Source: Nitrospira sp. MA-1
Lineage (GTDB): Bacteria; Nitrospirota; Nitrospiria; Nitrospirales; UBA8639
Assembly: GCA_032139905.1 (NCBI GenBank)
Contig: JAQJDB010000002.1
Span: 62,001 to 126,000 of the forward strand
Direction of reading: 5' to 3'
Length of the DNA: 64,000 nucleotides
In this document: positions 1 through 64,000 of the stretch, one piece after another
Layout: each line of letters starts with the position of its first letter
Position numbering within the stretch: position 1 is the first letter of the stretch
Made by a program: the position numbers and the translations under genes
Notes under the pieces: generated by a model
Database searches by the model: none
What the model saw: the letters and a program-made list of their open reading frames with translations, nothing else
What the model was told of the DNA's origin: nothing

Positions 1-636
1 CCGTCCCCCATATATGGCTGAAATCATGGCGGTTGAAAATTCGCCCCCACCGGCCTGAACTGTGAGCCCCTTCATTTCTTCCGCGCTCTTCGTAATGATA
101 TTAATGACGCCATCATACGCATTGAATCCATAGATCGCCGAAGCGGGGCCTTTGAGTACTTCGATTTGCTTGATTTCCGGCAAGGTTATTGGAATCGCTT
201 TCCATAGCATATCCCCTTGGGGATCCAGGTAAATCGAGCGCCCATCCACCAACACCAAGAGTTTGTTGGCTCTGTTTTGATTGTCCCCGCGCATGCTGAC
301 ATCGAAATGGGCTCCTGTCATTTGGATGACCTCCAGACCGGGTATACGCCTGAGGACGGTGGGAAGATCCACGGCACCGGACTGGCTGATGTCTTCTGCG
401 GTGATAACATAGACGTTGGATGGGGCATCGGAAATGGGCTGCTCATGCGCAGCGGCAATGCTGACGTTTTCTTCTTTGAGGAATTCTAAATCTTCTTTGA
501 TGAGGTCCAGATCAATGGCTGCCGGACTCGTTTGGTTTTGTTCTTCTGAACCTGCATACAGGAGAGTATTGGCAAAGAAGAACAGTATGCCTCCTATGAG
601 ACCGGAGAATAAGGAGTAATTAGAACGCTTTTTCAT
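1..636 (-). CDS. TonB-dependent receptor, N-terminal part (cut by window edge)
   Basis: An open frame runs off the left edge, leaving 212 N-terminal codons. It has a Lys/Arg start, a hydrophobic signal segment at about residues 11-27, a 35-residue linker, then a TonB plug domain. Plug hallmarks read directly from the sequence are SNVYVITAEDI, TVLRRIPGLEV, MRGDNQNRANKLLVLVDGRS, IEVLKGPASAIYGFNA and VINIITK. The family consists of outer-membrane receptors that import siderophores, cobalamin or other scarce ligands using TonB energy. The beta-barrel lies outside the window, so the ligand cannot be inferred. The start could be the ATG at 636 or an in-frame ATG at 645. The linker before the plug is echoed in the decayed fragment at 1758-2072. 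Confidence 0.9.
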   Translation of the reverse strand, partial: MKKRSNYSLFSGLIGGILFFFANTLLYAGSEEQNQTSPAAIDLDLIKEDLEFLKEENVSIAAAHEQPISDAPSNVYVITAEDISQSGAVDLPTVLRRIPGLEVIQMTGAHFDVSMRGDNQNRANKLLVLVDGRSIYLDPQGDMLWKAIPITLPEIKQIEVLKGPASAIYGFNAYDGVINIITKSAEEMKGLTVQAGGGEFSTAMISAIYGGR

Positions 637-800
637 TGGACTCATTCGTTTTAGTTTTTACATGATTCTACGTCACCCAGCCGCTTCCCTAACGTGTCCC
701 GCAGGGTGCGACCCTTGCTTTCATAAAAGATAGGATGCCTCCATTATTTGGTTCCCGTTTACTGCTTTTCCCAGTTTTATCAATCTGGTTACCCCCGTCT

Positions 801-1745
801 TCATGGCCTAATCCCCATAATATAAAATCCGGTTGCCGCCCCGAAAAATTTCCCTGCCGTATTATCCTCTGCCAATTCCTGCAATAAGGTTTCTGCCTTT
901 TGGCCAGAAAGTTTGCCTGCCTTCACGGCAAGGGCCACGGTCGGCACGATCCTCCAGGCTAGGTTGGCCTGGGCCAAGTCGGAAAATACATAGGTTCCTG
1001 CCCCCACTGCGATGTCCCTGAATCCGGCTTCTTTAAAGATCACCGGAAGGGCATGTCCCATTCCCGGATGCCGAATACTGTTTTGAAGGAGTCTGCGGAG
1101 CATGGTGCTTCGCCTGGCACTGCCGGTGGTGATGACCAGAGTGTCCCAGTCGGCTTCCAGCGAGAGAATTGTTCCGCCGGATTTGAGGACGCGAAACATC
1201 TCCCGTGCGGCCTTTGGAGGGTTGGGAAGATGCATGAACACACGGCTGGCCCAGCATCCGTCAAAAGTGCGATCGGGAAACTCAAGTTGCTGCGCGTCCC
1301 CCAGGAAAAATTCCACATTGATGGGCAGTTCTTTGGCCCGTTTCCTGGCTTCGTTGAGTAGGAGTTGGCTGGCATCGATCCCGATGACTTGGCCTTTATT
1401 CCCGACCGTCTCTCCTAACGCGAAGGCATCATGGCCTATTCCGCATCCCACGTCTAAGAGCCGAGCCCCTTTTCCGGGACTGAACATCTGTATGAGTGCC
1501 TGCTGGCTGGCCCGATATTGCGGATTGCCGGTTGTCTGATCAAGAAACCGAATCAAGCTTTGGGGATCGTCCGCCCCATCGACAGAGGAAAACTCGCTAA
1601 GTAATTCCCTTTGCTCTATTTCTCTTGTTCTTGGCCGTAAATACGTGGTTGCGCCAGGCTTCCTCAACTTTCCGTGGCCATTGAGTAGGCTTTCGTAAAG
1701 CGATTTCTTGCTCGTCGTTCCCATTACAGTAAACATTCCCCTCAC
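801..1745 (-). CDS. class I SAM-dependent methyltransferase
   Basis: A 314-residue protein with a Methyltransf_11/UbiE-like Rossmann core in its middle. SAM motif I is LLDVGCGIGHDAFALGE, followed by an acidic residue (GIDAS) for ribose binding, motif II GDAQQLEFPDRTFDGCWA, and the post-motif RVLKSGGTILSLE. These features make it a small-molecule methyltransferase of unknown substrate. The first about 90 residues have no domain I recognise. The start is ambiguous: GTG at 1745, or in-frame ATGs at 1736 and 1724. It lies between a TonB receptor and a decayed receptor fragment on the same strand, but neither neighbour identifies its substrate. Confidence 0.85.
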   Translation of the reverse strand: MRGMFTVMGTTSKKSLYESLLNGHGKLRKPGATTYLRPRTREIEQRELLSEFSSVDGADDPQSLIRFLDQTTGNPQYRASQQALIQMFSPGKGARLLDVGCGIGHDAFALGETVGNKGQVIGIDASQLLLNEARKRAKELPINVEFFLGDAQQLEFPDRTFDGCWASRVFMHLPNPPKAAREMFRVLKSGGTILSLEADWDTLVITTGSARRSTMLRRLLQNSIRHPGMGHALPVIFKEAGFRDIAVGAGTYVFSDLAQANLAWRIVPTVALAVKAGKLSGQKAETLLQELAEDNTAGKFFGAATGFYIMGIRP

Positions 1746-1757
1746 CGGAGGGGATTT

Positions 1758-2072
1758 CTAAGGACTAACTAACTGCATTCTCTGTCTCCCACTTTTTTTT
1801 AAAACCTTCTTAATCAAGCATATTTTGATGGGGCTATCACTATATTGTTTTCGCTTAAAGATTTTGGAGGAACGGAAAGGGCCACGACTCCCTCTTGCCT
1901 TTGCAAGTTCGGGCGACCGGGAGGTTAACAATCGTTTTTGACTGGAGCTTTCGTGAAGGAAGAATGGTGGAGGGGATTCCGAAATGGGCAGTTCGTGGAC
2001 TATGGCAATGCTCACCGACTCTGCCTGAATGAATTTCATTTCTTCCTTCACATCCTCGAGATCGGCATGCAT
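1758..2072 (-). pseudogene. decayed fragment similar to the TonB receptor N-terminal linker
   Basis: This frame begins with DVKEEMKFIQAESVSIAIV followed by HELPISESP. That aligns without gaps to LIKEDLEFLKEENVSIAAA plus HEQPISDAP in the receptor at 1-636, with 14 of 28 residues identical by eye. After that the similarity ends abruptly in a basic, low-information tail. There is no signal peptide and no plug domain. I infer a partial duplicate or remnant of a second receptor gene rather than a functional protein. Alternatives are a chance ORF or a small protein that borrowed the linker. Confidence 0.5.
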
Positions 2073-3501
2073 GCTTAGGAGTACGATCGGTAGGAACCGA
2101 CGCCGTTTCCGCTCAGGTCAAGTCATCATTGAGAATGTCCGTTACCAAGATCATGAAGAAATCCGCAATTATCCAGAGCCACAAGGAGGGTCTACTCAGG
2201 CCGAACATTCGGTAGCCTCCAATGGAAACATCCGACAGAAGGTATCGGGCTTGATGAACATGCCCTTCTCACCAAGGATTCCTGCCTGATTTTCGAGTAG
2301 CTGCAAAAGTAAGTCCTCGACTTAATTTCATATTGCTTCAGTCTGCTCAAACCTCACGGTGAGATTGAACCCATTGAAAAAATATTTAAATTTGAAATTT
2401 TCTTCACTCATTTTGATTATCCAGTTTTTAAAGGAAAATATTAGTTCGTATCCAATTAGATACCATGTGTATCTTTTTGGATAACAAAAGGTTGTGGGAA
2501 TCGTTGTTTTAGATGCTCAGACCAGACGAATGGAAATGCGCTAAACGGTGCGCGGAGGGAAAGAAACCTTAAACCTGACAAGAAAATAGAAGCACAAAAT
2601 CAATGGTGAAAGACAGGTCAATACGAAGGTTGAATTCGGAAGTGATCCAGAAAATGAACGGAAGAATGTTCCCTGCTCGGGCGGAGATTGATAAATGATT
2701 AATCAATCAGAAACAGCGGCAGAGGTCTGTAATAAATCATTAACATTCATTAGTCAAATAGGAAAGGTGCCGTCTGCCCTGTCATCATCAACCTACCCTG
2801 TAAGAATACTCATCCCGTCGTTCCGAACCGGATTGGGAAAACCCCTTGGCGGATTCTGCTATGCCATACTTCTCGGTACGCACTCCGCTTCACCATTCCC
2901 CCGCGCCGCTTCTGTTGTTTCGGCTGAGAATCTTCTTTTGTGCTGCCTCCCTTCTCTGTAGGATCTTCCTACTGTTCGTGTGAGGCCTCCAACCTGTATT
3001 CCGACTGAGTGTGATGGGTGACGTGGCTAACAACTTTCTTCGATAGATCTCTCCCGTTTACAAATGATTGAGAGTGGTAAACGGCGGCATTGTATGCCTA
3101 CCCTTTCGATTTTTCAAGGGCTTTTCTTTTTTAAAAAAAGGCAATTTCCTTCGGAAAACGGGTTAAATAGGTCGGTGGAAACCAAATAAAGTTGCAAAGG
3201 ACGGGGCGGGTGGTAAAAGAGGATTAAGGGGGAATCTGCCAGTCCCCGGATTTCTTGTCATCTCCGACATCCTTCATCGGAACTCTATCCTGACCATTTT
3301 CAGTTGGGTTTCAGCTCTTCGATTACAACTTGAAGGCCTGGGAACAACACGCCGCGAAAAAAGAGGGGAAGCAGGTACGGCAAAGGGTACGTCCAATGAT
3401 AAGGAGGTCGGAATAAGTCTTTCCCTCTGGTTCTTCTTTACAAAAACGGAGGAGACTTTAAAGAATCAATCATTTTCGGAATCAATGCTCTCTCCCATTT
3501 T
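2073..3501. other. 1.4-kb stretch without a supportable gene
   Basis: Short open frames exist on both strands, for example 2029-2289 and 2695-2961 on the plus strand. Their products are compositionally odd, lack a good ribosome-binding site and match no family I know. The AT-rich parts, with long A/T runs near 2380-2460 and 3125-3140, look intergenic. I see no tRNA, repeat array or clear terminator. The stretch may be remnant DNA next to the decayed receptor fragment. Confidence 0.5.
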
Positions 3502-4236
3502 TCATACTCCCCAGCCTCCGCTCACGTGCAGGTTGGCTCCCGTCACGTATCGAGCCTCGTCAGATAGGAAATAACGAACGGCTTGAACGGTATCTTGGAT
3601 TTCCCCGATATAACCGGCCGGAATTTTTTTTGCTATCCCGTCAAGTTCTCCAGGTGGTGCGCTCCCTGAATCAATAAATCCTGGTGAAACCGCATTCACG
3701 GTAATACCATCGGGAGCGAGGATTTTCGCCAACGTCCTGGTAAGAATGAGCACGCCGGCCTTGGCAATATAATGGGCGGTCACATGCGATTGGGCTTCCA
3801 TTTTGTCCGCGTTGGCCATGCCGAACGAAATGATCCGTCCGGATTGCCTAGCCTTCATCCCTGGGGCGACAGCCTTCGCGAGATAGAAGATCGGGTGAAG
3901 ATTATTGTTGAACATCTCCGACCAGCCATCGGTGGTTTCATCAAAAAGCGGCACCCGATGGTAAGGTCCCGCCCCGTTGATCAGCGCATCAATCCGGTCC
4001 CATGTATTTTCCACTTGCTGAACAAGCTGGACAGCAGCAATGGCATCTGAGACATCACACTGAATGGCCAAGGCCTTTCCGCCTTTCTCTTTAATGGTGC
4101 GCACGACATCCTGCGCCTCCAACTGACTGGTGCGATAACAAATCGCCACCTTCCAATCCTTGGCGGCTAAGTCCAGGGCGATACCACGCCCAATTCCCCT
4201 TGCTCCACCAGTGATCAACGCCACCCGCTCGTTCAT
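3502..4236 (-). CDS. SDR-family NAD(P)-dependent oxidoreductase (FabG-like)
   Basis: A 244-residue classical short-chain dehydrogenase. Near the N-terminus it has the nucleotide-binding TGGARGIG motif, then the NNAG-like NGAG, and the catalytic pair in YIAK. The C-terminal SGGWGV is typical of FabG-like members. The serine-containing strand (RIISFG) lies farther from the Tyr than usual because of a short insertion, MANADKMEAQSH. The family reduces or oxidises carbonyl/alcohol groups with NAD(P)H; the substrate is unknown. I prefer the ATG at 4236, which has a GGGG-type ribosome-binding site. An upstream in-frame TTG at 4245 is possible. It lies downstream of the two glycosyltransferase genes on the same strand. 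Confidence 0.88.
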   Translation of the reverse strand: MNERVALITGGARGIGRGIALDLAAKDWKVAICYRTSQLEAQDVVRTIKEKGGKALAIQCDVSDAIAAVQLVQQVENTWDRIDALINGAGPYHRVPLFDETTDGWSEMFNNNLHPIFYLAKAVAPGMKARQSGRIISFGMANADKMEAQSHVTAHYIAKAGVLILTRTLAKILAPDGITVNAVSPGFIDSGSAPPGELDGIAKKIPAGYIGEIQDTVQAVRYFLSDEARYVTGANLHVSGGWGV

Positions 4237-4296
4237 GGCTTCCAACCCCTGTTCTTCTCATAATCACACACCAGTCGCACAGGAATCATTTCCCCA

Positions 4297-4980
4297 TTAT
4301 TCACGGTTGGTCAATCGTGCTGCTAATTCTTGCAACACGTTTTTCGTACGAGAAGAAAATGTTTGATTCTGCCGGTCCTTGGCTTCCCGGATAAATAGTT
4401 GAAGATCCTCAACCGTATCGAGATCTCGTAGAGGCGGTAAAACCTTCAAAGATAAACCCAACTCCTGAACTCTCTGTTTGGTATTCGCAAACACCTGATC
4501 AGTGGACCATGGCATATTCTCAAACAGGTCTGGAACAGGTGATCGCAGACCGATTAAATAATATCCACCATCCCCTGTGGGGCCCAGCACCACATCATGA
4601 TCCTCCAAGCCCTTCACGGCTGATTTCAGCAGTGGTCCATGAATCCCGGGAATGTCGGTGCCAATAACCACAGCCGAACGATAGGGTGCTCCAAGGGCCT
4701 GTTTAAAAACCCCGGCCATGCGCTCTCCCAGGTCCTCCCCCTGTTGATCCCAGACAGGGATTTTGAATCGAGCCTCCATGGCCCGAAAGAATGGATGATG
4801 GTGAGAGGGCGTTCCGGCCAGAATCCGATCGTATTCTTTGAGAGATTGACATCGCTCTAAGATATCCAAGATGAGACTTCCGTGGAGACTGGCTGCCTCA
4901 TCAGGCGTGAGAGGAGGACACAGACGTGTTTTGACCTGCCCGGCAACCGGTGCCTTCGCAAAGACAATAATCGCCGACAT
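4297..4980 (-). CDS. DUF2064 / TIGR04282-type glycosyltransferase
   Basis: The core begins MSAIIVFAKAPVAGQVKTRL, the signature of the DUF2064 (GT-A fold, nucleotidyltransferase-like) family, followed by VVIGTDIPGI and LGPTGDGGYYLIGL. Family members are often annotated as arsenosugar biosynthesis glycosyltransferases. That name comes from other genomes where they sit near arsM; no arsM is visible here, so the substrate is open. The frame extends upstream to 5070, overlapping the neighbouring glycosyltransferase by 17 bp. The conserved family start is the ATG at 4980, and the extra 30 residues are basic and low-complexity. It probably forms a translationally coupled pair with the upstream gene. 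Confidence 0.85.
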   Translation of the reverse strand: MSAIIVFAKAPVAGQVKTRLCPPLTPDEAASLHGSLILDILERCQSLKEYDRILAGTPSHHHPFFRAMEARFKIPVWDQQGEDLGERMAGVFKQALGAPYRSAVVIGTDIPGIHGPLLKSAVKGLEDHDVVLGPTGDGGYYLIGLRSPVPDLFENMPWSTDQVFANTKQRVQELGLSLKVLPPLRDLDTVEDLQLFIREAKDRQNQTFSSRTKNVLQELAARLTNRE

Positions 4981-5053
4981 CGCAGGCGGGAGGCTTCGAT
5001 GTCCTTTCCCCTGGCCCTGCGGTGATGGGCGTGATCGACGTAGAGCTGGGTCG

Positions 5054-5755
5054 TTACCGGACGGTGTCATAATACTGCTGAAGACGACGAGGATCCCATC
5101 CTAGCCAATACCACGCGCGGAGTATCCACATGCGCACGATCGTGCGGAGTGGGCCGTGCTGGTCCCACCGTCGAAACGAGGTGACGACTTTAGCTCGCAG
5201 AGCCGCGATCGGACCAACTCGCTTCAACCGGCGGCTGAATTCAATATCTTCCATCAGAGGAATATTTGCAAAGCCTCCCAACGCTTCAAACACTGAACGT
5301 CGCACAAACATGGTTTGATCGCCGGTGGAAATCCCCGACCAGCGTGAGCGAAGATTCATGAGCCGGCTCACCATCCATGCATAACCGGTGTCCTGTGGGA
5401 AACGTACATCAAACCGGCCACCAACACACCCCTGATCGTCCATAGCCTGTGTCACCACTTGTCTGGCATTGCGGGGCAATTGAGTGTCTGCATGCAAAAA
5501 CACCAGAATGTCCGATTTGGCCAGAGCGGCCCCTGCATTCATTTGGGAGGCCCGACCACGTGGCCCGTTGATAATTTGAGTGTGGACATTAGGTGCCGAT
5601 TGACAGATCGTCCTTGCCACATCCGTCGTTTGATCCCAACTACCGCCATCCACAATTATCAGCTCCTCAAATCCGAATGATGACAGCAATTCAGGCAACA
5701 GCACAGCCAATGCCTTCTGTTCATTCAAGACCGGAATGATCACGGCGATGTCCAT
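5054..5755 (-). CDS. TIGR04283-type family 2 glycosyltransferase
   Basis: A 233-residue GT-A protein starting MDIAVIIPVLNEQKALAVLL. It has ELIIVDGGSWDQT, the metal-binding LVFLHADTQLP (the DXD equivalent), and GGFANIPLMEDIEFSRRLKR, which carries the catalytic ED. The architecture and length fit the TIGR04283 family, whose genes regularly pair with DUF2064 glycosyltransferases as here. It is cytoplasmic and uses a nucleotide-sugar donor; the acceptor is unknown. The gene end overlaps the longest reading of the next gene, which suggests co-translation. The SDR gene farther downstream may belong to the same unit. Confidence 0.88.
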   Translation of the reverse strand: MDIAVIIPVLNEQKALAVLLPELLSSFGFEELIIVDGGSWDQTTDVARTICQSAPNVHTQIINGPRGRASQMNAGAALAKSDILVFLHADTQLPRNARQVVTQAMDDQGCVGGRFDVRFPQDTGYAWMVSRLMNLRSRWSGISTGDQTMFVRRSVFEALGGFANIPLMEDIEFSRRLKRVGPIAALRAKVVTSFRRWDQHGPLRTIVRMWILRAWYWLGWDPRRLQQYYDTVR

Positions 5756-5809
5756 GAAGACCCTAAATGTCGGCGCACACAGGAAAGATAAAAAACCAAG
5801 AACGTACGT

Positions 5810-6241
5810 CTACGAGTCGGCGGGTTTCTTGGGATTTTTGAACATAAAAAACACGACGACTCCGATCGTGCCCCAGTAAATTAGATACTTATGCCAAAAT
5901 AAGACTTCCCCAAAATGCATAAATGCCATCGCACAAAGCAGAGACAACGCCATCACCGTATAACGGACCGTGAGATTGTCCACGGAGGAATAGGCCCACA
6001 TCGCCATGCCCGAAAAATAAATAATCATGGGAAAGATGCTGATTTCCGCACCGGTACTGGCGGACAAAAAAACCTGCAAAAACCCGATAAAGACCATAGC
6101 GGATCCCACCATACGCATGGCCACCTGCATCTGCAGATTTTCTTGATCCTCCTGATCCTCCTCCATAACTGGCGGACGGGGAGGCACGGGCTTGGGAACA
6201 ACAGGATCAGTCGACTGAGGTGGATCGGTTTCTGTACTCAT
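5810..6241 (-). CDS. small four-helix membrane protein, unknown
   Basis: About 143 residues with a proline-rich cytosolic N-terminus (PKPVPPRPP), an acidic stretch (EEDQEDQEN), then four hydrophobic helices. These lie at roughly residues 43-60 (GSAMVFIGFLQVFLSAS), 66-82, 90-108 and 114-131. The C-terminus is lysine-rich. I recognise no family. The preferred start is MSTETD at 6241; an in-frame codon at 6250 lies inside the previous gene's end. It directly follows the dCTP-deaminase-like gene with only a few bases between and is probably co-transcribed with it. Confidence 0.7.
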   Translation of the reverse strand: MSTETDPPQSTDPVVPKPVPPRPPVMEEDQEDQENLQMQVAMRMVGSAMVFIGFLQVFLSASTGAEISIFPMIIYFSGMAMWAYSSVDNLTVRYTVMALSLLCAMAFMHFGEVLFWHKYLIYWGTIGVVVFFMFKNPKKPADS

Positions 6242-6243
6242 AA

Positions 6244-7404
6244 TTACCACTTAAAATGTTTGCTGAGTGTGAGACCCTGCTGGAAATAGGATGACCCCAA
6301 AGCCGATCCATATAACTGCATGGGAATATCACGCATCTTTTCGTAAACAACCTTAAAAAATGTCTGTCCGTCATGAATACGGAAGGGCACATCGTGAGGG
6401 CGAACCTCCAAAACCACCTGGGTGCCTTTCCGGTTTGGGTTGGCATAGCCAAAGCCCGGATCGAAGAACCCGGCATAATGGGTTCGTAATTCCCCGCAGG
6501 CGGCTTCATACGCCACCATTTCCGATGAATACCCAGGTGGAACCTGGATACGTTCCTTGGAGGCCAGGATATAAAACTCTTCCGGCTCCAATAGCATCGT
6601 AGCCGCGGCATTGCGTTTGAGCGGTTCCCAAAAATCGGTCGCGGCATAGTGGCCCACCAGACTGAGATCAATGACATGACTGTTCTTTTTGGCCCGGTAA
6701 CCCACAATCGCCTCGGAATGGTCACTCGATCCTTGCAGATCGACACTTAAAAACAGACCGTTATTCATCCGGAGTTCCTTGCCTGATAGGGGCAGATCCG
6801 TTTTTCCCGAATCTCCATTATGAAACAGCAAGGGAGTCTTGCGATGAACGGTCCGCAACCCTGAATCCGAGACCATGGGCTTTCCTGACATTAATCGCAA
6901 TTGATTGAGAGCCAATCCAGCCTGCACTCGTATCGTAAACGACCGCGGCACGATTTCCAAAAATAACGGGCCTTCATACCCCGAGCGGATTTCATCGAAG
7001 CCCACATGGAGATCCGTCACCACGCGGGTAAAAATATCCAACCTTCCCGTGGAACTTTTTGGATTGGTTCGACCGCGGATATCTTTGGGCAGCTTCACCC
7101 GCTCCATCAAGGGGACGAGGTAGACATGGCCTTTTTCCAGAATCGCCCCATTGGTCAGATCCATATCGTACATCACCATATCGGACCGGTAGAGGTCCTC
7201 AATCGTAAACTGTGATTGCTGATCGGATGGCTCTGGCAGAAAACTGCTCAGGAGACGGTAGGCCTTAGTTCCCAGCCGTAAATCGAGACTGGCCGGTTGA
7301 ATTTGCTTGGGGGTGATGGGCACATCGGCTCGGATCACGCGCTGACGAACCAGCGCACGAAGATGTTGAAAAGACAGAATGCCTGTTTTCTTCGAATCCA
7401 GCAT
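6244..7404 (-). CDS. dcd: 2'-deoxycytidine 5'-triphosphate deaminase family protein (PF06559 type)
   Basis: A 386-residue protein of the long, two-domain deaminase family rather than the about 190-aa classical Dcd. Characteristic segments are IQPASLDLRLGTKAYRLLSS near the N-terminus, RGRTNPKSSTGRLDIFTRVV, and in the second half GHYAATDFWEPL and PPGYSSEMVAYEAACGELR. Family members are thought to convert dCTP to dUTP for dTMP synthesis; I infer this from the family, not from this sequence alone. The start overlaps the kamA-like stop in a TGATG arrangement, so the two are translationally coupled. A downstream membrane protein gene starts within a few bases of this gene's stop. Confidence 0.82.
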   Translation of the reverse strand: MLDSKKTGILSFQHLRALVRQRVIRADVPITPKQIQPASLDLRLGTKAYRLLSSFLPEPSDQQSQFTIEDLYRSDMVMYDMDLTNGAILEKGHVYLVPLMERVKLPKDIRGRTNPKSSTGRLDIFTRVVTDLHVGFDEIRSGYEGPLFLEIVPRSFTIRVQAGLALNQLRLMSGKPMVSDSGLRTVHRKTPLLFHNGDSGKTDLPLSGKELRMNNGLFLSVDLQGSSDHSEAIVGYRAKKNSHVIDLSLVGHYAATDFWEPLKRNAAATMLLEPEEFYILASKERIQVPPGYSSEMVAYEAACGELRTHYAGFFDPGFGYANPNRKGTQVVLEVRPHDVPFRIHDGQTFFKVVYEKMRDIPMQLYGSALGSSYFQQGLTLSKHFKW

Positions 7405-8528
7405 CAATAATCATCCATGGCGCCGGCGCCGCACATATCCTGGGACGCTGGGGCGCCTACCATTGGCAATTCACGCCCGTTTCCCGAAGTCGGCTGAGGA
7501 TAATGATAGGTTTTATTTTCGTAATTTTTTAAGACTGCCCCGTTCTCATCTAAATTCAATAAATAATCGTTGGGCAACAGTGGAATCTTTCCGCCACCTC
7601 CAGGCGCATCAATGACAAAGTGGGGAACAGCCATGCCACTGGTATGCCCCTGAAGGGATTGAATAATTTTCAACCCCGTTTCCACCGTGGTCCGAAAATG
7701 ATTCGTCCCCTTGGTGAGGTCAGCTTGATAGAGGTAATAGGGTTTCACTCTGGCCAACAACAGTTGATGCATCAGGCGTTTCATGATTTCAGGATCATCA
7801 TTCACCCCTTTCAGCAAGACGGTTTGGGCTCCCAAGGGCACCCCGGCATCGGCCAATCGACCGCAAGACTCCTTGACTTCCGGCGTCAACTCATCCGGAT
7901 GGTTGAAATGCAAATTCATATAGATGGGATGGAAGCGTTTCACGATATCACACAATTCTGGAGTAATCCGTTGAGGGAGAGTCCCCGGCACACGGGTCCC
8001 AAACCGAATCAATTCTAAATGCGGGATGGATCGAAGGCCTTTCAGAATTCTCTCAATGAGGCGATCAGGCAACAACAACGGGTCACCCCCAGACAGGATG
8101 ACGTCCCGAACTTCAGTATGCTCTCTGAGGTACGCCACCGCTCGATCCAACTCACCCTTCTTGAGAAACCCCGGTTTTCCAACCAGCCGTTTTCTCGTGC
8201 AGAACCGGCAATAGATTGGACATTGGTTGGTCACCATCAGCAAGACGCGATCAGGATATCGGTGGACCAAGTGAGGAACCGGGCTGTCCGTATCTTCCTC
8301 CAACGGATCGTCCGGGGCATCAATATCATCCAGTTCAATGGCCTCGGGGACGACCTGTTTCCAGATCGCATCCCCTTTACTTTTAATTGTTGCCAGCACA
8401 GTCGGGGTAATCCGCATCGGATAGGGCCCGACCACGGCTTCCACCTCCTTGGGATCGACCCCAAGATGTTTGGCTAAATCCTTGGGTTTGGTGATACTTG
8501 CGGCGAGGACCTTTTTCCAATCATCCAT
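7404..8528 (-). CDS. kamA: KamA-family lysine 2,3-aminomutase-like radical SAM protein
   Basis: A 374-residue radical SAM/PLP enzyme. The cluster motif is at Cys103, Cys107 and Cys110 (CPIYCRFCTRKRLVG), followed by VILSGGDPLLLPD and the substrate/PLP region. The family moves the alpha-amino group of L-lysine to the beta position. In some bacteria this makes beta-lysine for osmolytes or antibiotics; the EpmB subfamily makes it for EF-P modification. Which applies here cannot be told, because no EF-P, EpmA or beta-lysine acetyltransferase gene is adjacent. It lies three bases downstream of the glutaredoxin-like gene and is coupled to the deaminase gene. A C-terminal tail ends CGAGAMDDY. Confidence 0.88.
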   Translation of the reverse strand: MDDWKKVLAASITKPKDLAKHLGVDPKEVEAVVGPYPMRITPTVLATIKSKGDAIWKQVVPEAIELDDIDAPDDPLEEDTDSPVPHLVHRYPDRVLLMVTNQCPIYCRFCTRKRLVGKPGFLKKGELDRAVAYLREHTEVRDVILSGGDPLLLPDRLIERILKGLRSIPHLELIRFGTRVPGTLPQRITPELCDIVKRFHPIYMNLHFNHPDELTPEVKESCGRLADAGVPLGAQTVLLKGVNDDPEIMKRLMHQLLLARVKPYYLYQADLTKGTNHFRTTVETGLKIIQSLQGHTSGMAVPHFVIDAPGGGGKIPLLPNDYLLNLDENGAVLKNYENKTYHYPQPTSGNGRELPMVGAPASQDMCGAGAMDDY

Positions 8529-8531
8529 AGC

Positions 8532-8849
8532 TTAATGATTCCTTTCATCAAGGTGGCTGGAGGGTGGCTTGGTGGCTTCCCCGGAGGGAGCGCCATGGTC
8601 ATCGTAGTCGTCCAGATATGCCAAGATATCGGATGTCTCCGTCAACACCGTTTCTCCATGAACCAACACCGGGACATAATTTTGTCCTGAGACTTCATAT
8701 AGTTTTTTCCGGAACGGGCGAACATCCGGTACAACTTCATGTTCGTAGGGCAGTCCCAATTCGTCCAATTTCTCGCGGACAACTTGGCATTCCGGACACC
8801 ACTCCGTGTGATACAGTTTCATGCTCATGCTGTTAAGAGTATCAGACAT
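8532..8849 (-). CDS. glutaredoxin / GST N-terminal domain protein
   Basis: A short (96-105 residue) thioredoxin-fold protein. It begins MKLYHTEWCPECQVVREKL, with a CPEC redox motif, and carries the cis-Pro motif YVPVLVHGE and the ILAYLDD segment typical of glutathione-S-transferase N-terminal or glutaredoxin-like domains. Starts at 8849, 8828 and 8822 are all in frame; the fold begins at 8822. It probably serves as a thiol-disulfide exchange factor. It lies directly upstream of the radical SAM gene, so a role in reducing or maintaining that enzyme is conceivable but only inferred. Confidence 0.82.
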   Translation of the reverse strand: MSDTLNSMSMKLYHTEWCPECQVVREKLDELGLPYEHEVVPDVRPFRKKLYEVSGQNYVPVLVHGETVLTETSDILAYLDDYDDHGAPSGEATKPPSSHLDERNH

Positions 8850-8917
8850 GTCAACTAGGGGTCTTCCACATGAGAGGAATATTACACTCTGACCGAAAGA
8901 ACCAGGAGGCCTGGGCC

Positions 8918-10429
8918 TTATGAGCTCAGGTGACTTTCCATGACGGAACAGGGAGCCATGACGGCATCCCGCATTCCATGAATAATTTTTTTATCTTTGG
9001 GACAGATCGTTGCCAGGACACCACCCAGATTGGCCTGCCCCTCATTCACGAAATAATACGGAGATATGCGCGCCCGTCCTTCCATCCTGACGACGTCACC
9101 CGAATGGCTGTCATAATATTCAACCACAACCAGTCGCCCTTTGTGAAATGTTTGAAGAATCGAAGGGCTCGTCTCAAATTGTTGCAGAGCATGGGACACG
9201 ACTTCTTTCCATTGGACTTGCGACATATCATGCCCGATCGAGACACCCCGGCTACCCCAAGCCTGGTCGGAAAATCCTGACACTTTAATGACATACTGAC
9301 GCTCTTTTTGGGTGGCTTCTCCCAACCACTGCCAATCCGACACCGCACGATTTCCATGGCGTAAGCCGGGAATCACCGCAGAAGGGGGAAGGGGTCTGGG
9401 ATCCAAAATCCATGTCCCGGGAATGATGGCACGAAGACAGTCAAACGTGTCTGGCTTCAATTCGTGCTCCCAGAATTTTTCCAACATCGGATGATGGAAC
9501 AAGGCTAAGGCCAGTTTTTCCTCCATCCAGGGCTTATATGGCGGGGTGACCACAACCCTGCCTTTTTTGGCACTGTAGACAATCAACTCCCCTTTGGGAA
9601 TATTTTTCAAATCGAACAATTCGTAGAACCGGTAGATCACCGAAAGAGGCTGATCCTGTCCCTCATGGTGAATCAGGAGACCCTCTTCCGTAAAACGAAT
9701 ATCACGGGGATGCCCGCAATAGGCCTCCCAACCTTCCTGCCGGAGTTGCGTCACTACCCATTGCATTTCGGCGCGATAGGCCTCAGCTTCATCCGAGACC
9801 ACAATGGCCACACGAGGAGGCTGCCCGTGCAACATGCCTCGTAACATACGGGAAAACCCTTGAATCAACCCGTCGGCCTGCGGCCACACAGTTCTGCCCT
9901 GCTGGGCATACATCCGGCTGAGACTGCCGGTTAAGCCAATCCCTCCAGGGACAGAATCGAGTTCTGTCAGGGCCATTCCCCCATTGGTGGGAATGAGATC
10001 GGGACGAATGACACCGGGAAGTTGATTTTTGAACCGATTCATCCTGGCAAGGGCCAATAGATCCTCGGGCTTTCCGATATCCAAATATTCATGAACCCAC
10101 GCAGGTTGCATGCCTTTCAGGCTTTCAAGATACAACCGGTTCAACGCCTGATAGAACAACAACAGATGCTGTCCTAAGGCTTCAAAAAACTTGGCTTCCT
10201 CGTGGGAAACCTCAAAAGGGCCACATGCCACTCGCCAATGATCATCCTGTCCGGTCTCAAATAATCCGTCCTTGATCAGCCTGTCCCGATAGAGAGGATA
10301 GGGGCTGTCAGATGTTGACGGACTCAATGGCAGAATGGGGCCGGACTGTTCTACTTGGGAAGAAATAACCGATCCTGGGTTAATCGTGGAAGACGTATGT
10401 GACGGACCAGACACTCTGACGTCCTTCAC
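8918..10429 (-). CDS. predicted ATP-grasp-like protein, function unknown
   Basis: 503 residues, first gene of the leftward group. Conserved-looking patches are TNGGMALTELDSVPGGIGLTG, a middle region with VVVTPPYKPWMEEKLALALF, and a C-terminal part YVIKVSGFSDQAWGSRGVS, GRARISPYYFVNEG and KKIIHGMRDAVMAPC. The Lys-containing strand followed by a Gly-rich GSRGVSIG loop and a late Arg/acidic cluster look like an ATP-grasp carboxylate-amine ligase fold. I do not recognise a named family. The first about 45 residues are low-complexity, so the GTG start at 10429 may be too far upstream. It is separated by 69 bp from the glutaredoxin-like gene and likely heads the operon with kamA and dcd. Confidence 0.6.
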   Translation of the reverse strand: MKDVRVSGPSHTSSTINPGSVISSQVEQSGPILPLSPSTSDSPYPLYRDRLIKDGLFETGQDDHWRVACGPFEVSHEEAKFFEALGQHLLLFYQALNRLYLESLKGMQPAWVHEYLDIGKPEDLLALARMNRFKNQLPGVIRPDLIPTNGGMALTELDSVPGGIGLTGSLSRMYAQQGRTVWPQADGLIQGFSRMLRGMLHGQPPRVAIVVSDEAEAYRAEMQWVVTQLRQEGWEAYCGHPRDIRFTEEGLLIHHEGQDQPLSVIYRFYELFDLKNIPKGELIVYSAKKGRVVVTPPYKPWMEEKLALALFHHPMLEKFWEHELKPDTFDCLRAIIPGTWILDPRPLPPSAVIPGLRHGNRAVSDWQWLGEATQKERQYVIKVSGFSDQAWGSRGVSIGHDMSQVQWKEVVSHALQQFETSPSILQTFHKGRLVVVEYYDSHSGDVVRMEGRARISPYYFVNEGQANLGGVLATICPKDKKIIHGMRDAVMAPCSVMESHLSS

Positions 10430-10606
10430 TCGTCGATCAAAAGAGGTTGGACCTGTACGAAATACTTCAAATCGGGCCTAATATGAAAAGCTTGGACCTT
10501 GGTGACGGCCCTTTTGCTAGAATAGGGAGATCGTAGCACGCTCTCTTGAAACCAGACAAGGCACGCCCTCGAAGGAAATGGCGGGCCAAGTCGCCATGAA
10601 AGTGAT

Positions 10607-11236
10607 GTGCATATGCCTCAGACAATCCCCGTCATTCCTGGTCCACAAGTCGTTCCCTCGGCCGTCTGTTTTCGATGCGACGTCTGCTGTCGTTTCCCTG
10701 AACAGGACAGCTTCCTCAGACCGTACTTTACGGAAGATGAAATTCGACAGGCCGTCACACACGGCATCCTTTCCTCTTCCTTTCCTGATCATCGGGGCAG
10801 TCAGATTGAAGTCGTCCGACATCCCAATGATGAAGGATTTCTCTGTCCCGCCTTTGATCCCATCACACAACACTGTCGCATTTATGAGGTGCGTCCTCTG
10901 GATTGTCAATTATATCCCTTCGCACTTATGTGGAATGCCCAACACGAGAAAGTCGTGCTTGGATGGGATACTCTGTGCCCGTTTCTTCTCGAACAAGCCG
11001 GGGAAGAAAACCCTTTCAGGAAAGCTGACCCACAACCTTCAGCGCTGACCATTCCAAAGGCGATCATGGAACAGGCCCAACGTGTGGCGATCTATTTGGA
11101 ATCGGATAATGTTCTCAATGCCCTAGCCGGTCATCCCCGATTAGTGACTCCGTTTCAACCCGATGTCGTCGTGTTGCACACACTCGATCGCCTGACCGAG
11201 ACTCTTCGATCCTCCACTACACACGATAAGCGTTGA
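10607..11236 (+). CDS. YkgJ-family cysteine-cluster protein
   Basis: 209 residues with two cysteine groups: CFRCDVCCRF near residue 22 and FLCPAFDPITQHCRIY followed by RPLDCQLYPF. This is the zinc- or iron-sulfur-binding pattern of the YkgJ (UPF0153) family, whose biochemical role is largely unknown. It is cytoplasmic with no membrane segment. The start may be GTG at 10607 or ATG at 10613. It is transcribed divergently from the ATP-grasp-like gene, so the 177-bp gap holds both promoters. The next gene (DUF2156) follows 56 bp downstream on the same strand. Confidence 0.85.
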   Translation: MHMPQTIPVIPGPQVVPSAVCFRCDVCCRFPEQDSFLRPYFTEDEIRQAVTHGILSSSFPDHRGSQIEVVRHPNDEGFLCPAFDPITQHCRIYEVRPLDCQLYPFALMWNAQHEKVVLGWDTLCPFLLEQAGEENPFRKADPQPSALTIPKAIMEQAQRVAIYLESDNVLNALAGHPRLVTPFQPDVVVLHTLDRLTETLRSSTTHDKR

Positions 11237-11292
11237 CGGCCACGGTCTCACTCTTTTCTCCCAGACCCTCCATCCCCGTATAACTTTCATCT

Positions 11293-12249
11293 ATGTCCAT
11301 TCACCTCAGTCCCTTGACCCTAAAAGATCAGGTTCATCTGAATCAGGCCATTGCCTCCACATCTATCGGGGGGAAAACCCCCTTGAGTACCTGGTCATTT
11401 CCACCCCATTATATCTGGAAAGACCTGTTTACCTTTTCCTGGACGGACATTGACGGCTGGCTATGCCTCTTCGCGGAATATTCCGATGGGATCTTTATGC
11501 CTCTGCCCCCTGTCGGACCTTGCTCAGACAGTGGATCCTCATCCGGCAGCCCTCTCAAAAATGTGCTAAGTCAGGTTATGGCGTATATGAAAATCCGGAA
11601 TCGTGGATCCCATGTGACGCGAATCGAAAACATTCCCGCTGCTTTAAAAGAAGAGATTCAAGGATGGGGATACACCCTCACACCAAAAGATTCGGATTAC
11701 CTCTATCGCACTGCCGATCTCATTCACCTGAAAGGCAATCCCTACAAATCCCAACGCGCCGCGTGCAATCGATTTATTCGCACACACCGCATTCATATTG
11801 CCCCTTACCAGAGCACCGATCGTGAGGAGTGCCTCGCCCTTTTTCACCGTTGGGTCCATCAAAAGGAAAATATCCCTATTTCCCGACTAGGACCCAACGA
11901 AGATGTGGCTCGCATGATGCTTCGGGATTCCGCTAATGCCCATCGAGTCACCCTCCAGGAACATCGTGAACTCGGTCTTGCCGGGCGAATCGTGTGGGTG
12001 GATGGAGCTGTCAAAGCCTATACGTTCGGGTTCCCACAATCCTCTGAAGTGTTTTGTGTCTTGCTGGAGATAGCAGATCGTTCAGTCTACGGGTTAGCCC
12101 AATATCTTTTCCGTGAATTCTGTCGCGAGTTTCAGGCCTATCCATTGATAAATACGATGGATGATTCAGGTCTGCCGGCTTTAGCAAGAACAAAACTGGC
12201 CTATCATCCCTGCCAATTAGTGCCAAACTACATTGCCCAGCCTTCATGA
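11293..12249 (+). CDS. DUF2156 / lysyl-phosphatidylglycerol synthase C-terminal-like protein
   Basis: 318 residues consistent with the DUF2156 GNAT-fold domain without the membrane part of MprF. Recognisable elements are the start region (LSTWSFPPHYIWKDLF), SYRTADLIHL-like YLYRTADLIHLKGNPY followed by KSQRAACNRFI, and the late NTMDDSGLPALARTKLAYHP. In MprF the homologous domain transfers aminoacyl groups from tRNA to lipid. Soluble versions like this one are mostly uncharacterised, so the acyl donor and acceptor are unknown. It is probably co-transcribed with the YkgJ-type gene. Confidence 0.8.
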   Translation: MSIHLSPLTLKDQVHLNQAIASTSIGGKTPLSTWSFPPHYIWKDLFTFSWTDIDGWLCLFAEYSDGIFMPLPPVGPCSDSGSSSGSPLKNVLSQVMAYMKIRNRGSHVTRIENIPAALKEEIQGWGYTLTPKDSDYLYRTADLIHLKGNPYKSQRAACNRFIRTHRIHIAPYQSTDREECLALFHRWVHQKENIPISRLGPNEDVARMMLRDSANAHRVTLQEHRELGLAGRIVWVDGAVKAYTFGFPQSSEVFCVLLEIADRSVYGLAQYLFREFCREFQAYPLINTMDDSGLPALARTKLAYHPCQLVPNYIAQPS

Positions 12250-12384
12250 GCGTTCGTGAACTCCCATTTGAAATTTCATGGATAGCATTTGCAGGTTGTC
12301 CTCTCTGATTTAACATCCGTATAATGCTGGTCAAGTCATTCACCTGTTTCACTTTTTCATCCTTACATGACATTGGATTGATTT

Positions 12385-13197
12385 ATGAAGGGTCTTGAAT
12401 TCGGTATTGAACAATTCCGGGTTACCGAGGAGCCGTTTTATCAGGAAGTGAACGGAGAAATTGATTTGTTCTCCGTCGGGGCAAAAAACAAGATCCCCGT
12501 CATGCTGAAAGGCCCTACTGGATGCGGGAAAACCCGGTTTGTCCAGCATATGGCTCATCGGCTTAATCGGCCCTTGATCACCGTTGCCTGCCATGAAGAT
12601 TTGACGGCCTCCGATTTGATCGGACGATACCTATTAAAAGGTGAAGAAACCGTGTGGGTGGATGGTCCGCTCACTTTGGGAGTCAAACATGGCGCCCTGG
12701 TCTATCTGGATGAGGTGGTCGAAGCCAGAAAAGATACGACGGTGCTGATCCATCCATTAAGTGATGACCGACGGTTTTTGCCCATTGAAAAAAAAGGACA
12801 GATTCTTGAAGCCGTGGATGATTTTTTACTGGTGATCTCCTATAACCCCGGATATCAAAGCGTCTTAAAAGAGTTGAAACAAAGCACCAAGCAGCGCTTC
12901 ATGGCCATCGAATTTGGTTATCCTCCCAAAGATATCGAAACCAGGATAGTGGAGCATGAAGCCCAGGTCTCCAGGGACATTGCCGTCCGGTTAGTCAAAT
13001 TGGGTGAAAAGGTACGAAATCTCCGTAACCATGGCCTGGAAGAAGGCGTGAGTACCCGACTATTAATTTACGCCGGGACCTTGATGCAACAGGGCGTTGC
13101 CCCCGAGCGGGCTTGCGATGCCGCCATAACCCGCCCCATCACGGACGACACCGATATGCAACGCAGCATTCAGGAACTCGTGAAGGCCATTTTCTAG
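12385..13197 (+). CDS. cbbQ: CbbQ/NirQ/NorQ-type MoxR AAA+ ATPase
   Basis: 270 residues. Walker A is GPTGCGKT at residues 43-50, Walker B is [12 protein letters not shown], and a sensor region reads [12 protein letters not shown]. The C-terminal lid includes [14 protein letters not shown]. The pattern [15 protein letters not shown] is typical of CbbQ/NorQ/GpvN. Such ATPases remodel or activate RuBisCO, NO reductase or related metalloenzymes together with a VWA partner (CbbO/NorD). No VWA partner or target enzyme is adjacent here, so the client is unknown. The 272 bp after it contain no gene I can support. Confidence 0.88.
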
Positions 13198-13469
13198 ACT
13201 ATCAGGATTACTGTAAGACCTCCGATGGTTACAAGAGCTTCGCACACGATTCAATCAAATCCCTCATGATTTTCCCCCCTCAAAGGCGGAAATGCATAGT
13301 TTGCCTCCCGTTTCCCGGAAAGCTGTCTCTTCCTCTGGTCATATCCCACGTAATCTGACCCTGGTGAATATTCACCCCTCCAATTTCTGAAGCATGCCGC
13401 CACGTTTTCGTTGACAGGATTTTCCGTTCACCCTACACTCGGGGACCAAACAAGGCCGAGTGTTCCTCT

Positions 13470-14351
13470 ATGTTGACCCAACCGCATAACATCATTGCCA
13501 TCATCTATGATTTCGATCATACGTTGAGTCCCCATTACATGCAGGACCATACCATCCTGCGACATGCCGAACTTGATCCTGCCACCTTTTGGCCCAGCTG
13601 TACCGATTTAATCAAAGAGAAAGGCTACGACCAGGAACTGGCCTACATGAAACGCATGTTGGAATATGACCAGATTCGAAGCTTGTCGAATCAGGATCTC
13701 AAGTCCATGGGCAACCTTTTAGAGTTTTTCAAGGGAGTTCCTGAGTGCTTTGGTGAACTCAATACCATTCTCAAAAAACCGAAATATGAGGAGTTCGGCA
13801 TCCGGCTTGAACACTACGTGGTCAGTTCAGGTCTAAAGGCCATTTTGGATGGAAGCGTCGTGGCTACCCATGTCAAAGCCATTTTCGGATGCGAGTTTGA
13901 TGAAGAAAACGGCCATATCAGTTTTCCCAAACGCACCATCAGCCATACCCAGAAAACCCAGTTTCTCTTTCGAGTGAATAAGGGACTACTCAATCTCGAC
14001 CAGGACGTGAATGATCACATGCCGGAAGGGAGCCGCCGAGTACCATTTTCTCAAATGGTGTATGTAGGGGACGGACCCACGGACGTTCCCTGTTTCACCC
14101 TCATGAAGAAGAACGACGGATTTGCCTTGGCGGTTTACAATCCTGAGGACCAAACCCGAAGATCCTTTGAAAAATGCTATCAGCTTACGCGGCATGCCAA
14201 CCGGGTTCATTTCATGGCGCCGGCCGACTATCGACCCGGTAGTCATTTGCGTTTGATTCTTGAAAAGCACATTACCGAGGTTGCCGATCGCATGGTAGAT
14301 AGTCGACGCCAAAGCGTTGAAGGCTCCCGCGTGCCAGCTCCTCTTCCATAA
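13470..14351 (+). CDS. HAD-superfamily hydrolase
   Basis: 293 residues. Motif I is YDFDHTLS, with the Asp nucleophile at residue 14 and the acid/base Asp at 16. A helical cap follows (residues about 30-120), then a serine motif region HYVVSSGLKAIL and motif IV VYVGDGPTDVPCF. The GDGPTD form is typical of small-molecule phosphatases or phosphotransferases of this superfamily; the substrate is not predictable. No clear ribosome-binding site precedes the ATG. It stands alone between the CbbQ gene and a secreted-protein gene on the same strand. Confidence 0.82.
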   Translation: MLTQPHNIIAIIYDFDHTLSPHYMQDHTILRHAELDPATFWPSCTDLIKEKGYDQELAYMKRMLEYDQIRSLSNQDLKSMGNLLEFFKGVPECFGELNTILKKPKYEEFGIRLEHYVVSSGLKAILDGSVVATHVKAIFGCEFDEENGHISFPKRTISHTQKTQFLFRVNKGLLNLDQDVNDHMPEGSRRVPFSQMVYVGDGPTDVPCFTLMKKNDGFALAVYNPEDQTRRSFEKCYQLTRHANRVHFMAPADYRPGSHLRLILEKHITEVADRMVDSRRQSVEGSRVPAPLP

Positions 14352-14489
14352 CTATTCTTTATCCTATCCCCGGTCTCCCTCATTCCCAAGGTCTCGGGTA
14401 TCTCATTGCATAAAGTATTTTCGGTCGAGTAAGGTAAAAGGAGTTAAATGTCTCATAACAAAAGCGACCTTCCCACCAGGAGGTGGAAC

Positions 14490-15125
14490 ATGTACACAGC
14501 ACAGAAATTTTTCACCACTTTAATTCGCAAGAATGTCAATGGTTTTCACTTCGCTCTGCCTGCGGCAGCCTTCACTCTCCTGTTCCTGGTCAGTAACGTG
14601 AGTGGCGCCGATGATCCATTTGGCAGCTCGACCCTGTCTCCCAACAAAAACGATATGCTCAAAGACATGGCGTATGATCAGGTCAACTGGAAGCGCCCAC
14701 AAGGGGTCTTTACCTGGATTACCATGGCAACGGGATACGACACACCCTGGGATTCCCTTGGACGGCCAGGATGGATGACCACGGGGGATGCGTATGTTGA
14801 ACCCGTTAACCCTGGCATTTCGGAATTCCCCTTAGACACGCAGATGTTTTACATCGTCTTCGAGGCACAACCACTAGACGCCCCTGGCCAATTCGCGATT
14901 GCGTGGTTTCACATGAAGGATGGTCAAGTGGCGTCGAATACGCCCGTCGGACAAGACGTGATCGAACTGGAAATGAATCAACGATCCGGATACTTTCAAG
15001 TTTCAAAACCGGCGGATGGATGGATACCGGGAAAGTATCAAGTCAAGATTTTTTATGGCTCGCCAGGCCAGGCGCTGCATGCCGTCAACGTCATCGGCAC
15101 CATGGAGTTCACGATCAAAGGGTAA
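14490..15125 (+). CDS. secreted protein of unknown function
   Basis: 211 residues from the ATG at 14490, which has a near-perfect AGGAGG six bases upstream. An in-frame ATG at 14448 also has a GGAG but adds a polar stretch before the signal peptide. The N-terminus has basic residues, then a hydrophobic core (FALPAAAFTLLFLVSNVSG) and a likely cleavage site before ADDPFG. The mature part is rich in Trp, Asp and Gly and ends in a beta-strand-like region with QVKIFYGSPGQALHAV and GTMEFTIKG, which suggests an Ig-like or beta-sandwich domain. I recognise no family. It should act in the periplasm or outside the cell. Confidence 0.72.
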   Translation: MYTAQKFFTTLIRKNVNGFHFALPAAAFTLLFLVSNVSGADDPFGSSTLSPNKNDMLKDMAYDQVNWKRPQGVFTWITMATGYDTPWDSLGRPGWMTTGDAYVEPVNPGISEFPLDTQMFYIVFEAQPLDAPGQFAIAWFHMKDGQVASNTPVGQDVIELEMNQRSGYFQVSKPADGWIPGKYQVKIFYGSPGQALHAVNVIGTMEFTIKG

Positions 15126-15496
15126 ATACTTGTAGGAATTACAGTCCTTCCAAGAGAATTGCCGAAATCTTTTTGCTTAGTTACCGACCAACGGGTAATT
15201 GTCCGCAACACCCTTGCACCTGCTGAATAACGACCTGGAGTTTTCTAGGCCTCTCAATCCCAATTGTTTCCCCTCTTCGACCCATGTGCCGCCCGAACCT
15301 CTGCGTGGACGCTCGAAAGAACCGGTCGGCCGAGTCTGGGCAAAGTGAGTTGCTCCGCCCTCACTTATAGGTTGCGCCTCCCAATCAGATGAGGCCGGAT
15401 GACGGTCAAGGGTTGGGGATCCTTTTTCGGAACCCTAAGGACTTCGACGGCTAGGCCGAAACCCGCCATTTATCATCAATTCCAATATCGTAATAA
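15126..15496. other. intergenic, no gene or site recognised
   Basis: This 371-bp gap separates a rightward secreted-protein gene from a leftward radical SAM gene, so transcription converges here. A short plus-strand frame at 15399-15641 mostly overlaps the end of the radical SAM gene and is a shadow. I see no clear hairpin followed by a T tract. Confidence 0.5.
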
Positions 15497-17128
15497 TTAC
15501 CGCGAAGGATTCGGTTGGGAAGCAGGGGAGAGGGGTGGGGAGGTCGCAGGGCGGCGGGAACGGAGGATTTCTTCCAAAGTCAAAAGGGCATCACGGCCGG
15601 AGTTGGTTTCAAAACCTTTAGACAAACTGGTATCGGCATAAGCATGCCCCTGCTGTTGCGTCGCGCTCTGGCTCAAGCTGCCTGACCAGGGGCGGGGATC
15701 CTGCGACCCATGCTTCCGACCCCAGGCCGCCAGACAGGCCTTAGCGATAATCTTGTTAAGTGGGGCCGGATTGTACAGCATCTTTTTGATGTTCCAGGGG
15801 GTCAAACTGAGCGGGTTGTAGCCCTTCGATAAATAGCCTTCCGACAATAATCGTTGCTCCAAATCCGTATTGGGCTGGATTCCTAAGAAAAACATCAAGG
15901 GAAACACCCGGTCTTCTCCCAATATCGAGGCCACCATTTTATAGGACTCAATACTTTGAAGGAGAGTTTCTTCTGTTTCATCCGGTGAGTTCAGCGAATA
16001 ATTCAGAATGACCCGCCCATTGAATCCCGCCTCCTTCAAATACCGGCATCCGTCATACAAATGTTCAAGCTTGAAGCCCATATGCATGCTATTCAGGACC
16101 TTTTGCGAGCCCGCCGTGATCGCCACTTCCAAATCTCCCACTCCTGACTGAACCATCAACTTAGCCAACGTTGGATTAATCAGCGAGGTCCGGACGTATC
16201 CCGACCATTCAATGTGTAATTCCTGAGAGATGATTCGTTCCAAAATTTCCGTACATTGAGGGTACGCATCTTTGCCGGTGATGAACTGCGCGTCGGTAAA
16301 CCAAAACCGTCTAGCTCCCCATTGGTGATAATACTGGGCAATGTCCTTGACCACATTTTCCGCCGGACGGTAGCGTACCCGCTTCCCTTCAATATACGGA
16401 TAGAGACAAAAGGCGCAATCATACGGGCAGCCACGTTTGCTCTGCACACCGATACATTCGCCGATATATTCACGGTATTGGGGAAAGATTGACGTGAGAT
16501 AAGGAATATCCACGGAGAGCGCATCTAACAAAGCTGGAGTATTTTTGGTGCCCTTGGTGACCTTTCCCTGCTCTTTAATAATGAACCGTTCTTCACCAAG
16601 AGGCTCGCCGTTCAGGACTTTGAGGATGGCGTCCTCTCCTTCTCCCAGAATACCAATGATACCTTCCGGCAGTTTTTCAATAAGCTGGTCAGCAAAGGCG
16701 GTGAACGCTCCGCCGCCAATCATCATTCCGGTTGAGGGGAATTCCTTCTGAATTAACCAGGGATAGGAAAGATTATGCCGGATATCCGTATAATAACGGT
16801 ATAAATTGTGTAAACCTTGGAAAGAGGCGACCACCCGTTTCAGGGGATTGCTGGCGTAATAAAAATTAAACGCATGCTCGAGCGAGGCGTCACCTTCATG
16901 CGGGGAAAAAATTTGGATATCCCGCCATGAAAAACACACCAATTCCGGCTGAAAGGCCTTGGTCGCTTCTCTTAATTGGGCTTGACGTTGATTCGGCGGA
17001 AATAAGGAGAGATCCAGAATTTGCTGACGCACATCCGGCCGGCGCCGGTGGATGAAGTCGGCCAGGTAGGTAATCCCGGTGGGATAGACCTTTTTACAGG
17101 GGAGAAAGACGTACAATACGGAGTTCAT
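15497..17128 (-). CDS. B12-binding-type radical SAM protein
   Basis: 543 residues. The N-terminal region (about 1-200) resembles a cobalamin-binding-like Rossmann domain (PTGITYLADFIHRRRPD, MMIGGGAFTAFADQLI, GIIGILGEGEDAILKVL), although the DxHxxG cobalamin-histidine motif is not evident. The radical SAM cluster motif is at Cys234, Cys238 and Cys241 (GCPYDCAFCLYPYIEG), followed by a TIM-barrel core. The C-terminal about 60 residues are Ser/Pro-rich. Family members catalyse methylation or ring-modifying chemistry on lipids, tetrapyrroles and natural products. The stop of the ubiE-like gene lies 4 bp upstream of this start, which strongly suggests one transcript and perhaps a shared quinone or lipid pathway. 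Confidence 0.82.
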   Translation of the reverse strand: MNSVLYVFLPCKKVYPTGITYLADFIHRRRPDVRQQILDLSLFPPNQRQAQLREATKAFQPELVCFSWRDIQIFSPHEGDASLEHAFNFYYASNPLKRVVASFQGLHNLYRYYTDIRHNLSYPWLIQKEFPSTGMMIGGGAFTAFADQLIEKLPEGIIGILGEGEDAILKVLNGEPLGEERFIIKEQGKVTKGTKNTPALLDALSVDIPYLTSIFPQYREYIGECIGVQSKRGCPYDCAFCLYPYIEGKRVRYRPAENVVKDIAQYYHQWGARRFWFTDAQFITGKDAYPQCTEILERIISQELHIEWSGYVRTSLINPTLAKLMVQSGVGDLEVAITAGSQKVLNSMHMGFKLEHLYDGCRYLKEAGFNGRVILNYSLNSPDETEETLLQSIESYKMVASILGEDRVFPLMFFLGIQPNTDLEQRLLSEGYLSKGYNPLSLTPWNIKKMLYNPAPLNKIIAKACLAAWGRKHGSQDPRPWSGSLSQSATQQQGHAYADTSLSKGFETNSGRDALLTLEEILRSRRPATSPPLSPASQPNPSR

Positions 17129-17132
17129 CGTG

Positions 17133-17882
17133 CTATTTCACCGCCACATGAATGGCAACAATTCCACCGGTCAGATTGTGATACTCCACAGACTGAAACC
17201 CGGCTTCCTTGAGTAATTGAGCTAGTCGGTTTTGATCTGGAAAATTCCGTATCGACGCCGGGAGATATTCATACACCCCCGTGCCATCACGGGCCACCTT
17301 GGTGCCAATCCATGGGAGCAAATGAAAGGAATACCAGTCGTACAGCTTGCGCAGGCCGGCTGAAACAGGACGGGAAAATTCCAAGCACACGAAGCGACCT
17401 CCGGGTTGCAAGACCCGGCAGATTTCGGAGAGCGCTTGGGGAAGATTCCCGACGTTGCGAATACAAAATCCGGCAGTCACCGTATCAAATGTGGCAGACG
17501 GAAAGGTGAGATGCTCGGCATTCATTTGCAAACAAGTAATACGGTTGGCCAATTTCTGGGACCGGACCTTATCCTGCCCCACACGCAACATGGCTAAATT
17601 CAAATCCGCCGCGATAATTTGGCTCGTATAGCGGAGATGTTGATCCACTAAAATCGCAAGGTCGCAGGTCCCCGCACCTAAATCTAAGGCTCGTGTCCCA
17701 AAGGTGTCAGGAATATAGGAAATCGCCTTGCGTTTCCAGGAATGGTGCAGACCAAAACTGAGAAGGGAGTTATTCAGGTCATAAAATTTGGCAATGGCCG
17801 TGAACATTCGCTGGACGGCCTGCTCCCGAGCCGGACCGGTCCATGTGGAGGCCGCCTTGCCTGGAATTTCAATTTTATTCAT
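17133..17882 (-). CDS. ubiE: UbiE/MenG-type quinone C-methyltransferase
   Basis: 249 residues. SAM motif I is ALDLGAGTCDLAILVD, then IIAADLNLAML, and the family signature FCIRNVGNLPQALSEICRVL plus PGGRFVCLEFSRP. These mark the MenG/UbiE family, which adds the ring methyl group in menaquinone or ubiquinone synthesis. Nitrospirota are, as I recall, reported to make methyl-plastoquinone, so the actual ring may differ; this is not shown by the sequence. The chosen start is the ATG at 17882 with a GAGGTGG site eight bases upstream; an in-frame GTG at 17894 lies inside that site. It is followed 4 bp later by the radical SAM gene. Confidence 0.85.
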   Translation of the reverse strand: MNKIEIPGKAASTWTGPAREQAVQRMFTAIAKFYDLNNSLLSFGLHHSWKRKAISYIPDTFGTRALDLGAGTCDLAILVDQHLRYTSQIIAADLNLAMLRVGQDKVRSQKLANRITCLQMNAEHLTFPSATFDTVTAGFCIRNVGNLPQALSEICRVLQPGGRFVCLEFSRPVSAGLRKLYDWYSFHLLPWIGTKVARDGTGVYEYLPASIRNFPDQNRLAQLLKEAGFQSVEYHNLTGGIVAIHVAVK

Positions 17883-18008
17883 GACAGGAACCACCTCAAG
17901 GACCTAGCACCCGATCTCAAGTATTGTCAAGAATGAAGGCCTTCAGAAAACCGGTGTGAGCGATCAAAGCCTGGCAACACACTGATCAGAACAAGACCGG
18001 AGAGGGCA

Positions 18009-18428
18009 CTAAATAAACAGGGTGGTTTCCGCACCCGAGCAGGCAGAGATAATCGCAGGCAACCCCATCACCTCATCAACCCCCTGAGTGACTGCTTTGG
18101 CATCAACCCCCATATACTCCAGTCCTGCGCTACAGGCGACCAGTTTAAATTGGCCAACGTGACGGGCTTCCTCGAACATTTCCGAAATGAGTGGGACTTT
18201 GCGTTCACGGATCAACCGGGCCACTTCGGGGGCTTGAGCGGCATACTCCGGAGGAAAATCCAATTCATTTATCCGGCCTTCCGCCAACTTTTTGATTGTC
18301 CAGAACAACAAAACCACCATCACGTCTTTCCCCATCGCCGCCGCCGTTAACCCCAGCGTCGCCACTTGATGCAACTTATCATAGGTCGCATTATGTGCAT
18401 AAATGACGAATCGTGGCTTAGCCCCCAT
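18009..18428 (-). CDS. DsrE-like (DsrE/F family) protein
   Basis: 139 residues with the DsrE/F fold. The N-terminus, FVIYAHNATYDKLHQVATLG, is followed by LTAAAMGKDVMVVLLFWTIK and a C-terminal half with KLVACSAGLEYMGVD. The Cys in VACSAG matches the position often used for sulfur handling in this superfamily. Members carry or relay sulfur in cytoplasmic sulfur trafficking, though many are uncharacterised. It is followed 98 bp before by the RicT gene (upstream on this strand); the spacing leaves co-transcription uncertain. Confidence 0.8.
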   Translation of the reverse strand: MGAKPRFVIYAHNATYDKLHQVATLGLTAAAMGKDVMVVLLFWTIKKLAEGRINELDFPPEYAAQAPEVARLIRERKVPLISEMFEEARHVGQFKLVACSAGLEYMGVDAKAVTQGVDEVMGLPAIISACSGAETTLFI

Positions 18429-18526
18429 CTTAAATCTTATCTCCGCTTATCCTCATACCCAGCCAAGCTTGCCGATGCGACATCGCACTCCTTCTCGCTA
18501 CTTCCACTATTCTGACGAACAGGTTG

Positions 18527-19252
18527 TTATCGTTTTGTGGGATGAATCAACGGCTGTGGCTTACGTCGAGTGAGTGTCCAACCCTCTTCCTCATATAACA
18601 AACAACATTTCATCCGACCACAGACCCCGATCCGGTGGCTATCCATACCATTCATGGGGGCATCTGACCGTCCCCGAGGATAGACCGGCTTAAAATCAGT
18701 CAAAAAGCTGGAGCAACACAACACCAATCCACAGGTATCCACACCGCTCAGTCTGGCGGCTTCCTCCCGGCTTGAAATCTGGCGCATCTCAATCCGACAT
18801 CCAAATCGCCTGGCTAGATCTTTGACCAGTTGCCGAAAATCAATCCGATCATCGGCCGTATAGGTAAAAGTAAGTGATCGCTGGGCAAACGATCCAAACA
18901 CCTCCACCAAGGTCATTTTGAGGCCGGATTCTTCAATTCGCTGATTACAAAATTCCTCACCTTCCTGGGCCAATCGGACCTGGCGGGCAATCTGACGTTT
19001 ATCATCTTCAGTGGCTTTTCGAATAATCTGTCGCATCACCCGCATTGGCGGGCTAAATGGAAGAAATTGAGGAGGGAGATAGACTTTCCCAAAAGTATGG
19101 TCGTTATCTAAATCCAACAAAACCCAATCGCCGACTTTCACTGTATGATCATCGGTCCTGGTTTTTTTAACCTCCCCTAGATCCCGAACTTTGACGCCGA
19201 CCACCGCAACTTCTTCTATAAATTCTTTTTGGTCTTCAGATTCCTGCACCAT
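18527..19252 (-). CDS. ricT: PSP1-domain protein RicT (YaaT family)
   Basis: 241 residues with the PSP1 domain in the C-terminal half. The two cysteine motifs are CGLVLCCSSF and CGRMKCCLLYE, so the six cysteines that bind iron-sulfur clusters in Bacillus RicT appear conserved. The N-terminus, VAVVGVKVRDLGEVKKTR, is typical of the family. In Bacillus the protein works in the Y-complex that controls RNA processing by RNase Y. Outside Firmicutes its partners are unclear, and none (RicA, RicF) is visible here. The ATG at 19252 fits the usual length. Confidence 0.88.
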   Translation of the reverse strand: MVQESEDQKEFIEEVAVVGVKVRDLGEVKKTRTDDHTVKVGDWVLLDLDNDHTFGKVYLPPQFLPFSPPMRVMRQIIRKATEDDKRQIARQVRLAQEGEEFCNQRIEESGLKMTLVEVFGSFAQRSLTFTYTADDRIDFRQLVKDLARRFGCRIEMRQISSREEAARLSGVDTCGLVLCCSSFLTDFKPVYPRGRSDAPMNGMDSHRIGVCGRMKCCLLYEEEGWTLTRRKPQPLIHPTKR

Positions 19253-19388
19253 GAATCATTGTCTCCCTTTGCTACCTAGGAATACTGTAGGCGTGAGGTT
19301 CAATCATACCGGACTTGCTGGAAGAGGCCAAGCGGGAATCCTGGAGGCTCAGGCCTCGTGACTTCACGCCACCCCTCCCATGCCATGG

Positions 19389-21008
19389 CTACCGTTGTTT
19401 TCGCAGGAAGGGAGGAGGAGCATGATCCAACTGATAAAGCCCGAGTGGTGCCAGCTGATCTGACAGATGAGATACCAGGGTTTCTCCATCGGATCCGGCT
19501 CCAAACACATTAAACGCCTGGCCGAAATGATAGCGACAGCCAAACGGTTCCAGTTCCTGCTTAAGACTTTCAGGAGGATCCCAATTCGCGGTGAGCAGGG
19601 CCGTCCGGGCCGGATTACGCCCACTGAACATAAACGATAAATGATCGGGATACCAATCCGCACCTCCCGTCGCATAGGACACAAACAGCCTGGCTTGAGC
19701 CGTTCGGCACAACTCGGCTAAATAGGCATTGGTCAAAAAGCCGTTTTCTCCCACCTGCAACCAAGTTCCCGGAGGAGAGAGACAGGCATAGGCCGCATAG
19801 CTCCGGACTTCTTTGAGTTGTTGTTGCGAGGCAAAAACCAAGAGAATCGGACCATACTTTGACACGAGCTTGGCCATGACCTTGTCTTGCAATGCCGAGT
19901 GGCCATCATTGGTCGGCCCGCTATCGGCATGCACCAACGTATTCCGCCCACGGTCCGCCACCAAATAACAATTTCGAGGAAGTTCCACATCACATGGGTC
20001 TTCACCGAAAAACGGCACGGACACGACCTCGGCATCTCCTATACGCCAACTTTCGCCATGGGCCAGCTCCCTGACCTGTGAAAAACCTAATTCTCTGAGA
20101 AGGGCCAGATAATCATAATGCAGCGTTTTCCGGTTGCGTCGACTCGGAACAAAAATCGGCACATCTTTGGGTAAATGGTACAGGGTTCGGGGATCGACAT
20201 GGTCGTCATGATCATGAGTGAGAAAAATTCCAGCCGGGCGGGGCAGGAGATTGGCCCACAGAGATGGGACAGGCGACTCCGCGAACCATGGCATGAGCCA
20301 GGGATCAAACAATAAAAAACTATCCTGATGTCGATACATCAGCGCGGCATGCCCCAGATGCACCACATCCTGGTCCTTTGTGATTTGCCTCCAATGCGCC
20401 TCAATGGAGGTGTTTGGCGCAGTGGCGAGACAATCATGGTCTTTCAAGAGGGTAAAGAGCTGCGCCAATTGACGCTCAAGGTCTCGCCCGCCAGCCTGGG
20501 CCGCCGTTTGAATTTCGCCCATCGTATTCCTGCCAGTGAGAAAACCCAGGAAATGCCCTACATTCGGCCCGATTGGCCGCTCAAACCCAAAGGGGATGGC
20601 TTGTCGCGTGACGGAATTAAAAATCCGCATTCCCCCATATGTCATTTTGGCCGAGGCAGTAGGATTTCTTGGATAGGTCCATTGAAAGGTTCCATCGGAT
20701 TTCCGTCCGCATTGGATATGTCGTTGCAGGGGAGGACGGCTTTGCACCACTTCCGCATAGGCATCCTCCAAACGACGGGATATCTGAGGGTCATCCACGG
20801 AAGCACGTTTGGCCATGATGTCGCTGATGGCGGTCTCGATACCGCTCATCATGAGCCCATGCACCTGATGAAGACTGCTGACAACTTCCGGATCCACCCC
20901 GCCCAAAAACGGAAATGGTCCGGGCTCTTCCGCACTTTCCAACTGAACCCACACCCAGGGGTGCAGTCCGACATACTGCGTGGGATTAATGTTCGTCCAG
21001 GGATTCAT
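19389..21008 (-). CDS. MBL-fold metallo-hydrolase with an N-terminal winged-helix-like domain
   Basis: 539 residues. The C-terminal about 320 form a metallo-beta-lactamase fold: VVHLGHAALMYRHQ, the metal motif HDHDDH at 265-270, and the later HADSGPTNDGHS. This arrangement is like UlaG or CMP-Neu5Ac hydroxylase-like hydrolases. The N-terminal about 200 residues are unusual. Residues 148-195 (FLTGRNTMGEIQTAAQAGG, then an LxxLLxxH helix) resemble the PqqD/winged-helix domains of peptide-modifying enzymes. The substrate is unknown. The VOC gene lies 76 bp upstream on the same strand. Confidence 0.8.
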   Translation of the reverse strand: MNPWTNINPTQYVGLHPWVWVQLESAEEPGPFPFLGGVDPEVVSSLHQVHGLMMSGIETAISDIMAKRASVDDPQISRRLEDAYAEVVQSRPPLQRHIQCGRKSDGTFQWTYPRNPTASAKMTYGGMRIFNSVTRQAIPFGFERPIGPNVGHFLGFLTGRNTMGEIQTAAQAGGRDLERQLAQLFTLLKDHDCLATAPNTSIEAHWRQITKDQDVVHLGHAALMYRHQDSFLLFDPWLMPWFAESPVPSLWANLLPRPAGIFLTHDHDDHVDPRTLYHLPKDVPIFVPSRRNRKTLHYDYLALLRELGFSQVRELAHGESWRIGDAEVVSVPFFGEDPCDVELPRNCYLVADRGRNTLVHADSGPTNDGHSALQDKVMAKLVSKYGPILLVFASQQQLKEVRSYAAYACLSPPGTWLQVGENGFLTNAYLAELCRTAQARLFVSYATGGADWYPDHLSFMFSGRNPARTALLTANWDPPESLKQELEPFGCRYHFGQAFNVFGAGSDGETLVSHLSDQLAPLGLYQLDHAPPPFLRKQR

Positions 21009-21083
21009 GACAACGTGAGATGGAGAAAAAACTCTGTCGTATATGGTGAAAAGAAGGAACCCCGGGGGTTCGACCCTTCTCTA

Positions 21084-21527
21084 TCACAATTGGATTGAGG
21101 GTTCAAACAACACCTGGATTGTATTGAAATCCGGATCTGAGAGATAAAACGAATAACTGCCATCACGATGTTGCTTCAGGGGTTTCACAATCGTGGCGCC
21201 CTGTTCCGTGGCTTCGGAAAACAGCGCATCCACACTTGACGGAGAATCCATGATAAACCCCAAATGATCCAACGGGTGAACCCGGGAAAGGTTAAATTGA
21301 CTTAACTCTTCAGCCGTCACTTGATGCAGCGCCAGATTGTCATAGCCCGTACTGAGATAAACATTTTCGGGATCAGGATGCCACACAACTTTCATCTCAA
21401 ACAGTCGTTCATAAAACCGTTGGGAAACCTGAACATCCCGCACCCGCAAGGCCAAATGTCGAAGGCCACGGGTTTTTCTTTTTTCCTGCATCTCAATTCC
21501 GTGAATGGATAAAGAGGGAAACCGCAT
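21084..21527 (-). CDS. VOC-superfamily (glyoxalase/dioxygenase-like) protein
   Basis: About 135-147 residues forming a single VOC domain. It begins LRHLALRVRDVQVSQRFYERLF and carries HPLDHLGFIMDSPSSVDALF. It ends YSFYLSDPDFNTIQVLFEP, with the conserved terminal Glu ligand of VOC metal sites. The two His residues and the Glu suggest a metal-dependent enzyme, but glyoxalase I, a dioxygenase and a resistance protein cannot be told apart. The start is uncertain: ATGs at 21527 and 21491; the latter is just before the domain. Confidence 0.82.
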   Translation of the reverse strand: MRFPSLSIHGIEMQEKRKTRGLRHLALRVRDVQVSQRFYERLFEMKVVWHPDPENVYLSTGYDNLALHQVTAEELSQFNLSRVHPLDHLGFIMDSPSSVDALFSEATEQGATIVKPLKQHRDGSYSFYLSDPDFNTIQVLFEPSIQL

Positions 21528-21752
21528 CACTCAAGAGTATTTTCGGAGAAAGGCATCATAACCAGGACACTGGAAGGGAGCAAGTTGCCAAACAAATGCC
21601 GAAGGTTCCTAAGGTCTGTTAAAAATCTTACCCTGTTCAACTTTCCCTCCTAAAACCTTTGGACTATCATTCATGATCAGGGGGATTTATGGTATTTTAT
21701 GAATGGAATATATACAAAATTGTGGCATGGTCAGAAAGAATTGGAGGAAAAG

Positions 21753-22616
21753 ATGGCAGGAATGATGCGGAATCGACGTATAGGGTATATCGGGGTAGGA
21801 GCGTGCCTACTCTTCATCGCTGGAGCTTCCAGCATGGTGAGCGCTTCCGAGACCCCTCAGGAAATTGTCGGAAAAGACGGCGCTCCCATGGTCTTGATTC
21901 CCGAAGGAATCTTCCCGATGGGAGTCCCTAAAGCGGCCAGGGATGGGGGACTCGACGAACGGCCGAATCATGACGTGTTCGTGAGTACCTTTTATATGGA
22001 TAAGTATGAACTCACCAATGGACGGTATCTTCAATTCGTGACCGAAACCGGGCACCGCACTCCCCAACATCCCACGGATCCGAAAAGGGGTCTGTGGAAA
22101 CAGAATATGATGCCCGAGTCGGTTACCGACCTTCCGGTTATCAACGTGGACTGGAAAGATGCCGAAGCCTATTGCCACTGGGCAGGAAAACGTCTTCCCA
22201 CCGAAGCCGAATGGGAAAAAGCGGCAAAAGGCCCCAACGACTGGCGCTTTCCTTGGGGTGACGTCGAACCCACGCTGGACCATTTGAATTTCAATCAATC
22301 GTGGCGCGGAGAGGCCACATTAACCCAGGTGGGTATTTATGAAAAAGGCAAAAGCCCCTATGGTATTTACGATGTAGCTGGCAATGTCTGGGAATGGGTG
22401 GCTGACTGGTACGAAGCAGACTATTACAGCAAGAGCCCTGCACGGAATCCGCCAGGACCCGAAACCGGCACATACAAAGTGTTGCGGAGTTCAGGCTGGC
22501 AAGGGGAGACACCCCAGGTGCGAATCTTCACGAGGATCAAAAGTCTTCCAACGGACCGTAATAATTCCACGGGGTTCCGATGCGCCAAGGATGGGCCTGA
22601 TCCATCAACCCACTAA
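21753..22616 (+). CDS. secreted formylglycine-generating-enzyme-like (SUMF1-fold) protein
   Basis: 287 residues from the ATG at 21753, with GGAGG five bases upstream. An in-frame start at 21699 would only lengthen the signal region. A signal peptide or membrane anchor spans residues about 9-30 (GYIGVGACLLFIAGASSM). The SUMF1 domain shows MVLIPEGIFPMGVPK, VFVSTFYMDKYELTNGRYLQ, AYCHWAGKRLPTEAEWEKAA, GIYDVAGNVWEWVADWY and the final STGFRC. In true FGE the active-site cysteine pair lies between GSW and RYR. Here that stretch is SSGWQGETPQVRIFTRI with no cysteine. So it is probably a non-catalytic or differently acting relative, exported to the periplasm. HemD follows 28 bp downstream. Confidence 0.85.
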   Translation: MAGMMRNRRIGYIGVGACLLFIAGASSMVSASETPQEIVGKDGAPMVLIPEGIFPMGVPKAARDGGLDERPNHDVFVSTFYMDKYELTNGRYLQFVTETGHRTPQHPTDPKRGLWKQNMMPESVTDLPVINVDWKDAEAYCHWAGKRLPTEAEWEKAAKGPNDWRFPWGDVEPTLDHLNFNQSWRGEATLTQVGIYEKGKSPYGIYDVAGNVWEWVADWYEADYYSKSPARNPPGPETGTYKVLRSSGWQGETPQVRIFTRIKSLPTDRNNSTGFRCAKDGPDPSTH

Positions 22617-22644
22617 ACCTTACAACCCGTTGAAAGTACCACCC

Positions 22645-23529
22645 ATGAACGGTGAACAATCCAATGCCGGCTTTCAAGGACTCCGGGTCGGGGCTCTTGA
22701 AAGCCGGATGGCTAAGGAAATGGAACGGTTGATTGTCCGGCACGGAGGAGTGCCCCTCGTCGCCCCGTCAATGAGGGAACTCCCTCTATCGGACAATCCT
22801 CAGGCGCTGGAATGTGGCGATGCCTTGCTGGCTGGTCATGTCGACATACTTGTCCTGCTCACCGGAGTAGGATTTCGCACTCTGTTGGATGTCGTTCAAA
22901 CCCGATATGCACTGGAGGCAATCACCGGCGCCTTGCGCAACACGGTGCTCGTCGTGCGGGGTCCCAAACCAGCCCTGGTATTAAAAGACCTTGGACTTCA
23001 GCCGAATATCCTGGTCCCCGAACCCAATACATGGAAAGATACTCTGGTTGCCATTGATGCATCCTACCCAGACGGGCTCAAGGGCTTACGGATTGCAGTG
23101 CAGGAATATGGGGTCAGTAACCCGAAATTTTTAGAAGGCCTGAGGGAACGGGGAGCAAAAGTCCGACCGGTTCCAGTCTATCGGTGGACCTTACCTGAGG
23201 ATCTGGCACCCCTGAAACATCTGCTTCAAGAAGTCATGGATGGGGTCATACCGGTTTTGTTGATCACCAACGCCATCCAAGTTGAACATCTCATCAAAGT
23301 GCTAGAAAAGGATGAAAAGATCAATGAGTTCCGAAAGGCCCTTCATCGCATGATGGTCGCCTCCATCGGCCATCTGGCGACTGAACGTTTACGCCACTAT
23401 GGATTCCCCGTCGACCTCGAACCCTCCCACCCAAAAATGGGGATTCTGGTCAAAGAAGCCTCCCAGGCCGTTCACACCATCCTGACCACGAAGAACGCCC
23501 CGCCAATGAGGGATACACCCGCGCCCTGA
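22645..23529 (+). CDS. hemD: uroporphyrinogen-III synthase
   Basis: 294 residues from the ATG at 22645. The open frame continues upstream to 22384 but there it only shadows the previous gene. It begins FQGLRVGALESRMAKEMERL and carries ILVLLTGVGFRTLLDVV, with the Thr-Gly-Val loop, and a second HEM4 half (GLRIAVQEYGVSNPKFLEGL, VPVYRW, VLLITNAIQVEHLIKVL, VASIGHLATERLRHYGFPV). The enzyme closes and inverts ring D of hydroxymethylbilane to give uroporphyrinogen III for heme, siroheme and cobalamin. No other heme gene lies beside it. Confidence 0.85.
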   Translation: MNGEQSNAGFQGLRVGALESRMAKEMERLIVRHGGVPLVAPSMRELPLSDNPQALECGDALLAGHVDILVLLTGVGFRTLLDVVQTRYALEAITGALRNTVLVVRGPKPALVLKDLGLQPNILVPEPNTWKDTLVAIDASYPDGLKGLRIAVQEYGVSNPKFLEGLRERGAKVRPVPVYRWTLPEDLAPLKHLLQEVMDGVIPVLLITNAIQVEHLIKVLEKDEKINEFRKALHRMMVASIGHLATERLRHYGFPVDLEPSHPKMGILVKEASQAVHTILTTKNAPPMRDTPAP

Positions 23530-23663
23530 TCCTCAGCGAACATATCAGACATTTACCCTTATAACCGGAATAGGCATTTTCTTTAACTTCCGACTGGGTC
23601 GGAGGGAAATGTACCATCATTTCAAGCACAGTCCACTAACTGGAATTTTTAGAATTCATGGTA

Positions 23664-23887
23664 GTTGCCGGGTTTCGGCCCGGCAGCCGATTCACTTTTG
23701 TTTTGGCAAAAGTAAACAAAACCATTGACGCCCCGTCCGGTCTCATTAAGATGGGACGGACGCGAGCCTGAGGAGGGCGGCCTAACTCGCGGAGCTTGTC
23801 CTGAGCCAGGCCGAAGGGCTCAAACAAAGCCCGCCGGTCCATGAGAGCGTCCGACCCAAGGACCGGACGGCAGGCGTCAGTCAATGG
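23664..23887 (+). repeat. dispersed structured element, copy A
   Basis: About 224 bp with nested inverted repeats. A first hairpin is TGCCGGG-loop-CCCGGCA. A second is ACTTTTG-ttttgg-CAAAAGT. A large outer stem pairs 23722-23742 (CCATTGACGCC then CCGTCCGGTC) with 23861-23887 (GACCGGACGG, then GGCGTC and CAATGG). It is closely similar to copy B at 25178-25376, in the same orientation, and to an inverted degenerate copy at 34687-34858. Stem differences between copies are compensatory, so base pairing is under selection. It includes an extra segment, cttgtcctgagccaggccga, missing from copy B. It lies just downstream of hemD and is not inside a convincing gene. Confidence 0.85.
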
Positions 23888-24003
23888 GGAGGGGCCATAG
23901 ACACAGAAGACCATGGAAATTTATCGTAATCACCATTCATTTGGGAGTCCTTTTTTTTGACAGGAAAAGGCCCCCTAAGTGGTCGGCGTTAGACCGCGTC
24001 AGC

Positions 24004-24303
24004 TCAAGGAAGACGTTGGCGCCATTTTTCAGGATCGCGAGCGGTGTGAAATATGCCGTAGACCGTCACTTGATCTTCAACATACTCATAGAAGATTGCA
24101 TACGGGAAGCGTCGCACCAACCCGCGACGATAGTTCTCGAAGACCGTCATATACATCTCGGGTGTTCGGCAGAGAGCTTCAATACACGCATCGACACAAT
24201 TCAAAAACTCCTCCCCCAAACCGGTTCGCTGACTTTCGTACCAGGCGTGCGCTTCTGCGACATCTTGCCCGGCCTCCGGGGCAAAGATCAATTCAACGGC
24301 CAT
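24004..24303 (-). CDS. RelE/ParE-family toxin
   Basis: 99 residues with the ParE/RelE fold: VELIFAPEAGQDVAEAHAWY, EEFLNCVDACIEAL, ENYRRGLVRRFPYAIFYEYV, and a C-terminal VYGIFHTARDPEKWRQR. The RRFPYAIFYE strand and HTARDP are typical of ParE-like members. Its start overlaps the antitoxin gene end by 11 bp, the usual antitoxin-first order. ParE toxins act on gyrase and RelE on ribosome-bound mRNA; the target here is not predictable. Confidence 0.87.
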   Translation of the reverse strand: MAVELIFAPEAGQDVAEAHAWYESQRTGLGEEFLNCVDACIEALCRTPEMYMTVFENYRRGLVRRFPYAIFYEYVEDQVTVYGIFHTARDPEKWRQRLP

Positions 24304-24517
24304 AACGACTTCGGACTCTTCGTTTGACTTCTTCCCACGTGAGTCCGGAGGCCGGGTTTGTCATCAGGCGGGCCTTTCTCCGGGCTAGCTCTTCCTTTTG
24401 CCAGTCATGAACGGGGACAGCTTCGGGACTGGCCGCAAGGTCATCCCACAAATCTTCGACAAGCTGTAGTTTTTCGGACGGACTCAGATCAAAAATCGTG
24501 GGATTGGTTGGGTTCAC
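24293..24517 (-). CDS. addiction-module antitoxin (PF09720/TIGR02574 type)
   Basis: 74 residues from a GTG at 24517, preceded by an excellent AAGGAGG seven bases upstream. An ATG farther upstream (24544) is in frame but the ribosome-binding site lies inside that reading, so it is not the start. The sequence LSPSEKLQLVEDLWDDLAAS, then HDWQKEELARRKARL and GLTWEEVKRRVRSRYGR, is the signature of this antitoxin family. It should neutralise the RelE/ParE toxin encoded by the overlapping downstream gene and probably autoregulates the operon. Confidence 0.87.
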   Translation of the reverse strand: MNPTNPTIFDLSPSEKLQLVEDLWDDLAASPEAVPVHDWQKEELARRKARLMTNPASGLTWEEVKRRVRSRYGR

Positions 24518-24744
24518 CTGAAAACCTCCTTCAATGGGGTTCAAACATAACGAATCCTATATAAATAGTTACTTAGTAATCGGCACTCAATCTCAATGGG
24601 GAAGTTGACCACCCCTAGCTCGAATTGTTCCAGACAAGTTTTCCGTTCTGCGTTGGATTACCGCATCCACTGACGATTTTAGCTGAGTTAGATACATCAA
24701 TGACAATTCTCACTAGATTACCCCGGTAAATGCCGCCGGCACTC

Positions 24745-24957
24745 CTCAACATCCCGGACTGTGGGAAACAAGCCCGGGATTATCCTCAATTTCTGCCATG
24801 GCTTGCTTAAGAACATTCACCCACTCATGGCAGACAGGGTTTTCCAATCTCGTTGTTGCACACGAACAAATTCCGTCTTCGCGGACTCCCACAGCGTTTG
24901 CCAATAGGCATGGTCAGAGTTGCGGAATCCAGGAAGAATGAGTGCAAGGACATTCAC
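24745..24957 (-). pseudogene. remnant of an RBBP9/YdeN-family alpha/beta hydrolase
   Basis: Reading leftwards from a GTG at 24957, the frame gives VLALILPGFRNSDHAYWQTL, then WESAKTEFVRVQQRDWKTL. That matches the N-terminus of RBBP9/YdeN serine hydrolases (LILPG..NS...HWQTLW...RV.QRDW). The frame then shifts: the continuing family text (CHEWVNVLKQAMAEIED and the nucleophile elbow LVSHSPGC) lies in another frame, and a stop follows. With a frameshift and no C-terminal half it cannot encode a functional hydrolase. The alternative, a sequencing frameshift, would not explain the missing C-terminus. Confidence 0.65.
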
Positions 24958-25177
24958 GATAGCGATTCATTTTGGTATTTATAATACAAGCTGAGCAATA
25001 CCCTTGCCGAGAAATGATAACCAAAAGAATTCTTAGATCATTCAGATTTTGTGCTTTTGGCCTTACATCTTTACGATGTGTATCAGGAATTCATCTTTGG
25101 GTTTTCTAGTAAAATAGCGCTGGCAGTTAAACGCATCGTGTTGTGTCCACATCACTCGTGTCACCGTGATTTTCTGC

Positions 25178-25376
25178 GTTGCCGGGTTTCGCCCCGGCAG
25201 GCGAGGCCCTTTTGGTTTGGCAAAAGGGCCCAAAACCATTGACGCCCCGTCTGGCCTTATTAGAGCGGACGGACGCCAGTCTTAGGAGGGCGGACCAACT
25301 CGCTCCGCTCAAACAAGGCCCGCCAGCTGATGAGAGCGCCCCTCCCTTGGGCCAGACGGCAGGCGTCGGACCATGG
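25178..25376 (+). repeat. dispersed structured element, copy B
   Basis: About 199 bp, same orientation as copy A. Hairpin one is TGCCGGG-loop-CCCGGCA. Hairpin two is GGCCCTTTTG-gtttgg-CAAAAGGGCC. The outer stem pairs 25236-25256 (GACGCC then CCGTCTGGCC) with 25350-25376 (GGCCAGACGG, GGCGTC, CCATGG). Against copy A, the outer stem has a C:G to T:A and a T:A to C:G change on opposite arms, and hairpin two changes A:T to C:G at its base; pairing is kept each time. Between the two copies lie the toxin-antitoxin pair and the hydrolase remnant. Confidence 0.85.
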
Positions 25377-25479
25377 GAGACGAACCTTTCAGGGACTCAC
25401 ATGAAAGAGGGTGGAGCCATATATTCTGTATTATCCGAATTCTTCTACGAAATTAAAGAGTAGGGAACCGGAATGGGGA

Positions 25480-26508
25480 TTAGTCTCCGCTACCCGCGTA
25501 GCCGGTCGGCCGAAGCACCATGTCAGGCCCTAGCGCCTCAACTTTATCCGTAACAGTTGGCAGATCTGCTATCCCGAAGCGCTCATTTATGGCCTTCACC
25601 ACTCGCACCATCATCGACTCTGCATCAAGCATCGGGTGCACATATACCGATTCAATAAATGCACTCAAAGCCTCTGGCTTGCTGTGGTTCCCTTTGTCAA
25701 TGGAAAGGGAAACACCGCTTGATTCTGGATGTGGATCCACAACGGGCCCGAACAGATCACGCACTGGATAAATAATTGCTCTAATTTCGTTCTCATACGC
25801 GTACATACAAGGCTTAATGCTAAAGGCTCCTACCCTAACGTCTTTCCCTAAATTGAGACGTTCAACCAAGTCTCCCTGAAGGGCATTGCCAGGCTCTTTA
25901 AGCCCCTCCACATATTCAACATCAATTACCTCGCCACTAAGCCCACCCCTTTGCAGCCAGTCGAGGTTGTTGGCAACCAATGCTTTCAGCTTTTCGACAC
26001 TTGAACAGACGGCTACGGACTCCGTTCCTCCACCGTATTGGTTCCACATAGCAAGGGACATTGTTTTTGCACGGGTCCAACAGCTTATGTATGTAGATTC
26101 CCGGGCCACACTGACTTGCTGTACCCACTCTTGTACACTTTCATTGTAGTTGTCGTGATGTTTAAGCCAGCTCGAAACAACCATTTGAAGATATTCCTCG
26201 CGCTTGGACGGATGGTAAGTAACCAAACCTTTAAGAACATCACCAAAAGCTGACTTCTGTTCGATCCCATCAAGAGTCCTATAGATATTGTCAGCCTCGA
26301 TCAAAATACGATCCTGATCGCCAGCACACTCTGTTAGGAGTTTCTGAAGCCGCTCTGCGTTATGTTTAGCTTTGGTCCAGCGCTGCTTTTCACCCCACAC
26401 CACCGCATGGGCGACCCATTTACCTTCTGTTTCGTCTTGGAAGAGAGATGCCTTAGGACAAAAAATCGATTTTGAGCGAAGCAAATCGACATATTTTGCA
26501 AGCGACAT
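25480..26508 (-). CDS. DUF2971 family protein
   Basis: 342 residues. Features of the DUF2971 family visible here are the N-terminal LAKYVDLLRSKSIFCPKASL followed by FQDETEG, the middle STYISCWTRAKTMSLAMWNQYG, and a later ISIKPCMYAYENEIRAIIYP-like FSIKPCMYAYENEIRAIIYP. The function of the family is unknown; genes of this type are common in accessory islands. It is preceded by a normal-looking start region and lies in the accessory patch next to the HEPN-like gene, 88 bp away, on the same strand. No membrane segment is seen. Confidence 0.8.
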   Translation of the reverse strand: MSLAKYVDLLRSKSIFCPKASLFQDETEGKWVAHAVVWGEKQRWTKAKHNAERLQKLLTECAGDQDRILIEADNIYRTLDGIEQKSAFGDVLKGLVTYHPSKREEYLQMVVSSWLKHHDNYNESVQEWVQQVSVARESTYISCWTRAKTMSLAMWNQYGGGTESVAVCSSVEKLKALVANNLDWLQRGGLSGEVIDVEYVEGLKEPGNALQGDLVERLNLGKDVRVGAFSIKPCMYAYENEIRAIIYPVRDLFGPVVDPHPESSGVSLSIDKGNHSKPEALSAFIESVYVHPMLDAESMMVRVVKAINERFGIADLPTVTDKVEALGPDMVLRPTGYAGSGD

Positions 26509-26596
26509 GTAACGCCAGATTTTCCCTCAGTCATTTACTCTCCATACGTTACATGCTCGGTCGGCTGCATTGTGTGGTTAAACTGTCACCACCACA

Positions 26597-27034
26597 CTAA
26601 CCCTCTAGGAGCGGCATCTGCCTTAAATAAAGCTCTCGGAGCATCTCAGCAAACTTATGGGCAGAAATGAAAAGCTTCGTGAGTTCACGCAGCTCTTCCA
26701 AAAGCTCCGCATGTCTCACGTCATCAGCGAATTCTTCAGCACGGTCCCCAAAAAATTGATGGACGAGAAAATTCCTTGCCTCCCTAGCCTCCTCGAAGGT
26801 TCCTGATACGTCAGGCTCAAATCGGACTTGGTCCAAGCAAATTTTTATAACGCGATTCAGGCTCTTCCGCTCAGCTCCACGCAGGAACTCCTCTGCCTCC
26901 TTCCGCACCCGAAACTCCCCATGAGCCACTCCGTGAGCCAGCAAAACGGTTACCATTTCTGCCTCGAATAACTGAGCCCATCGCAACGCAAGGCCGACTG
27001 CGGCGTAAACGCTCCTATCGGTCTCGGTCATTGG
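26597..27034 (-). CDS. small helical protein with HEPN-like RNxxxH motif
   Basis: 145-151 residues, all predicted helical, with an N-terminus TDRSVYAAVGLALRWAQLFE and a central AREARNFLVHQFF. The R-N-x-x-x-H arrangement is the catalytic signature of HEPN-domain RNases, and the surrounding context (helix before, hydrophobic helix after) fits. I cannot exclude a chance match. Start codons are GTG at 27052 or ATG at 27034. It sits immediately upstream of the DUF2971 gene on the same strand and may form a pair with it. No MNT nucleotidyltransferase antitoxin, the usual HEPN partner, is seen nearby. Confidence 0.55.
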   Translation of the reverse strand, partial: PMTETDRSVYAAVGLALRWAQLFEAEMVTVLLAHGVAHGEFRVRKEAEEFLRGAERKSLNRVIKICLDQVRFEPDVSGTFEEAREARNFLVHQFFGDRAEEFADDVRHAELLEELRELTKLFISAHKFAEMLRELYLRQMPLLEG

Positions 27035-27052
27035 CATGATTGTCTCATACAC

Positions 27053-27431
27053 ACACCTATTGCCATAGACTTATCGCTCGCATCTCTAGCAAAGCAATAG
27101 CAAGAATTTGTAGAAAACCATAATTTCATTAATAGTTGCGAAGAGTTTAACTCTTGCGTCAGAGCATCTATCTGGCTTGGAACTTGTCCAACAAGCCTTC
27201 CCTTGCCCTCGGTCTCACACGAATTGGATCTGATGCATCCTCAGCCCTCTTTTTCTCGGCAATATTTCTGGCATCGTGGCCGACTCATATGGTTCTGCTG
27301 GAAACGGAGAGCAAACGAAAATCTGGAATCGGCACGAGGAATTCTTGCCCTATAAACCAAAGATGTCAAGGTAGATCTAGAAGGTATTACTGGTATAGCG
27401 GACTCATCCATACTCCCCCATATGATCGGCT
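27053..27431. other. accessory-region gap, no supportable gene
   Basis: A 379-bp stretch. A plus-strand frame (27154-27465) and a minus-strand frame (27241-27438) overlap, neither with a ribosome-binding site or family resemblance. The A/T-rich part at 27100-27130 may contain the promoter of the HEPN-like gene. Confidence 0.4.
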
Positions 27432-27920
27432 TTACCACACAAAAGGAATGAGGCGTTTTGTCTGACCTCTGTAGGCCTCATATTCAGGGAAAGGTTCCAT
27501 CAAAGGGCGCTCTTCGTACTGGAGTTTGACCGATAAGGTCATCACTAATCCCACCCATAAAAGCAAACGGTAGGGAAGGGGACTTCCCAGAGTCCAAGCC
27601 AGAGACACCAACAAGACGCTGGTATACATGGGATGCCTGATCCAGCGGTAAGGGCCGAGGACAATGAGTTTTGCCTGACTGGCGACCTCCGGGAATATCT
27701 TCACCTGTCGCAGTCCCATAACCTGCAGCGCCCAGAGGCCTACCACCCCGCCAACAGCAAGTATGACTCGAAGGCTCCAGCCTGGAGGCCACAGTGGCCC
27801 GGTGAAGGCGATCAACCCGATAAGGACAAATTGTATCCCGACAAGCGTCAGAGAAAGAGCGGAAGGCGATGCATTTCCTTTGTCTTGATTCATAGAGGGA
27901 CCGGTGAATAATTGCCACAT
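27432..27920 (-). CDS. isoprenylcysteine carboxyl methyltransferase-like (ICMT/NnrU-type) membrane protein
   Basis: About 153-162 residues. It contains hydrophobic helices near residues 22-40, 48-68 and 103-130, and the signature LGPYRWIRHPMYTSVLLVSL, followed by LQYEERPLMEPFPEYEAYRG. The RHPxY and EERxL motifs mark the SAM-dependent ICMT / phospholipid methyltransferase-like family. In bacteria most members have unknown substrates. Starts are possible at 27920 and 27893. It is the last gene of the accessory patch before the MITE-like repeat. Confidence 0.78.
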   Translation of the reverse strand: MWQLFTGPSMNQDKGNASPSALSLTLVGIQFVLIGLIAFTGPLWPPGWSLRVILAVGGVVGLWALQVMGLRQVKIFPEVASQAKLIVLGPYRWIRHPMYTSVLLVSLAWTLGSPLPYRLLLWVGLVMTLSVKLQYEERPLMEPFPEYEAYRGQTKRLIPFVW

Positions 27921-27974
27921 TTCGGTTGTTGTTCCCTATGCTTGGAAATAGAAAGCAATAAACAAAACATAGGG

Positions 27975-28090
27975 GGTGTTCAAAAAGGCTCGTCCAGCAA
28001 GACCACAGCTACTTGGACGGGCGGAGCGTACGGAGGAGTACGTGAGCACGGCCAAGGGGCGAGAACGCCGCTGGCGACCTTTTTCAACAC
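27975..28090. repeat. MITE-like repeat with terminal inverted repeats
   Basis: The ends are imperfect inverted repeats of about 21 bp: GTGTTCAAAAAGGctCGtCC on the left and, read inward from the right, GTGTTGAAAAAGGtCGCCAG. Inside are further inverted repeats, for example CGTAC-ggagga-GTACG and TTGGACG.../...CGGCCAA. No transposase frame is present. I infer a non-autonomous element or a structured repeat; similar sequences are, from memory, common in Nitrospira-type and delta-proteobacterial genomes. It lies in the gap before a DUF2914 gene. Confidence 0.7.
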
Positions 28091-28185
28091 TTCCCTAAAC
28101 AGCTTGGACGAGCTTCCGAAGCGTTTAGACCCACCCCTTTAAGAAAGACCATCAATCTTCCGAGGATTTTCAAGGAAGGGGTACA

Positions 28186-29358
28186 ATGAATCTCACGACT
28201 GACAAATTGCCTTCGACGTATACGACATCTCTCACGGCGACAGTGGCTCAGACGATGATGCACTGGCACTCGACATTCCTCAAACCCATTCTCCCGGCCG
28301 TCTTTTTTTTCGCCGGGGTGACCTATGATACCCTCACGCTAACACGCATCGATCGATTGTTGGATAATCTAATTATCCTCCTCTACATTACGCTTCTCGG
28401 CACTCTCATCATCCTCACCGGACGGTTTCAACTGGGACTGGTTCCCTCAATACCGGACAGATCCGGATGGAATGTCCTTAGTCTGATGCATCAAGCCCGC
28501 CCGCACTTTGATAAAGCCCTGCAATTCTTATTAGGGGGACTGTTCAGTGCTTATGCCATCCTTTATTCCCAGAGCGCGTCATGGTCCACCTCCGCCATCT
28601 TTTTGGGAATCATTGTCGGGTTGTTAATCGCTAATGAGTTTCTTTCCAGACGATATTCCAGTCTCAAAATGCTGGTGGGCCTCTTTTCGATCGTCACCTT
28701 AAGCTTTATGACCTTTTTCCTCCCTGTACTGACGGGATGGATGAATGCCTGGGTTTTTTTAGCCGGTGCCGTCATCACCATTGCCGTCGTGTGGAAAACC
28801 GTCCGTCTCACCCTTCGCGGCATTCCCAATCTCCCTATCAGAGCTTCCTTGATCATTTGCTTCCCGGCTTTTGCCCTGGTGGGAGTATGCACCGCGTTAT
28901 ATTTTTTAAATTGGATTCCTCCCATTCCCCTCTCACTCAAATCGGGAGGCATCTACCATCACATCGAAAAGCAGCAGGATCAGTACCTGCTCACCTATGA
29001 AGATGGTCCCTGGTACGCCGTTTGGAAACGATCCGATGACCGTGTCGGAACAGACACACCCGTCTATACCTTTTCATCCGTGTTTGCTCCGATCACCTTG
29101 CACACCACCATCTATCACCATTGGGAATGGCGACCCCTCACAGAGTCAGCTGAGTTCATCACCACGGATCGCATTCCCATTTCCATCACCGGAGGAAGAG
29201 AACATGGATATCGCATGTATACGATGAAACACCGCCTCCAGCCTGGTGAATGGCGAGTGAATGTGGAAGCAGAAGACGGCCGAATTATCGGGCGGATTGC
29301 GTTTTCTGCCGATTCAAATTATTCCCCCTCCCATGAACTGACGACCATCACACAGTGA
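28186..29358 (+). CDS. DUF2914 domain membrane protein
   Basis: 390 residues, start ATG with an AAGGAAGGGG ribosome-binding site. The N-terminal two thirds contain about seven hydrophobic helices (for instance FLKPILPAVFFFAGVTYDTL, LLDNLIILLYITLLGTLIIL, FLGIIVGLLIANEFL, LVGLFSIVTLSFMTFFLPVL, AWVFLAGAVITIAVVW, IICFPAFALVGVCTALYF). The C-terminal about 110 residues form the DUF2914 domain, with VYTFSSVFAPITLHTTIYHH, WEWRP, GREHGYRMYTMKHRL and GEWRVNVEAEDG. The domain probably lies outside the inner membrane. The role of the family is unknown. It stands alone, followed by a non-coding gap. Confidence 0.78.
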   Translation: MNLTTDKLPSTYTTSLTATVAQTMMHWHSTFLKPILPAVFFFAGVTYDTLTLTRIDRLLDNLIILLYITLLGTLIILTGRFQLGLVPSIPDRSGWNVLSLMHQARPHFDKALQFLLGGLFSAYAILYSQSASWSTSAIFLGIIVGLLIANEFLSRRYSSLKMLVGLFSIVTLSFMTFFLPVLTGWMNAWVFLAGAVITIAVVWKTVRLTLRGIPNLPIRASLIICFPAFALVGVCTALYFLNWIPPIPLSLKSGGIYHHIEKQQDQYLLTYEDGPWYAVWKRSDDRVGTDTPVYTFSSVFAPITLHTTIYHHWEWRPLTESAEFITTDRIPISITGGREHGYRMYTMKHRLQPGEWRVNVEAEDGRIIGRIAFSADSNYSPSHELTTITQ

Positions 29359-29742
29359 AAAGCAATTCTTCTTTCCTCAATCATGTTCATCACGTTTTGT
29401 TTCCCCACATCGCACTAATTTCTGAAAGACACTCTGTACTGCTTTCATCACGACGAAAAAAAATTTAAAATTCCTGGAATTAATTGCTGAGACGTTGTAG
29501 TATAGATTCCATAACATCATGTACAACTATCGAACACATCTTGTTTACATCAATTCCCTCTCCAATTTCGCTCCAGAACATCGCTTAGCATTGCCGAACG
29601 ATAGTGCCAATAAAATTTTCGCGTGACGTCATACACTAATACCGTGCTCAATGGTTCCTATTCACAGACTCACTGCTATCGTAAGGGTGAGCTATCACTG
29701 CGGCTCTCACGTCGCATCTACATTTGAAAGGAGGTGAGTGTT
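29359..29742. other. AT-rich gap before the Lys/Ala/Pro-repeat gene
   Basis: 384 bp without a gene. It is AT-rich, with A-runs at 29455-29465 and TTGTAG/TATAG-like boxes near 29493-29505, which could be the promoter of the small repeat-protein gene. No confident promoter, terminator or repeat can be named. Confidence 0.4.
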
Positions 29743-29889
29743 TTGGCCACAAAGAAAAAAGCTCCAGCCAAGAAAAAGGCTCCGGCTAAGAAAAAGGCTC
29801 CAGCCAAGAAAAAAGCTCCAGCCAAGAAAAAGGCTCCGGCTAAGAAAAAGGCTCCAGCCAAGAAAAAAGCTGCCACGAAGAAACGGTAA
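29743..29889 (+). CDS. 48-aa Lys/Ala/Pro-repeat (histone H1-tail-like) protein
   Basis: A short gene starting at TTG with a strong AAAGGAGG eight bases upstream. The protein is (M)AT followed by six KKKAPA repeats and KKKAATKKR, so it is extremely basic. At DNA level, codon triplets 1-3 (54 bp) are repeated exactly as 4-6, a recent tandem duplication. Such Lys/Ala/Pro tails resemble histone H1-like nucleoid proteins (HctB/AlgP-type), which compact DNA; here only the tail exists. The TTG start and length explain why it escapes automatic calling. A hairpin terminator follows. The opposite strand reads FFLAGA repeats and is an artefact. Confidence 0.75.
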   Translation: MATKKKAPAKKKAPAKKKAPAKKKAPAKKKAPAKKKAPAKKKAATKKR

Positions 29890-29910
29890 TTTTTCAAGTG
29901 TGCGGACAAG

Positions 29911-29944
29911 ACGCCGGATGGGGCATGCCTCCATCCGGCGTTTT
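29911..29944 (+). terminator. rho-independent terminator after the Lys/Ala/Pro-repeat gene
   Basis: An 11-bp perfect stem, ACGCCGGATGG paired with CCATCCGGCGT around a loop of about 8 bases, followed directly by TTTTG. It lies 22 bp after the stop of the small repeat gene. The T tract is short, so termination is probable but not certain. The next 256 bp to the following gene hold no recognised feature. Confidence 0.8.
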
Positions 29945-30200
29945 GCTGTGATCAATCTGTCCTCCCGTCCTTCAGTGCAGATGCTATCCCTTCGAGTTTT
30001 TTGTCGGTCCCTCTCCTCTCTATTTCTTTCCACATTTTCTCCGGTTGAACTTTTTCCGACCACCGCTCACCTCGAAAAGAACGAGCAGGCTTCAGCGCTT
30101 GACTCCACGAACTCCACCTGGAATGATCCTGATCTTCACGGGCATTGATTCAATACACACAGATGTTCTGGTTTTTAGTTTCTTTAGAAGGGAATGTGAT

Positions 30201-31124
30201 ATGTCGCAACACTCCGGTAAATTATTCAGATTGATGGCTCTTTATGTATTCATTGGTGTTGGAGGAGTGCTCTTTTCTTATGTCTCCTGCTTCGCCTCTG
30301 GTAAAGAACAAAAAGCACCACCCTCCTCACAGACACCATCTGAATCTTCAACACCCTCGCCCGGTCAGCCACCACAAACTGAGGCTTCAAAAATGGCGTT
30401 AGACAAAAAGGGGCAGGAAGAATTGGATGAATTGAGGAAAAATCCAGAAGAATTTCGTACGTTGATGACCGGCGTGCAGATTTTTCTCGGACGTTTTGGA
30501 TATGGAGTCGGGCCCTATACAGGAACGCTCGACCAATCCACCAAACAGGCATTGAAAGCCTATCAGGAAAAATCTGGCCTCTCTCAGACCGGGGACCTCG
30601 ACTTTCCCACACTAAAACATCTCACCGAAGATGATCGCGTCTTGAATCGTGTGGTCCCATTCCTTCCCCCACAGACCTTTCACGATCAGGAATGGGGACA
30701 ATGGGTGGAAGTCCAGGGTTCCTGGATGCTCAAGGAAGGTAATACCGACGATGTCCTGCAGACCTCGCGCATCACCTGCATGAAAGCATTTAAACGGTGT
30801 ATTGACTCGACCGCATCCCTGGTCAATTCGAATGTGCCCCAACTCAAAGTGCACACTCATGTCTATGACATTCAGGAATGGGATGATGCCAACATTGTGT
30901 CGGCACCCTATGATGGCGAAGCCTGTGCCGTGAGTATATTACGGATTTCCCGGAATCCCCAACTTGTCACCCGTTTTCTTTCTCTGCAAGGCAAACCAGG
31001 ACCGTGCGCGAAGGTGCAGGCCGAAGACCGGCAATACGTCCTGGAAGATGGTCCAAAAATCTACCAGATCCTCCGGATGCAAAAGTCTGAGGCTATTCAA
31101 CAAATCCTGCAAGTCGCCAAATAA
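30201..31124 (+). CDS. secreted peptidoglycan-binding-domain protein
   Basis: 307 residues from the ATG at 30201, which has a GGGA site and a following signal peptide (LFRLMALYVFIGVGGVLFSY then VSCFASG). The frame is open upstream to 30045 but that part lacks these features. After a Ser/Pro/Gln-rich linker comes a PG_binding_1 domain: QIFLGRFGYGVGPYTGTLDQ, STKQALKAYQEKSGLSQTG and FPTLKHL. The C-terminal about 150 residues, with four cysteines (RITCMKAFKRCIDS and EACAV ... GPCAKV) that may form disulfides, match no family I know. It should act in the periplasm or at the cell wall. Confidence 0.8.
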   Translation: MSQHSGKLFRLMALYVFIGVGGVLFSYVSCFASGKEQKAPPSSQTPSESSTPSPGQPPQTEASKMALDKKGQEELDELRKNPEEFRTLMTGVQIFLGRFGYGVGPYTGTLDQSTKQALKAYQEKSGLSQTGDLDFPTLKHLTEDDRVLNRVVPFLPPQTFHDQEWGQWVEVQGSWMLKEGNTDDVLQTSRITCMKAFKRCIDSTASLVNSNVPQLKVHTHVYDIQEWDDANIVSAPYDGEACAVSILRISRNPQLVTRFLSLQGKPGPCAKVQAEDRQYVLEDGPKIYQILRMQKSEAIQQILQVAK

Positions 31125-31167
31125 CCGGCTATGGTTCACGTTCAATCGTGATTCTTACAGGAAGATA

Positions 31168-31218
31168 ACACGGGATGTTGGGGAAACCTGGAGCCCAGGT
31201 ATTCCCGACATCCCGTGT
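31168..31218. repeat. long hairpin between convergent genes
   Basis: A 51-bp imperfect palindrome: ACACGGGATGT ... ACATCCCGTGT as outer arms (11 bp perfect), an inner GGGGAA/TTCCC pairing, and CCTGG/CCAGG near the centre. It lies between the converging ends of the peptidoglycan-binding and zinc-ribbon genes. No T tract follows on either strand, so a classical bidirectional terminator is not supported; a REP-like element or transcript-end hairpin is more likely. Confidence 0.7.
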
Positions 31219-31276
31219 CCTCAGGAGTCCCCCCTTAAGAAGAACGTCCTCGCCGGATTCGGAGGAAATGCCTCGG

Positions 31277-31624
31277 TTAGCCTTTGCCTCTAAACGCCCA
31301 GGAAAAGTACAGCCCGGCCACGGCAATCGTGAAGAGTTGAATGTTTTGGAGAATGGGACTGCGTTGAGCCCCCTCCATGGGCGGAGAAGTAATAAAATGA
31401 AATCCTAAAAATTCCGGCGTCTGCTCCGGTGGCGTTTGCCAAGGAGGGAATAAGACAGCCAGAATGAGTAGCCCCACCATAATATAGAGAATACGCAGGT
31501 TAAGCGGCTCCTGCTTGGATTCCTCCACCTGTTTCCGATCCGCCCGACTCCCGCATTTTGGACAGAATCGTCCTTTGAGAGGAAGATCATAGCCACAAGA
31601 AGGACACGGCTTGGTTTCACTCAC
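31277..31624 (-). CDS. zinc-ribbon membrane protein
   Basis: 115 residues if the GTG at 31624 is used. The open frame extends to 31789 but the upstream part is not conserved-looking. The N-terminus carries a zinc ribbon, CPSCGYDLPLKGRFCPKCGS (two CxxC knuckles). Then come two hydrophobic helices: ILYIMVGLLILAVLFPPW and, near the end, IQLFTIAVAGLYFSWAF. No specific family is identified; zinc-ribbon plus helices is common in small membrane proteins of unknown role. It converges with the peptidoglycan-binding gene. Confidence 0.65.
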   Translation of the reverse strand: MSETKPCPSCGYDLPLKGRFCPKCGSRADRKQVEESKQEPLNLRILYIMVGLLILAVLFPPWQTPPEQTPEFLGFHFITSPPMEGAQRSPILQNIQLFTIAVAGLYFSWAFRGKG

Positions 31625-31907
31625 ACAGCACCTGATTTCTGTTAAGATGACACATGTCTCATGATTGCTGGCTTTCTCTATCTTGCCCAATTTCCATCGA
31701 TTCGTCCAGGCGACACAGGCAAAATGATTTGACTCAATTCCCACGTCATTTTTATAATTTCCCAACAGATCACGATTCATTCCCAACATCGACCCTCATT
31801 TGTTCCCTCAGATTGGTGCACGCTTCTCTCCCTATTCATCCGTTCGCCCCCTTGGCCCATGCACCAACTCCACAATCATCCATGAACCACCTTTGTCAGG
31901 AGACACC

Positions 31908-32975
31908 GTGACACCCACTTCCTTTCGTGTCCTCTCCGTGATTGGCGCTGGAGCCTGGGGAACCGCATTGGCTCACCTCTTGGCCACTAAAGGATTCAGC
32001 ATACGCTTATGGGCGCATGAACCTGAGGTGGCGGAGACCATCCAGCGCACCAGAGAAAATTCCTGGTATCTCCCGGAAGTAGTGCTACCCAATTCTATTC
32101 AGGCCACGATCAGTCTTCCGGATTGCGTGCAGGGCACGGATGTCATCCTACTCGCAGCACCATCCCATGCCATGGCCAACATGGTGAAACAACTCAACCT
32201 GTTATTAAAGGAACCCCTTCCCATCATCATCGCCACCAAAGGCATTGAGGAAGGCACGTTGCAATTAATGAGTCAGGTAGTCGAAAGTCATCTCCCCGCA
32301 TCATGGCATCCGTTCATCACCATTCTTTCCGGGCCCAGCTTCGCATCGGAAGTGAGCCGATGGAAACCCACGACCATTTTACTGGCCGGACGGGATTTCA
32401 ATCTGGTGAATGGTCTGCAACAAGCCTTTATCACTCCACAGTTTCGCGTGTATGCCGGACGGGATATGATCGGTGCGCAACTGGGGGGAGCCTTAAAAAA
32501 TGTCATGGCCATTGGAGCTGGTGTGGTCGATGGCCTGGACCTCGGATCTAATGCGAGGGCTGCCTTAATCACCAGAGGACTGGCGGAAATGATCCGGTTA
32601 GGCCGGGCCATGGGCGCCGATGTTTCCACCTTTTACGGGCTATCGGGGTTAGGAGATCTGGTGCTCACCTGTACCGGGACGTTGAGCCGGAATTACCAGG
32701 TCGGCATGCAATTGGCCAAAGGCGCGAATATGACCACGGTGCGCTCAACCACCAGAACCGTGGCTGAAGGGGTTCCCACCAGCCGGGCCGCCATGGCCCT
32801 GGCTGAACGGTATCATGTAGATATGCCCATTGTGCGCGGCGTGTTCCAAATGCTGTTTGAAGGGCGCAATCCCCGGCATATCGTAACCGATCTGATGTCC
32901 CGATTAGCCAAAGGCGAAACGGATGGCCTTTTCTCTGTCAGCACCGCAACCTTTGGCCCCAGGGCTCATTCATGA
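31908..32975 (+). CDS. gpsA: glycerol-3-phosphate dehydrogenase [NAD(P)+]
   Basis: 355 residues from the GTG at 31908 with AGGAG upstream; the frame open to 31800 is an extension with no homology. The Rossmann motif is VIGAGAWGTALAHLLA. Family landmarks include IIIATKGIEE, ILSGPSFASEV, the catalytic Lys region LGGALKNVMAIGAGVVDGL, STFYGLSGLGDLVLTCTG and SRNYQVG. It reduces dihydroxyacetone phosphate to sn-glycerol 3-phosphate for phospholipid synthesis. The stop overlaps the larB start by 4 bp (ATGA), so the two are translationally coupled. Confidence 0.95.
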   Translation: MTPTSFRVLSVIGAGAWGTALAHLLATKGFSIRLWAHEPEVAETIQRTRENSWYLPEVVLPNSIQATISLPDCVQGTDVILLAAPSHAMANMVKQLNLLLKEPLPIIIATKGIEEGTLQLMSQVVESHLPASWHPFITILSGPSFASEVSRWKPTTILLAGRDFNLVNGLQQAFITPQFRVYAGRDMIGAQLGGALKNVMAIGAGVVDGLDLGSNARAALITRGLAEMIRLGRAMGADVSTFYGLSGLGDLVLTCTGTLSRNYQVGMQLAKGANMTTVRSTTRTVAEGVPTSRAAMALAERYHVDMPIVRGVFQMLFEGRNPRHIVTDLMSRLAKGETDGLFSVSTATFGPRAHS

Positions 32976-33742
32976 ACCACGACAGGTTAGCGGCCTTGCT
33001 TCAACGGGTTCAAGGCGGACATGTTTCTGTCCCCCAGGCTATTCAACAGCTCCGCACCCTCCCGTTTGAAGATCTCGGATTTGCCTCGGTGGATCATCAC
33101 CGGTCGCTACGACAGGGATTTCCAGAAGTGATCCTGTGCGAGGGGAAAACACCCGCACAAATTACCGCGATCGCTCGAAAATTATTAAAGGCCGGCGGTC
33201 CGTTTCTCGCAACACGCGTCACGCCTGCTAATGCTCGCAGTCTCAAGCGATTGGCCCGCAAAGCGGTATATCATGAGATGGCCAGGATGGTCTCTCTTGC
33301 CGAGAGCAAGCGTACCAGGCAGGGGTTGATCCTTATTGTCACAGCCGGCACCTCCGACATCCCGGTGGCTGAAGAGGCCAAAGTCACCGCCGAAGTTATG
33401 GGAAGCCGGGTACAAACACTCTATGATGTTGGGGTCGCTGGTTTACATAGGCTTTTGGATCGCCAGGAAAGCCTTCACCAGGCACGAGTCGTCGTTGTCG
33501 TCGCAGGAATGGACGGGGTGTTGCCCAGCGTGGTGGGAGGGTTGGTCGATCGCCCGATTGTCGCCGTGCCCACCAGTCAAGGCTACGGTGCAAATTTTGG
33601 CGGGCTGGCCCCTCTCCTCACGATGCTGAATGCCTGCTCATCGGGAATCGGCGTCGTGAATATCGATAACGGATTTGGAGCAGGCTGTCTCGCACACCGC
33701 ATTAATATTAACGGGCAGGGGGAATCTCCTCCTCAGACGTAG
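32972..33742 (+). CDS. larB: nickel-pincer cofactor biosynthesis protein LarB
   Basis: 256 residues. It has the LarB (AIR carboxylase-like) core: DHHRSLRQGFPEVILCEGKT, LIVTAGTSDIPVAEEA, TLYDVGVAGLHRLL, VVVAGMDGVLPSVVGGLV and VPTSQGYGANFGGLAPLLTM. In lactate-racemase maturation LarB carboxylates and hydrolyses nicotinic acid adenine dinucleotide. It is coupled to gpsA. larC lies 1.2 kb downstream on the same strand, with a minus-strand secreted-protein gene and a repeat between them. LarE and LarA are not in the window. Its 3' end overlaps that minus-strand gene by 35 bp, tail to tail. Confidence 0.93.
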   Translation: MNHDRLAALLQRVQGGHVSVPQAIQQLRTLPFEDLGFASVDHHRSLRQGFPEVILCEGKTPAQITAIARKLLKAGGPFLATRVTPANARSLKRLARKAVYHEMARMVSLAESKRTRQGLILIVTAGTSDIPVAEEAKVTAEVMGSRVQTLYDVGVAGLHRLLDRQESLHQARVVVVVAGMDGVLPSVVGGLVDRPIVAVPTSQGYGANFGGLAPLLTMLNACSSGIGVVNIDNGFGAGCLAHRININGQGESPPQT

Positions 33743-34568
33743 GTAACTCAGGCATCGGCCCATTCAAAGGTTCCGACATTGGTGCTTCTCCCATTTCAGG
33801 GATTGTACTCTCGTCTTTCTCCTCCGGTTCAACGCTTTCAACCTCGGACCCGGAACCACCGGCCTCTTCAGACTGAAGAACATCCGTAGCGTCCATGAGG
33901 GCCTCTTCCTCTGGAACCACCGGATCGTCTGAAGACTTCAAGCTCTCCTCCGTGGTCGTGCCATTCTCTTCAGAATTCTCTCCCTCACGGAGAATCTCAA
34001 GTTCTTCGGGAATATCCGGCTCCGGAGGAAGGGGAGGTAACACTTCACCCACATAGGCCAACGCTTCGAGTGTCCCGTGAACCCGACGTGAGACGATCTT
34101 CGTCCGGGGGCCATCCCCTTGATCCTCCATTAACTTGGCCTGGAGTTCATAAAAGTAGGAGCCATCAGCCACGAGTTGATGGTATTGATCCTTCCCATCC
34201 CAGACCAACTCCACCGGAACGGTGAGATTCCCCCTTTTCGCCTCCGGTTCGTCCACCAATAGACGATGTGCGACAAAACTCATGGAGCGCCGCGTCGGTG
34301 AGGTAATCATGGCAGACACTTCAAGCACATTGGCTCCGCGTAACGAGGACGGCAACTCCACGAGCAGGGTCAATTTCAACCCACTTTTCCCAATGATAAA
34401 GGGATCAGGAGAAACCACTACATCAGAAATTTTCACGGGAGAAACCGAAACCCGTTTGGACTTCGCTTCGCTTGAGCTGAAGGGGGAAAGAGCCAGAAAT
34501 GACCCGAGGGCCAGCACCAACAACCCAGATTGCCACCGCCATTGAAATTTCCTAAGTGTCGAAGACAT
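33708..34568 (-). CDS. secreted protein with FlgD-Ig-like domain and acidic tail
   Basis: 286 residues if the ATG at 34568 is used; ATG at 34577 and a longer reading to 34694 are also open. A signal peptide (FQWRWQSGLLVLALGSFLAL, cleaved after SSSEAK) leads into a beta-rich region about 130 residues long. Within it LVWDGKDQYHQLVADGSYFYELQAKL resembles FlgD-type Ig-like repeats (W-D-G-K-D...G-x-Y). The C-terminal about 110 residues are acidic and Ser/Pro/Glu-rich, ending EEEIPPAR. The function is unknown; it probably lies in the periplasm or outer membrane. It runs opposite to the surrounding lar genes. Confidence 0.68.
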   Translation of the reverse strand: MSSTLRKFQWRWQSGLLVLALGSFLALSPFSSSEAKSKRVSVSPVKISDVVVSPDPFIIGKSGLKLTLLVELPSSLRGANVLEVSAMITSPTRRSMSFVAHRLLVDEPEAKRGNLTVPVELVWDGKDQYHQLVADGSYFYELQAKLMEDQGDGPRTKIVSRRVHGTLEALAYVGEVLPPLPPEPDIPEELEILREGENSEENGTTTEESLKSSDDPVVPEEEALMDATDVLQSEEAGGSGSEVESVEPEEKDESTIPEMGEAPMSEPLNGPMPELPTSEEEIPPAR

Positions 34569-34686
34569 CCTTATCATTGTGCCAAACTTTTTCCCTTGAG
34601 ACCAATCTAATTTGAGATTAATTCTGCCATTTTTTTTCTTTGGCCTTTGGTGTGCCCGAGCCGTCAAGCCGATTTCGGAAGCACCT

Positions 34687-34858
34687 CGGCGCACTGCTTA
34701 AGTCCTTCGACAAGGTTCAGAACAGGCTCCGCAAGTTTGCGCCGCAGCCGGAATTGGTGAACCGCACGATGAACCCGAAGGGCCACGAAAGGGCCAATAT
34801 GGTTTTGGGTCCTTTTGCCGTCACAAAAGAACCTCGTACGCCGGAGCGAAACCCGGAT
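34687..34858 (-). repeat. dispersed structured element, degenerate copy C (inverted)
   Basis: On the reverse strand this matches the head of copies A and B: in plus-strand reading, GGTTTTGGGTCCTTTTG then gtca, CAAAAGAACCTCG and CCGGAGCGAAACCCGG, and a CCTTCG...GGTTCAGAACAGGCTCCGC block that parallels the GGCTCAGGACAAGCTCCGC of copy A. The small hairpin keeps pairing with one mismatch (GGTCCTTTTG / CAAAAGAACC), including a C:G to T:A covariation against copy B. The outer stem is degraded. It occupies the gap upstream of larC (34569-34963), where I see no gene. Confidence 0.65.
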
Positions 34859-34963
34859 AATTTCAAAAACATTATCGTGCAATTCTCAATGATTCGCCCA
34901 GCGTCGCGTTGAGATTTTTGATATGCTACGGTTTCGCCTTTGTACTTTTGCAGATGTAATTCT

Positions 34964-36193
34964 ATGACCAGACATCTTCACATCGACGCATTTTCAGGAG
35001 TCAGCGGAGACATGTTTTTGGGTGCCCTCGTAGATACCGGTGTACCATTGTCTGTTCTTAAAAAAGGCCTCAAAGCCCTAGGCATTAAAGGTTATCGGCT
35101 TCGTGAACAGCAGGTGATCCGCAACAGCATCCGGGCCACCAAGGTGGATGTGGACATCCAAAAGGGATTTACCAAACCCTTATCACTTGCCACCATCAAA
35201 AAAACGTTAAAAAATAGTCCCCTGCCCGACGCCATTCGGACTCAGGCCCTTCAAACCTTCCAACTGCTGGCTGAGGCTGAAGGCAGGGTGCATGGCCAAG
35301 AGCTGAATAAAGTACATTTTCATGAGGTGGGCGTGATCGATTCGCTGGTGGATATTGTCGGGACCCTCCTGGGATTTGCCCATCTGAACGTGACGACGGT
35401 GTCATTTTCTCCCATCAATCTGGGAGCCGGCACGATTTCCACGGCGCACGGGCTGCTTCCGGTGCCGGGACCGGCAGTGGCGCATATGGCCCAAGGAATT
35501 CCCATTCTCTCCAATGGACCGGCCATTGAATTCACAACTCCGACCGGTATCGCGTTGGTCAAAACTCTCTCTCAGGATTGTAAACCGCTCCCACCCTTAA
35601 CACCACAAACGGTGGGGTATGGCGCGGGCACGGCCGACCCTCATGGCTGGCCCAATGTGCTTCGACTGTTTGTTGGTGCTCAAGATTCTGATTCTAAAAA
35701 TCTTACGGAACGCATCATTCAGCTTGAGACAAACATCGATGATATGAATCCGCAATTGTATGAGGTGATCATGGAGCGCCTCTTCGAAGCCGGAGCTCTC
35801 GATGTCACATTCACGCCAACCATCATGAAACGGAGTCGGCCCGGCACGATTGTAACCGTCATCGCGTTCTCACAGAACCTTCAGGCCTTAAAGTCGATTC
35901 TCTTTTCCGAAACCTCGACGCTGGGAATACGGATCCAGGAAATGGACCGAGCCATTCTGGCTCGCTCCTTCCAAACGATTAAACTGTTGGGGGGTTCTGT
36001 CCTCATGAAGATTGCTAATCTTGGACAGGGCCGTTCAAAGGCCACTCCCGAGTATCGTGATTGTGTCGCATTGGCTGAGCGCACCAAGCAGCCTGTGCAA
36101 ACAATCATCGACCTCGCACGTCAGACCTATATTAGTGCGAAAATCCCATCCCCCCGCAAAACCGCTCCTTCCAAATTGGCACGGCGCAAGTAA
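34964..36193 (+). CDS. larC: nickel-pincer cofactor biosynthesis protein LarC
   Basis: 409 residues from the ATG at 34964; an upstream in-frame start at 34940 adds eight residues. The N-terminus HIDAFSGVSGDMFLGALVDT is the LarC signature. Other family landmarks are HFHEVGVIDSLVDIVG, INLGAGTISTAHGLLPVPGP, EFTTPTGIALVKTL, and the CTP-nickel insertion domain LETNIDDMNPQLYEVIMERL, with MKRSRPGTIVTVI. LarC uses CTP to insert nickel into the pincer nucleotide; it is full length and unsplit. pdxA starts seven bases after its stop. Confidence 0.92.
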   Translation: MTRHLHIDAFSGVSGDMFLGALVDTGVPLSVLKKGLKALGIKGYRLREQQVIRNSIRATKVDVDIQKGFTKPLSLATIKKTLKNSPLPDAIRTQALQTFQLLAEAEGRVHGQELNKVHFHEVGVIDSLVDIVGTLLGFAHLNVTTVSFSPINLGAGTISTAHGLLPVPGPAVAHMAQGIPILSNGPAIEFTTPTGIALVKTLSQDCKPLPPLTPQTVGYGAGTADPHGWPNVLRLFVGAQDSDSKNLTERIIQLETNIDDMNPQLYEVIMERLFEAGALDVTFTPTIMKRSRPGTIVTVIAFSQNLQALKSILFSETSTLGIRIQEMDRAILARSFQTIKLLGGSVLMKIANLGQGRSKATPEYRDCVALAERTKQPVQTIIDLARQTYISAKIPSPRKTAPSKLARRK

Positions 36194-36200
36194 TCCACGC

Positions 36201-37226
36201 ATGTCCTCCTCTCAACCGACCAAACCCCTTCTGGCGATTACCATGGGCGATCCTGCCGGGATCGGACCGGAAATTATCGTGAAGGCGCTCCAGTTATCGA
36301 AAGTCTGGCGAGTCTGTCGCCCCCTGGTCATTGGTAGCCGGGCCATCCTGGAACTCACCACACAATCATTAGGGGCCTCCCTTGTTCTTGTGCCGGTGAG
36401 CGGTCACGAATCATCCCCTCATCCTCGCCTGTTCCGCCGTGGCTCTCTTCATTTCTTGGATCCCTTTTCCGGATCGAGTCGTCCGGTTAGGCTTGGACGT
36501 GTGACGGCACGGTCAGGGGATTTGGCGGTCACGTGCATCCAAACAGCCGTCCGATTAGCCCAGGCCGGTTGCGTGCAGGGCATTGTTACGGCTCCCATTA
36601 ATAAACATGCCATTCATTTAGCGGGGCACACGTATCCGGGCCATACCGAAATGCTGGCGGACCTGACGAACGCCAAGGAGTCGGGGATGATGATTGTGGG
36701 CGGTCCCTTGAAAATTCTATTTGCAACCACCCATCTGGCTCTCCGTGAAGTTCCGAACGTGTTGACACCAGCCACCATCCTTCGAGCCATTCGATTGGCC
36801 CATCAGGGACTCACCCGCTTGTTCCATATTCAGAAACCGCGCATCGGCGTGGCGGGCCTCAACCCCCATGCCGGCGAAAATGGTCTGTTTGGAGACGAGG
36901 AAGACCGCGTTATTCAACCGGCCATTCGGCAAGCCAAAAAGCAGGGCATTGCCTGCACGGGTCCTCATCCTGCCGACACCTTGTTCGGCAAGGCGGTACG
37001 AGGATCATTTGACGGGATTGTCGCCCTGTATCATGACCAGGGATTGATTCCCCTCAAAACCGTGGCCTTCGGCCATTGCGTGAACATCACGGTGGGCCTG
37101 CCAATCATTCGCACATCTGTTGACCATGGAACGGCCTATGACATTGCCGGGCATGGCAAAGCCGACCCCACCAGCTTGGTTGAGGCCATTGAAATGGCAG
37201 CCAATTTGGCCACACGCTCCACATGA
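36201..37226 (+). CDS. pdxA: 4-hydroxythreonine-4-phosphate dehydrogenase
   Basis: 341 residues. It starts PLLAITMGDPAGIGPEIIVK and contains VTAPINKHAIHLAGHTYPGH with metal-binding His, FATTHLALREVP, GVAGLNPHAGENGLFGDEE, ADTLFGKAVRGSFDGIVALY (with HDQGLIPLK next) and NITVGLPIIRTSVDHGTAYD. It oxidises 4-phosphohydroxy-L-threonine in DXP-dependent pyridoxal phosphate synthesis. The ATG at 36201 is preferred; the frame open to 36012 shadows larC. No pdxJ is beside it. Confidence 0.94.
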   Translation: MSSSQPTKPLLAITMGDPAGIGPEIIVKALQLSKVWRVCRPLVIGSRAILELTTQSLGASLVLVPVSGHESSPHPRLFRRGSLHFLDPFSGSSRPVRLGRVTARSGDLAVTCIQTAVRLAQAGCVQGIVTAPINKHAIHLAGHTYPGHTEMLADLTNAKESGMMIVGGPLKILFATTHLALREVPNVLTPATILRAIRLAHQGLTRLFHIQKPRIGVAGLNPHAGENGLFGDEEDRVIQPAIRQAKKQGIACTGPHPADTLFGKAVRGSFDGIVALYHDQGLIPLKTVAFGHCVNITVGLPIIRTSVDHGTAYDIAGHGKADPTSLVEAIEMAANLATRST

Positions 37227-37242
37227 TATCCAAGGCGTAAAG

Positions 37243-38691
37243 ATGGGAGCGCGACAATCGACATCCTCCGCCAAACCACCGGCATCTTCGACCGGTCGTG
37301 CCTGGAGTGCGAGAAAAATCGCTGCCGCCACGTTGCAAGGAATTGAACGATCCCGAGGGTTTAGCGATGACGTGTTCGATCACATCACCAAAGACCTCGT
37401 GGTCTCCGAACGCGATCGGCATCTGGCGTTTGAGTTGGTCTATGGAGTGTTACGACATTACATCGCCCTGGATTGGCGATTAGATCAGGTCTCCCGCAAG
37501 CCTATGGTCCGCCTGCCGCTGACGGTCGCCACGACGCTACGGGTCGCTGCCTACCAATTGCTCTATCTCGATCGCATTCCGGCTTCCGCCGCAGTGAATG
37601 AAGCTGTTCAGCTCATCCGGAAACAACCCGGTCACAATTGGTCCGGCTTCGTGAATGCCGTATTGCGTAATCTGCTTCGGCAATCTGCCCCCCCCATGCC
37701 CGATCCGGGGGTCGATGCCACCCAGGCCCTCTCCATTCGATATTCCTGCCCGCCATGGTTAGTTGAGCGCTGGCGACGATCCTTCGGCCTCACGCAAGCG
37801 GAACACCTTTGCCAACAGTCTCTTGGCCTTCCACCATTAACCATTCGAACCAATTCCCTTCGGGGCTCCCGTTCCGATTTACTTGCCCGCCTCCAATCGG
37901 AAGGCATCCTTGCACAGGAAACCACGGTGAGCCCTGTCGGCCTGACCTTGGACAAATGTGGTAATCCCGGACAATTATCTGCCTTGAAGGACGGTTGGTG
38001 CTACGTGGAAGACGAAGCCGCCCAACTGATTCCCTTGCTCCTTGGCCCTCAGCCCGGTGACCGGGTTCTTGATGCTTGTGCGGCTCCTGGAGGCAAAACC
38101 ACGCACATGGCTCAATTGATGAAGAACCAAGGGACCATCGTGGCACTCGATCGTCATCAGGGACGGCTGGACCGGCTTGTATCTAATTGCGCCAGACTTG
38201 GGATCTCCATTGTTCAGCCAGCTCACGTTGATCTAAGCCCCTCTTCCGGCCACGGCCCGGCTGAAGATTCCTCAACTACTCCCCTCAGGGTCCCATCCAT
38301 GCTGGCGCAACCATTTGACCGTATTCTGGTCGATGCGCCTTGTTCTGCTCTCGGGATTCTTCGCCGACATCCGGAAGGAAAATTACTAAAATCGTTATCG
38401 ACCGTCCAACATGCCCAAGCTTCTCAACGCGAGATTCTTGATCGGGTCAGTGACCTCTTGAGACCAGGGGGAATCTTGGTCTATAGTGCCTGCTCAGTCG
38501 AACCGGAGGAGACCACGGAGATCATCTCCGAATTTTGTCAGAAACATCCTGAATTTTCTCAGGAATCCGTCACACCTTGGGTGCCCGTTGCGGGGCAATC
38601 ACTCATTACTGACCCTGGGCATTTGTGTACGGCCTTTCAGACGTTGAACATGGACGGATTTTTTGCGTGCCGATTGAAAAAATCTGAATGA
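37243..38691 (+). CDS. rsmB: 16S rRNA (cytosine-967-C5)-methyltransferase
   Basis: 482 residues from the ATG at 37243; the frame extends back into pdxA. An N-terminal NusB-like domain (IAAATLQGIERSRGFSDDVF, AFELVYGVLRHY, VAAYQLLYLDRIPASAAVNE) is followed by the Rossmann methyltransferase: LDACAAPGGKTTHMAQLMKN, ILVDAPCSALGILRRHPEGK (with the catalytic Cys) and LVYSACSVEPEE. It methylates C967 of 16S rRNA using SAM. The stop overlaps the rpe start by 4 bp, so the two are coupled. Confidence 0.93.
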   Translation: MGARQSTSSAKPPASSTGRAWSARKIAAATLQGIERSRGFSDDVFDHITKDLVVSERDRHLAFELVYGVLRHYIALDWRLDQVSRKPMVRLPLTVATTLRVAAYQLLYLDRIPASAAVNEAVQLIRKQPGHNWSGFVNAVLRNLLRQSAPPMPDPGVDATQALSIRYSCPPWLVERWRRSFGLTQAEHLCQQSLGLPPLTIRTNSLRGSRSDLLARLQSEGILAQETTVSPVGLTLDKCGNPGQLSALKDGWCYVEDEAAQLIPLLLGPQPGDRVLDACAAPGGKTTHMAQLMKNQGTIVALDRHQGRLDRLVSNCARLGISIVQPAHVDLSPSSGHGPAEDSSTTPLRVPSMLAQPFDRILVDAPCSALGILRRHPEGKLLKSLSTVQHAQASQREILDRVSDLLRPGGILVYSACSVEPEETTEIISEFCQKHPEFSQESVTPWVPVAGQSLITDPGHLCTAFQTLNMDGFFACRLKKSE

Positions 38692-39368
38692 CAATGCCAA
38701 TCACCCCTTTAATATCCCCTTCTATTCTTTCTGCTGACTTTGCCCGGCTCGCGGAAGCCGTACAGATGGTAGAAGCCGCCGGTGCGGATTGGATTCATGT
38801 GGATGTGATGGATGGCCATTTCGTTCCCAATTTGACCGTTGGTCCGCCCATGGTTGAAGCGCTCCGCAAGGCGACCTCCTTGCCCTTGGATGTTCATCTG
38901 ATGATGACCAATCCGGATGCCTTCATTTCTGAGTTCGTCGATGCCGGCGCTGATCTGTTGACCGTGCATGTCGAAGCCTGTCCACATTTACACCGAACCG
39001 TTCAATCTATTATGGAACGACAGGTCAAAGCCGGAGTGTCCTTAAACCCTGCGACCTCGGTCACCGCCATTGAGGAAATACTTGGCGACGTGGATTTAAT
39101 CCTGGTGATGTCCGTGAATCCCGGGTTTGGTGGCCAACAATTTATCTCCTCCACCCTGGAGAAGATCCGGCGTATCCGGACGATGATGACCAATTCCCAC
39201 AGTTCGGCCCATTTAGAAGTGGATGGGGGAGTCAACCTGACTAACGTGGCTTCGGTGATTCACGCGGGCGCGAATGTCCTGGTTGCCGGTTCCGCCATTT
39301 TTGGCAGCAAGAATATCCCCGAAACCATTCGCCAGATGCGAACAGCCGCTCAGACCGTGATTGTCTAA
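38688..39368 (+). CDS. rpe: ribulose-phosphate 3-epimerase
   Basis: 226 residues, TIM barrel. Landmarks are ISPSILSADFARLAEAVQMV, WIHVDVMDGHFVPNLTVGPP, DVHLMMTNPDAFI, LILVMSVNPGFGGQQFISST, EVDGGVNLTN and NVLVAGSAIFGS. It interconverts ribulose 5-phosphate and xylulose 5-phosphate in the pentose phosphate or Calvin pathway; metal-binding His and Asp residues are in place. The start overlaps rsmB (ATGA); a second ATG at 38694 is possible. pheS starts eight bases after its stop, so gpsA-to-pheT may form a long co-directional series. Confidence 0.95.
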   Translation: MTMPITPLISPSILSADFARLAEAVQMVEAAGADWIHVDVMDGHFVPNLTVGPPMVEALRKATSLPLDVHLMMTNPDAFISEFVDAGADLLTVHVEACPHLHRTVQSIMERQVKAGVSLNPATSVTAIEEILGDVDLILVMSVNPGFGGQQFISSTLEKIRRIRTMMTNSHSSAHLEVDGGVNLTNVASVIHAGANVLVAGSAIFGSKNIPETIRQMRTAAQTVIV

Positions 39369-39376
39369 TCGGGCCC

Positions 39377-40936
39377 ATGAATTCCCCCAATAACACCGAC
39401 AGCCTTCACCCTCTCGAAATTCAGGTCCTACGTGCACTGGGGAAAGACCCAAAGCCACTCTCAGACCTTCAACTTGCCACCCACACCGAGCTTGCTCCCT
39501 CACAAGTCAGCATGGCTGTCGGGTGGCTACTCACGAAACAATTAGTGAGCCTGTCGACCGAATCCACGACGACCTATGTGTCCCTCACTACGGTTGGGAC
39601 CCAATACCACCAGCCGGACTCTTCTCCTCTTGAGTGGATCATCCAGACGGTGAAGAATGCTGATCCCGAAGGCTCCCCACCCACCGTAAAGGACCTTCAA
39701 GCCACGGGGAAATTCCAACCCTCCGAGCTAAGCCGAGCAATCGGGATTCTTAAGAAGGAAGGCGTCCTTCAGATGGGTGCGGGTGGAATGTTGGAAATTA
39801 CCAGCAAGGATAGTGACACTGTGAGGGATTTGCGAAGCCTCATCAATCAGGTTCATGAAGGCACACGCCCCCTGGATTCGTTTACTTCCGATCACCAGGC
39901 ATTACTTCGCCAATATGCCGTCAAACGCGGCAATACGCAAGAACCCTTTCGCATCGATGATCATACCGAACGGACTTATGTCCTCACAGCGGAGGGCCGG
40001 ACTCTACTGCCTCATTTACGGGAAGGCGCCGCCCAGGAAATTTCACAATTAACCCCAGAACTCTTAAAAGACGGATCCTGGCGGAACGTGTCCTTTCGCA
40101 AATACTCCATCAATCTCCGACCTCCCCGATTGGCAGTTGGCCGACGCCATTCCTATCGGGAGTTTCTGGATACCGTGAAGTACAAACTCACGAGCATGGG
40201 ATTTCAGGAAATGCGTGGCGAACTCATTGAAACGGAATTTTGGGATATGGACGCACTCTTTATGCCTCAATTCCATCCTGCTCGTGCCATCCATGATGTG
40301 TATTTTGTTAAAAATCCCAAGATGGCTAAGAATATTCCTGAGCCATTTCTCAGCCAGGTCGCCCAAGTCCACCGGGATGGCGGAACGAGTGGATCGAAAG
40401 GATGGAAATACGAATATGACAGCGAGCGGGCGAAGCGCTTAGTTCTCCGCAGCCAAGGCACCGCAGTCTCCGCTCGAACGTTGGCACAAAATCCGCCGAT
40501 TCCCGGCAAATTTTTTTCTATTGCCCGGTGTTTTCGTTATGACAATGTCGATGCCACGCACGCCACTGATTTTTTTCAGGTGGAAGGGATCGTGCTCGGT
40601 TCCGATATCAACTTTCGGACACTCTTGGGTCTCCTGCAATTGTTCGCCACGGAAATGGCACAAGCCAAAGAGATTCGATTTTTCCCAGCGTATTTTCCAT
40701 TTACCGAACCCTCCGTCGAATTGCATGTCCGTCATCCAAAACTTGGATGGATGGAACTGGGGGGCGCGGGGCTTTTCCGCTCTGAAGTCACCATACCTTT
40801 GGGAGTGACCGTTCCGGTTATTGCCTGGGGACTCGGGTTGGATCGGATGGCCATGGTCGCCCTTGGCATACAGGACATTCGCGATTTATTCACCTCCGAT
40901 TTAGAAGCGGTCCGCAATATGCGCCGTCAATTTTAA
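39377..40936 (+). CDS. pheS: phenylalanyl-tRNA synthetase alpha subunit, archaeal/eukaryotic type
   Basis: 519 residues, longer than the about 340-aa bacterial PheS. The first about 220 residues contain winged-helix-like DNA-binding modules (LEIQVLRALGKDPKPLSDLQ, VKDLQATGKFQPSELSRAIG and a third), as in archaeal and eukaryotic alpha subunits. The catalytic part has LRPPRLAVGRRHSYREFLDT, EFWDMDALFMPQFHPARAI, GTAVSARTL, FRYDNVDATHATDFFQVEG, RFFPAYFPFTEPSVELHVRH and GLGLDRMAMVALGIQDIRDL. These mirror the archaeal/cytosolic motifs, not the bacterial ones. The nearest surrounding operon context for bacterial pheST is the neighbouring rplT. pheT follows nine bases later. Confidence 0.92.
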   Translation: MNSPNNTDSLHPLEIQVLRALGKDPKPLSDLQLATHTELAPSQVSMAVGWLLTKQLVSLSTESTTTYVSLTTVGTQYHQPDSSPLEWIIQTVKNADPEGSPPTVKDLQATGKFQPSELSRAIGILKKEGVLQMGAGGMLEITSKDSDTVRDLRSLINQVHEGTRPLDSFTSDHQALLRQYAVKRGNTQEPFRIDDHTERTYVLTAEGRTLLPHLREGAAQEISQLTPELLKDGSWRNVSFRKYSINLRPPRLAVGRRHSYREFLDTVKYKLTSMGFQEMRGELIETEFWDMDALFMPQFHPARAIHDVYFVKNPKMAKNIPEPFLSQVAQVHRDGGTSGSKGWKYEYDSERAKRLVLRSQGTAVSARTLAQNPPIPGKFFSIARCFRYDNVDATHATDFFQVEGIVLGSDINFRTLLGLLQLFATEMAQAKEIRFFPAYFPFTEPSVELHVRHPKLGWMELGGAGLFRSEVTIPLGVTVPVIAWGLGLDRMAMVALGIQDIRDLFTSDLEAVRNMRRQF

Positions 40937-40945
40937 ATACCCACG

Positions 40946-42640
40946 ATGCCAACCATTTCCATTTTCCAAAAAGATTTCTGTCGACTTGTCGGTCGAAATG
41001 CCTCCATGTCCGACATTGAACAATGGATGCCCTATGTGAAAGGGGAGGTGAAAGACGTCTCACAGGACACGGGTGAAGTGCGCGTGGAGCTTCAAGATAC
41101 CAATCGGCCTGATTTATGGTGCGTGGAAGGGATTGCCCGACAAATTCGATCCGTTTTAAATAAAGGGATGCCCCCTTACTCCTTCTTTTCGGATAAGAAG
41201 GGGGCGAAAAGACGGATTCAAGTGGCCCAAGGCATGGAAACCGTTCGACCTTATGTGGCGGCTTGCGTCTCGTTGGGATATGCCATGACAGCTGAGGGCC
41301 TCGACCAATGCATTCAAACCCAAGAAAAATTGGCCGACGCCTATGGACGAAAACGTGAAACCGTTTCCATTGGCCTTTATCGGTACTCTTCCATTTCGTT
41401 TCCTGTCACGTACGGGCTCGTGAAACCCGATGAAATTCGATTTACGCCATTGGGATTTGAGGAAAAAATGACTCCTCACGAAATTCTCACCGTCCACCCC
41501 AAAGGCCTTGAATATGGATCGATCCTCGCTGAATGCGACAGGTTGCCGCTCCTATGGGATTCGGATGGACAGGTGCTGTCCTTTCCTCCCATTATCAACA
41601 GCCGGGAACTCGGTGAAGTGCAGCAGGGAGACACCGATTTATTTGTGGAAGTCACAGGAACCGATCTGAGTATGGTGGTGTTGGCCTTGAATATTTTTGC
41701 CTGTAATTTAGCCGATCGTGGGGCGACCATCGAATCGGTGAATATTACGTATCCCTATGAAACCGAGTTCGGCACAACCGTTAAAACCCCCCTGAGCATG
41801 AATCAATCACAACGTATTTCCCTAGAGGCGATCGAACAGGCTTTAGGAATGGCGCTTGGCTCGGAGGCTATTCAGGAAGCCCTAGCCTCTTATGGATACC
41901 TGGTGAAAGCCACCAGGCAAACAGTATCCGTCACCTTACCCGCCTTTCGAAACGATTTCATGCATGTGATGGATGTGGCGGAAGATGTGGCCATTACCCG
42001 AGGCTATGATTCCTTTTCCCCTATTATGCCCCAGTCTTTCACCGTTGGAAGTCTCTCCGTGGAAGAACAGACCAGCGATCGTGTTCGTGATCTTCTGGTC
42101 GGATTTGGCTTTCAGGAAATTTTTTCCAATATCATGGCTTCTCATCAGGAATTGGTAGACAGAATGCGTATTGCTGATACGGAGTATGCGCAACTGGTGG
42201 AAGTGGATAACCTAATGTCCCAAACCTATGCCTGTCTCAGACCTTCCATTTTGCCGTGCCTGCTTCGGGTGGAAGCCCTATCGCCTCGCGTCTTTTATCC
42301 CCATCTGCTATTTGAGGTTGGAGAAACGGCTCAACTGGATTTGGAAGCCAATGCGGGTTCTCGCACGACATTGTCCATAGCTGCCATCAGCGCCAATTCC
42401 GGAGCAAACTTTTCAGAGATCCATAGCTATCTGGATTTGCTGATGTATTACATGGTGTGGCCCTACGAACTGGAGCCGGTCACTCATCCCTCATTCTTAG
42501 AAGGACGAGTCGGCCGAATCCGTTGTAATGGGCATTCAGTGGGATATATTGGAGAGTTTCACCCGGAAGTACTCGAAGCCTGGCAAATCGATATGCCCAC
42601 TTCCGGGTTTGAGTTCGAGATACGAAAGCCTGAAGCTTAA
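40946..42640 (+). CDS. pheT: phenylalanyl-tRNA synthetase beta subunit, archaeal/eukaryotic type
   Basis: 564 residues; bacterial PheT is about 800 and carries an N-terminal tRNA-binding EMAP-like domain and a C-terminal anticodon-binding domain, both absent here. The N-terminus has VELQDTNRPDLWCVEGIARQ, the archaeal/eukaryotic beta core. A B5 domain runs from about ISLEAIEQALGMALGSEAIQ to PAFRNDFMHVMDVAEDVAIT. The catalytic-like core ends GRVGRIRCNGHSVGYIGEFH. It forms a heterotetramer with the alpha subunit. Its last bases overlap the end of rplT on the other strand by 4 bp. Confidence 0.92.
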   Translation: MPTISIFQKDFCRLVGRNASMSDIEQWMPYVKGEVKDVSQDTGEVRVELQDTNRPDLWCVEGIARQIRSVLNKGMPPYSFFSDKKGAKRRIQVAQGMETVRPYVAACVSLGYAMTAEGLDQCIQTQEKLADAYGRKRETVSIGLYRYSSISFPVTYGLVKPDEIRFTPLGFEEKMTPHEILTVHPKGLEYGSILAECDRLPLLWDSDGQVLSFPPIINSRELGEVQQGDTDLFVEVTGTDLSMVVLALNIFACNLADRGATIESVNITYPYETEFGTTVKTPLSMNQSQRISLEAIEQALGMALGSEAIQEALASYGYLVKATRQTVSVTLPAFRNDFMHVMDVAEDVAITRGYDSFSPIMPQSFTVGSLSVEEQTSDRVRDLLVGFGFQEIFSNIMASHQELVDRMRIADTEYAQLVEVDNLMSQTYACLRPSILPCLLRVEALSPRVFYPHLLFEVGETAQLDLEANAGSRTTLSIAAISANSGANFSEIHSYLDLLMYYMVWPYELEPVTHPSFLEGRVGRIRCNGHSVGYIGEFHPEVLEAWQIDMPTSGFEFEIRKPEA

Positions 42641-43005
42641 GCGGGGACGGGTTGTCCATCTCCCTTGGTGCTTGACACAAGGTGAGAAAAGCCTTGAGGA
42701 TCGTGAATCGCCATCTCTGAAAGCATTTTTCTATTTAACAACACATTGGCTTTCTTCAGCGCATTCATGAACTGACTATAGGTGACGCCTTGCGCTCGAA
42801 CTGCCGCACTGATTCGAGTCACCCAGAGCTGTCTGAAATTACGTTTTCTCTGTTTTCGTCCGGTATAAGCATAGGCTTGCCCCTTATCGACTGATTCGGT
42901 AGCCGTCCGGAAAAGCTTACTTTTTCCTCCATATTGGCCACTCGCCAGCTTGAGCCGCTTTTTCCGGCGCTGCCGAGTTTGTGGCCCACCTTTTACCCTT
43001 GGCAT
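42637..43005 (-). CDS. rplT: 50S ribosomal protein L20
   Basis: 122 residues, starting MPRVKGGPQTRQRRKKRLKL and continuing KSKLFRTATESVDKGQAYAY, RKQRKRNFRQLWVTRISAAV, the typical L20 sequence. It binds 23S rRNA early in 50S assembly and in many bacteria represses its own infC-rpmI-rplT operon. It is the last gene of thrS-infC-rpmI-rplT on the minus strand. The 3' end overlaps pheT tail to tail. Confidence 0.97.
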   Translation of the reverse strand: MPRVKGGPQTRQRRKKRLKLASGQYGGKSKLFRTATESVDKGQAYAYTGRKQRKRNFRQLWVTRISAAVRAQGVTYSQFMNALKKANVLLNRKMLSEMAIHDPQGFSHLVSSTKGDGQPVPA

Positions 43006-43032
43006 GACACGTTCTCCTTTATTATTGAAAAA

Positions 43033-43236
43033 TTACTTATAGGGGAGTAACCGAGACAGCGAAGTCCGGTCTTCTTTTCTGACCTCTGCTGCGCCGCTTA
43101 GTCTGGATTTTACTCCAGGCGACTTGGAAGTGAGGATATGACGCATTCCTGCCTTCCTCCGCATCCACTTACCCGAGCCGCTTCGTTTAAATCGTTTACT
43201 GGCTCCTGAGTGATTTTTTAATTTCATTTTTGCCAT
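43033..43236 (-). CDS. rpmI: 50S ribosomal protein L35
   Basis: 67 residues, MAKMKLKNHSGASKRFKRSG, then KMRRKAGMRHILTSKSPGVK-like GKWMRRKAGMRHILTSKSPG, matching L35 in length and composition. Its gene lies between infC and rplT, the conserved bacterial order, with 27 bp to rplT. No unusual residue stands out. Confidence 0.96.
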   Translation of the reverse strand: MAKMKLKNHSGASKRFKRSGSGKWMRRKAGMRHILTSKSPGVKSRLSGAAEVRKEDRTSLSRLLPYK

Positions 43237-43291
43237 ACTTTATTTCCTTATTCAACGACCGACAAATTGCCGGACTCCCACAATTAGCCAA

Positions 43292-43810
43292 TTACTTCGG
43301 GGCGACCACCATGTAAAGATTCCGTCCCTCCATCCTGGGAGGACTCTCAATGTTTCCTGCGCCTTTTAACTCCTCAATAACCTTCTGAATCGCTTTGAAC
43401 CCAAGCTCTTGATTGGCCATTTCTCGCCCCCGAAACATAACCGTAACTTTGGTCTTATTCCCTTCTTCCAGGAAGTCCCGTATTTGCCTGACTTTCGTCT
43501 CCATGTCGTGCTTGTCTGTCCGAGGCCGAAATTTAACTTCCTTAACCTGGGTGGATTTCTGGTTAAGTCGCATGCGATGTTCTTTTTTGCTCTGTTCATA
43601 CTTAAATTTCCCATAATCCATAATACGGCAGACCGGAGGGTCCGCGGTAGGAGCCACTTCCACCAAGTCATATCCAATTTCCCTCGCCTGCCGAATCGCC
43701 TCTGATGTCTTCAGGATTCCAAGCTGTTCACCTTCAGCACCAATAACCCGGACTTCAGGATTTTTGATGAAATGATTAATACGTTGTTTGGGGGTCACCG
43801 GACGAGTCAT
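43292..43810 (-). CDS. infC: translation initiation factor IF-3
   Basis: 172 residues with both IF-3 domains: the N-terminal NHFIKNPEVRVIGAEGEQLG, the linker PPVCRIMDYGKFKYEQSKKE and the C-terminal VKEVKFRPRTDKHDMETKVR. It prevents premature joining of ribosomal subunits and checks the initiator codon. The start is ATG and overlaps the thrS stop by 4 bp, so the unusual AUU start known from some bacteria is not used here. Confidence 0.97.
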   Translation of the reverse strand: MTRPVTPKQRINHFIKNPEVRVIGAEGEQLGILKTSEAIRQAREIGYDLVEVAPTADPPVCRIMDYGKFKYEQSKKEHRMRLNQKSTQVKEVKFRPRTDKHDMETKVRQIRDFLEEGNKTKVTVMFRGREMANQELGFKAIQKVIEELKGAGNIESPPRMEGRNLYMVVAPK

Positions 43811-45750
43811 TCGAAAAGTAAAGAACCCTTCTTAACAGACTCGGGCATGTCTTCCCGAATAAGCGTCACCATATCAATAATAGGCATCGTCCCCAAATTT
43901 TTCCCGTTCCTTTGTCGTACCGCAATCATTTTTGCTTCAGCTTCACGATCCCCCACGACAATCATGAAAGGGATCTTTGCCTTTTCTGCCTCACGGATTT
44001 TAAGGCCAATCTTTTCATTTCGCAAGTCTATGGAGACGCGACAGCCCTCCCGACGAAGATTTTTTTCAACCTCTTGGGCATACCCTTGATGTTTTTCTGA
44101 AATTGGGAGGACTATAACTTGAACCGGGGCCAACCAGGCCGGAAAGGCACCCCCAAAATGTTCCAATAGAATCCCAAAAAATCGCTCAATCGATCCGAGT
44201 AAGGCCCGGTGAATCATAATGGGTTGATGAGTTTTTCCATCATCACCCACGTAGGTCAGACCAAACCTATCGGGATTATTGAAATCGACCTGAACGGTCG
44301 AACATTGCCAGGATCGGCCTAAAGCATCCTGAATTTTGACATCTATTTTAGGCCCGTAAAAGACCCCTTCCCCAGGATCTTCCTGGTAGGTATAGCCGCC
44401 GTTTTTCAGCGCAGTTTCCAACGCTAACGTCGCTTGGTCCCATTGGTCAATCGTCCCCACAGCTTTTTCGGGCCGAGTGGAGAGAAACATCTTGAATTCC
44501 GTAAATCCAAAAGTTCCCAGCATACTCGTAATAAATTTCAGGACTTTTTCCACCTCTTCACCCAGCTGGTCAGGGCGGCAGAATAAATGAGCATCATCCT
44601 GGGTAAAGCCCCGAACTCTCATCAGGCCATGGAGGACTCCGGATCGTTCGTACCGGTAGACCGTTCCCAATTCCCCGTAACGGATAGGCAGATCGCGATA
44701 ACTGCGCAAATGTGATTTATACACCATGATATGAAACGGGCAATTCATAGGCTTCAACTGATATTCACTGGACTCCACAGACATGGTGGCGAACATATTT
44801 TCTTTGTAGAAATCCACATGCCCGCTGGTTTTCCATAAATCCAACCGAGCAACATGTGGCGAATAGACCAACTCATACTCGTTGGCCAAATGTTGTTCCC
44901 GCCAAAAATTTTCAATCAGCAGACGGATCTGTGCCCCTTTGGGATGCCATAAAATAAGACCTGGACCGGTTTCGTCCTGGATGCTAAATAAATCGAGGTC
45001 TTTCCCAAGCTTTCTATGGTCCCGACGCTTGATCTCCTCTAAATTGTCCAAATGAGCCTGTAAGGCTTCTTTTGAAGGAAAGGATGTGCCATAGAGCCGT
45101 TGCAGCATGGGATTTCGTTCGTCCCCCCGCCAATAGGCTCCTGCACTATTCAGGAGTTTGAATGCTTTGACATAGCCAGTGGCTGGCAGATGGGGGCCAC
45201 GGCAGAGATCGACGAAATCCCCTTGAGTATAAGCGGACACCGGCTCTCCATCAGGAAACCCCTGAATGAGTTCTACTTTATAGGGTTCACCACGACTTTT
45301 GAAAAATTCTATCGCCTCTTCCTTGGAGAACTCACGTCTTGAAACCGAAAGGTTACGTTTGATGATTTCCAAAGCTCGAGCTTCGATTTTTTTCAGATCT
45401 TCAGGCGTGAACGGGCGTTCATAGGCAAAGTCATAAAAGAAGCCCTCTTCGATGGCCGGACCAATGGTCAATTGTGCCGTAGGAAAACACTCCTTCACCG
45501 CCTGGGCCATGATATGCGTGCTACTGTGACGATAAATTTCCTTGCCTTCCGGTGAATCGAACATCAACGGCTGCAAGGTTGAATCGGTTTCAAGGGAGGC
45601 CAGAAGGTCTATTTCCACACCATTAGCCTTAACGGCAAACACATCCTTAGGAACTGCTCCCTTCAGTTGTTCTATTGCGGCCTTCGCCGAGATCCCTTTG
45701 GGAAGGGCCTGACTACTTTCGCCTTTCAGTGATACCTGAATAGATTCCAT
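43807..45750 (-). CDS. thrS: threonyl-tRNA synthetase
   Basis: 647 residues, full length. The domain order is TGS (residues about 1-65), the editing domain with RHSSTHIMAQAVKECFPTAQ, class II core motifs MNCPFHIMVYKSHLRSYRDL and YRYERSGVLHGLMRVRGFTQ, plus DDAHLFC, and a C-terminal anticodon-binding domain ending near KIREAEKAKIPFMIVVGDRE. It charges tRNA-Thr. It is the first gene of the operon; a tRNA-Val gene lies 116 bp upstream on the same strand. Confidence 0.97.
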   Translation of the reverse strand: MESIQVSLKGESSQALPKGISAKAAIEQLKGAVPKDVFAVKANGVEIDLLASLETDSTLQPLMFDSPEGKEIYRHSSTHIMAQAVKECFPTAQLTIGPAIEEGFFYDFAYERPFTPEDLKKIEARALEIIKRNLSVSRREFSKEEAIEFFKSRGEPYKVELIQGFPDGEPVSAYTQGDFVDLCRGPHLPATGYVKAFKLLNSAGAYWRGDERNPMLQRLYGTSFPSKEALQAHLDNLEEIKRRDHRKLGKDLDLFSIQDETGPGLILWHPKGAQIRLLIENFWREQHLANEYELVYSPHVARLDLWKTSGHVDFYKENMFATMSVESSEYQLKPMNCPFHIMVYKSHLRSYRDLPIRYGELGTVYRYERSGVLHGLMRVRGFTQDDAHLFCRPDQLGEEVEKVLKFITSMLGTFGFTEFKMFLSTRPEKAVGTIDQWDQATLALETALKNGGYTYQEDPGEGVFYGPKIDVKIQDALGRSWQCSTVQVDFNNPDRFGLTYVGDDGKTHQPIMIHRALLGSIERFFGILLEHFGGAFPAWLAPVQVIVLPISEKHQGYAQEVEKNLRREGCRVSIDLRNEKIGLKIREAEKAKIPFMIVVGDREAEAKMIAVRQRNGKNLGTMPIIDMVTLIREDMPESVKKGSLLFE

Positions 45751-45866
45751 TAGAGTACAAACACCAAATAATACAAAATTCTACATTCCGTGATGGAACG
45801 CAAGAAAAGGCACCACTCCTATGAAAGAAGCTGGATACCTGTCAGGCTTTGTTGGAGAAAGATCAA

Positions 45867-45941
45867 TGGTAGGCGCGGGCGGTATTGAACCGCCGACCTC
45901 TACCGTGTCAAGGTAGCGCTCTCCCCCTGAGCTACGCGCCT
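45867..45941 (-). tRNA. tRNA-Val(GAC)
   Basis: Read on the minus strand the gene forms a standard cloverleaf. The acceptor stem pairs AGGCGCG with CGCGCCT, the anticodon stem-loop is CTACC-TTGACAC-GGTAG with anticodon GAC, and the T-arm contains GGTTCAATACC. The discriminator is A and an encoded CCA follows. The 75-nt length includes CCA. The D-arm holds GCTCAGGGGGAGAGC. The position upstream of thrS suggests independent transcription. Confidence 0.95.
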
Positions 45942-46020
45942 ATATTCTTACCGGCCATATGCTAGACTGCATTGGTGGTCTTGTCAAGAAATGGTTATTT
46001 TTCAAGGGGAAAAGGAAAGG

Positions 46021-46644
46021 TTATCCAGCAGAGTCCGATTCCGGCTTCTTGCGTTTTCCGGCAAAAGATTCCTTTACCTGACTAACGGAAATTTGAAACT
46101 CTGTAATTTTTTTTCTGAGTGTATTCCGATTGAGGCCCAGAAGCCTGGCTGCTTTAATCTGATTGCCATGCGTTTCCCTTAAAGCGAGCTCAATCAAGGG
46201 CCGTTCAACAGCTCTCATTAAAGTGGGATAGAGATTTTTCCCTGAACCGACATTCATCGCTCGAACAAAATCCCCCAACTTTTTTTCCACATAACTGGCC
46301 AGGCTCACATCTTTCGGATCAATAGCCGCCTCTTCCGAGGGTTGATCTCCCATGACCTGCCGGATCTGATTCATGGTACTCCAGGCGGGCAGGGGTCCGG
46401 CATAAATAAATGTTTTCGACAAATTCAATTGGCCATTCAATGCCGACAAGGCAGGAAAAAATTTCTTCCCGGACTCATCCAGAATCACTCCGGTAAATTG
46501 TTGAGAACGCATCGCCGCTTCCAAGGAGGAACAGTCATCCAACACCGTAATGGTGTTCTGAAGATCTGGACCTTGAACCCGGGACTTGAGATCGGGATCT
46601 TGGGTTAGCAGAGCAAACCGTATGTGAGAAGAGTTAAAGGGCAC
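46021..46644 (-). CDS. Fis-type helix-turn-helix regulator with receiver-like N-terminus
   Basis: 207 residues from a GTG start. The C-terminal about 70 residues carry a Fis-family HTH, VERPLIELALRETHGNQIKA, ARLLGLNRNTLRKKI, as at the end of NtrC-type proteins. The N-terminal about 110 residues read like a receiver (RFALLTQDPDLKSRVQGPDL, SSLEAAMRSQQFTGVILDES), but the usual acidic pocket is not convincing. There is no AAA+ domain between. The start at 46644 lacks a clear ribosome-binding site, so it may lie elsewhere. The targets are unknown. Confidence 0.75.
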   Translation of the reverse strand: MPFNSSHIRFALLTQDPDLKSRVQGPDLQNTITVLDDCSSLEAAMRSQQFTGVILDESGKKFFPALSALNGQLNLSKTFIYAGPLPAWSTMNQIRQVMGDQPSEEAAIDPKDVSLASYVEKKLGDFVRAMNVGSGKNLYPTLMRAVERPLIELALRETHGNQIKAARLLGLNRNTLRKKITEFQISVSQVKESFAGKRKKPESDSAG

Positions 46645-46732
46645 GGTATTTTGGTCAGGTGAAATGCAAACGAGGATTATGTCGGAACATTATTTAAAAA
46701 TCAATTGAGGTCTATCTTCTGGGTTGGGAAGA

Positions 46733-48220
46733 TCAATCAATTCCAAAAAGTGGACCCAACATACGTAATGTACCCCAAATCAACATGCCTCCAATCACAT
46801 CCAACAACAATCCCGCTTGCACCATTCGGAGAACCGGAATCCTGCCCGTTCCATAGACAATGGCATTCGGGGGGGTAGAAACAGGCAGCACAAATGCCAG
46901 GCTTGCAGCCATACAGGCACCCAGCACTGGAGGGACAGGAGAAAAATTGGCCGTGTGGGCAATGGCGATGAGCACCGGCACAATCATGCTGGTCGCTGCG
47001 GTATTTGATGCAAGTTCCGTGAGAACCAGGGCTGTAAGAATAGCCACACCCGTTAAACCCCAGATCGACTGAATGCCAAACATATTCACCATACCCTGCC
47101 CGATCGCTTTCGCCAATTCAGTTTCGACCATCAACTCGCCAAAGGCGATACCTCCCCCGAATAACAGGATGGTTCCCCAATGAATATTGGCGGCTTCTTT
47201 CCAGGTTAAGGTGAATTTCCCCTGTCGAAAATTCAAGGGCAGAAGAAACAAAAGCCCGGAGGCAAAAATAGGCACCAACTCTTTCGGCAAATGAGCACGA
47301 ACCCATTGCACGACCACATGATCACCTTCAAACCATATTGAGAGTAAGGCCGGGAGGATCCACAACATGACCGCCAACACAAAGACCGCAAATGTATATT
47401 GCTCCCCACGTGACCAAGGCAGTGGTGCCGAAATCTTGAGAATAGGAGATTCTTCGTGAAAAGACGAGGAAGAAGGGGGCGGATGCAACCAATATAAAAG
47501 AGTGAACATCACAAGCAGCATCACACAGGCCAACGGCAACCCAATCAGCATCCATCGGTCAAACGAAATGGTAATATGGGCCTGCTGGGCTAATAAGCCC
47601 ACCCCGATTAAATTCGGCGCGGTGCCAATAAGAGTGGCCACTCCCCCAATACCAGCGCCATAAGCCAGGCAAAGCAAAAACCCGGTGTCAAAGGTCCCCA
47701 TATTAGGATAACCTTGTCGAAGTGCACGTAACACTCCGAGCGCAATGGGTAACATGACCGCCGTTGCCGCAGTATTGCTAATCCACATGGACAAGCCGGC
47801 TACTGCCAAACCCATGGCCATCATGATACGAATAGGGTTAGAGCCCACGCACTTACGTGACAAAAGCCAGTTGCCAAACCGGCGGTCCAACCCATGAACG
47901 GATAGGGCCTCAGAAATAAAAAAACTGCCGATAAACAGGAAGATGATGGGGTGAGCAAAGGCGGAAAACACAGTTTGCATCGTCCCCAATCCGGCAACCA
48001 CACACAGTCCACAGCCCAGCAAAGCGGTAATGGGCAGAGGAATAGGCTCGGTAATCCACATCACCACCACCCAGGTCAAAATTGTTGCCAGAATTCTCGC
48101 AGGATCTGGCAATGATTCGGGAAGCAGCATAAACATCAACCCGGCAAGGAGGGGGCCGGCAAAAAGACCAAATTGATGCGTAGGAATGGCGGTTTGTGAA
48201 CCTGGACCAGATTGGCTCAT
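46733..48220 (-). CDS. SLC13/DASS-family permease
   Basis: 495 residues, about 11-12 hydrophobic helices. The two inverted-repeat signature motifs are SNTAATAVMLPIALGVLRAL and SNTAATSMIVPVLIAIAHTA, each the S-N-T family motif of the divalent-anion symporters. The C-terminal SLAFVLPVSTPPNAIVYGTG is also typical. The family moves dicarboxylates, citrate, sulfate or phosphate, often with sodium. The cytoplasmic loop between helices carries PPPSSSSFHEESP. The substrate is not predictable from sequence. Confidence 0.85.
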   Translation of the reverse strand: MSQSGPGSQTAIPTHQFGLFAGPLLAGLMFMLLPESLPDPARILATILTWVVVMWITEPIPLPITALLGCGLCVVAGLGTMQTVFSAFAHPIIFLFIGSFFISEALSVHGLDRRFGNWLLSRKCVGSNPIRIMMAMGLAVAGLSMWISNTAATAVMLPIALGVLRALRQGYPNMGTFDTGFLLCLAYGAGIGGVATLIGTAPNLIGVGLLAQQAHITISFDRWMLIGLPLACVMLLVMFTLLYWLHPPPSSSSFHEESPILKISAPLPWSRGEQYTFAVFVLAVMLWILPALLSIWFEGDHVVVQWVRAHLPKELVPIFASGLLFLLPLNFRQGKFTLTWKEAANIHWGTILLFGGGIAFGELMVETELAKAIGQGMVNMFGIQSIWGLTGVAILTALVLTELASNTAATSMIVPVLIAIAHTANFSPVPPVLGACMAASLAFVLPVSTPPNAIVYGTGRIPVLRMVQAGLLLDVIGGMLIWGTLRMLGPLFGID

Positions 48221-48420
48221 GCAGCTCTTGGGATGGACGCGATCAAACTTAGGAAGTCCGGTAGGCCTAGAGACCTCGACCGTATATCCTCTTTTCCGTG
48301 TATGCCTAAATGGCCTTGTCGGGTAACCTCTCTAGGATTTGGAAGTATGCAGCAGGTATCATACAGAAGTCAGGATATGTGAGATAGAGACCTCATGAAA
48401 GGATTCAACGATTTATCATT

Positions 48421-48918
48421 ATGCACTCAAAAATTCATACCCTCGATAGTCTATTACAACGAATTACCGTTCATCAGCAGGCGGGAGAATTCATTGTCTT
48501 TTCGAATGGGTGTTTTGACTTGCTTCATATAGGACATACGCGATATCTGGCAGAAGCCAAGGAGTTGGGAGATCGATTAGTGGTCGGAGTGAATAGCGAC
48601 AGTTCAGTTCGTCAACTGGGTAAGGGGACAAATCGACCAATCCAAAGCGATGCTCAGCGAGCAGAGGTCATTGCCGCATTAGGGTGCGTAGATTACGTGA
48701 TACTGTTTGATGAGCCGGATCCCTTGAATCTCATTAAAGCGATCCAACCCAATGTCCTTGTGAAAGGTGGAGATTGGAATCCGGAACGAATAGTCGGAAA
48801 AGATTTTATTGAGGAACGGGGAGGATTTGTGAGAACAATTCCACTTGTCTCAGATGTTTCTACCACCGCGATTATTGAACGGATTCTCACCACGCAGGGA
48901 ATAAACCCATCCTCCTAG
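48421..48918 (+). CDS. rfaE2: D-glycero-beta-D-manno-heptose 1-phosphate adenylyltransferase (RfaE2/HldE C-terminal type)
   Basis: 165 residues, nucleotidyltransferase fold: VFSNGCFDLLHIGHTRYLAE with the HIGH motif, RLVVGVNSDSSVRQLGKGTN and RPI, EVIAALGCVDYVILFDEPDP and KGGDWNPE. It transfers AMP to heptose 1-phosphate in the ADP-heptose pathway for lipopolysaccharide core. The kinase domain (RfaE1) is not in the window. mfd starts 41 bp after its stop on the same strand. Confidence 0.92.
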   Translation: MHSKIHTLDSLLQRITVHQQAGEFIVFSNGCFDLLHIGHTRYLAEAKELGDRLVVGVNSDSSVRQLGKGTNRPIQSDAQRAEVIAALGCVDYVILFDEPDPLNLIKAIQPNVLVKGGDWNPERIVGKDFIEERGGFVRTIPLVSDVSTTAIIERILTTQGINPSS

Positions 48919-48958
48919 TCAGCACGCAGATAAACATTTTCGTGGTGTATTTCAGATC

Positions 48959-51900
48959 ATGAACATCCCTTTCGTCTTCCATCATTTTGCAAACCAGCTG
49001 CGAACGGTCGTTCCAGCGATCCCGGAACGTACACCCCCGCCCTGTTTACTGAGCACACAACAGGCCTGCCTCGCCCTGGCCATGACCCTGTTCACCCTTC
49101 CGGAGAAAAAGACGGCCGGCATTGAGGGCCACACACACCTCATCATCACGCCAACGCAAGAACAAGCCGAAGAATTATATGAAGACCTGGAATTTTTCTT
49201 CTCGTTCATCAGGCGAGATCACGAGACACTGGCATTATTCCCACCATGGGCCACCATTCCCTATAATCCTGCACTGCCGTCCCACAGCGTCATCTGCCAG
49301 CGCGTTCGATCTCTCCACCGGTTGTCCCGGGGTGAGAGCACCGTCATGGTGACCTCACTACCCGCCATATTGCATAAACTGCTTCCCCCGGAGGTCTTCG
49401 CTGAAGCATGTTTTTCCCTCAAGATCGGCGAGACGTGCGAGCGTGAGGTGCTTCTTCGTTCATTAATCCGGTTAGGGTATGAACGTGGATCGTTGGCTGA
49501 AGTCCCCGGTGAATTCAGCGTACGTGGCGGTATCGTGGATATTTTCTCCACAGCTCAGGACCATCCCGTCCGTGTTGAATTTCTTGGGGATACGGTCGAA
49601 TCCATCAGGACGTTTGATCCCTCAACTCAAGAATCCATCACCCATCTCAAAGAAACCTGGGTCCTACCCACTCGGGAGTTCATTCCTCCAGATTCCAGCC
49701 AACCGGATAGCGCTATCGAACACATTCAGGCAAGCATTGAATGGGATCTTCCCCGGTATTATCCCAAACTTGTCACATTGTTTGATTACATTCACACGCC
49801 CGTCACCGTCTCTTTCTACCGCCCGGTTGATCTGGATGCTGCGGCAGTGCAATTTTGGAATGCGTTACTCGAAACATGGGAACAGCTCCAGCCCGGCCCG
49901 GGGTGCGTCGCTGCCCATGCTGACCCCGATCAACTCTATGAGATGTGGGAGACCATTAAAACCTATACCAGCATGTGTCCGACGGTTTGGTGGGATAGCG
50001 TGGCTCCTGATACCAGCACCATGCCGTGTGTGCCTGTTTCCTTACAGGCTCAGTCTCCCAGTAGTGTCGGGGTAGGCATTCGCGGACTTCCCTTTAAGGA
50101 AACCCTTTCCAAACTGGACCAATTGCGAGCGGACTCCGAGATTTTTTTTGTCGCTCGCAGTCCAGGACAGGTGGAACGCCTGCTGTCCTTATTGCATGAC
50201 CACGGCTTCCCAGCCAACAAGTGGGAATACCCCTTCCCTCAACCAGTCCCAGATGTTCGTGCCCCATTTTACTGTCTTGAAGGAGACCTCTCAGCAGGGT
50301 TCCTTTCACCTGATGGACATATCGCGTTCGTCACCGAGGAAGAATTATTTGGGAAAGGCATCCGGCACCGTCCCCACACCAAATCACCTACTGCCAAATT
50401 TTTCTCGTCGTTGGAGGATCTAAAAGAAGGCGATCTCGTCGTCCATCTCCAACATGGGATTGGCCGGTATCTGGGTTTGCGCCGTTTGGAGGTGCAGGGC
50501 TATACCAGTGATTATTTGCTGTTGCAATTCGGTGGAACCGACACCCTGTATGTTCCCCTGGACCGCCTGAACCACATCCACCGGTATCGGGGAGCGGAAC
50601 AACGGTCTCCCAGATTGGATCGCCTGGGAGGTACGGCTTGGGGCAAAACCAAGGCGAAAATCAAAAAGGGCATCGAGGACATGACCGAGGAACTCGTTGA
50701 ACTCTATGCCAACCGGGAAGTCGCCAGACGAACGGCGTATCAGGAGGACACTCTCCTGGTGCATGAATTTGAAGCTGGGTTTGAATATGAAGAAACGCCT
50801 GACCAACTTCGAGCCATTGAAGAAATAGGACGAGACATGGAATCCCCGAAACCCATGGACCGCCTGGTCTGTGGAGACGTGGGATACGGCAAAACAGAGG
50901 TCGCCATGCGTGCAGCCTTTAAGGCGATCCAGGCCAACCGGCAGGTGGCCGTCCTGGTTCCCACGACCTTACTGGCTCAACAACACTTTGAAAACTTCTC
51001 GTTACGGTTTGCCCCGTTCCCGGTCAAAATCGGTATTTTATCGCGGTTTCAATCAGCCAATGAGATCAAAGCGACATTGAAAGACGTGGCTGCCGGCGTG
51101 ATCGACATTGTGATCGGGACGCATCGGGTCGTGCAAAAAGATGTCGTCTTTAAACAATTGGGCTTGGTGATTATCGATGAAGAACAATGGTTTGGCGTCC
51201 GCCATAAAGAACGTCTGAAACAACTCCGGACCCAGGTCGATGTGCTCACGCTTTCCGCGACCCCAATCCCTCGAACTCTGCAAATGGCTTTTTCAGGAGT
51301 GAGAGACTTATCCGTCATTGAGACCGCACCTCCAGGTCGTTTGGCGGTGGAAACACAGGTTCTCCGGTTTGATCCGACTGTGGTACGAGAGGCCATCACA
51401 CGGGAACTCGCCCGGGGAGGGCAGGTGTACTACGTGCACAATCGGGTTGAAACCATGGAGCAAACCGGAGCCTGGTTACAAGATCTGGTTCCGGAAGCAC
51501 GGGTATTGATGGCGCATGGCCAAATGAATGAACAATTGTTGGAACGTGTGATGTTACGATTTTTTCACCAGGAAGCCGATGTCCTGCTGGCCTCTGCCAT
51601 CATTCAATCAGGATTGGATATTCCAAGCGCGAACACCATCCTGGTTGATCGGGCGGATTTATTCGGGCTTTCCCAACTGTATCAACTTCGCGGACGTGTG
51701 GGGCGAAGCGGGCAACAAGCTTTTGCCTATCTCTTCATTCCAAACGAGGAAACCCTGAGTACCGACGCACAAAAACGCATGAACGCCATTCAAGAATTTG
51801 CCGAACTTGGGTCCGGGTTCCGGATCGCGGCCGCTGACCTTGAAATCCGTGGAGCGGGAAATTTACTCGGGAAACAACAGTCCGGCAATATCGCCGCCGT

Positions 51901-52438
51901 CGGGTTGGACCTGTACTTACAAATGGTGGAGCAGGCTGTTCAGCAGCTTAAGGGCCAGGAAGTGGAGGAAGAATGGGAACCCACCCTTCAACTTGATGTC
52001 TCTGCCTTCATTCCCGAAGACTATGTGGAAGATGCCTCTCAGCGGCTTGGACTCTATAAACGCTTATCCGGGAGTGAACGGTTAGGGGATTTGGCCTTAT
52101 TATATGGGGAGACGCTCGACCGGTTTGGATCGCCACCTACCGCCATGGAGCGCCTATTTGAGGTCATGCAAATCAAAGTATTAGCCAAGGCCCTTCAACT
52201 CGAGTACGTCGAAGTCCGTGGCGGACTCATGAACGTGCGCTTTCATGAACGGGCCAAACTTCCGGAACAGGGAATTCGTGCTTTGATGGACAGCTGGAAA
52301 GATCGTCTGGACTGTCTTTCTCCTCGTGCCTATCGCTTGACTCTTCCCGAACAGGATTGGGCCTCCATGTACCCCAGGGCTAATACGATATTACAAGAAC
52401 TCTATCAGTCAATGGCCAAAGAGGAAGTGAAACGCTGA
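48959..52438 (+). CDS. mfd: transcription-repair coupling factor
   Basis: 1159 residues, normal Mfd length. Order: UvrB-like N-terminal module (PTQEQAEELYEDLEFFFSFI, VRGGIVDIFS), RNA polymerase interaction domain (GDLVVHLQHGIGRYLGLRRL, TDYLLLQFGG-like DYLLLQFGGTDTLYVPLDRL), then the SF2 translocase motor with Walker A GDVGYGKTEVAMRAAFKAIQ, DEEQWFGVRHKERLKQL, LSATPIPRTL, and the C-terminal D7 region. It removes stalled RNA polymerase and recruits UvrA. Where most Mfd have DEEQRFGV this one has DEEQWFGV. The SurA-like gene starts two bases after the stop. Confidence 0.96.
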   Translation: MNIPFVFHHFANQLRTVVPAIPERTPPPCLLSTQQACLALAMTLFTLPEKKTAGIEGHTHLIITPTQEQAEELYEDLEFFFSFIRRDHETLALFPPWATIPYNPALPSHSVICQRVRSLHRLSRGESTVMVTSLPAILHKLLPPEVFAEACFSLKIGETCEREVLLRSLIRLGYERGSLAEVPGEFSVRGGIVDIFSTAQDHPVRVEFLGDTVESIRTFDPSTQESITHLKETWVLPTREFIPPDSSQPDSAIEHIQASIEWDLPRYYPKLVTLFDYIHTPVTVSFYRPVDLDAAAVQFWNALLETWEQLQPGPGCVAAHADPDQLYEMWETIKTYTSMCPTVWWDSVAPDTSTMPCVPVSLQAQSPSSVGVGIRGLPFKETLSKLDQLRADSEIFFVARSPGQVERLLSLLHDHGFPANKWEYPFPQPVPDVRAPFYCLEGDLSAGFLSPDGHIAFVTEEELFGKGIRHRPHTKSPTAKFFSSLEDLKEGDLVVHLQHGIGRYLGLRRLEVQGYTSDYLLLQFGGTDTLYVPLDRLNHIHRYRGAEQRSPRLDRLGGTAWGKTKAKIKKGIEDMTEELVELYANREVARRTAYQEDTLLVHEFEAGFEYEETPDQLRAIEEIGRDMESPKPMDRLVCGDVGYGKTEVAMRAAFKAIQANRQVAVLVPTTLLAQQHFENFSLRFAPFPVKIGILSRFQSANEIKATLKDVAAGVIDIVIGTHRVVQKDVVFKQLGLVIIDEEQWFGVRHKERLKQLRTQVDVLTLSATPIPRTLQMAFSGVRDLSVIETAPPGRLAVETQVLRFDPTVVREAITRELARGGQVYYVHNRVETMEQTGAWLQDLVPEARVLMAHGQMNEQLLERVMLRFFHQEADVLLASAIIQSGLDIPSANTILVDRADLFGLSQLYQLRGRVGRSGQQAFAYLFIPNEETLSTDAQKRMNAIQEFAELGSGFRIAAADLEIRGAGNLLGKQQSGNIAAVGLDLYLQMVEQAVQQLKGQEVEEEWEPTLQLDVSAFIPEDYVEDASQRLGLYKRLSGSERLGDLALLYGETLDRFGSPPTAMERLFEVMQIKVLAKALQLEYVEVRGGLMNVRFHERAKLPEQGIRALMDSWKDRLDCLSPRAYRLTLPEQDWASMYPRANTILQELYQSMAKEEVKR

Positions 52439-52439
52439 C

Positions 52440-53360
52440 ATGAAGGGCGTGCGCGAATGCCTGAAAGGCTGCTCTTCACACACATTTCTCATCTGGGTAG
52501 TGGCATGCCTTCTCTTCTTTCCCGGCGTAGGCCTGAGTCTGACCGACAGGATTATTGCGGTGGTGAATAAAGAGGTAATTACCTGGTCCGATCTGGATAA
52601 GGAAATACGGGACGAGTACAAGCGCTTGACCGCCAAATATCACGGAGAGGAACTGGACCGCCGATACCACCAAAAACAACGAGAAGTCCTAAATAGACTC
52701 ATCGATGATCGGCTCCAAATTCAAGAAGCCCAAGCCAGGGGGGTCACCGTCACCCAGGACGAGATTGATGCCGCTTTACAGCGAACCCCTCTGCCACCTA
52801 CCCAAACCGAAGAAGAATTCGCCCATCAAATGCTCCTGAAAAAACTCTATGACTTCGAGGTTCGCCGAAACGTCGTTGTCGAGGAGGAGGAAATTAAACG
52901 GTTCTATGACGCCAACCCAACTCTATTTCTCACATCCCCACACTACCGACTCAAGCAATGCCTGATAGCCGGAAAAGAAGGATTTGAACGCGAGCGAGCA
53001 AGAAAGAAAGCTCAAACCATGTATGCCGCATGGACTCCGAATATCTCGTTAGAGGACCTCGCTACCAGTCATTTCGAGCAAGTGGGTGAATTGGGATGGG
53101 TGCGGGAAAACGAGTTATTGGCCCCTCTGAAGCAGGTAGTCAAGGAACTGAAACCGGGACACATCTCGGCCCCCATTGAAACCCTCTTAGGATTTCACCT
53201 CGTCCTGGTGGAAGAAATTCAGCAACCCCAACCGCTCCCCCTTGAAGCCGTGGAACGAGATATCCGTGGATTGCTGACTAAACAGCGATCCGAGGAAGCG
53301 TATCGGAATTGGCTGGCCGATATAAAACAAAAAGCCTTCATCGATGTGAGGCTTAAATAG
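52440..53360 (+). CDS. SurA-like periplasmic peptidyl-prolyl isomerase
   Basis: 306 residues. A signal peptide (LIWVVACLLFFPGVGLSLTD) is followed by a SurA_N-type chaperone domain (RIIAVVNKEVITWSDLDKEI, QREVLNRLIDDRLQIQEAQA) and one parvulin domain (FEQVGELGWVRENELLAPLK, PGHISAPIETLLGFHLVLVE). SurA has two parvulin domains; this protein has one, so it is a SurA/PpiD-type folding factor for outer-membrane proteins. It sits two bases after mfd, so the two are co-transcribed. Confidence 0.88.
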   Translation: MKGVRECLKGCSSHTFLIWVVACLLFFPGVGLSLTDRIIAVVNKEVITWSDLDKEIRDEYKRLTAKYHGEELDRRYHQKQREVLNRLIDDRLQIQEAQARGVTVTQDEIDAALQRTPLPPTQTEEEFAHQMLLKKLYDFEVRRNVVVEEEEIKRFYDANPTLFLTSPHYRLKQCLIAGKEGFERERARKKAQTMYAAWTPNISLEDLATSHFEQVGELGWVRENELLAPLKQVVKELKPGHISAPIETLLGFHLVLVEEIQQPQPLPLEAVERDIRGLLTKQRSEEAYRNWLADIKQKAFIDVRLK

Positions 53361-53426
53361 AGAGGTTCATTTCACCCCTGCTGGCCCAAGACCTTCTTCC
53401 ATCACGAATCCCTCTCATTCTCCATC

Positions 53427-54680
53427 CTACACCTGGTCAAAGCGCCGATAGGTCTTTTGGGCCAGATTGTAAATCTCAATAAACCCTGCAGACGCATTCT
53501 GGTTGAAACTCGCATCCTTATTAAACGTGGCCAAATTGGCATCAAATAAAGAATAGGGAGATTTCATCGCGACCACATCGGCTTTTCCTTTAAACAGCTT
53601 TACTTTCACCGTTCCCTTCACACGCTGGTTGGCGGAATCCTGGAAAGCATGGATGGCATCCATTGACGGATCAAACCATTTGGCCCCATAACAGGTGTAC
53701 GCCCACTTTTCATCAATGAATTTTTTCAATTCGTTTAAGTCACGGGTATTGACAAGTTTTTCCAGATTAAAATGCGCTTTGATGAGGATTTCCGCTCCAG
53801 GAGCTTCATAGACGCCACGAACCTTCAATCCGACTAAACGGTCCTCCGTTAAATGCACAATGCCTACCCCATGCCTTGCCCCTACAGCATTGGCGCGTTC
53901 AATGACCCGGCAAAGGGAAAGCTCTTCACCATTGATTGAACAAGGGATTCCTTTGTTGAACCCAACTTCGACAATTTCCGGTTCATCCGGTGCCTGTTCC
54001 GGGGGAATGCACACCTGCAGAAATTTTCGTAAATCAGGAATGCAGGCCGGGTCCTCAATATCCCCTCCCTCATTAGTGGAGCCCCACATATTGTCATCAT
54101 GCGAATACAGGTACTCTTTAGTTTGCTTAATGGGGATATCGTGTTGTTTGGCATAATCAATCTGTTCATCCCGGCCCATACTCCATTCACGAACCGGAGC
54201 AATCACTTTCATCGTGGCATCCAATGTCGTGATGTAATTTTCAAAGCGAACCTGGTCATTCCCCTTTCCCGTTGAGCCGTGAGCAATGACTTTGATTCCC
54301 CGCCCCTTGGCCACGCGAACGGCAATTTCCGAAAGCGTTACCCGGGCTAGGGGAGTCGAGAGAGGATATCCCCCCTGGTAATCCGCATTGGCTTTAATGG
54401 CCCGAGACAGCAGTGTTTCAGCAAATTCTTCCCTGGCGTCAATGACCACCGCCTCCTCAGCACCCAGTTTGATCGCCTTCGCTTTGACCGCTTCAAGATC
54501 CTCATGTAATTGGCCTACATCGACTGTCAGTGCCACAATGGAACAGGCATAGGCTTCCTGAATCCATTTAAGCATAATGGAGGTATCCAGTCCTCCCGAG
54601 TACAGTAAAACACACTTATCAAACGTTCCCTTTTTGGCTTCGTGAGATGCAATTTTCTGATACGTGATTTTTGATTCCAT
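53427..54680 (-). CDS. argG: argininosuccinate synthase
   Basis: 417 residues from the ATG at 54680, which has an AGGTGA site; the frame open to 54743 adds an unlikely extension. The ATP pyrophosphatase motif is CVLLYSGGLDTSIMLKWI, followed by VIAHGSTGKGNDQVRFENYI, and YLYSHDDNMWGSTNEGGDIE, with citrulline/aspartate-binding residues. It condenses citrulline and aspartate with ATP in arginine synthesis. It is the short/long-branch bacterial type by its N-terminal about 15-residue extension (MESKITYQKIASHEAKKGTF). No other arginine gene is adjacent. Confidence 0.95.
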   Translation of the reverse strand: MESKITYQKIASHEAKKGTFDKCVLLYSGGLDTSIMLKWIQEAYACSIVALTVDVGQLHEDLEAVKAKAIKLGAEEAVVIDAREEFAETLLSRAIKANADYQGGYPLSTPLARVTLSEIAVRVAKGRGIKVIAHGSTGKGNDQVRFENYITTLDATMKVIAPVREWSMGRDEQIDYAKQHDIPIKQTKEYLYSHDDNMWGSTNEGGDIEDPACIPDLRKFLQVCIPPEQAPDEPEIVEVGFNKGIPCSINGEELSLCRVIERANAVGARHGVGIVHLTEDRLVGLKVRGVYEAPGAEILIKAHFNLEKLVNTRDLNELKKFIDEKWAYTCYGAKWFDPSMDAIHAFQDSANQRVKGTVKVKLFKGKADVVAMKSPYSLFDANLATFNKDASFNQNASAGFIEIYNLAQKTYRRFDQV

Positions 54681-54794
54681 GCCGTGTTCACCTAAAATAA
54701 GGTTGTGTACATTTATTGAGCCCTCACCATGTGTCAACCGCAAGAGCTCGCTTTTTTATTGAATAATAACCCAAGAAGATGAAGGAATTCGATG

Positions 54795-55982
54795 CTAGAC
54801 GGTGACATAGCGATCGACCACGGCGGCACCTACCGCATCACCCCAGACATTCACTGCGGTTCGAAACCGATCGATCAACCAGTCAATGGCCAAGAGGAGT
54901 CCGAGCCCCTCGAGTGGAAGCCCGACAGCTTGAAAGACCACAACCATCGTTACAAGCCCAGCTTCAGGAATCCCTGCAGCGCCAATGGCAGACACGGTCG
55001 CCACCACAAACAGGACAATAAGCGCCCCTCCACTTAATTCAATCCCCCAGGCTTGCGCGATAAACACTGCGGCTACGGCTTCATACAACGCGGATCCATC
55101 CATATTGACCGTCGCACCGACTGGAAGAACAAACCGACTTGATCGACTGCTCACCCCGGCACTTTCGACCCCCTCCATTGTCAGAGGCAAGGTCGCAGAC
55201 GAACTCGCGGTCGCAAACGCACTCGTCAGAGCTGCGCCAAGAGCACGCACATATGTCAAAGGATTCCGTTGACCTCCAAAATGCAAGATGAACCCCAGAA
55301 TAATTCCTGCATGGATGGCCAATCCCAGTAGCACGGTGATTGTGAATAACCCTAAACCAACTAACAGCGCGACAATACCGTCAATTCCACCGGCATTTGC
55401 TAAGCGCCCTGCCACCAAGCCAAACACGCCAATGGGACCGATCCACATCACAAGGTGAACCAGCTTCATGATCGCCCCAAACACCCCTTCGAAAAACTTG
55501 AGCACTAATGTACCATTTTCCCCGACCGTCGTCAGGGCCGCCCCGAATGCCAAAGAAAAGATGACCAATGGCAATAATTCACCCTGCGAAGCTGCCGCGA
55601 ATAAATTCGGGGAAAAGATTCCCTTTATGAGGTCGAGCCATCCGATGTTCACCGCCGCCTCAACTCCGGAAGGGGCCATCGCCGCGGCAATATCGGCTCC
55701 CGCTCCAGGTTTAATGAGACTGACCAGGATCATTCCCAGCCCAATGGCCATACCGGAAGTAATTAAATAGTAGGTGACCGTCACTCCTCCTAATTTTCCC
55801 AACTGGCGAATATCACCCAGGGATCCAACGCCCTGGATTATCGAAGCCACAATCAAGGGCACCACCAGCATCCGCAACATCCGGATCCAGAGCTCACCCA
55901 GAATTTCCACATGGCGAGCGACTTCTGGAGCCAGGGCTCCGAGCACCCCACCAGCCACCGCACCGGACACCATGAGCCACAC
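54795..55982 (-). CDS. dicarboxylate/amino acid:cation symporter (DAACS family)
   Basis: 395 residues, about eight helices and two hairpins. Landmarks are RMLRMLVVPLIVASIIQGVG, ATASSSATLPLTMEGVESAG (serine-rich motif), PVGATVNMDGSALYEAVAAV (NMDGT-like) and the C-terminal GIPEAGLVTMVVVFQAVGLP, with DWLIDRFRTAVNVWGDAVGA. The GTG start at 55982 is likely, but in-frame codons upstream may extend it. It imports glutamate, aspartate, or C4-dicarboxylates with Na+ or H+. It is followed by argG on the same strand, 52 bp away at the nearest reading. Confidence 0.9.
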   Translation of the reverse strand: MWLMVSGAVAGGVLGALAPEVARHVEILGELWIRMLRMLVVPLIVASIIQGVGSLGDIRQLGKLGGVTVTYYLITSGMAIGLGMILVSLIKPGAGADIAAAMAPSGVEAAVNIGWLDLIKGIFSPNLFAAASQGELLPLVIFSLAFGAALTTVGENGTLVLKFFEGVFGAIMKLVHLVMWIGPIGVFGLVAGRLANAGGIDGIVALLVGLGLFTITVLLGLAIHAGIILGFILHFGGQRNPLTYVRALGAALTSAFATASSSATLPLTMEGVESAGVSSRSSRFVLPVGATVNMDGSALYEAVAAVFIAQAWGIELSGGALIVLFVVATVSAIGAAGIPEAGLVTMVVVFQAVGLPLEGLGLLLAIDWLIDRFRTAVNVWGDAVGAAVVDRYVTV

Positions 55983-56064
55983 GAGTGGACCATGGCCATT
56001 TCCACGATCTACAGATAAGGGTTGTTTGGTAATGGGACAAACCTGATTTTAGGGAAGGGAAACG

Positions 56065-56337
56065 CTACTTGGTCTTTTTGGCTAATTTCTGCCCAGCTAC
56101 CCCGACACCCAGAGTAGTGGACTTTGATTGCCTCACAATGTCATAAAAACTATCGAGGGAAATAATGGGCTCAAGCTTCTGATGCAAGTAAATGAGTGCC
56201 CTGGATGGTTCCACCCCAATCTGCCAACCAAGATCCTGGTCAGGCTTCAGTTCTTGAACATAGGCAATGGCCGATGCACTGATAAAGGTCTTTCGTTCCC
56301 CTGTGAGGGTTGATTGCCTGACCTGTACAAAAAACAT
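56065..56337 (-). CDS. 90-aa protein, last gene of the GNAT/ATP-grasp operon
   Basis: 90 residues from the ATG at 56337, preceded by AAGGGG at good spacing; the frame open to 56352 adds five residues. The sequence FFVQVRQSTLTGERKTFISA, SAIAYVQELKPDQDLGWQIG and VEPSRALIYLHQKLEPIISL is mixed alpha/beta, ending in a Lys-rich tail (AGQKLAKKTK). I recognise no family. It starts 34 bp after the 664-aa gene, so it is probably co-transcribed. It could be a partner or small regulatory subunit. Confidence 0.65.
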   Translation of the reverse strand: MFFVQVRQSTLTGERKTFISASAIAYVQELKPDQDLGWQIGVEPSRALIYLHQKLEPIISLDSFYDIVRQSKSTTLGVGVAGQKLAKKTK

Positions 56338-56370
56338 GCTCACCCCTTTCAATCGTAACCGTTCAAAGGT

Positions 56371-58365
56371 CTACAACCAGGTGAAGGCCTGCCCCCACCC
56401 TTCCTTGGCATGTGCGGTCACCTCAGCGATGATTTCGGCCGGAACGGCTTTTGGGTCACCCACCTCCATCTGATTATAATGAAACGCATAAATATGAGCG
56501 GCAAAATGCTCGAAGGTTAATGACGATTCTCCCGGAATTTCCCAATGACCGACCACAGACGGTTCAACCCCTCTCCCCCAATTTTGACGGCCCTCATTAT
56601 TCGGATTGAAGAAATAGACGCGAACCTTCCCTTCTTCATCCTCGGCAACACGCTGGATGGAGACGGCGTGATAACCTAAAAAGACCCCATGCACATTGGT
56701 AATAAGGAGACCAACTGGATTCGGATACACCAAATCATGCCCCCCGTCGTATAAAGGATGATGGGTGGCATAAAATAACCGTAAAAATTCCTCATACCCG
56801 GAGACCGTCTGGTTAACCATAGTAATTGAAGCCAGACTGGTCGCCACCCACCGACCATACAAAGCCGGGTTCACCCATTTGTGTGGATCTTCACCCCGCA
56901 ACGCCGCACGCCTCATCTTTTCATCGTAGATACGATCCAGATGCGGTACCAGAATGCGTGATACCGGATCGAGCTTCAAATCAAATTTTCCTTCCGCGAC
57001 TCCTCCCCCGATTTCTCCGGATAAGATCCTCTGCCCCTCAAAAAGAAATTCAACAGTGTCGTCCCGAGCCGCGCTGGTCAATAATTGGAGCAAATACCCA
57101 GGATCATGGAGACTCCAGAGACTCAGGGCACGGGCGCCCTGACAGGTCGGGTTGTTTCCCTGGCCGACTCCCAACGGCTGCCCTAACATGGCAATCGCCC
57201 CACCCACAATGGCAGCATTGGCCGTAATCCCAGTCCCGCGGGGCAGATGTTTCTTGGTGACTTGTTGAGCAGTAGAACACAAATCAAGATTAAGCAATTT
57301 AGTCAGACCATCAGCGACCTCTGGTCGTGCAAGAAGCATCCGCTCTAACATCTGTTGAAACCCATAGATGATCCAACTCGTAGCAGGATGAATGGTCAGG
57401 CGCATTAACTCAAAGACCTTTTCCCGATACTGTTCCATGTGGGCCTGGCCTACCTCGGTCAAATCCAAGGCAATCGCCAGGATTCCCGTTTCGTCATTCT
57501 TGAGGACATGCTGGAGGAACGCGACATGGTATTCGCTGGATAGACCGGTCAGCGTCAACAATTTCCCCACCACCTTGGCCTCATTCTCAATCTCATGTGT
57601 GGTGGCTTTGGCCAAAAGATTGCGATAATTCGTGGGAGAGCCCGCTTTCTGGGCCAGTGGTGTGGGAGCGCCCGTGGCCTTGAGGTACCGGTCCAGTCTA
57701 GCAGCCAGTTTGGGGTCTGGATCCCCCTGAATGTTTTTGGCTTGCTCAATCATTTTTAATGTGAGGCTTACATCAATAGGACGCTGAGCCACTCGCGCAT
57801 CAATATCATCAAGAACATGTTCCAGCAACCCTTCCGAGGAAACCTCTTGCTCAATCATGGCTAATATTCTGCGGGCTCGTGCATAGACCTTCGGACGCAG
57901 ACGGGACTCCTCGGTCTCACTGCCGTACAGCAAATCAAGATTGAGCCCCATAACCGTCTGTAAAAATGCTTGAGCAAGTTGCGCAGAAAATTTCGGGTGT
58001 TGCGAGTCGCCGGCTGCAATGGATAAAACCCGAAGCTCGCTCAGCATTTCTAATGACGAATACTGCCCTTCGGCACGGAGCCCCCCACCCACCAACTCGG
58101 CTAGAAGCCGGTCAGGATGTTCCCAGGGTCCGGCATGAAAGACCCCTGCGGAATCAAAACGATGGGCCTGTCCTCTTACGATTTGCAGACCTTCGTCGCT
58201 TTCAAACAAATCCGTGGCACGACGAATAACCTCTGGCTGATACTTGGCCTTGGCAAATGGTTCCGCCTGCTCCAAAGCCTCAAGGGCCTGAAGTAACGCT
58301 TGTTCTTGACGGGCAGTGGCGTCCATTAATTCAGGCTGAAAAGAGCCTTGGGGGGAATCACTCAT
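56371..58365 (-). CDS. 664-aa protein with papain-like Cys-His-Asn pattern, family unknown
   Basis: 664 residues from the ATG at 58365 with GAGGAG upstream; the longer frame to 58494 would only overlap the ATP-grasp gene. The N-terminal about 370 residues are helical and unfamiliar. The second part has a papain-type order: Gln402, Cys408 (GQGNNPTCQGARALSLW; Gln six residues before Cys as in papain), His566 (VFLGYHAVSIQRVAEDEEGK) and Asn587 (VRVYFFNPNNEG). The His-strand-Asn spacing and the GYHAV...FNP context fit cysteine-protease or transglutaminase-like folds. So a hydrolase or amide-forming transferase is predicted, not proven. It sits between the ATP-grasp gene (start overlaps its stop by 8 bp) and the 90-aa gene. 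Confidence 0.7.
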   Translation of the reverse strand: MSDSPQGSFQPELMDATARQEQALLQALEALEQAEPFAKAKYQPEVIRRATDLFESDEGLQIVRGQAHRFDSAGVFHAGPWEHPDRLLAELVGGGLRAEGQYSSLEMLSELRVLSIAAGDSQHPKFSAQLAQAFLQTVMGLNLDLLYGSETEESRLRPKVYARARRILAMIEQEVSSEGLLEHVLDDIDARVAQRPIDVSLTLKMIEQAKNIQGDPDPKLAARLDRYLKATGAPTPLAQKAGSPTNYRNLLAKATTHEIENEAKVVGKLLTLTGLSSEYHVAFLQHVLKNDETGILAIALDLTEVGQAHMEQYREKVFELMRLTIHPATSWIIYGFQQMLERMLLARPEVADGLTKLLNLDLCSTAQQVTKKHLPRGTGITANAAIVGGAIAMLGQPLGVGQGNNPTCQGARALSLWSLHDPGYLLQLLTSAARDDTVEFLFEGQRILSGEIGGGVAEGKFDLKLDPVSRILVPHLDRIYDEKMRRAALRGEDPHKWVNPALYGRWVATSLASITMVNQTVSGYEEFLRLFYATHHPLYDGGHDLVYPNPVGLLITNVHGVFLGYHAVSIQRVAEDEEGKVRVYFFNPNNEGRQNWGRGVEPSVVGHWEIPGESSLTFEHFAAHIYAFHYNQMEVGDPKAVPAEIIAEVTAHAKEGWGQAFTWL

Positions 58366-59605
58366 AGAAATCATACTCCTCATAACGTTGGACGAGCTCA
58401 CGCAGGGCTTCCGGATCTTCTCCCGCCAGAAAGACGGTGCCATAATGATTACCGAAACCCACACGCTCTGCCACTTTGGCGGTGACAGGTTCAAACATGG
58501 TATGCCGGTCCATATAGGGATGGGCTTCCAATTCTTTTGGAAATTGTAGTTGATGGACGCTGGCTTTTCGAGGATACACCATTAAATTAGCTGCAAAAAC
58601 TTTATGGTCTTTTTCTTTTGGGAAAAACCGGTCCAATTCTGTTTTGGAGGTATTGGGATCAGAGCATAACAATAAAGCTGCATATGGATTAAAGCCATGG
58701 GCACGCTGAATGAGTTCAAAAATATGGCCGCCGGGTACACGGGCCGCCACCTCCCCAAAATGCAACTCCCCCTCCGGATCCAAAAAATATTCCGGATGAA
58801 TCATACCATTAACGATGCCAAATGCCTTCATAAGTTTTTCAATCGCCTTACGAATCTTTGTCCGGTGTTTGCTGAGCTTCGGCGTTTCCGGCACGATCTG
58901 GGAATAGCCCAGATGCACGTACTCGGTAATATTCATAAATTCGATTTTTCCCTTATGGATAAAGGCTTCGACCGAAAATTCCTGACCGGCCAAATGGCTC
59001 TCGGCCAGACAAGGAAAGGCATCGTCGGGAAGGGAGATGATGTCTTGTCGACTTCGAACAAACACATGGCCCACACTCCCAGCCGCGGAGAGAGGTTTCA
59101 GATGAACCGGTTCCGGCGCTTCCTCTTGCAAGCGAAGTCTAGCCTCATTGATGTCATCAAAAAACGCGAGTGCTTCTTCCCGTGAGCGAATTTCTTCAAA
59201 AACCCCGACACGAATGCCGTTCATTTGCGCATTGCGCTTCATCATGGCCTTGTCGCGGAACAGCAGAGCCCGTTGAAAGGCACGTGGATCTTTAAGCAGA
59301 CGGGTGTTGAGGGACCCGGCCCATTCTACCGTTTCTTCATACAGCGGAACAGCATGACTCACCCCCCGCTCCACCAACTTTTCATAGAGTCGGTCGGAAT
59401 TCTGATTGTGCACATAAAAGTCCCAGGTCACCACATCCACCCCATCCTCTTTTAATGCGATATCAAAACCCTCCGGTACCACCGCGACGAAGGGGATGTT
59501 GTGTTCCTTTGCTGCTTCCATCGTTTCCAAGCTATAGCCGAGCAGAGCCACTGGGGCCCTCTTTCCTATCCGGGCTTTCTTGACCACTGGGGCTTTCTTT
59601 TCCAT
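58358..59605 (-). CDS. ATP-grasp carboxylate-amine ligase-like protein
   Basis: 415 residues from the ATG at 59605, which has an AAGGAGA site six bases upstream. A reading to 59671 is open but unlikely. ATP-grasp landmarks are a KPLSAAGSVGHVFV Gly-loop, LAESHLAGQEFSVEAFIHKG, and HPEYFLDPEGELHFGEVAAR then VPGGHIFELI, with acidic metal ligands and an Arg. Before it, a Rossmann-like N-terminal part (VALLGYSLETMEAAKEHNIP) is typical of BacD/BL00235-type amino acid ligases. It probably joins a carboxylate to an amine through an acyl-phosphate. Co-directional with the GNAT gene 118 bp upstream and coupled to the 664-aa gene. Confidence 0.83.
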   Translation of the reverse strand: MEKKAPVVKKARIGKRAPVALLGYSLETMEAAKEHNIPFVAVVPEGFDIALKEDGVDVVTWDFYVHNQNSDRLYEKLVERGVSHAVPLYEETVEWAGSLNTRLLKDPRAFQRALLFRDKAMMKRNAQMNGIRVGVFEEIRSREEALAFFDDINEARLRLQEEAPEPVHLKPLSAAGSVGHVFVRSRQDIISLPDDAFPCLAESHLAGQEFSVEAFIHKGKIEFMNITEYVHLGYSQIVPETPKLSKHRTKIRKAIEKLMKAFGIVNGMIHPEYFLDPEGELHFGEVAARVPGGHIFELIQRAHGFNPYAALLLCSDPNTSKTELDRFFPKEKDHKVFAANLMVYPRKASVHQLQFPKELEAHPYMDRHTMFEPVTAKVAERVGFGNHYGTVFLAGEDPEALRELVQRYEEYDFYE

Positions 59606-59722
59606 GTCAAATCTCCTTAAGTGGGGGACATATCGAATAAACTCCTCCATGCTGTCGCTGCTAGCAGACAAATGGAGAACCCATCAGCAATGATAATTCG
59701 CTCGTTTGGGAGGAAGGACGTG

Positions 59723-60289
59723 TTAGAACAGATATTGGTACAGCTCAAAACCCTCTTCATGGTAGGGCTTCAACCAACCGCCGCCCCACTCTAAGACTTC
59801 GTCACGAGTGGACGCAATACATTCAAAACCGAAACGGCGATAGGAGCGCGTGGCCCAAAAGGCCTTGGGATGGGCAATTAACACCATGCCACGTTTTCCC
59901 TCGCGCCGGGCCACATCGCGGACGTAATTGAGTAATTGAGGCCCAAACCCTTTGCCGGTCTGGTGATCATAGACATAGATGTACCCAATATAAAACATGT
60001 CTCCGACTGACTGGGTAGATACGATGCCGACCGGCGCATTCCCTTCTCGCCCGATATAAAACTGCCGCCGAGCAAACTCCCGTTCCCCCCAGGATTCATC
60101 CACCTCATGCTGTGCCATATCCTTCTCATGAAGAAAGGGTCGATACCAGTCAGCAGAAGATCTGAGGATATTGGCAGCAATAACCATCTCATGACGTTTG
60201 GCCGGCTGAATATCCAGCCGCCGATGAATAATTCTCCTACCGGTTCTTCGATGTAGACGTTCCCCTATTTCCGTTTGATTCTGCATCAT
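59723..60289 (-). CDS. GNAT-family N-acetyltransferase
   Basis: 188 residues. The GNAT core has FYIGREGNAPVGIVSTQSVG, then MFYIGYIYVYDHQTGKGFGP with the acetyl-CoA-binding loop (QTGKGFG, Q/R-x-x-G-x-G/A type), VLIAHPKAFWATRSYRRFGF, which is motif B, and ECIASTRDEVLEWGGGW. The substrate is unknown. It is the first gene of the operon, start ATG with AAAGGAT upstream. Upstream is the 554-bp palindromic region shared with the divergent sigma-54 activator. Confidence 0.85.
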   Translation of the reverse strand: MMQNQTEIGERLHRRTGRRIIHRRLDIQPAKRHEMVIAANILRSSADWYRPFLHEKDMAQHEVDESWGEREFARRQFYIGREGNAPVGIVSTQSVGDMFYIGYIYVYDHQTGKGFGPQLLNYVRDVARREGKRGMVLIAHPKAFWATRSYRRFGFECIASTRDEVLEWGGGWLKPYHEEGFELYQYLF

Positions 60290-60463
60290 AAAGATTGATC
60301 CTTTGTTTAAATTTGTGCCACGGACTCATGCTCCTAAAGAGCCGAGCCCTAGGATTCTTGCCTATTTCTTATAATTTCTTATAATTGTTTTCAGAGGGAA
60401 AATTGGTGTGAGCATCCCCTTATTCACACCGACATTTCACATTGCGTAAGATTTTGAAAATTT

Positions 60464-60503
60464 CTTACGAAAACTAATGAAGTCTTCATTCCATTTTCGT
60501 AAG
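60464..60503. promoter_or_regulatory. 40-bp near-perfect palindrome
   Basis: The arms are CTTACGAAAA and TTTTCGTAAG (10 bp perfect), enclosing AATGAAG-t-CTTCATT (7 bp perfect). A related CGTAAG half-site is at 60445-60450. The arrangement suggests an operator bound by a dimer or tetramer, or a cruciform. A terminator is unlikely as no T tract follows. It lies between the GNAT operon and the sigma-54 activator gene and may control either. Confidence 0.65.
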
Positions 60504-60825
60504 GTATGAGGGCGCATGGGAAATTACGGCACACCGTATTCACATTGCCTCAACTCATGGTAATCAAGCGCAACCAGTCAAATGGTCTTGGCTCGATCAC
60601 CGAATTGAATTAAAACCAGTACACCTCACAGAGACATTCAAACCATTCATTTGTAAGGTATGTCTTATGGTCATCCCCAAAATTCATCTATCCATACCTC
60701 TTAATACCTACTAACACTTCGCAAGACCTGTTCCAGCAGTTAAATGGTTGATATTTGAAAATTTATTGAATTTTGGGACTGCAATGTCCCTACAATTGGG
60801 ACACACTTGACTCATTTGCATATTA

Positions 60826-60843
60826 TGAGACAACATTGTCTCA
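60826..60843. promoter_or_regulatory. perfect palindrome abutting the sigma-54 activator start
   Basis: TGAGACAACATTGTCTCA, eight-base arms with a two-base centre. The next base begins the ATG of the activator at 60844, leaving no room for a Shine-Dalgarno site. It may be an operator that blocks transcription or translation initiation, or the true start is the in-frame ATG at 60871. The GGGAC-tgcaat-GTCCC inverted repeat lies 36 bp upstream. Confidence 0.65.
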
Positions 60844-62310
60844 ATGCCGGATTCAACTTCTATAGTCATTATGGGTTCCCCGGAGCTGGAACAGGCTTTG
60901 AATCGTGAAGGCCTTGGGGTTGTACGGTTGGAAACCCCGGAAAATGTGAAGACCCTGTCGATTGGTTCACAGACCCGCCTGGTTATACTCGACGGTCAAC
61001 ATCTTGGAGACTCCCGGATGTTTGAGATGATGAAGACCATACAAGAACACAGACCCTATCTTGATGTGCTGGTATTTAAGCCGGGCGCCGATGCCGGCTA
61101 TGTTCATTCTGTCTTGAAAAACGGCGCAGCGGATGTGATTTACGAGGATTCACATGAAAAACTTCATCAAGCCATAGAGGCCATTCAGAACAATCAAAAG
61201 TTTTCTCCCGATACCCCGGATTTGCGTGATACACGCAAAAGGGTGGGAAGCTTTGAAGGCATTCTCAGCCGTAACGGAGCCATGTGGGATATTTTTGAAA
61301 CCATTACCCGCACCGCGAGTTCGGACGCCACAGTGTTAATTGTGGGGGAAACCGGAACGGGTAAAGATTTACTGGCTCGGGCGATTCACCGTCAGTCCGG
61401 GCGAACCGGACGATTTGTGGCCGTCAATTGCAGCACGATCAGTCCAGAAATTATTGAATCGGAATTGTTCGGCCATGAACGCGGGGCTTTCACCGGAGCC
61501 CATCAACAAAAGCAGGGATTATTTCGGTATGCCGATGGCGGCACCATCCTTCTGGATGAGATTGGGGATATGCCGGTTCAAACTCAACTCAGTCTTTTAC
61601 GGGTATTGCAGGAACAGACGGTGAGGCCGGTTGGGTCTCATCATGAAGTACCCATTGATGCGCGTGTCATTGCCGCGACCAACGCCTCGTTAGCCAACGC
61701 CGTTCAAACCGGCTCCTTTCGCGAAGATCTCTTCTACCGGCTTGACGTCATTCGCTTAGAAGTGCCGCCTTTACGAGAGCGACCGGAGGATATCCTCTAT
61801 ATGTTCGGGCATTTTCTGAAACGCGTCTGTGCCGACTATGGAATGGACTGTCCGGAATTGCACCAATCCTTCATGGATCTGCTCTTAGAGCAGACCTGGC
61901 CAGGCAATGTCCGACAATTGGAAAACCTCACGCAACGTCTGGTCTTAAAAGGCCACAACCGTGAATTGACCGGGGAAGATCTGGCTGAGGTGTTGTATTC
62001 ACAGGATATTCCTGGGTCTTCTTCAGCTCCGACCGCTCTTGAAACAGAAAGCGTGAACCAACCCCTCCAAAGCCAGGGTGATCACACTCCGTCCCTCAAT
62101 CCGGCCCTCACGCTGGCGGCCTACCTTGAGCCACACCTCGCCACCCTGGAGAAAGAGTATTTGGAAACCGTGCTGTCCAAAAATAGCGGTCGCATTGCCG
62201 AGTCAGCCAATCAGGCCGGCATGAGTCGCCGAACGCTCCTGCGCAAGCTCAATGCCTACCACATCGACAAACAAAATTTTCGAAATAAGAATTCAGAATT
62301 AAAAGATTGA
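60844..62310 (+). CDS. sigma-54-dependent transcriptional activator (NtrC-type)
   Basis: 488 residues. The N-terminal about 115 residues look like a receiver (SIVIMGSPELEQALNREGLG, LVILDGQHLGDSRMFEMMKT, VLKNGAADVIYEDSHEKLHQ), with a degenerate acidic pocket. The AAA+ domain has Walker A GETGTGKD at 168-175, the sigma-54-contacting GAFTGA at 214-219, and Walker B TILLDEIGDMP. The C-terminal Fis HTH is YLETVLSKNSGRIAESANQA, GMSRRTLLRKL. It is divergent from the GNAT/ATP-grasp operon; whether it activates that operon is untested. The ATG at 60844 abuts a palindrome. Confidence 0.93.
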   Translation: MPDSTSIVIMGSPELEQALNREGLGVVRLETPENVKTLSIGSQTRLVILDGQHLGDSRMFEMMKTIQEHRPYLDVLVFKPGADAGYVHSVLKNGAADVIYEDSHEKLHQAIEAIQNNQKFSPDTPDLRDTRKRVGSFEGILSRNGAMWDIFETITRTASSDATVLIVGETGTGKDLLARAIHRQSGRTGRFVAVNCSTISPEIIESELFGHERGAFTGAHQQKQGLFRYADGGTILLDEIGDMPVQTQLSLLRVLQEQTVRPVGSHHEVPIDARVIAATNASLANAVQTGSFREDLFYRLDVIRLEVPPLRERPEDILYMFGHFLKRVCADYGMDCPELHQSFMDLLLEQTWPGNVRQLENLTQRLVLKGHNRELTGEDLAEVLYSQDIPGSSSAPTALETESVNQPLQSQGDHTPSLNPALTLAAYLEPHLATLEKEYLETVLSKNSGRIAESANQAGMSRRTLLRKLNAYHIDKQNFRNKNSELKD

Positions 62311-62330
62311 AGGGAGGAGGCCACCGGGGC

Positions 62331-63806
62331 TCAAGGGTTGATATACCGCTCCCGGAGATAGCTCAATAAATCTTTCACATGGTCACGAGTTCCTACGGCC
62401 ATTCGGAGAAGATCCTGGGTTTCATATAGGTGGCCATGGCGGTGAACCCGTTCCCGCAAAAAATTCAGAATGGTCGCGAAATCCCCCTCTTCGATACGGT
62501 GCTCCAAATCCGGGAAGCCTTCCCGTAAGACAGCAAAGAGCGAAGCCGCGTAAAGATTTCCCAATGTGTAACTCGGAAAATACCCAAAAGCCCCACCCGC
62601 CCAGTGGGCATCCTGCAACACACCTTCCGCATCATCCTTTGGTCGCACTCCCAGGTACTGCTCACTCAATTTGGCCCATTCAGCCGGAACATCTTCAACC
62701 GTGATGCGTCGCTCCAACAGAGCGAGCTCCATTTCAAACCGCAGAATGATATGCAGGTTGTAGGAAACTTCCTCCGCAAAAATCCGAATGCTTCCAGACT
62801 TCACCCGATTGGAAGCGAGGAAAACCAATTCCGGATCAAACGCCTGGCCAGGAAAATGTCGGTCGAACACCGGCCGCAGCCACCGGTAGAACCCACGGGA
62901 TCGTCCAATCATGTTTTCCCACAGGCGGGATTGTGATTCATGCATGCCGGTTGACGTAGCCGCATACACGGCTGATCCACCCTGTCCCTCCTGGATACCC
63001 TGCTCGTACAGCGCATGCCCCAGTTCATGCATCGTCGCCGCCAATCCACTGAGCAGATCCCGTTCATGAACATGCGTGGCAATACGCACATCCCCGCTGC
63101 CCACCCGGCATGAAAATGGATGCTCCGCCTCGTGCAACGCACCTCGTGTCGTGTCGTATCCCACCGCCTTAATGACATCCTGATGCATCGCCAATTGTTT
63201 GGCCTGATCGAATTGGCCGTTGAAGTCAACCGACCCTTTCCTGGCCAGGGCCTGTTGCCGGATATCGGTCAGGCCTTGTTGCAGGGCCCCGAACATCCGG
63301 CGTAACTCCTCGACTGTCGTGCCGGGGTCATAGTCTTCAAGAAGGACATCATAAGGATGACGGTTGGGATCAATGGCTTGGGCTCGCTCGAGTGCCAAAT
63401 CCACATTCGTCTGAAGGCTCTCTGCAAACAAAAGATAATTTTTTTCTTTTTTCGCTTCTCCCCAAGCGGCGACACCACTGGCACCGGCCTTCGCGATCCT
63501 GCTGGCGAGTTTCGACGGCACACAAGTCGCCCGGCCGTAGGTGCGGCGCATATTACGAACTGCGGCTTGTTGCTCCGGAGTCAAATCAGGTAGGGCGGCA
63601 ACCGCCTCAATCAGTTCACCCAGTCGAGGTGAGGTGGCTTGTTCGTGATACAACCGTCCGATCAATTCACTTTGTTGAGCACGGCCCCTTGCCGACCCCG
63701 AGGGCATGGTCACTTGCTGATCCCAACCCAATAGCCCTCCAATGCCTGCCAGGGTATCCAGTTCGGCAATCTGCTGAGACAGTTCATCCCATACTGATGT
63801 GGTCAT
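62331..63806 (-). CDS. M32-family carboxypeptidase (thermostable carboxypeptidase 1-like)
   Basis: 491 residues, all-helical. The zinc motif is HELGH at 260-264 (ATMHELGHALYEQGIQEG), with the third ligand Glu in the following GMHESQSRLWENMIGRSRGF, and the conserved early segments LGWDQQVTMPSGSARGRAQQ and the late RFEMELALLERRITVEDVPA. The family releases C-terminal residues from peptides in the cytoplasm and prefers basic and bulky residues. Its 5' neighbour outside is the partial aminotransferase gene on the same strand, 90 bp away. Confidence 0.93.
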   Translation of the reverse strand: MTTSVWDELSQQIAELDTLAGIGGLLGWDQQVTMPSGSARGRAQQSELIGRLYHEQATSPRLGELIEAVAALPDLTPEQQAAVRNMRRTYGRATCVPSKLASRIAKAGASGVAAWGEAKKEKNYLLFAESLQTNVDLALERAQAIDPNRHPYDVLLEDYDPGTTVEELRRMFGALQQGLTDIRQQALARKGSVDFNGQFDQAKQLAMHQDVIKAVGYDTTRGALHEAEHPFSCRVGSGDVRIATHVHERDLLSGLAATMHELGHALYEQGIQEGQGGSAVYAATSTGMHESQSRLWENMIGRSRGFYRWLRPVFDRHFPGQAFDPELVFLASNRVKSGSIRIFAEEVSYNLHIILRFEMELALLERRITVEDVPAEWAKLSEQYLGVRPKDDAEGVLQDAHWAGGAFGYFPSYTLGNLYAASLFAVLREGFPDLEHRIEEGDFATILNFLRERVHRHGHLYETQDLLRMAVGTRDHVKDLLSYLRERYINP

Positions 63807-63896
63807 ATACCCTTCCCTTCCCTACACTAGACGGTTGGTTTGGAGTTGCGGGGGGATTTCCTCAGAGGACCGGAAACCGTTCCGGTAAGTTCTCCC

Positions 63897-64000
63897 TCAA
63901 CGATTGTGAAACGCCTTTGCGAGATTCTCGCCGGCTTGCTTGAGAACCTGGCTCGTTTTAGCAAAAGCAAAACGGACGAGGTGCTGTCCCAGATCTGTCG
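63897..64000 (-). CDS. PLP-dependent aminotransferase, C-terminal end (cut by window edge)
   Basis: The last 34 residues of a frame entering from the right edge: TDLGQHLVRFAFAKTSQVLK then QAGENLAKAFHNR. This matches the C-terminal helix pattern of class I/II aminotransferases (xxVRFxFxKxxxxLxxAxxxL), where the Arg binds the substrate carboxylate. The substrate cannot be named. It ends 90 bp before the M32 carboxypeptidase start on the same strand. Confidence 0.65.
   Translation of the reverse strand, partial: TDLGQHLVRFAFAKTSQVLKQAGENLAKAFHNR

Follow-up and report, generated by a model that had tools for sequence, protein, structure and literature searches.

A conserved ATP-grasp and papain-fold gene pair in bacteria and its possible role in a small-amide pathway

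An ATP-grasp carboxylate-amine ligase and a 664-aa papain-fold protein are obligate genomic partners across several bacterial phyla, a conclusion that leaves very little room for doubt. Because the two enzymes are inseparable in several phyla, an undescribed small-amide pathway is probable. Judging from sequence relationships, small-molecule amide chemistry is likely for the pair, and the fuller reading, an undescribed small-amide or dipeptide pathway that also has an osmotic or storage function of some kind, is the best available explanation, rated at a little short of an even chance. The pair lies in the window analyzed here, that is, the whole stretch of 64,000 nucleotides from Nitrospira sp. 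MA-1, where a first-pass annotation had proposed that four genes form an undescribed amide or peptide system. The amide or peptide part of this proposal is supported for a core in which an amide-forming ATP-grasp ligase is paired with a papain-fold protein, but not for a four-gene unit. The system also appears to be undescribed, as no paper joining these genes was found in a literature search that did not include the Iyer 2009 review, the one likeliest to cover them.

The four ORFs are all present on the minus strand, running from 60289 to 56065. The first encodes a 188-aa GNAT-family acetyltransferase (59723..60289; Pfam Acetyltransf_1, 39.8 bits for a cut-off of 20.7), a lineage-specific accessory gene. 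After a gap of 117 bp comes the first core gene, which encodes the 415-aa ATP-grasp ligase (58358..59605) and overlaps by 8 bp with the second, that of the 664-aa protein (56371..58365). A further 33 bp downstream is another lineage-specific accessory gene, for a 90-aa protein without any family match (56065..56337). The tight spacing initially described is correct for the overlap and for the 33-bp gap, but not for the GNAT/ATP-grasp interval, while the good ribosome-binding sites are indeed there, with AAGGAG-, GAGGAG-, and GGGGTG-like motifs preceding the block genes. These ORFs are not due to chance, since in close relatives they are mostly 70-99% identical with their order kept, and homologs of both core genes are clearly recognizable in other phyla. 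Downstream on the same strand are a symporter of the dicarboxylate/glutamate type (DctA/GltP family, 54795..55982) and argG, coding for argininosuccinate synthase (53427..54689, with an earlier-start ORF beginning at 54743), and synteny with both is conserved in all relatives with contigs that reach them. The symporter scores under the curated cut-offs despite E-values of 5.6e-68 to DctA and 2.6e-61 to GltP, and ArgG is matched by the NCBIfam models PRK00509 (484 bits, cut-off 334) and TIGR00032 (453 bits, cut-off 268.2). The symporter probably continues the transcription unit, and argG is possibly a member or a neighbour of it. On the plus strand, a divergent sigma-54-type activator with NtrC-family matches (60844..62310) is a candidate regulator of the unit, and its homolog (cluster c7) is divergently upstream of the GNAT gene in those related loci that reach that far. 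Promoter and terminator scans returned nothing above chance, and no sigma-54 promoter for the operon was found by eye in the upstream alignment.

Comparing genomes separates the core from its accessories. In the Halomonas family (121 genomes), the ATP-grasp and 664-aa genes occur in the same 73 genomes and neither is found in the other 48. In a Bacteroidota order of 194 genomes, both of them and a racemase gene are confined to one set of 3 genomes, of which one has the three genes unlinked, on three contigs with flanks of several kilobases. Marinobacter with a lone 664-aa gene have the ATP-grasp gene elsewhere in the genome. The two genes are on the same strand in 63 of 64 pairs, with the ATP-grasp gene first in 54, and in Gammaproteobacteria their order is swapped with the linkage kept. 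Their gene trees are correlated (r 0.93), a value to which shared species history contributes. The annotation had named co-occurrence of the four genes in other genomes as a check, with its absence counting against the system: the quartet does not co-occur elsewhere, whereas the ATP-grasp/664-aa pair clearly does across phyla. The GNAT gene is beside the pair in 10 of 41 related genomes, all from the window's own Nitrospirota genus, and the 90-aa gene is found in 9 of the 41, again in that genus only. The four-gene block is for this reason rejected as a unit, and acetylation can be at most a local variation. Elsewhere a racemase or a glutaminyl cyclase gene may be added, depending on the lineage, and some lineages have no addition; in most of the Halomonas-family loci examined the pair is alone. 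Acetolactate synthase and malate:quinone oxidoreductase genes, which adjoin it in some Marinobacter, were weighed as candidate members of the pathway but do not recur in the Halomonas-family loci examined, and the FtsJ-type methyltransferase and phospholipase A1 genes beside it in the Halomonas family are taken as local synteny. Judged by their names, many of the host organisms are halophiles or marine bacteria.

The ATP-grasp domain is recognized by Pfam ATP-grasp_4 (PF13535) with 33.2 bits for a cut-off of 27, so both this assignment and that of the GNAT are above Pfam thresholds, as annotated. Its alignment (39 sequences) has many invariant residues. The nearest solved relative is 4wd3, an “L-amino acid ligase” of 413 residues (profile E 1.5e-10, with an alignment spanning about 250 residues), which we take to be RizA; 4dim and 3vot come next. 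The products of RizA are Arg-X dipeptides (PMC9321006). Against the curated cut-offs for named ligases, the enzyme falls far under all of them (21.6 bits vs 840 for DdaF, and 56.1 vs 302 for PRK07206).

The 664-aa protein is predicted to consist of an alpha-solenoid (residues ~14-360) followed by a papain-fold domain (~367-637). AlphaFold2 models of the family have pLDDT values of 89.9 and 87.1. With the full-length model, Foldseek returned no match at E 0.001. The isolated papain domain matches the calpain-9 core (E 8.9e-5, probability 0.99), and VIA-align superposes this predicted domain on the calpain core with a Z-score of 8.6 over 208 residues at 4.2 Å, the TM-scores being just ~0.3-0.4. 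Gln402, Cys408, His566, and Asn587 are invariant in 59/59 sequences, including paralogs, and this residue order would fit that of papain: oxyanion Gln, then catalytic Cys, His, and Asn. The fold comparison and these conserved residues back the earlier description of a papain-like Cys-His-Asn protein. No meaningful Pfam match was obtained across 54 family members, and for the protein itself there was no NCBIfam match and no credible PDB sequence match, even with a papain-domain profile. On the basis of the models, this is a new family joining a predicted alpha-solenoid to a predicted papain fold, without a Pfam entry. It has in common with the clan CA calpains, staphopains, and bleomycin hydrolases the predicted fold at 367-637 and the Gln-Cys-His-Asn set, and the papain Gln-to-Cys spacing of six is kept. 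Unlike these peptidases, it has no Pfam family match, is only 12-16% identical to them, and has an unusual alpha-solenoid in front. Alpha-solenoids are commoner in proteins that bind other proteins. There are several paralogs of the 664-aa gene per genome.

The neighbours that accompany the pair are each confined to certain lineages: a racemase, argBDCJ, the GNAT, and a glutaminyl cyclase. The Bacteroidota racemase (TIGR00492, 282 bits vs a cut-off of 168) is a fold-type III enzyme with the catalytic Lys39, Tyr265, and Arg all present in 45/45 sequences. Inner-layer Tyr354 defines the alanine specificity of alanine racemases (PMC3485190). Here that position is Asn in 44/45 sequences and Ala in 1/45, and the racemase-bearing genomes have further alr-type genes in which Tyr354 is kept. 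At L143, the ATP-grasp, 664-aa, and racemase genes, argB, argD, argC, argJ, and an MscS gene are co-directional with short gaps. The same argBDCJ set, a complete ornithine module, adjoins the pair in the L036/L037/L046 group and in L074; an arg cluster is beside it in Cyclobacterium, and argG in Nitrospirota. Since neither a second arginine set nor argG was found in the 61% (2.0 Mb) of the L143 genome that was searched, its argBDCJ may be the cell's ordinary ornithine supply. MscS-type genes are near the core genes or the racemase in the Halomonas group, Marinobacter, Imperialibacter, Marivirga, L143, and L142, the Halomonas cases probably being a single event; the window has no MscS gene. The MscS and arg associations were both noticed after the fact and are provisional, the background for MscS being the 3 genes present in 2.0 Mb of one host genome.

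A model of the pathway can be proposed from these data. The ATP-grasp enzyme would use ATP to activate the carboxylate of an amino acid and then couple it with an amine. The resulting amide would be the substrate of the papain-fold enzyme, which would form an acyl-enzyme at Cys408 and either pass the acyl group on to a second amine or hydrolyze the product once it is no longer needed. The genomic context suggests that the amino acid used is related to ornithine or arginine, a link that we regard as possible yet doubtful. Further changes would be lineage-specific: capping by GNAT acetylation in Nitrospirota, introduction of a D-residue by the racemase in Bacteroidota, and pyroglutamate formation in one Gemmatimonadota. 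The product would probably accumulate as a compatible solute, or serve osmotic or nitrogen storage. The osmolyte suggested at the outset retains some indirect support from the halophilic and marine hosts and from nearby MscS genes in several lineages, with acetylation at most a local feature, and an osmotic role is somewhat less likely than not. Spelled out in full, the proposal is a compatible-solute (or storage) pathway of halophilic and marine bacteria from several phyla, whose product is a capped amide containing an amino acid of the ornithine/arginine family, D-configured in Bacteroidota, and whose papain-fold enzyme is an acyltransferase making amide bonds instead of cutting them; in this detail it is rather improbable. 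Were the papain-fold enzyme to act as an acyltransferase, a fold known mainly from peptidases would gain a biosynthetic branch. That a family without a Pfam entry is tied to an ATP-grasp ligase in the well-studied Halomonas and Marinobacter suggests that a conserved metabolite may await discovery, and since several hosts are culturable, the pathway is open to direct testing.

The alternative that survives best, though we consider it unlikely, is that the pair makes a dipeptide or signal-like amide comparable to bacilysin, rhizocticin, or dapdiamide, used for signalling, antagonism, or another non-osmotic purpose, with the papain-fold enzyme maturing or degrading the product. Relatives of the ATP-grasp enzyme, including RizA, BacD-type, and dapdiamide synthases, do serve such products, and peptidases are the closest to the 664-aa papain fold. 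However, no recurrence of transporter, resistance, or non-ribosomal synthesis genes was seen around the pair, MscS neighbours indicate osmotic stress, and the correlated gene trees and retention in most of one family are unlike patchy antibiotic clusters. Less probable is a protein modification cycle, for which tubulin tyrosine ligase and its carboxypeptidases are the model: one end of a protein would receive an amino acid from the ATP-grasp enzyme and have it removed or exchanged by the solenoid-papain enzyme. The N-terminal alpha-solenoid is a usual protein-binding shape, the strict partnership of a ligase with a Cys enzyme is compatible with such a cycle, and the several 664-aa paralogs per genome could match several targets. 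Yet the nearest relatives of the ATP-grasp enzyme are small-molecule amino-acid ligases, a third conserved gene that could encode a protein target was not observed, and the adjoining racemase, argBDCJ, and glutaminyl cyclase suggest free amino acids.

The small-amide reading also has to be set against the N-acetylglutaminylglutamine amide (NAGGN) osmolyte pathway, whose operon is asnO-ngg-aminopeptidase (PMC8070244). The window has the same ingredients, with ATP-grasp and GNAT chemistry and a peptidase-like gene in one operon, the possible osmotic role is shared, and a glutamyl aminopeptidase is also present in NAGGN operons (PMC8070244). In NAGGN, however, Ngg is a GNAT fused to an ATP-grasp domain, whereas here the two are separate genes; no AsnO-type amidotransferase is found among the genes at 53427-60289, the third enzyme has a papain fold, and outside of one genus the block lacks the GNAT. 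In agreement with the annotation, the locus is not the NAGGN amide pathway, and a remote, unfused variant of it is very improbable. An anti-phage or other conflict system is hardly credible: presence is patchy in the window's genus, but no PADLOC model matched at E 0.1, no relative was found in viral contigs and just one in plasmids (on a 1.8-Mb Halomonas replicon), and the pair is present in most of the Halomonas family, so a viral or defence origin is rejected.

Other known systems provide parallels to the proposed small-amide pathway. A possible one is glutathionylspermidine synthetase/amidase, in which an ATP-grasp synthetase and a papain-type Cys amidase act on the same amide; there, however, the two activities are fused in a single protein, and the amidase is of the CHAP type. 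The Anbu-type and other ATP-grasp peptide systems include transglutaminase-like proteins, a Cys-His enzyme being predicted to make or cut peptides, and the likeness lies in the association of ATP-grasp with such an enzyme; no Anbu, alpha-E, or circularly permuted ATP-grasp genes were recognized among the scanned neighbours in the neighbourhoods examined. The ligases RizA, BL00235, BacD/YwfE, and DdaF have the ATP-grasp domain in common with the enzyme described here, which would fit amide bond formation. What sets it apart from RizA- and BacD-type ligases is its strict partnership with a papain-fold protein.

In the window, four genes follow one another on the minus strand, encoding a GNAT protein of 188 aa (59723-60289), an ATP-grasp enzyme of 415 aa (58358-59605), a 664-aa protein (56371-58365) and a 90-aa protein (56065-56337). 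The GNAT gene lies 117 bp upstream of the ATP-grasp gene, which overlaps the 664-aa gene by 8 bp, and 33 bp separate the latter from the 90-aa gene. The GNAT and ATP-grasp proteins match Pfam above cut-off, and the 664-aa and 90-aa proteins match no Pfam or other family. Beyond the 90-aa gene the same strand carries a DctA/GltP-type symporter gene and then argG (argininosuccinate synthase), and a divergent NtrC-type activator gene lies upstream of the block. The full row (activator, GNAT, ATP-grasp, 664-aa, 90-aa, symporter, argG) is kept in related Nitrospirota whose contigs are long enough, the 90-aa gene being only partly matched in locus L016. In a close relative, the match of this gene contains an internal TAG (G003:C255:514-783), which may mean that the gene is not essential or that the contig contains an error. 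Genome G016 (contigs C461 and C508; probably the same strain as L015 and L020) holds two divergent copies of the entire block, whose 664-aa proteins share 89% and 78% identity with that of the window. At 60775-60843, immediately before the NtrC-type gene, are perfect or near-perfect palindromes, TGAGACAACATTGTCTCA (60826-60843) and GGGACTGCAATGTCCC (60775-60790), which are possible operators for autoregulation; the TGAGACA...TGTCTCA element is mostly retained in eight related loci.

The first-pass annotation took all four genes as a unit. Across phyla, the ATP-grasp and 664-aa genes are indeed linked, whereas the GNAT and 90-aa genes are not, and the conserved unit is thus a pair. Searches for relatives of the 664-aa protein yielded 131 bacterial genome stretches, 80 of which were kept, from Nitrospirota, Peribacillus, Bacteriovoracales, Balneolia, Gemmatimonadetes, many Bacteroidota, Halomonas, Marinobacter and others. 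An ATP-grasp gene, whose product is 44-55% identical outside Nitrospirota, adjoins nearly all of those with enough flank. Where both genes are intact they share a strand in 63 of 64 loci, with ATP-grasp first in 54 and the order swapped in the others. The flank lacks the ATP-grasp gene in five Marinobacter-type loci; whole-genome searches located it elsewhere in every one, and these genomes carry three or four 664-aa copies each in total. Such paralogs, tandem or dispersed and up to four per genome, also occur in L024 (10168-11937), L077, L086 and Halomonas genomes, and every aligned one has the catalytic residues. Among 121 genomes of one Halomonas family, 73 have the 664-aa gene, the identical 73 have the ATP-grasp gene, and 48 have neither. 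In a Bacteroidota order (194 genomes) the pair is found in the same three, as is, in exactly those three, an alanine-racemase-family gene. One of them, G266, carries the three genes on separate contigs with several-kilobase flanks, and they are therefore retained jointly without being neighbours. In the window's own genus, each of the four genes is present in five high-quality genomes. It is striking that none of these genomes has only one gene of the pair, although co-occurrence counts of this kind are inflated by shared ancestry.

An AlphaFold2 model of the 664-aa protein, built from an alignment of 59 family members (mean pLDDT 89.9), is all-helical to about residue 360 and mixed thereafter. 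Folded separately, the C-terminal domain (pLDDT 87.1) matches calpain protease cores in Foldseek (best E 8.9e-5, probability 0.99-1.00) and VIA-align (Z 8.6, 208 residues, 4.2 A), and lower-ranked matches are papain-fold enzymes almost without exception. Gln402, Cys408, His566 and Asn587 are invariant in 59/59 sequences, paralogs included. The first two are six residues apart, as in papain (Gln19 and Cys25). A papain fold with an intact Cys-His-Asn site is well supported; its activity may be that of a peptidase, an amidase or an acyltransferase. No Pfam family covers the domain. Among solved structures, the ATP-grasp enzyme is closest to 4wd3 (profile E 1.5e-10), annotated as an L-amino acid ligase and taken here to be RizA, to 4dim, annotated as a phosphoribosylglycinamide synthetase, and to 3vot, the L-amino acid ligase BL00235. 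RizA is described as highly specific for dipeptides that begin with arginine (PMC9321006). Most family members weakly match PRK07206 and PRK02186, and the window's protein falls far under the cut-off of every named ligase family. The ATP-grasp proteins of these loci form a subgroup of their own, and any substrates named for them are putative.

In Bacteroidota and Balneolia, the racemase gene lies directly downstream of the pair (46/80 loci). Its catalytic residues are retained, but 44 of 45 sequences carry Asn in place of Tyr354. This inner-layer tyrosine is described as defining alanine specificity, its counterpart in lysine-, broad- and serine-racemases being Thr, Ala or Asn (PMC3485190). 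All five genomes searched hold another alr-type gene, and in three of them an alr domain also lies in a longer frame of 805-841 aa, resembling MurF-Alr fusions. The partner is therefore an extra racemase, and its substrate probably differs. The other stand-alone alr-type gene of these Bacteroidota hosts (L134-L137, L139) keeps Tyr354 and has Glu, Thr and Asn at 129, 137 and 313 (B. stearothermophilus numbering), and may not encode an ordinary alanine racemase either. Downstream of the racemase are proteins of ~255-280 aa with a single hydrophobic stretch (L036 6947-7774, L037 11149-11991, L046 11089-11907, L048 11146-11913), some overlapping the racemase end; that of L037 has no NCBIfam match.

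Other neighbours suggest a possible osmotic role. Genes of the MscS family stand near the core pair or near the racemase in several lineages: the Halomonas group (MscK-type; probably a single event), Marinobacter (in L094 at a distance of 168 bp), Imperialibacter (some 40 bp past the racemase), Marivirga, L143 and L142. One host genome has three such genes in 2.0 Mb, or about 0.02 per locus, so that fewer than one neighbour is expected and five or six are seen (a rough post hoc count over roughly 35-40 independent lineages). Many hosts are, judging from their names, halophilic, alkaliphilic or marine. A possible link to ornithine/arginine likewise comes from neighbours: the L143 (G182) operon extends into argB, argD, argC, argJ and the mechanosensitive channel gene, the same four arg genes, which together make ornithine, also lie beside the pair in L074 and the L036/L037/L046 group, and Cyclobacterium has an arg cluster beside it on the opposite strand. 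A glutamine cyclotransferase gene precedes the pair in the Gemmatimonadota locus L045. In Marinobacter L109, L107 and L112, the pair is flanked by malate:quinone oxidoreductase and acetolactate-synthase-type (PRK08322) genes.

Most likely, the ATP-grasp enzyme would activate an amino acid as its acyl phosphate and couple it to an amine. A Cys acyl-enzyme would let the papain-fold protein transfer or hydrolyse the same amide. The lineage-specific GNAT, racemase and glutaminyl cyclase would modify the same kind of product. Since co-occurrence is strict, both enzymes appear to be needed, and a step in biosynthesis is then more likely than dispensable recycling; however, an aminopeptidase is also kept in operons for N-acetylglutaminylglutamine amide (NAGGN; PMC8070244). 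The pathway is not that of NAGGN, from which the first-pass annotation had already set it apart: GNAT and ATP-grasp are unfused and the amidotransferase is absent. No paper describing the pair was found in the open-access literature searched, many journals lying outside that scope, and the system is built on a protein family, that of the 664-aa protein, without a description found there. Its proteins differ from the named ligases and peptidase families, falling under all their curated cut-offs, but in working principle the pair resembles other systems that combine an ATP-grasp enzyme with a peptidase-like one.
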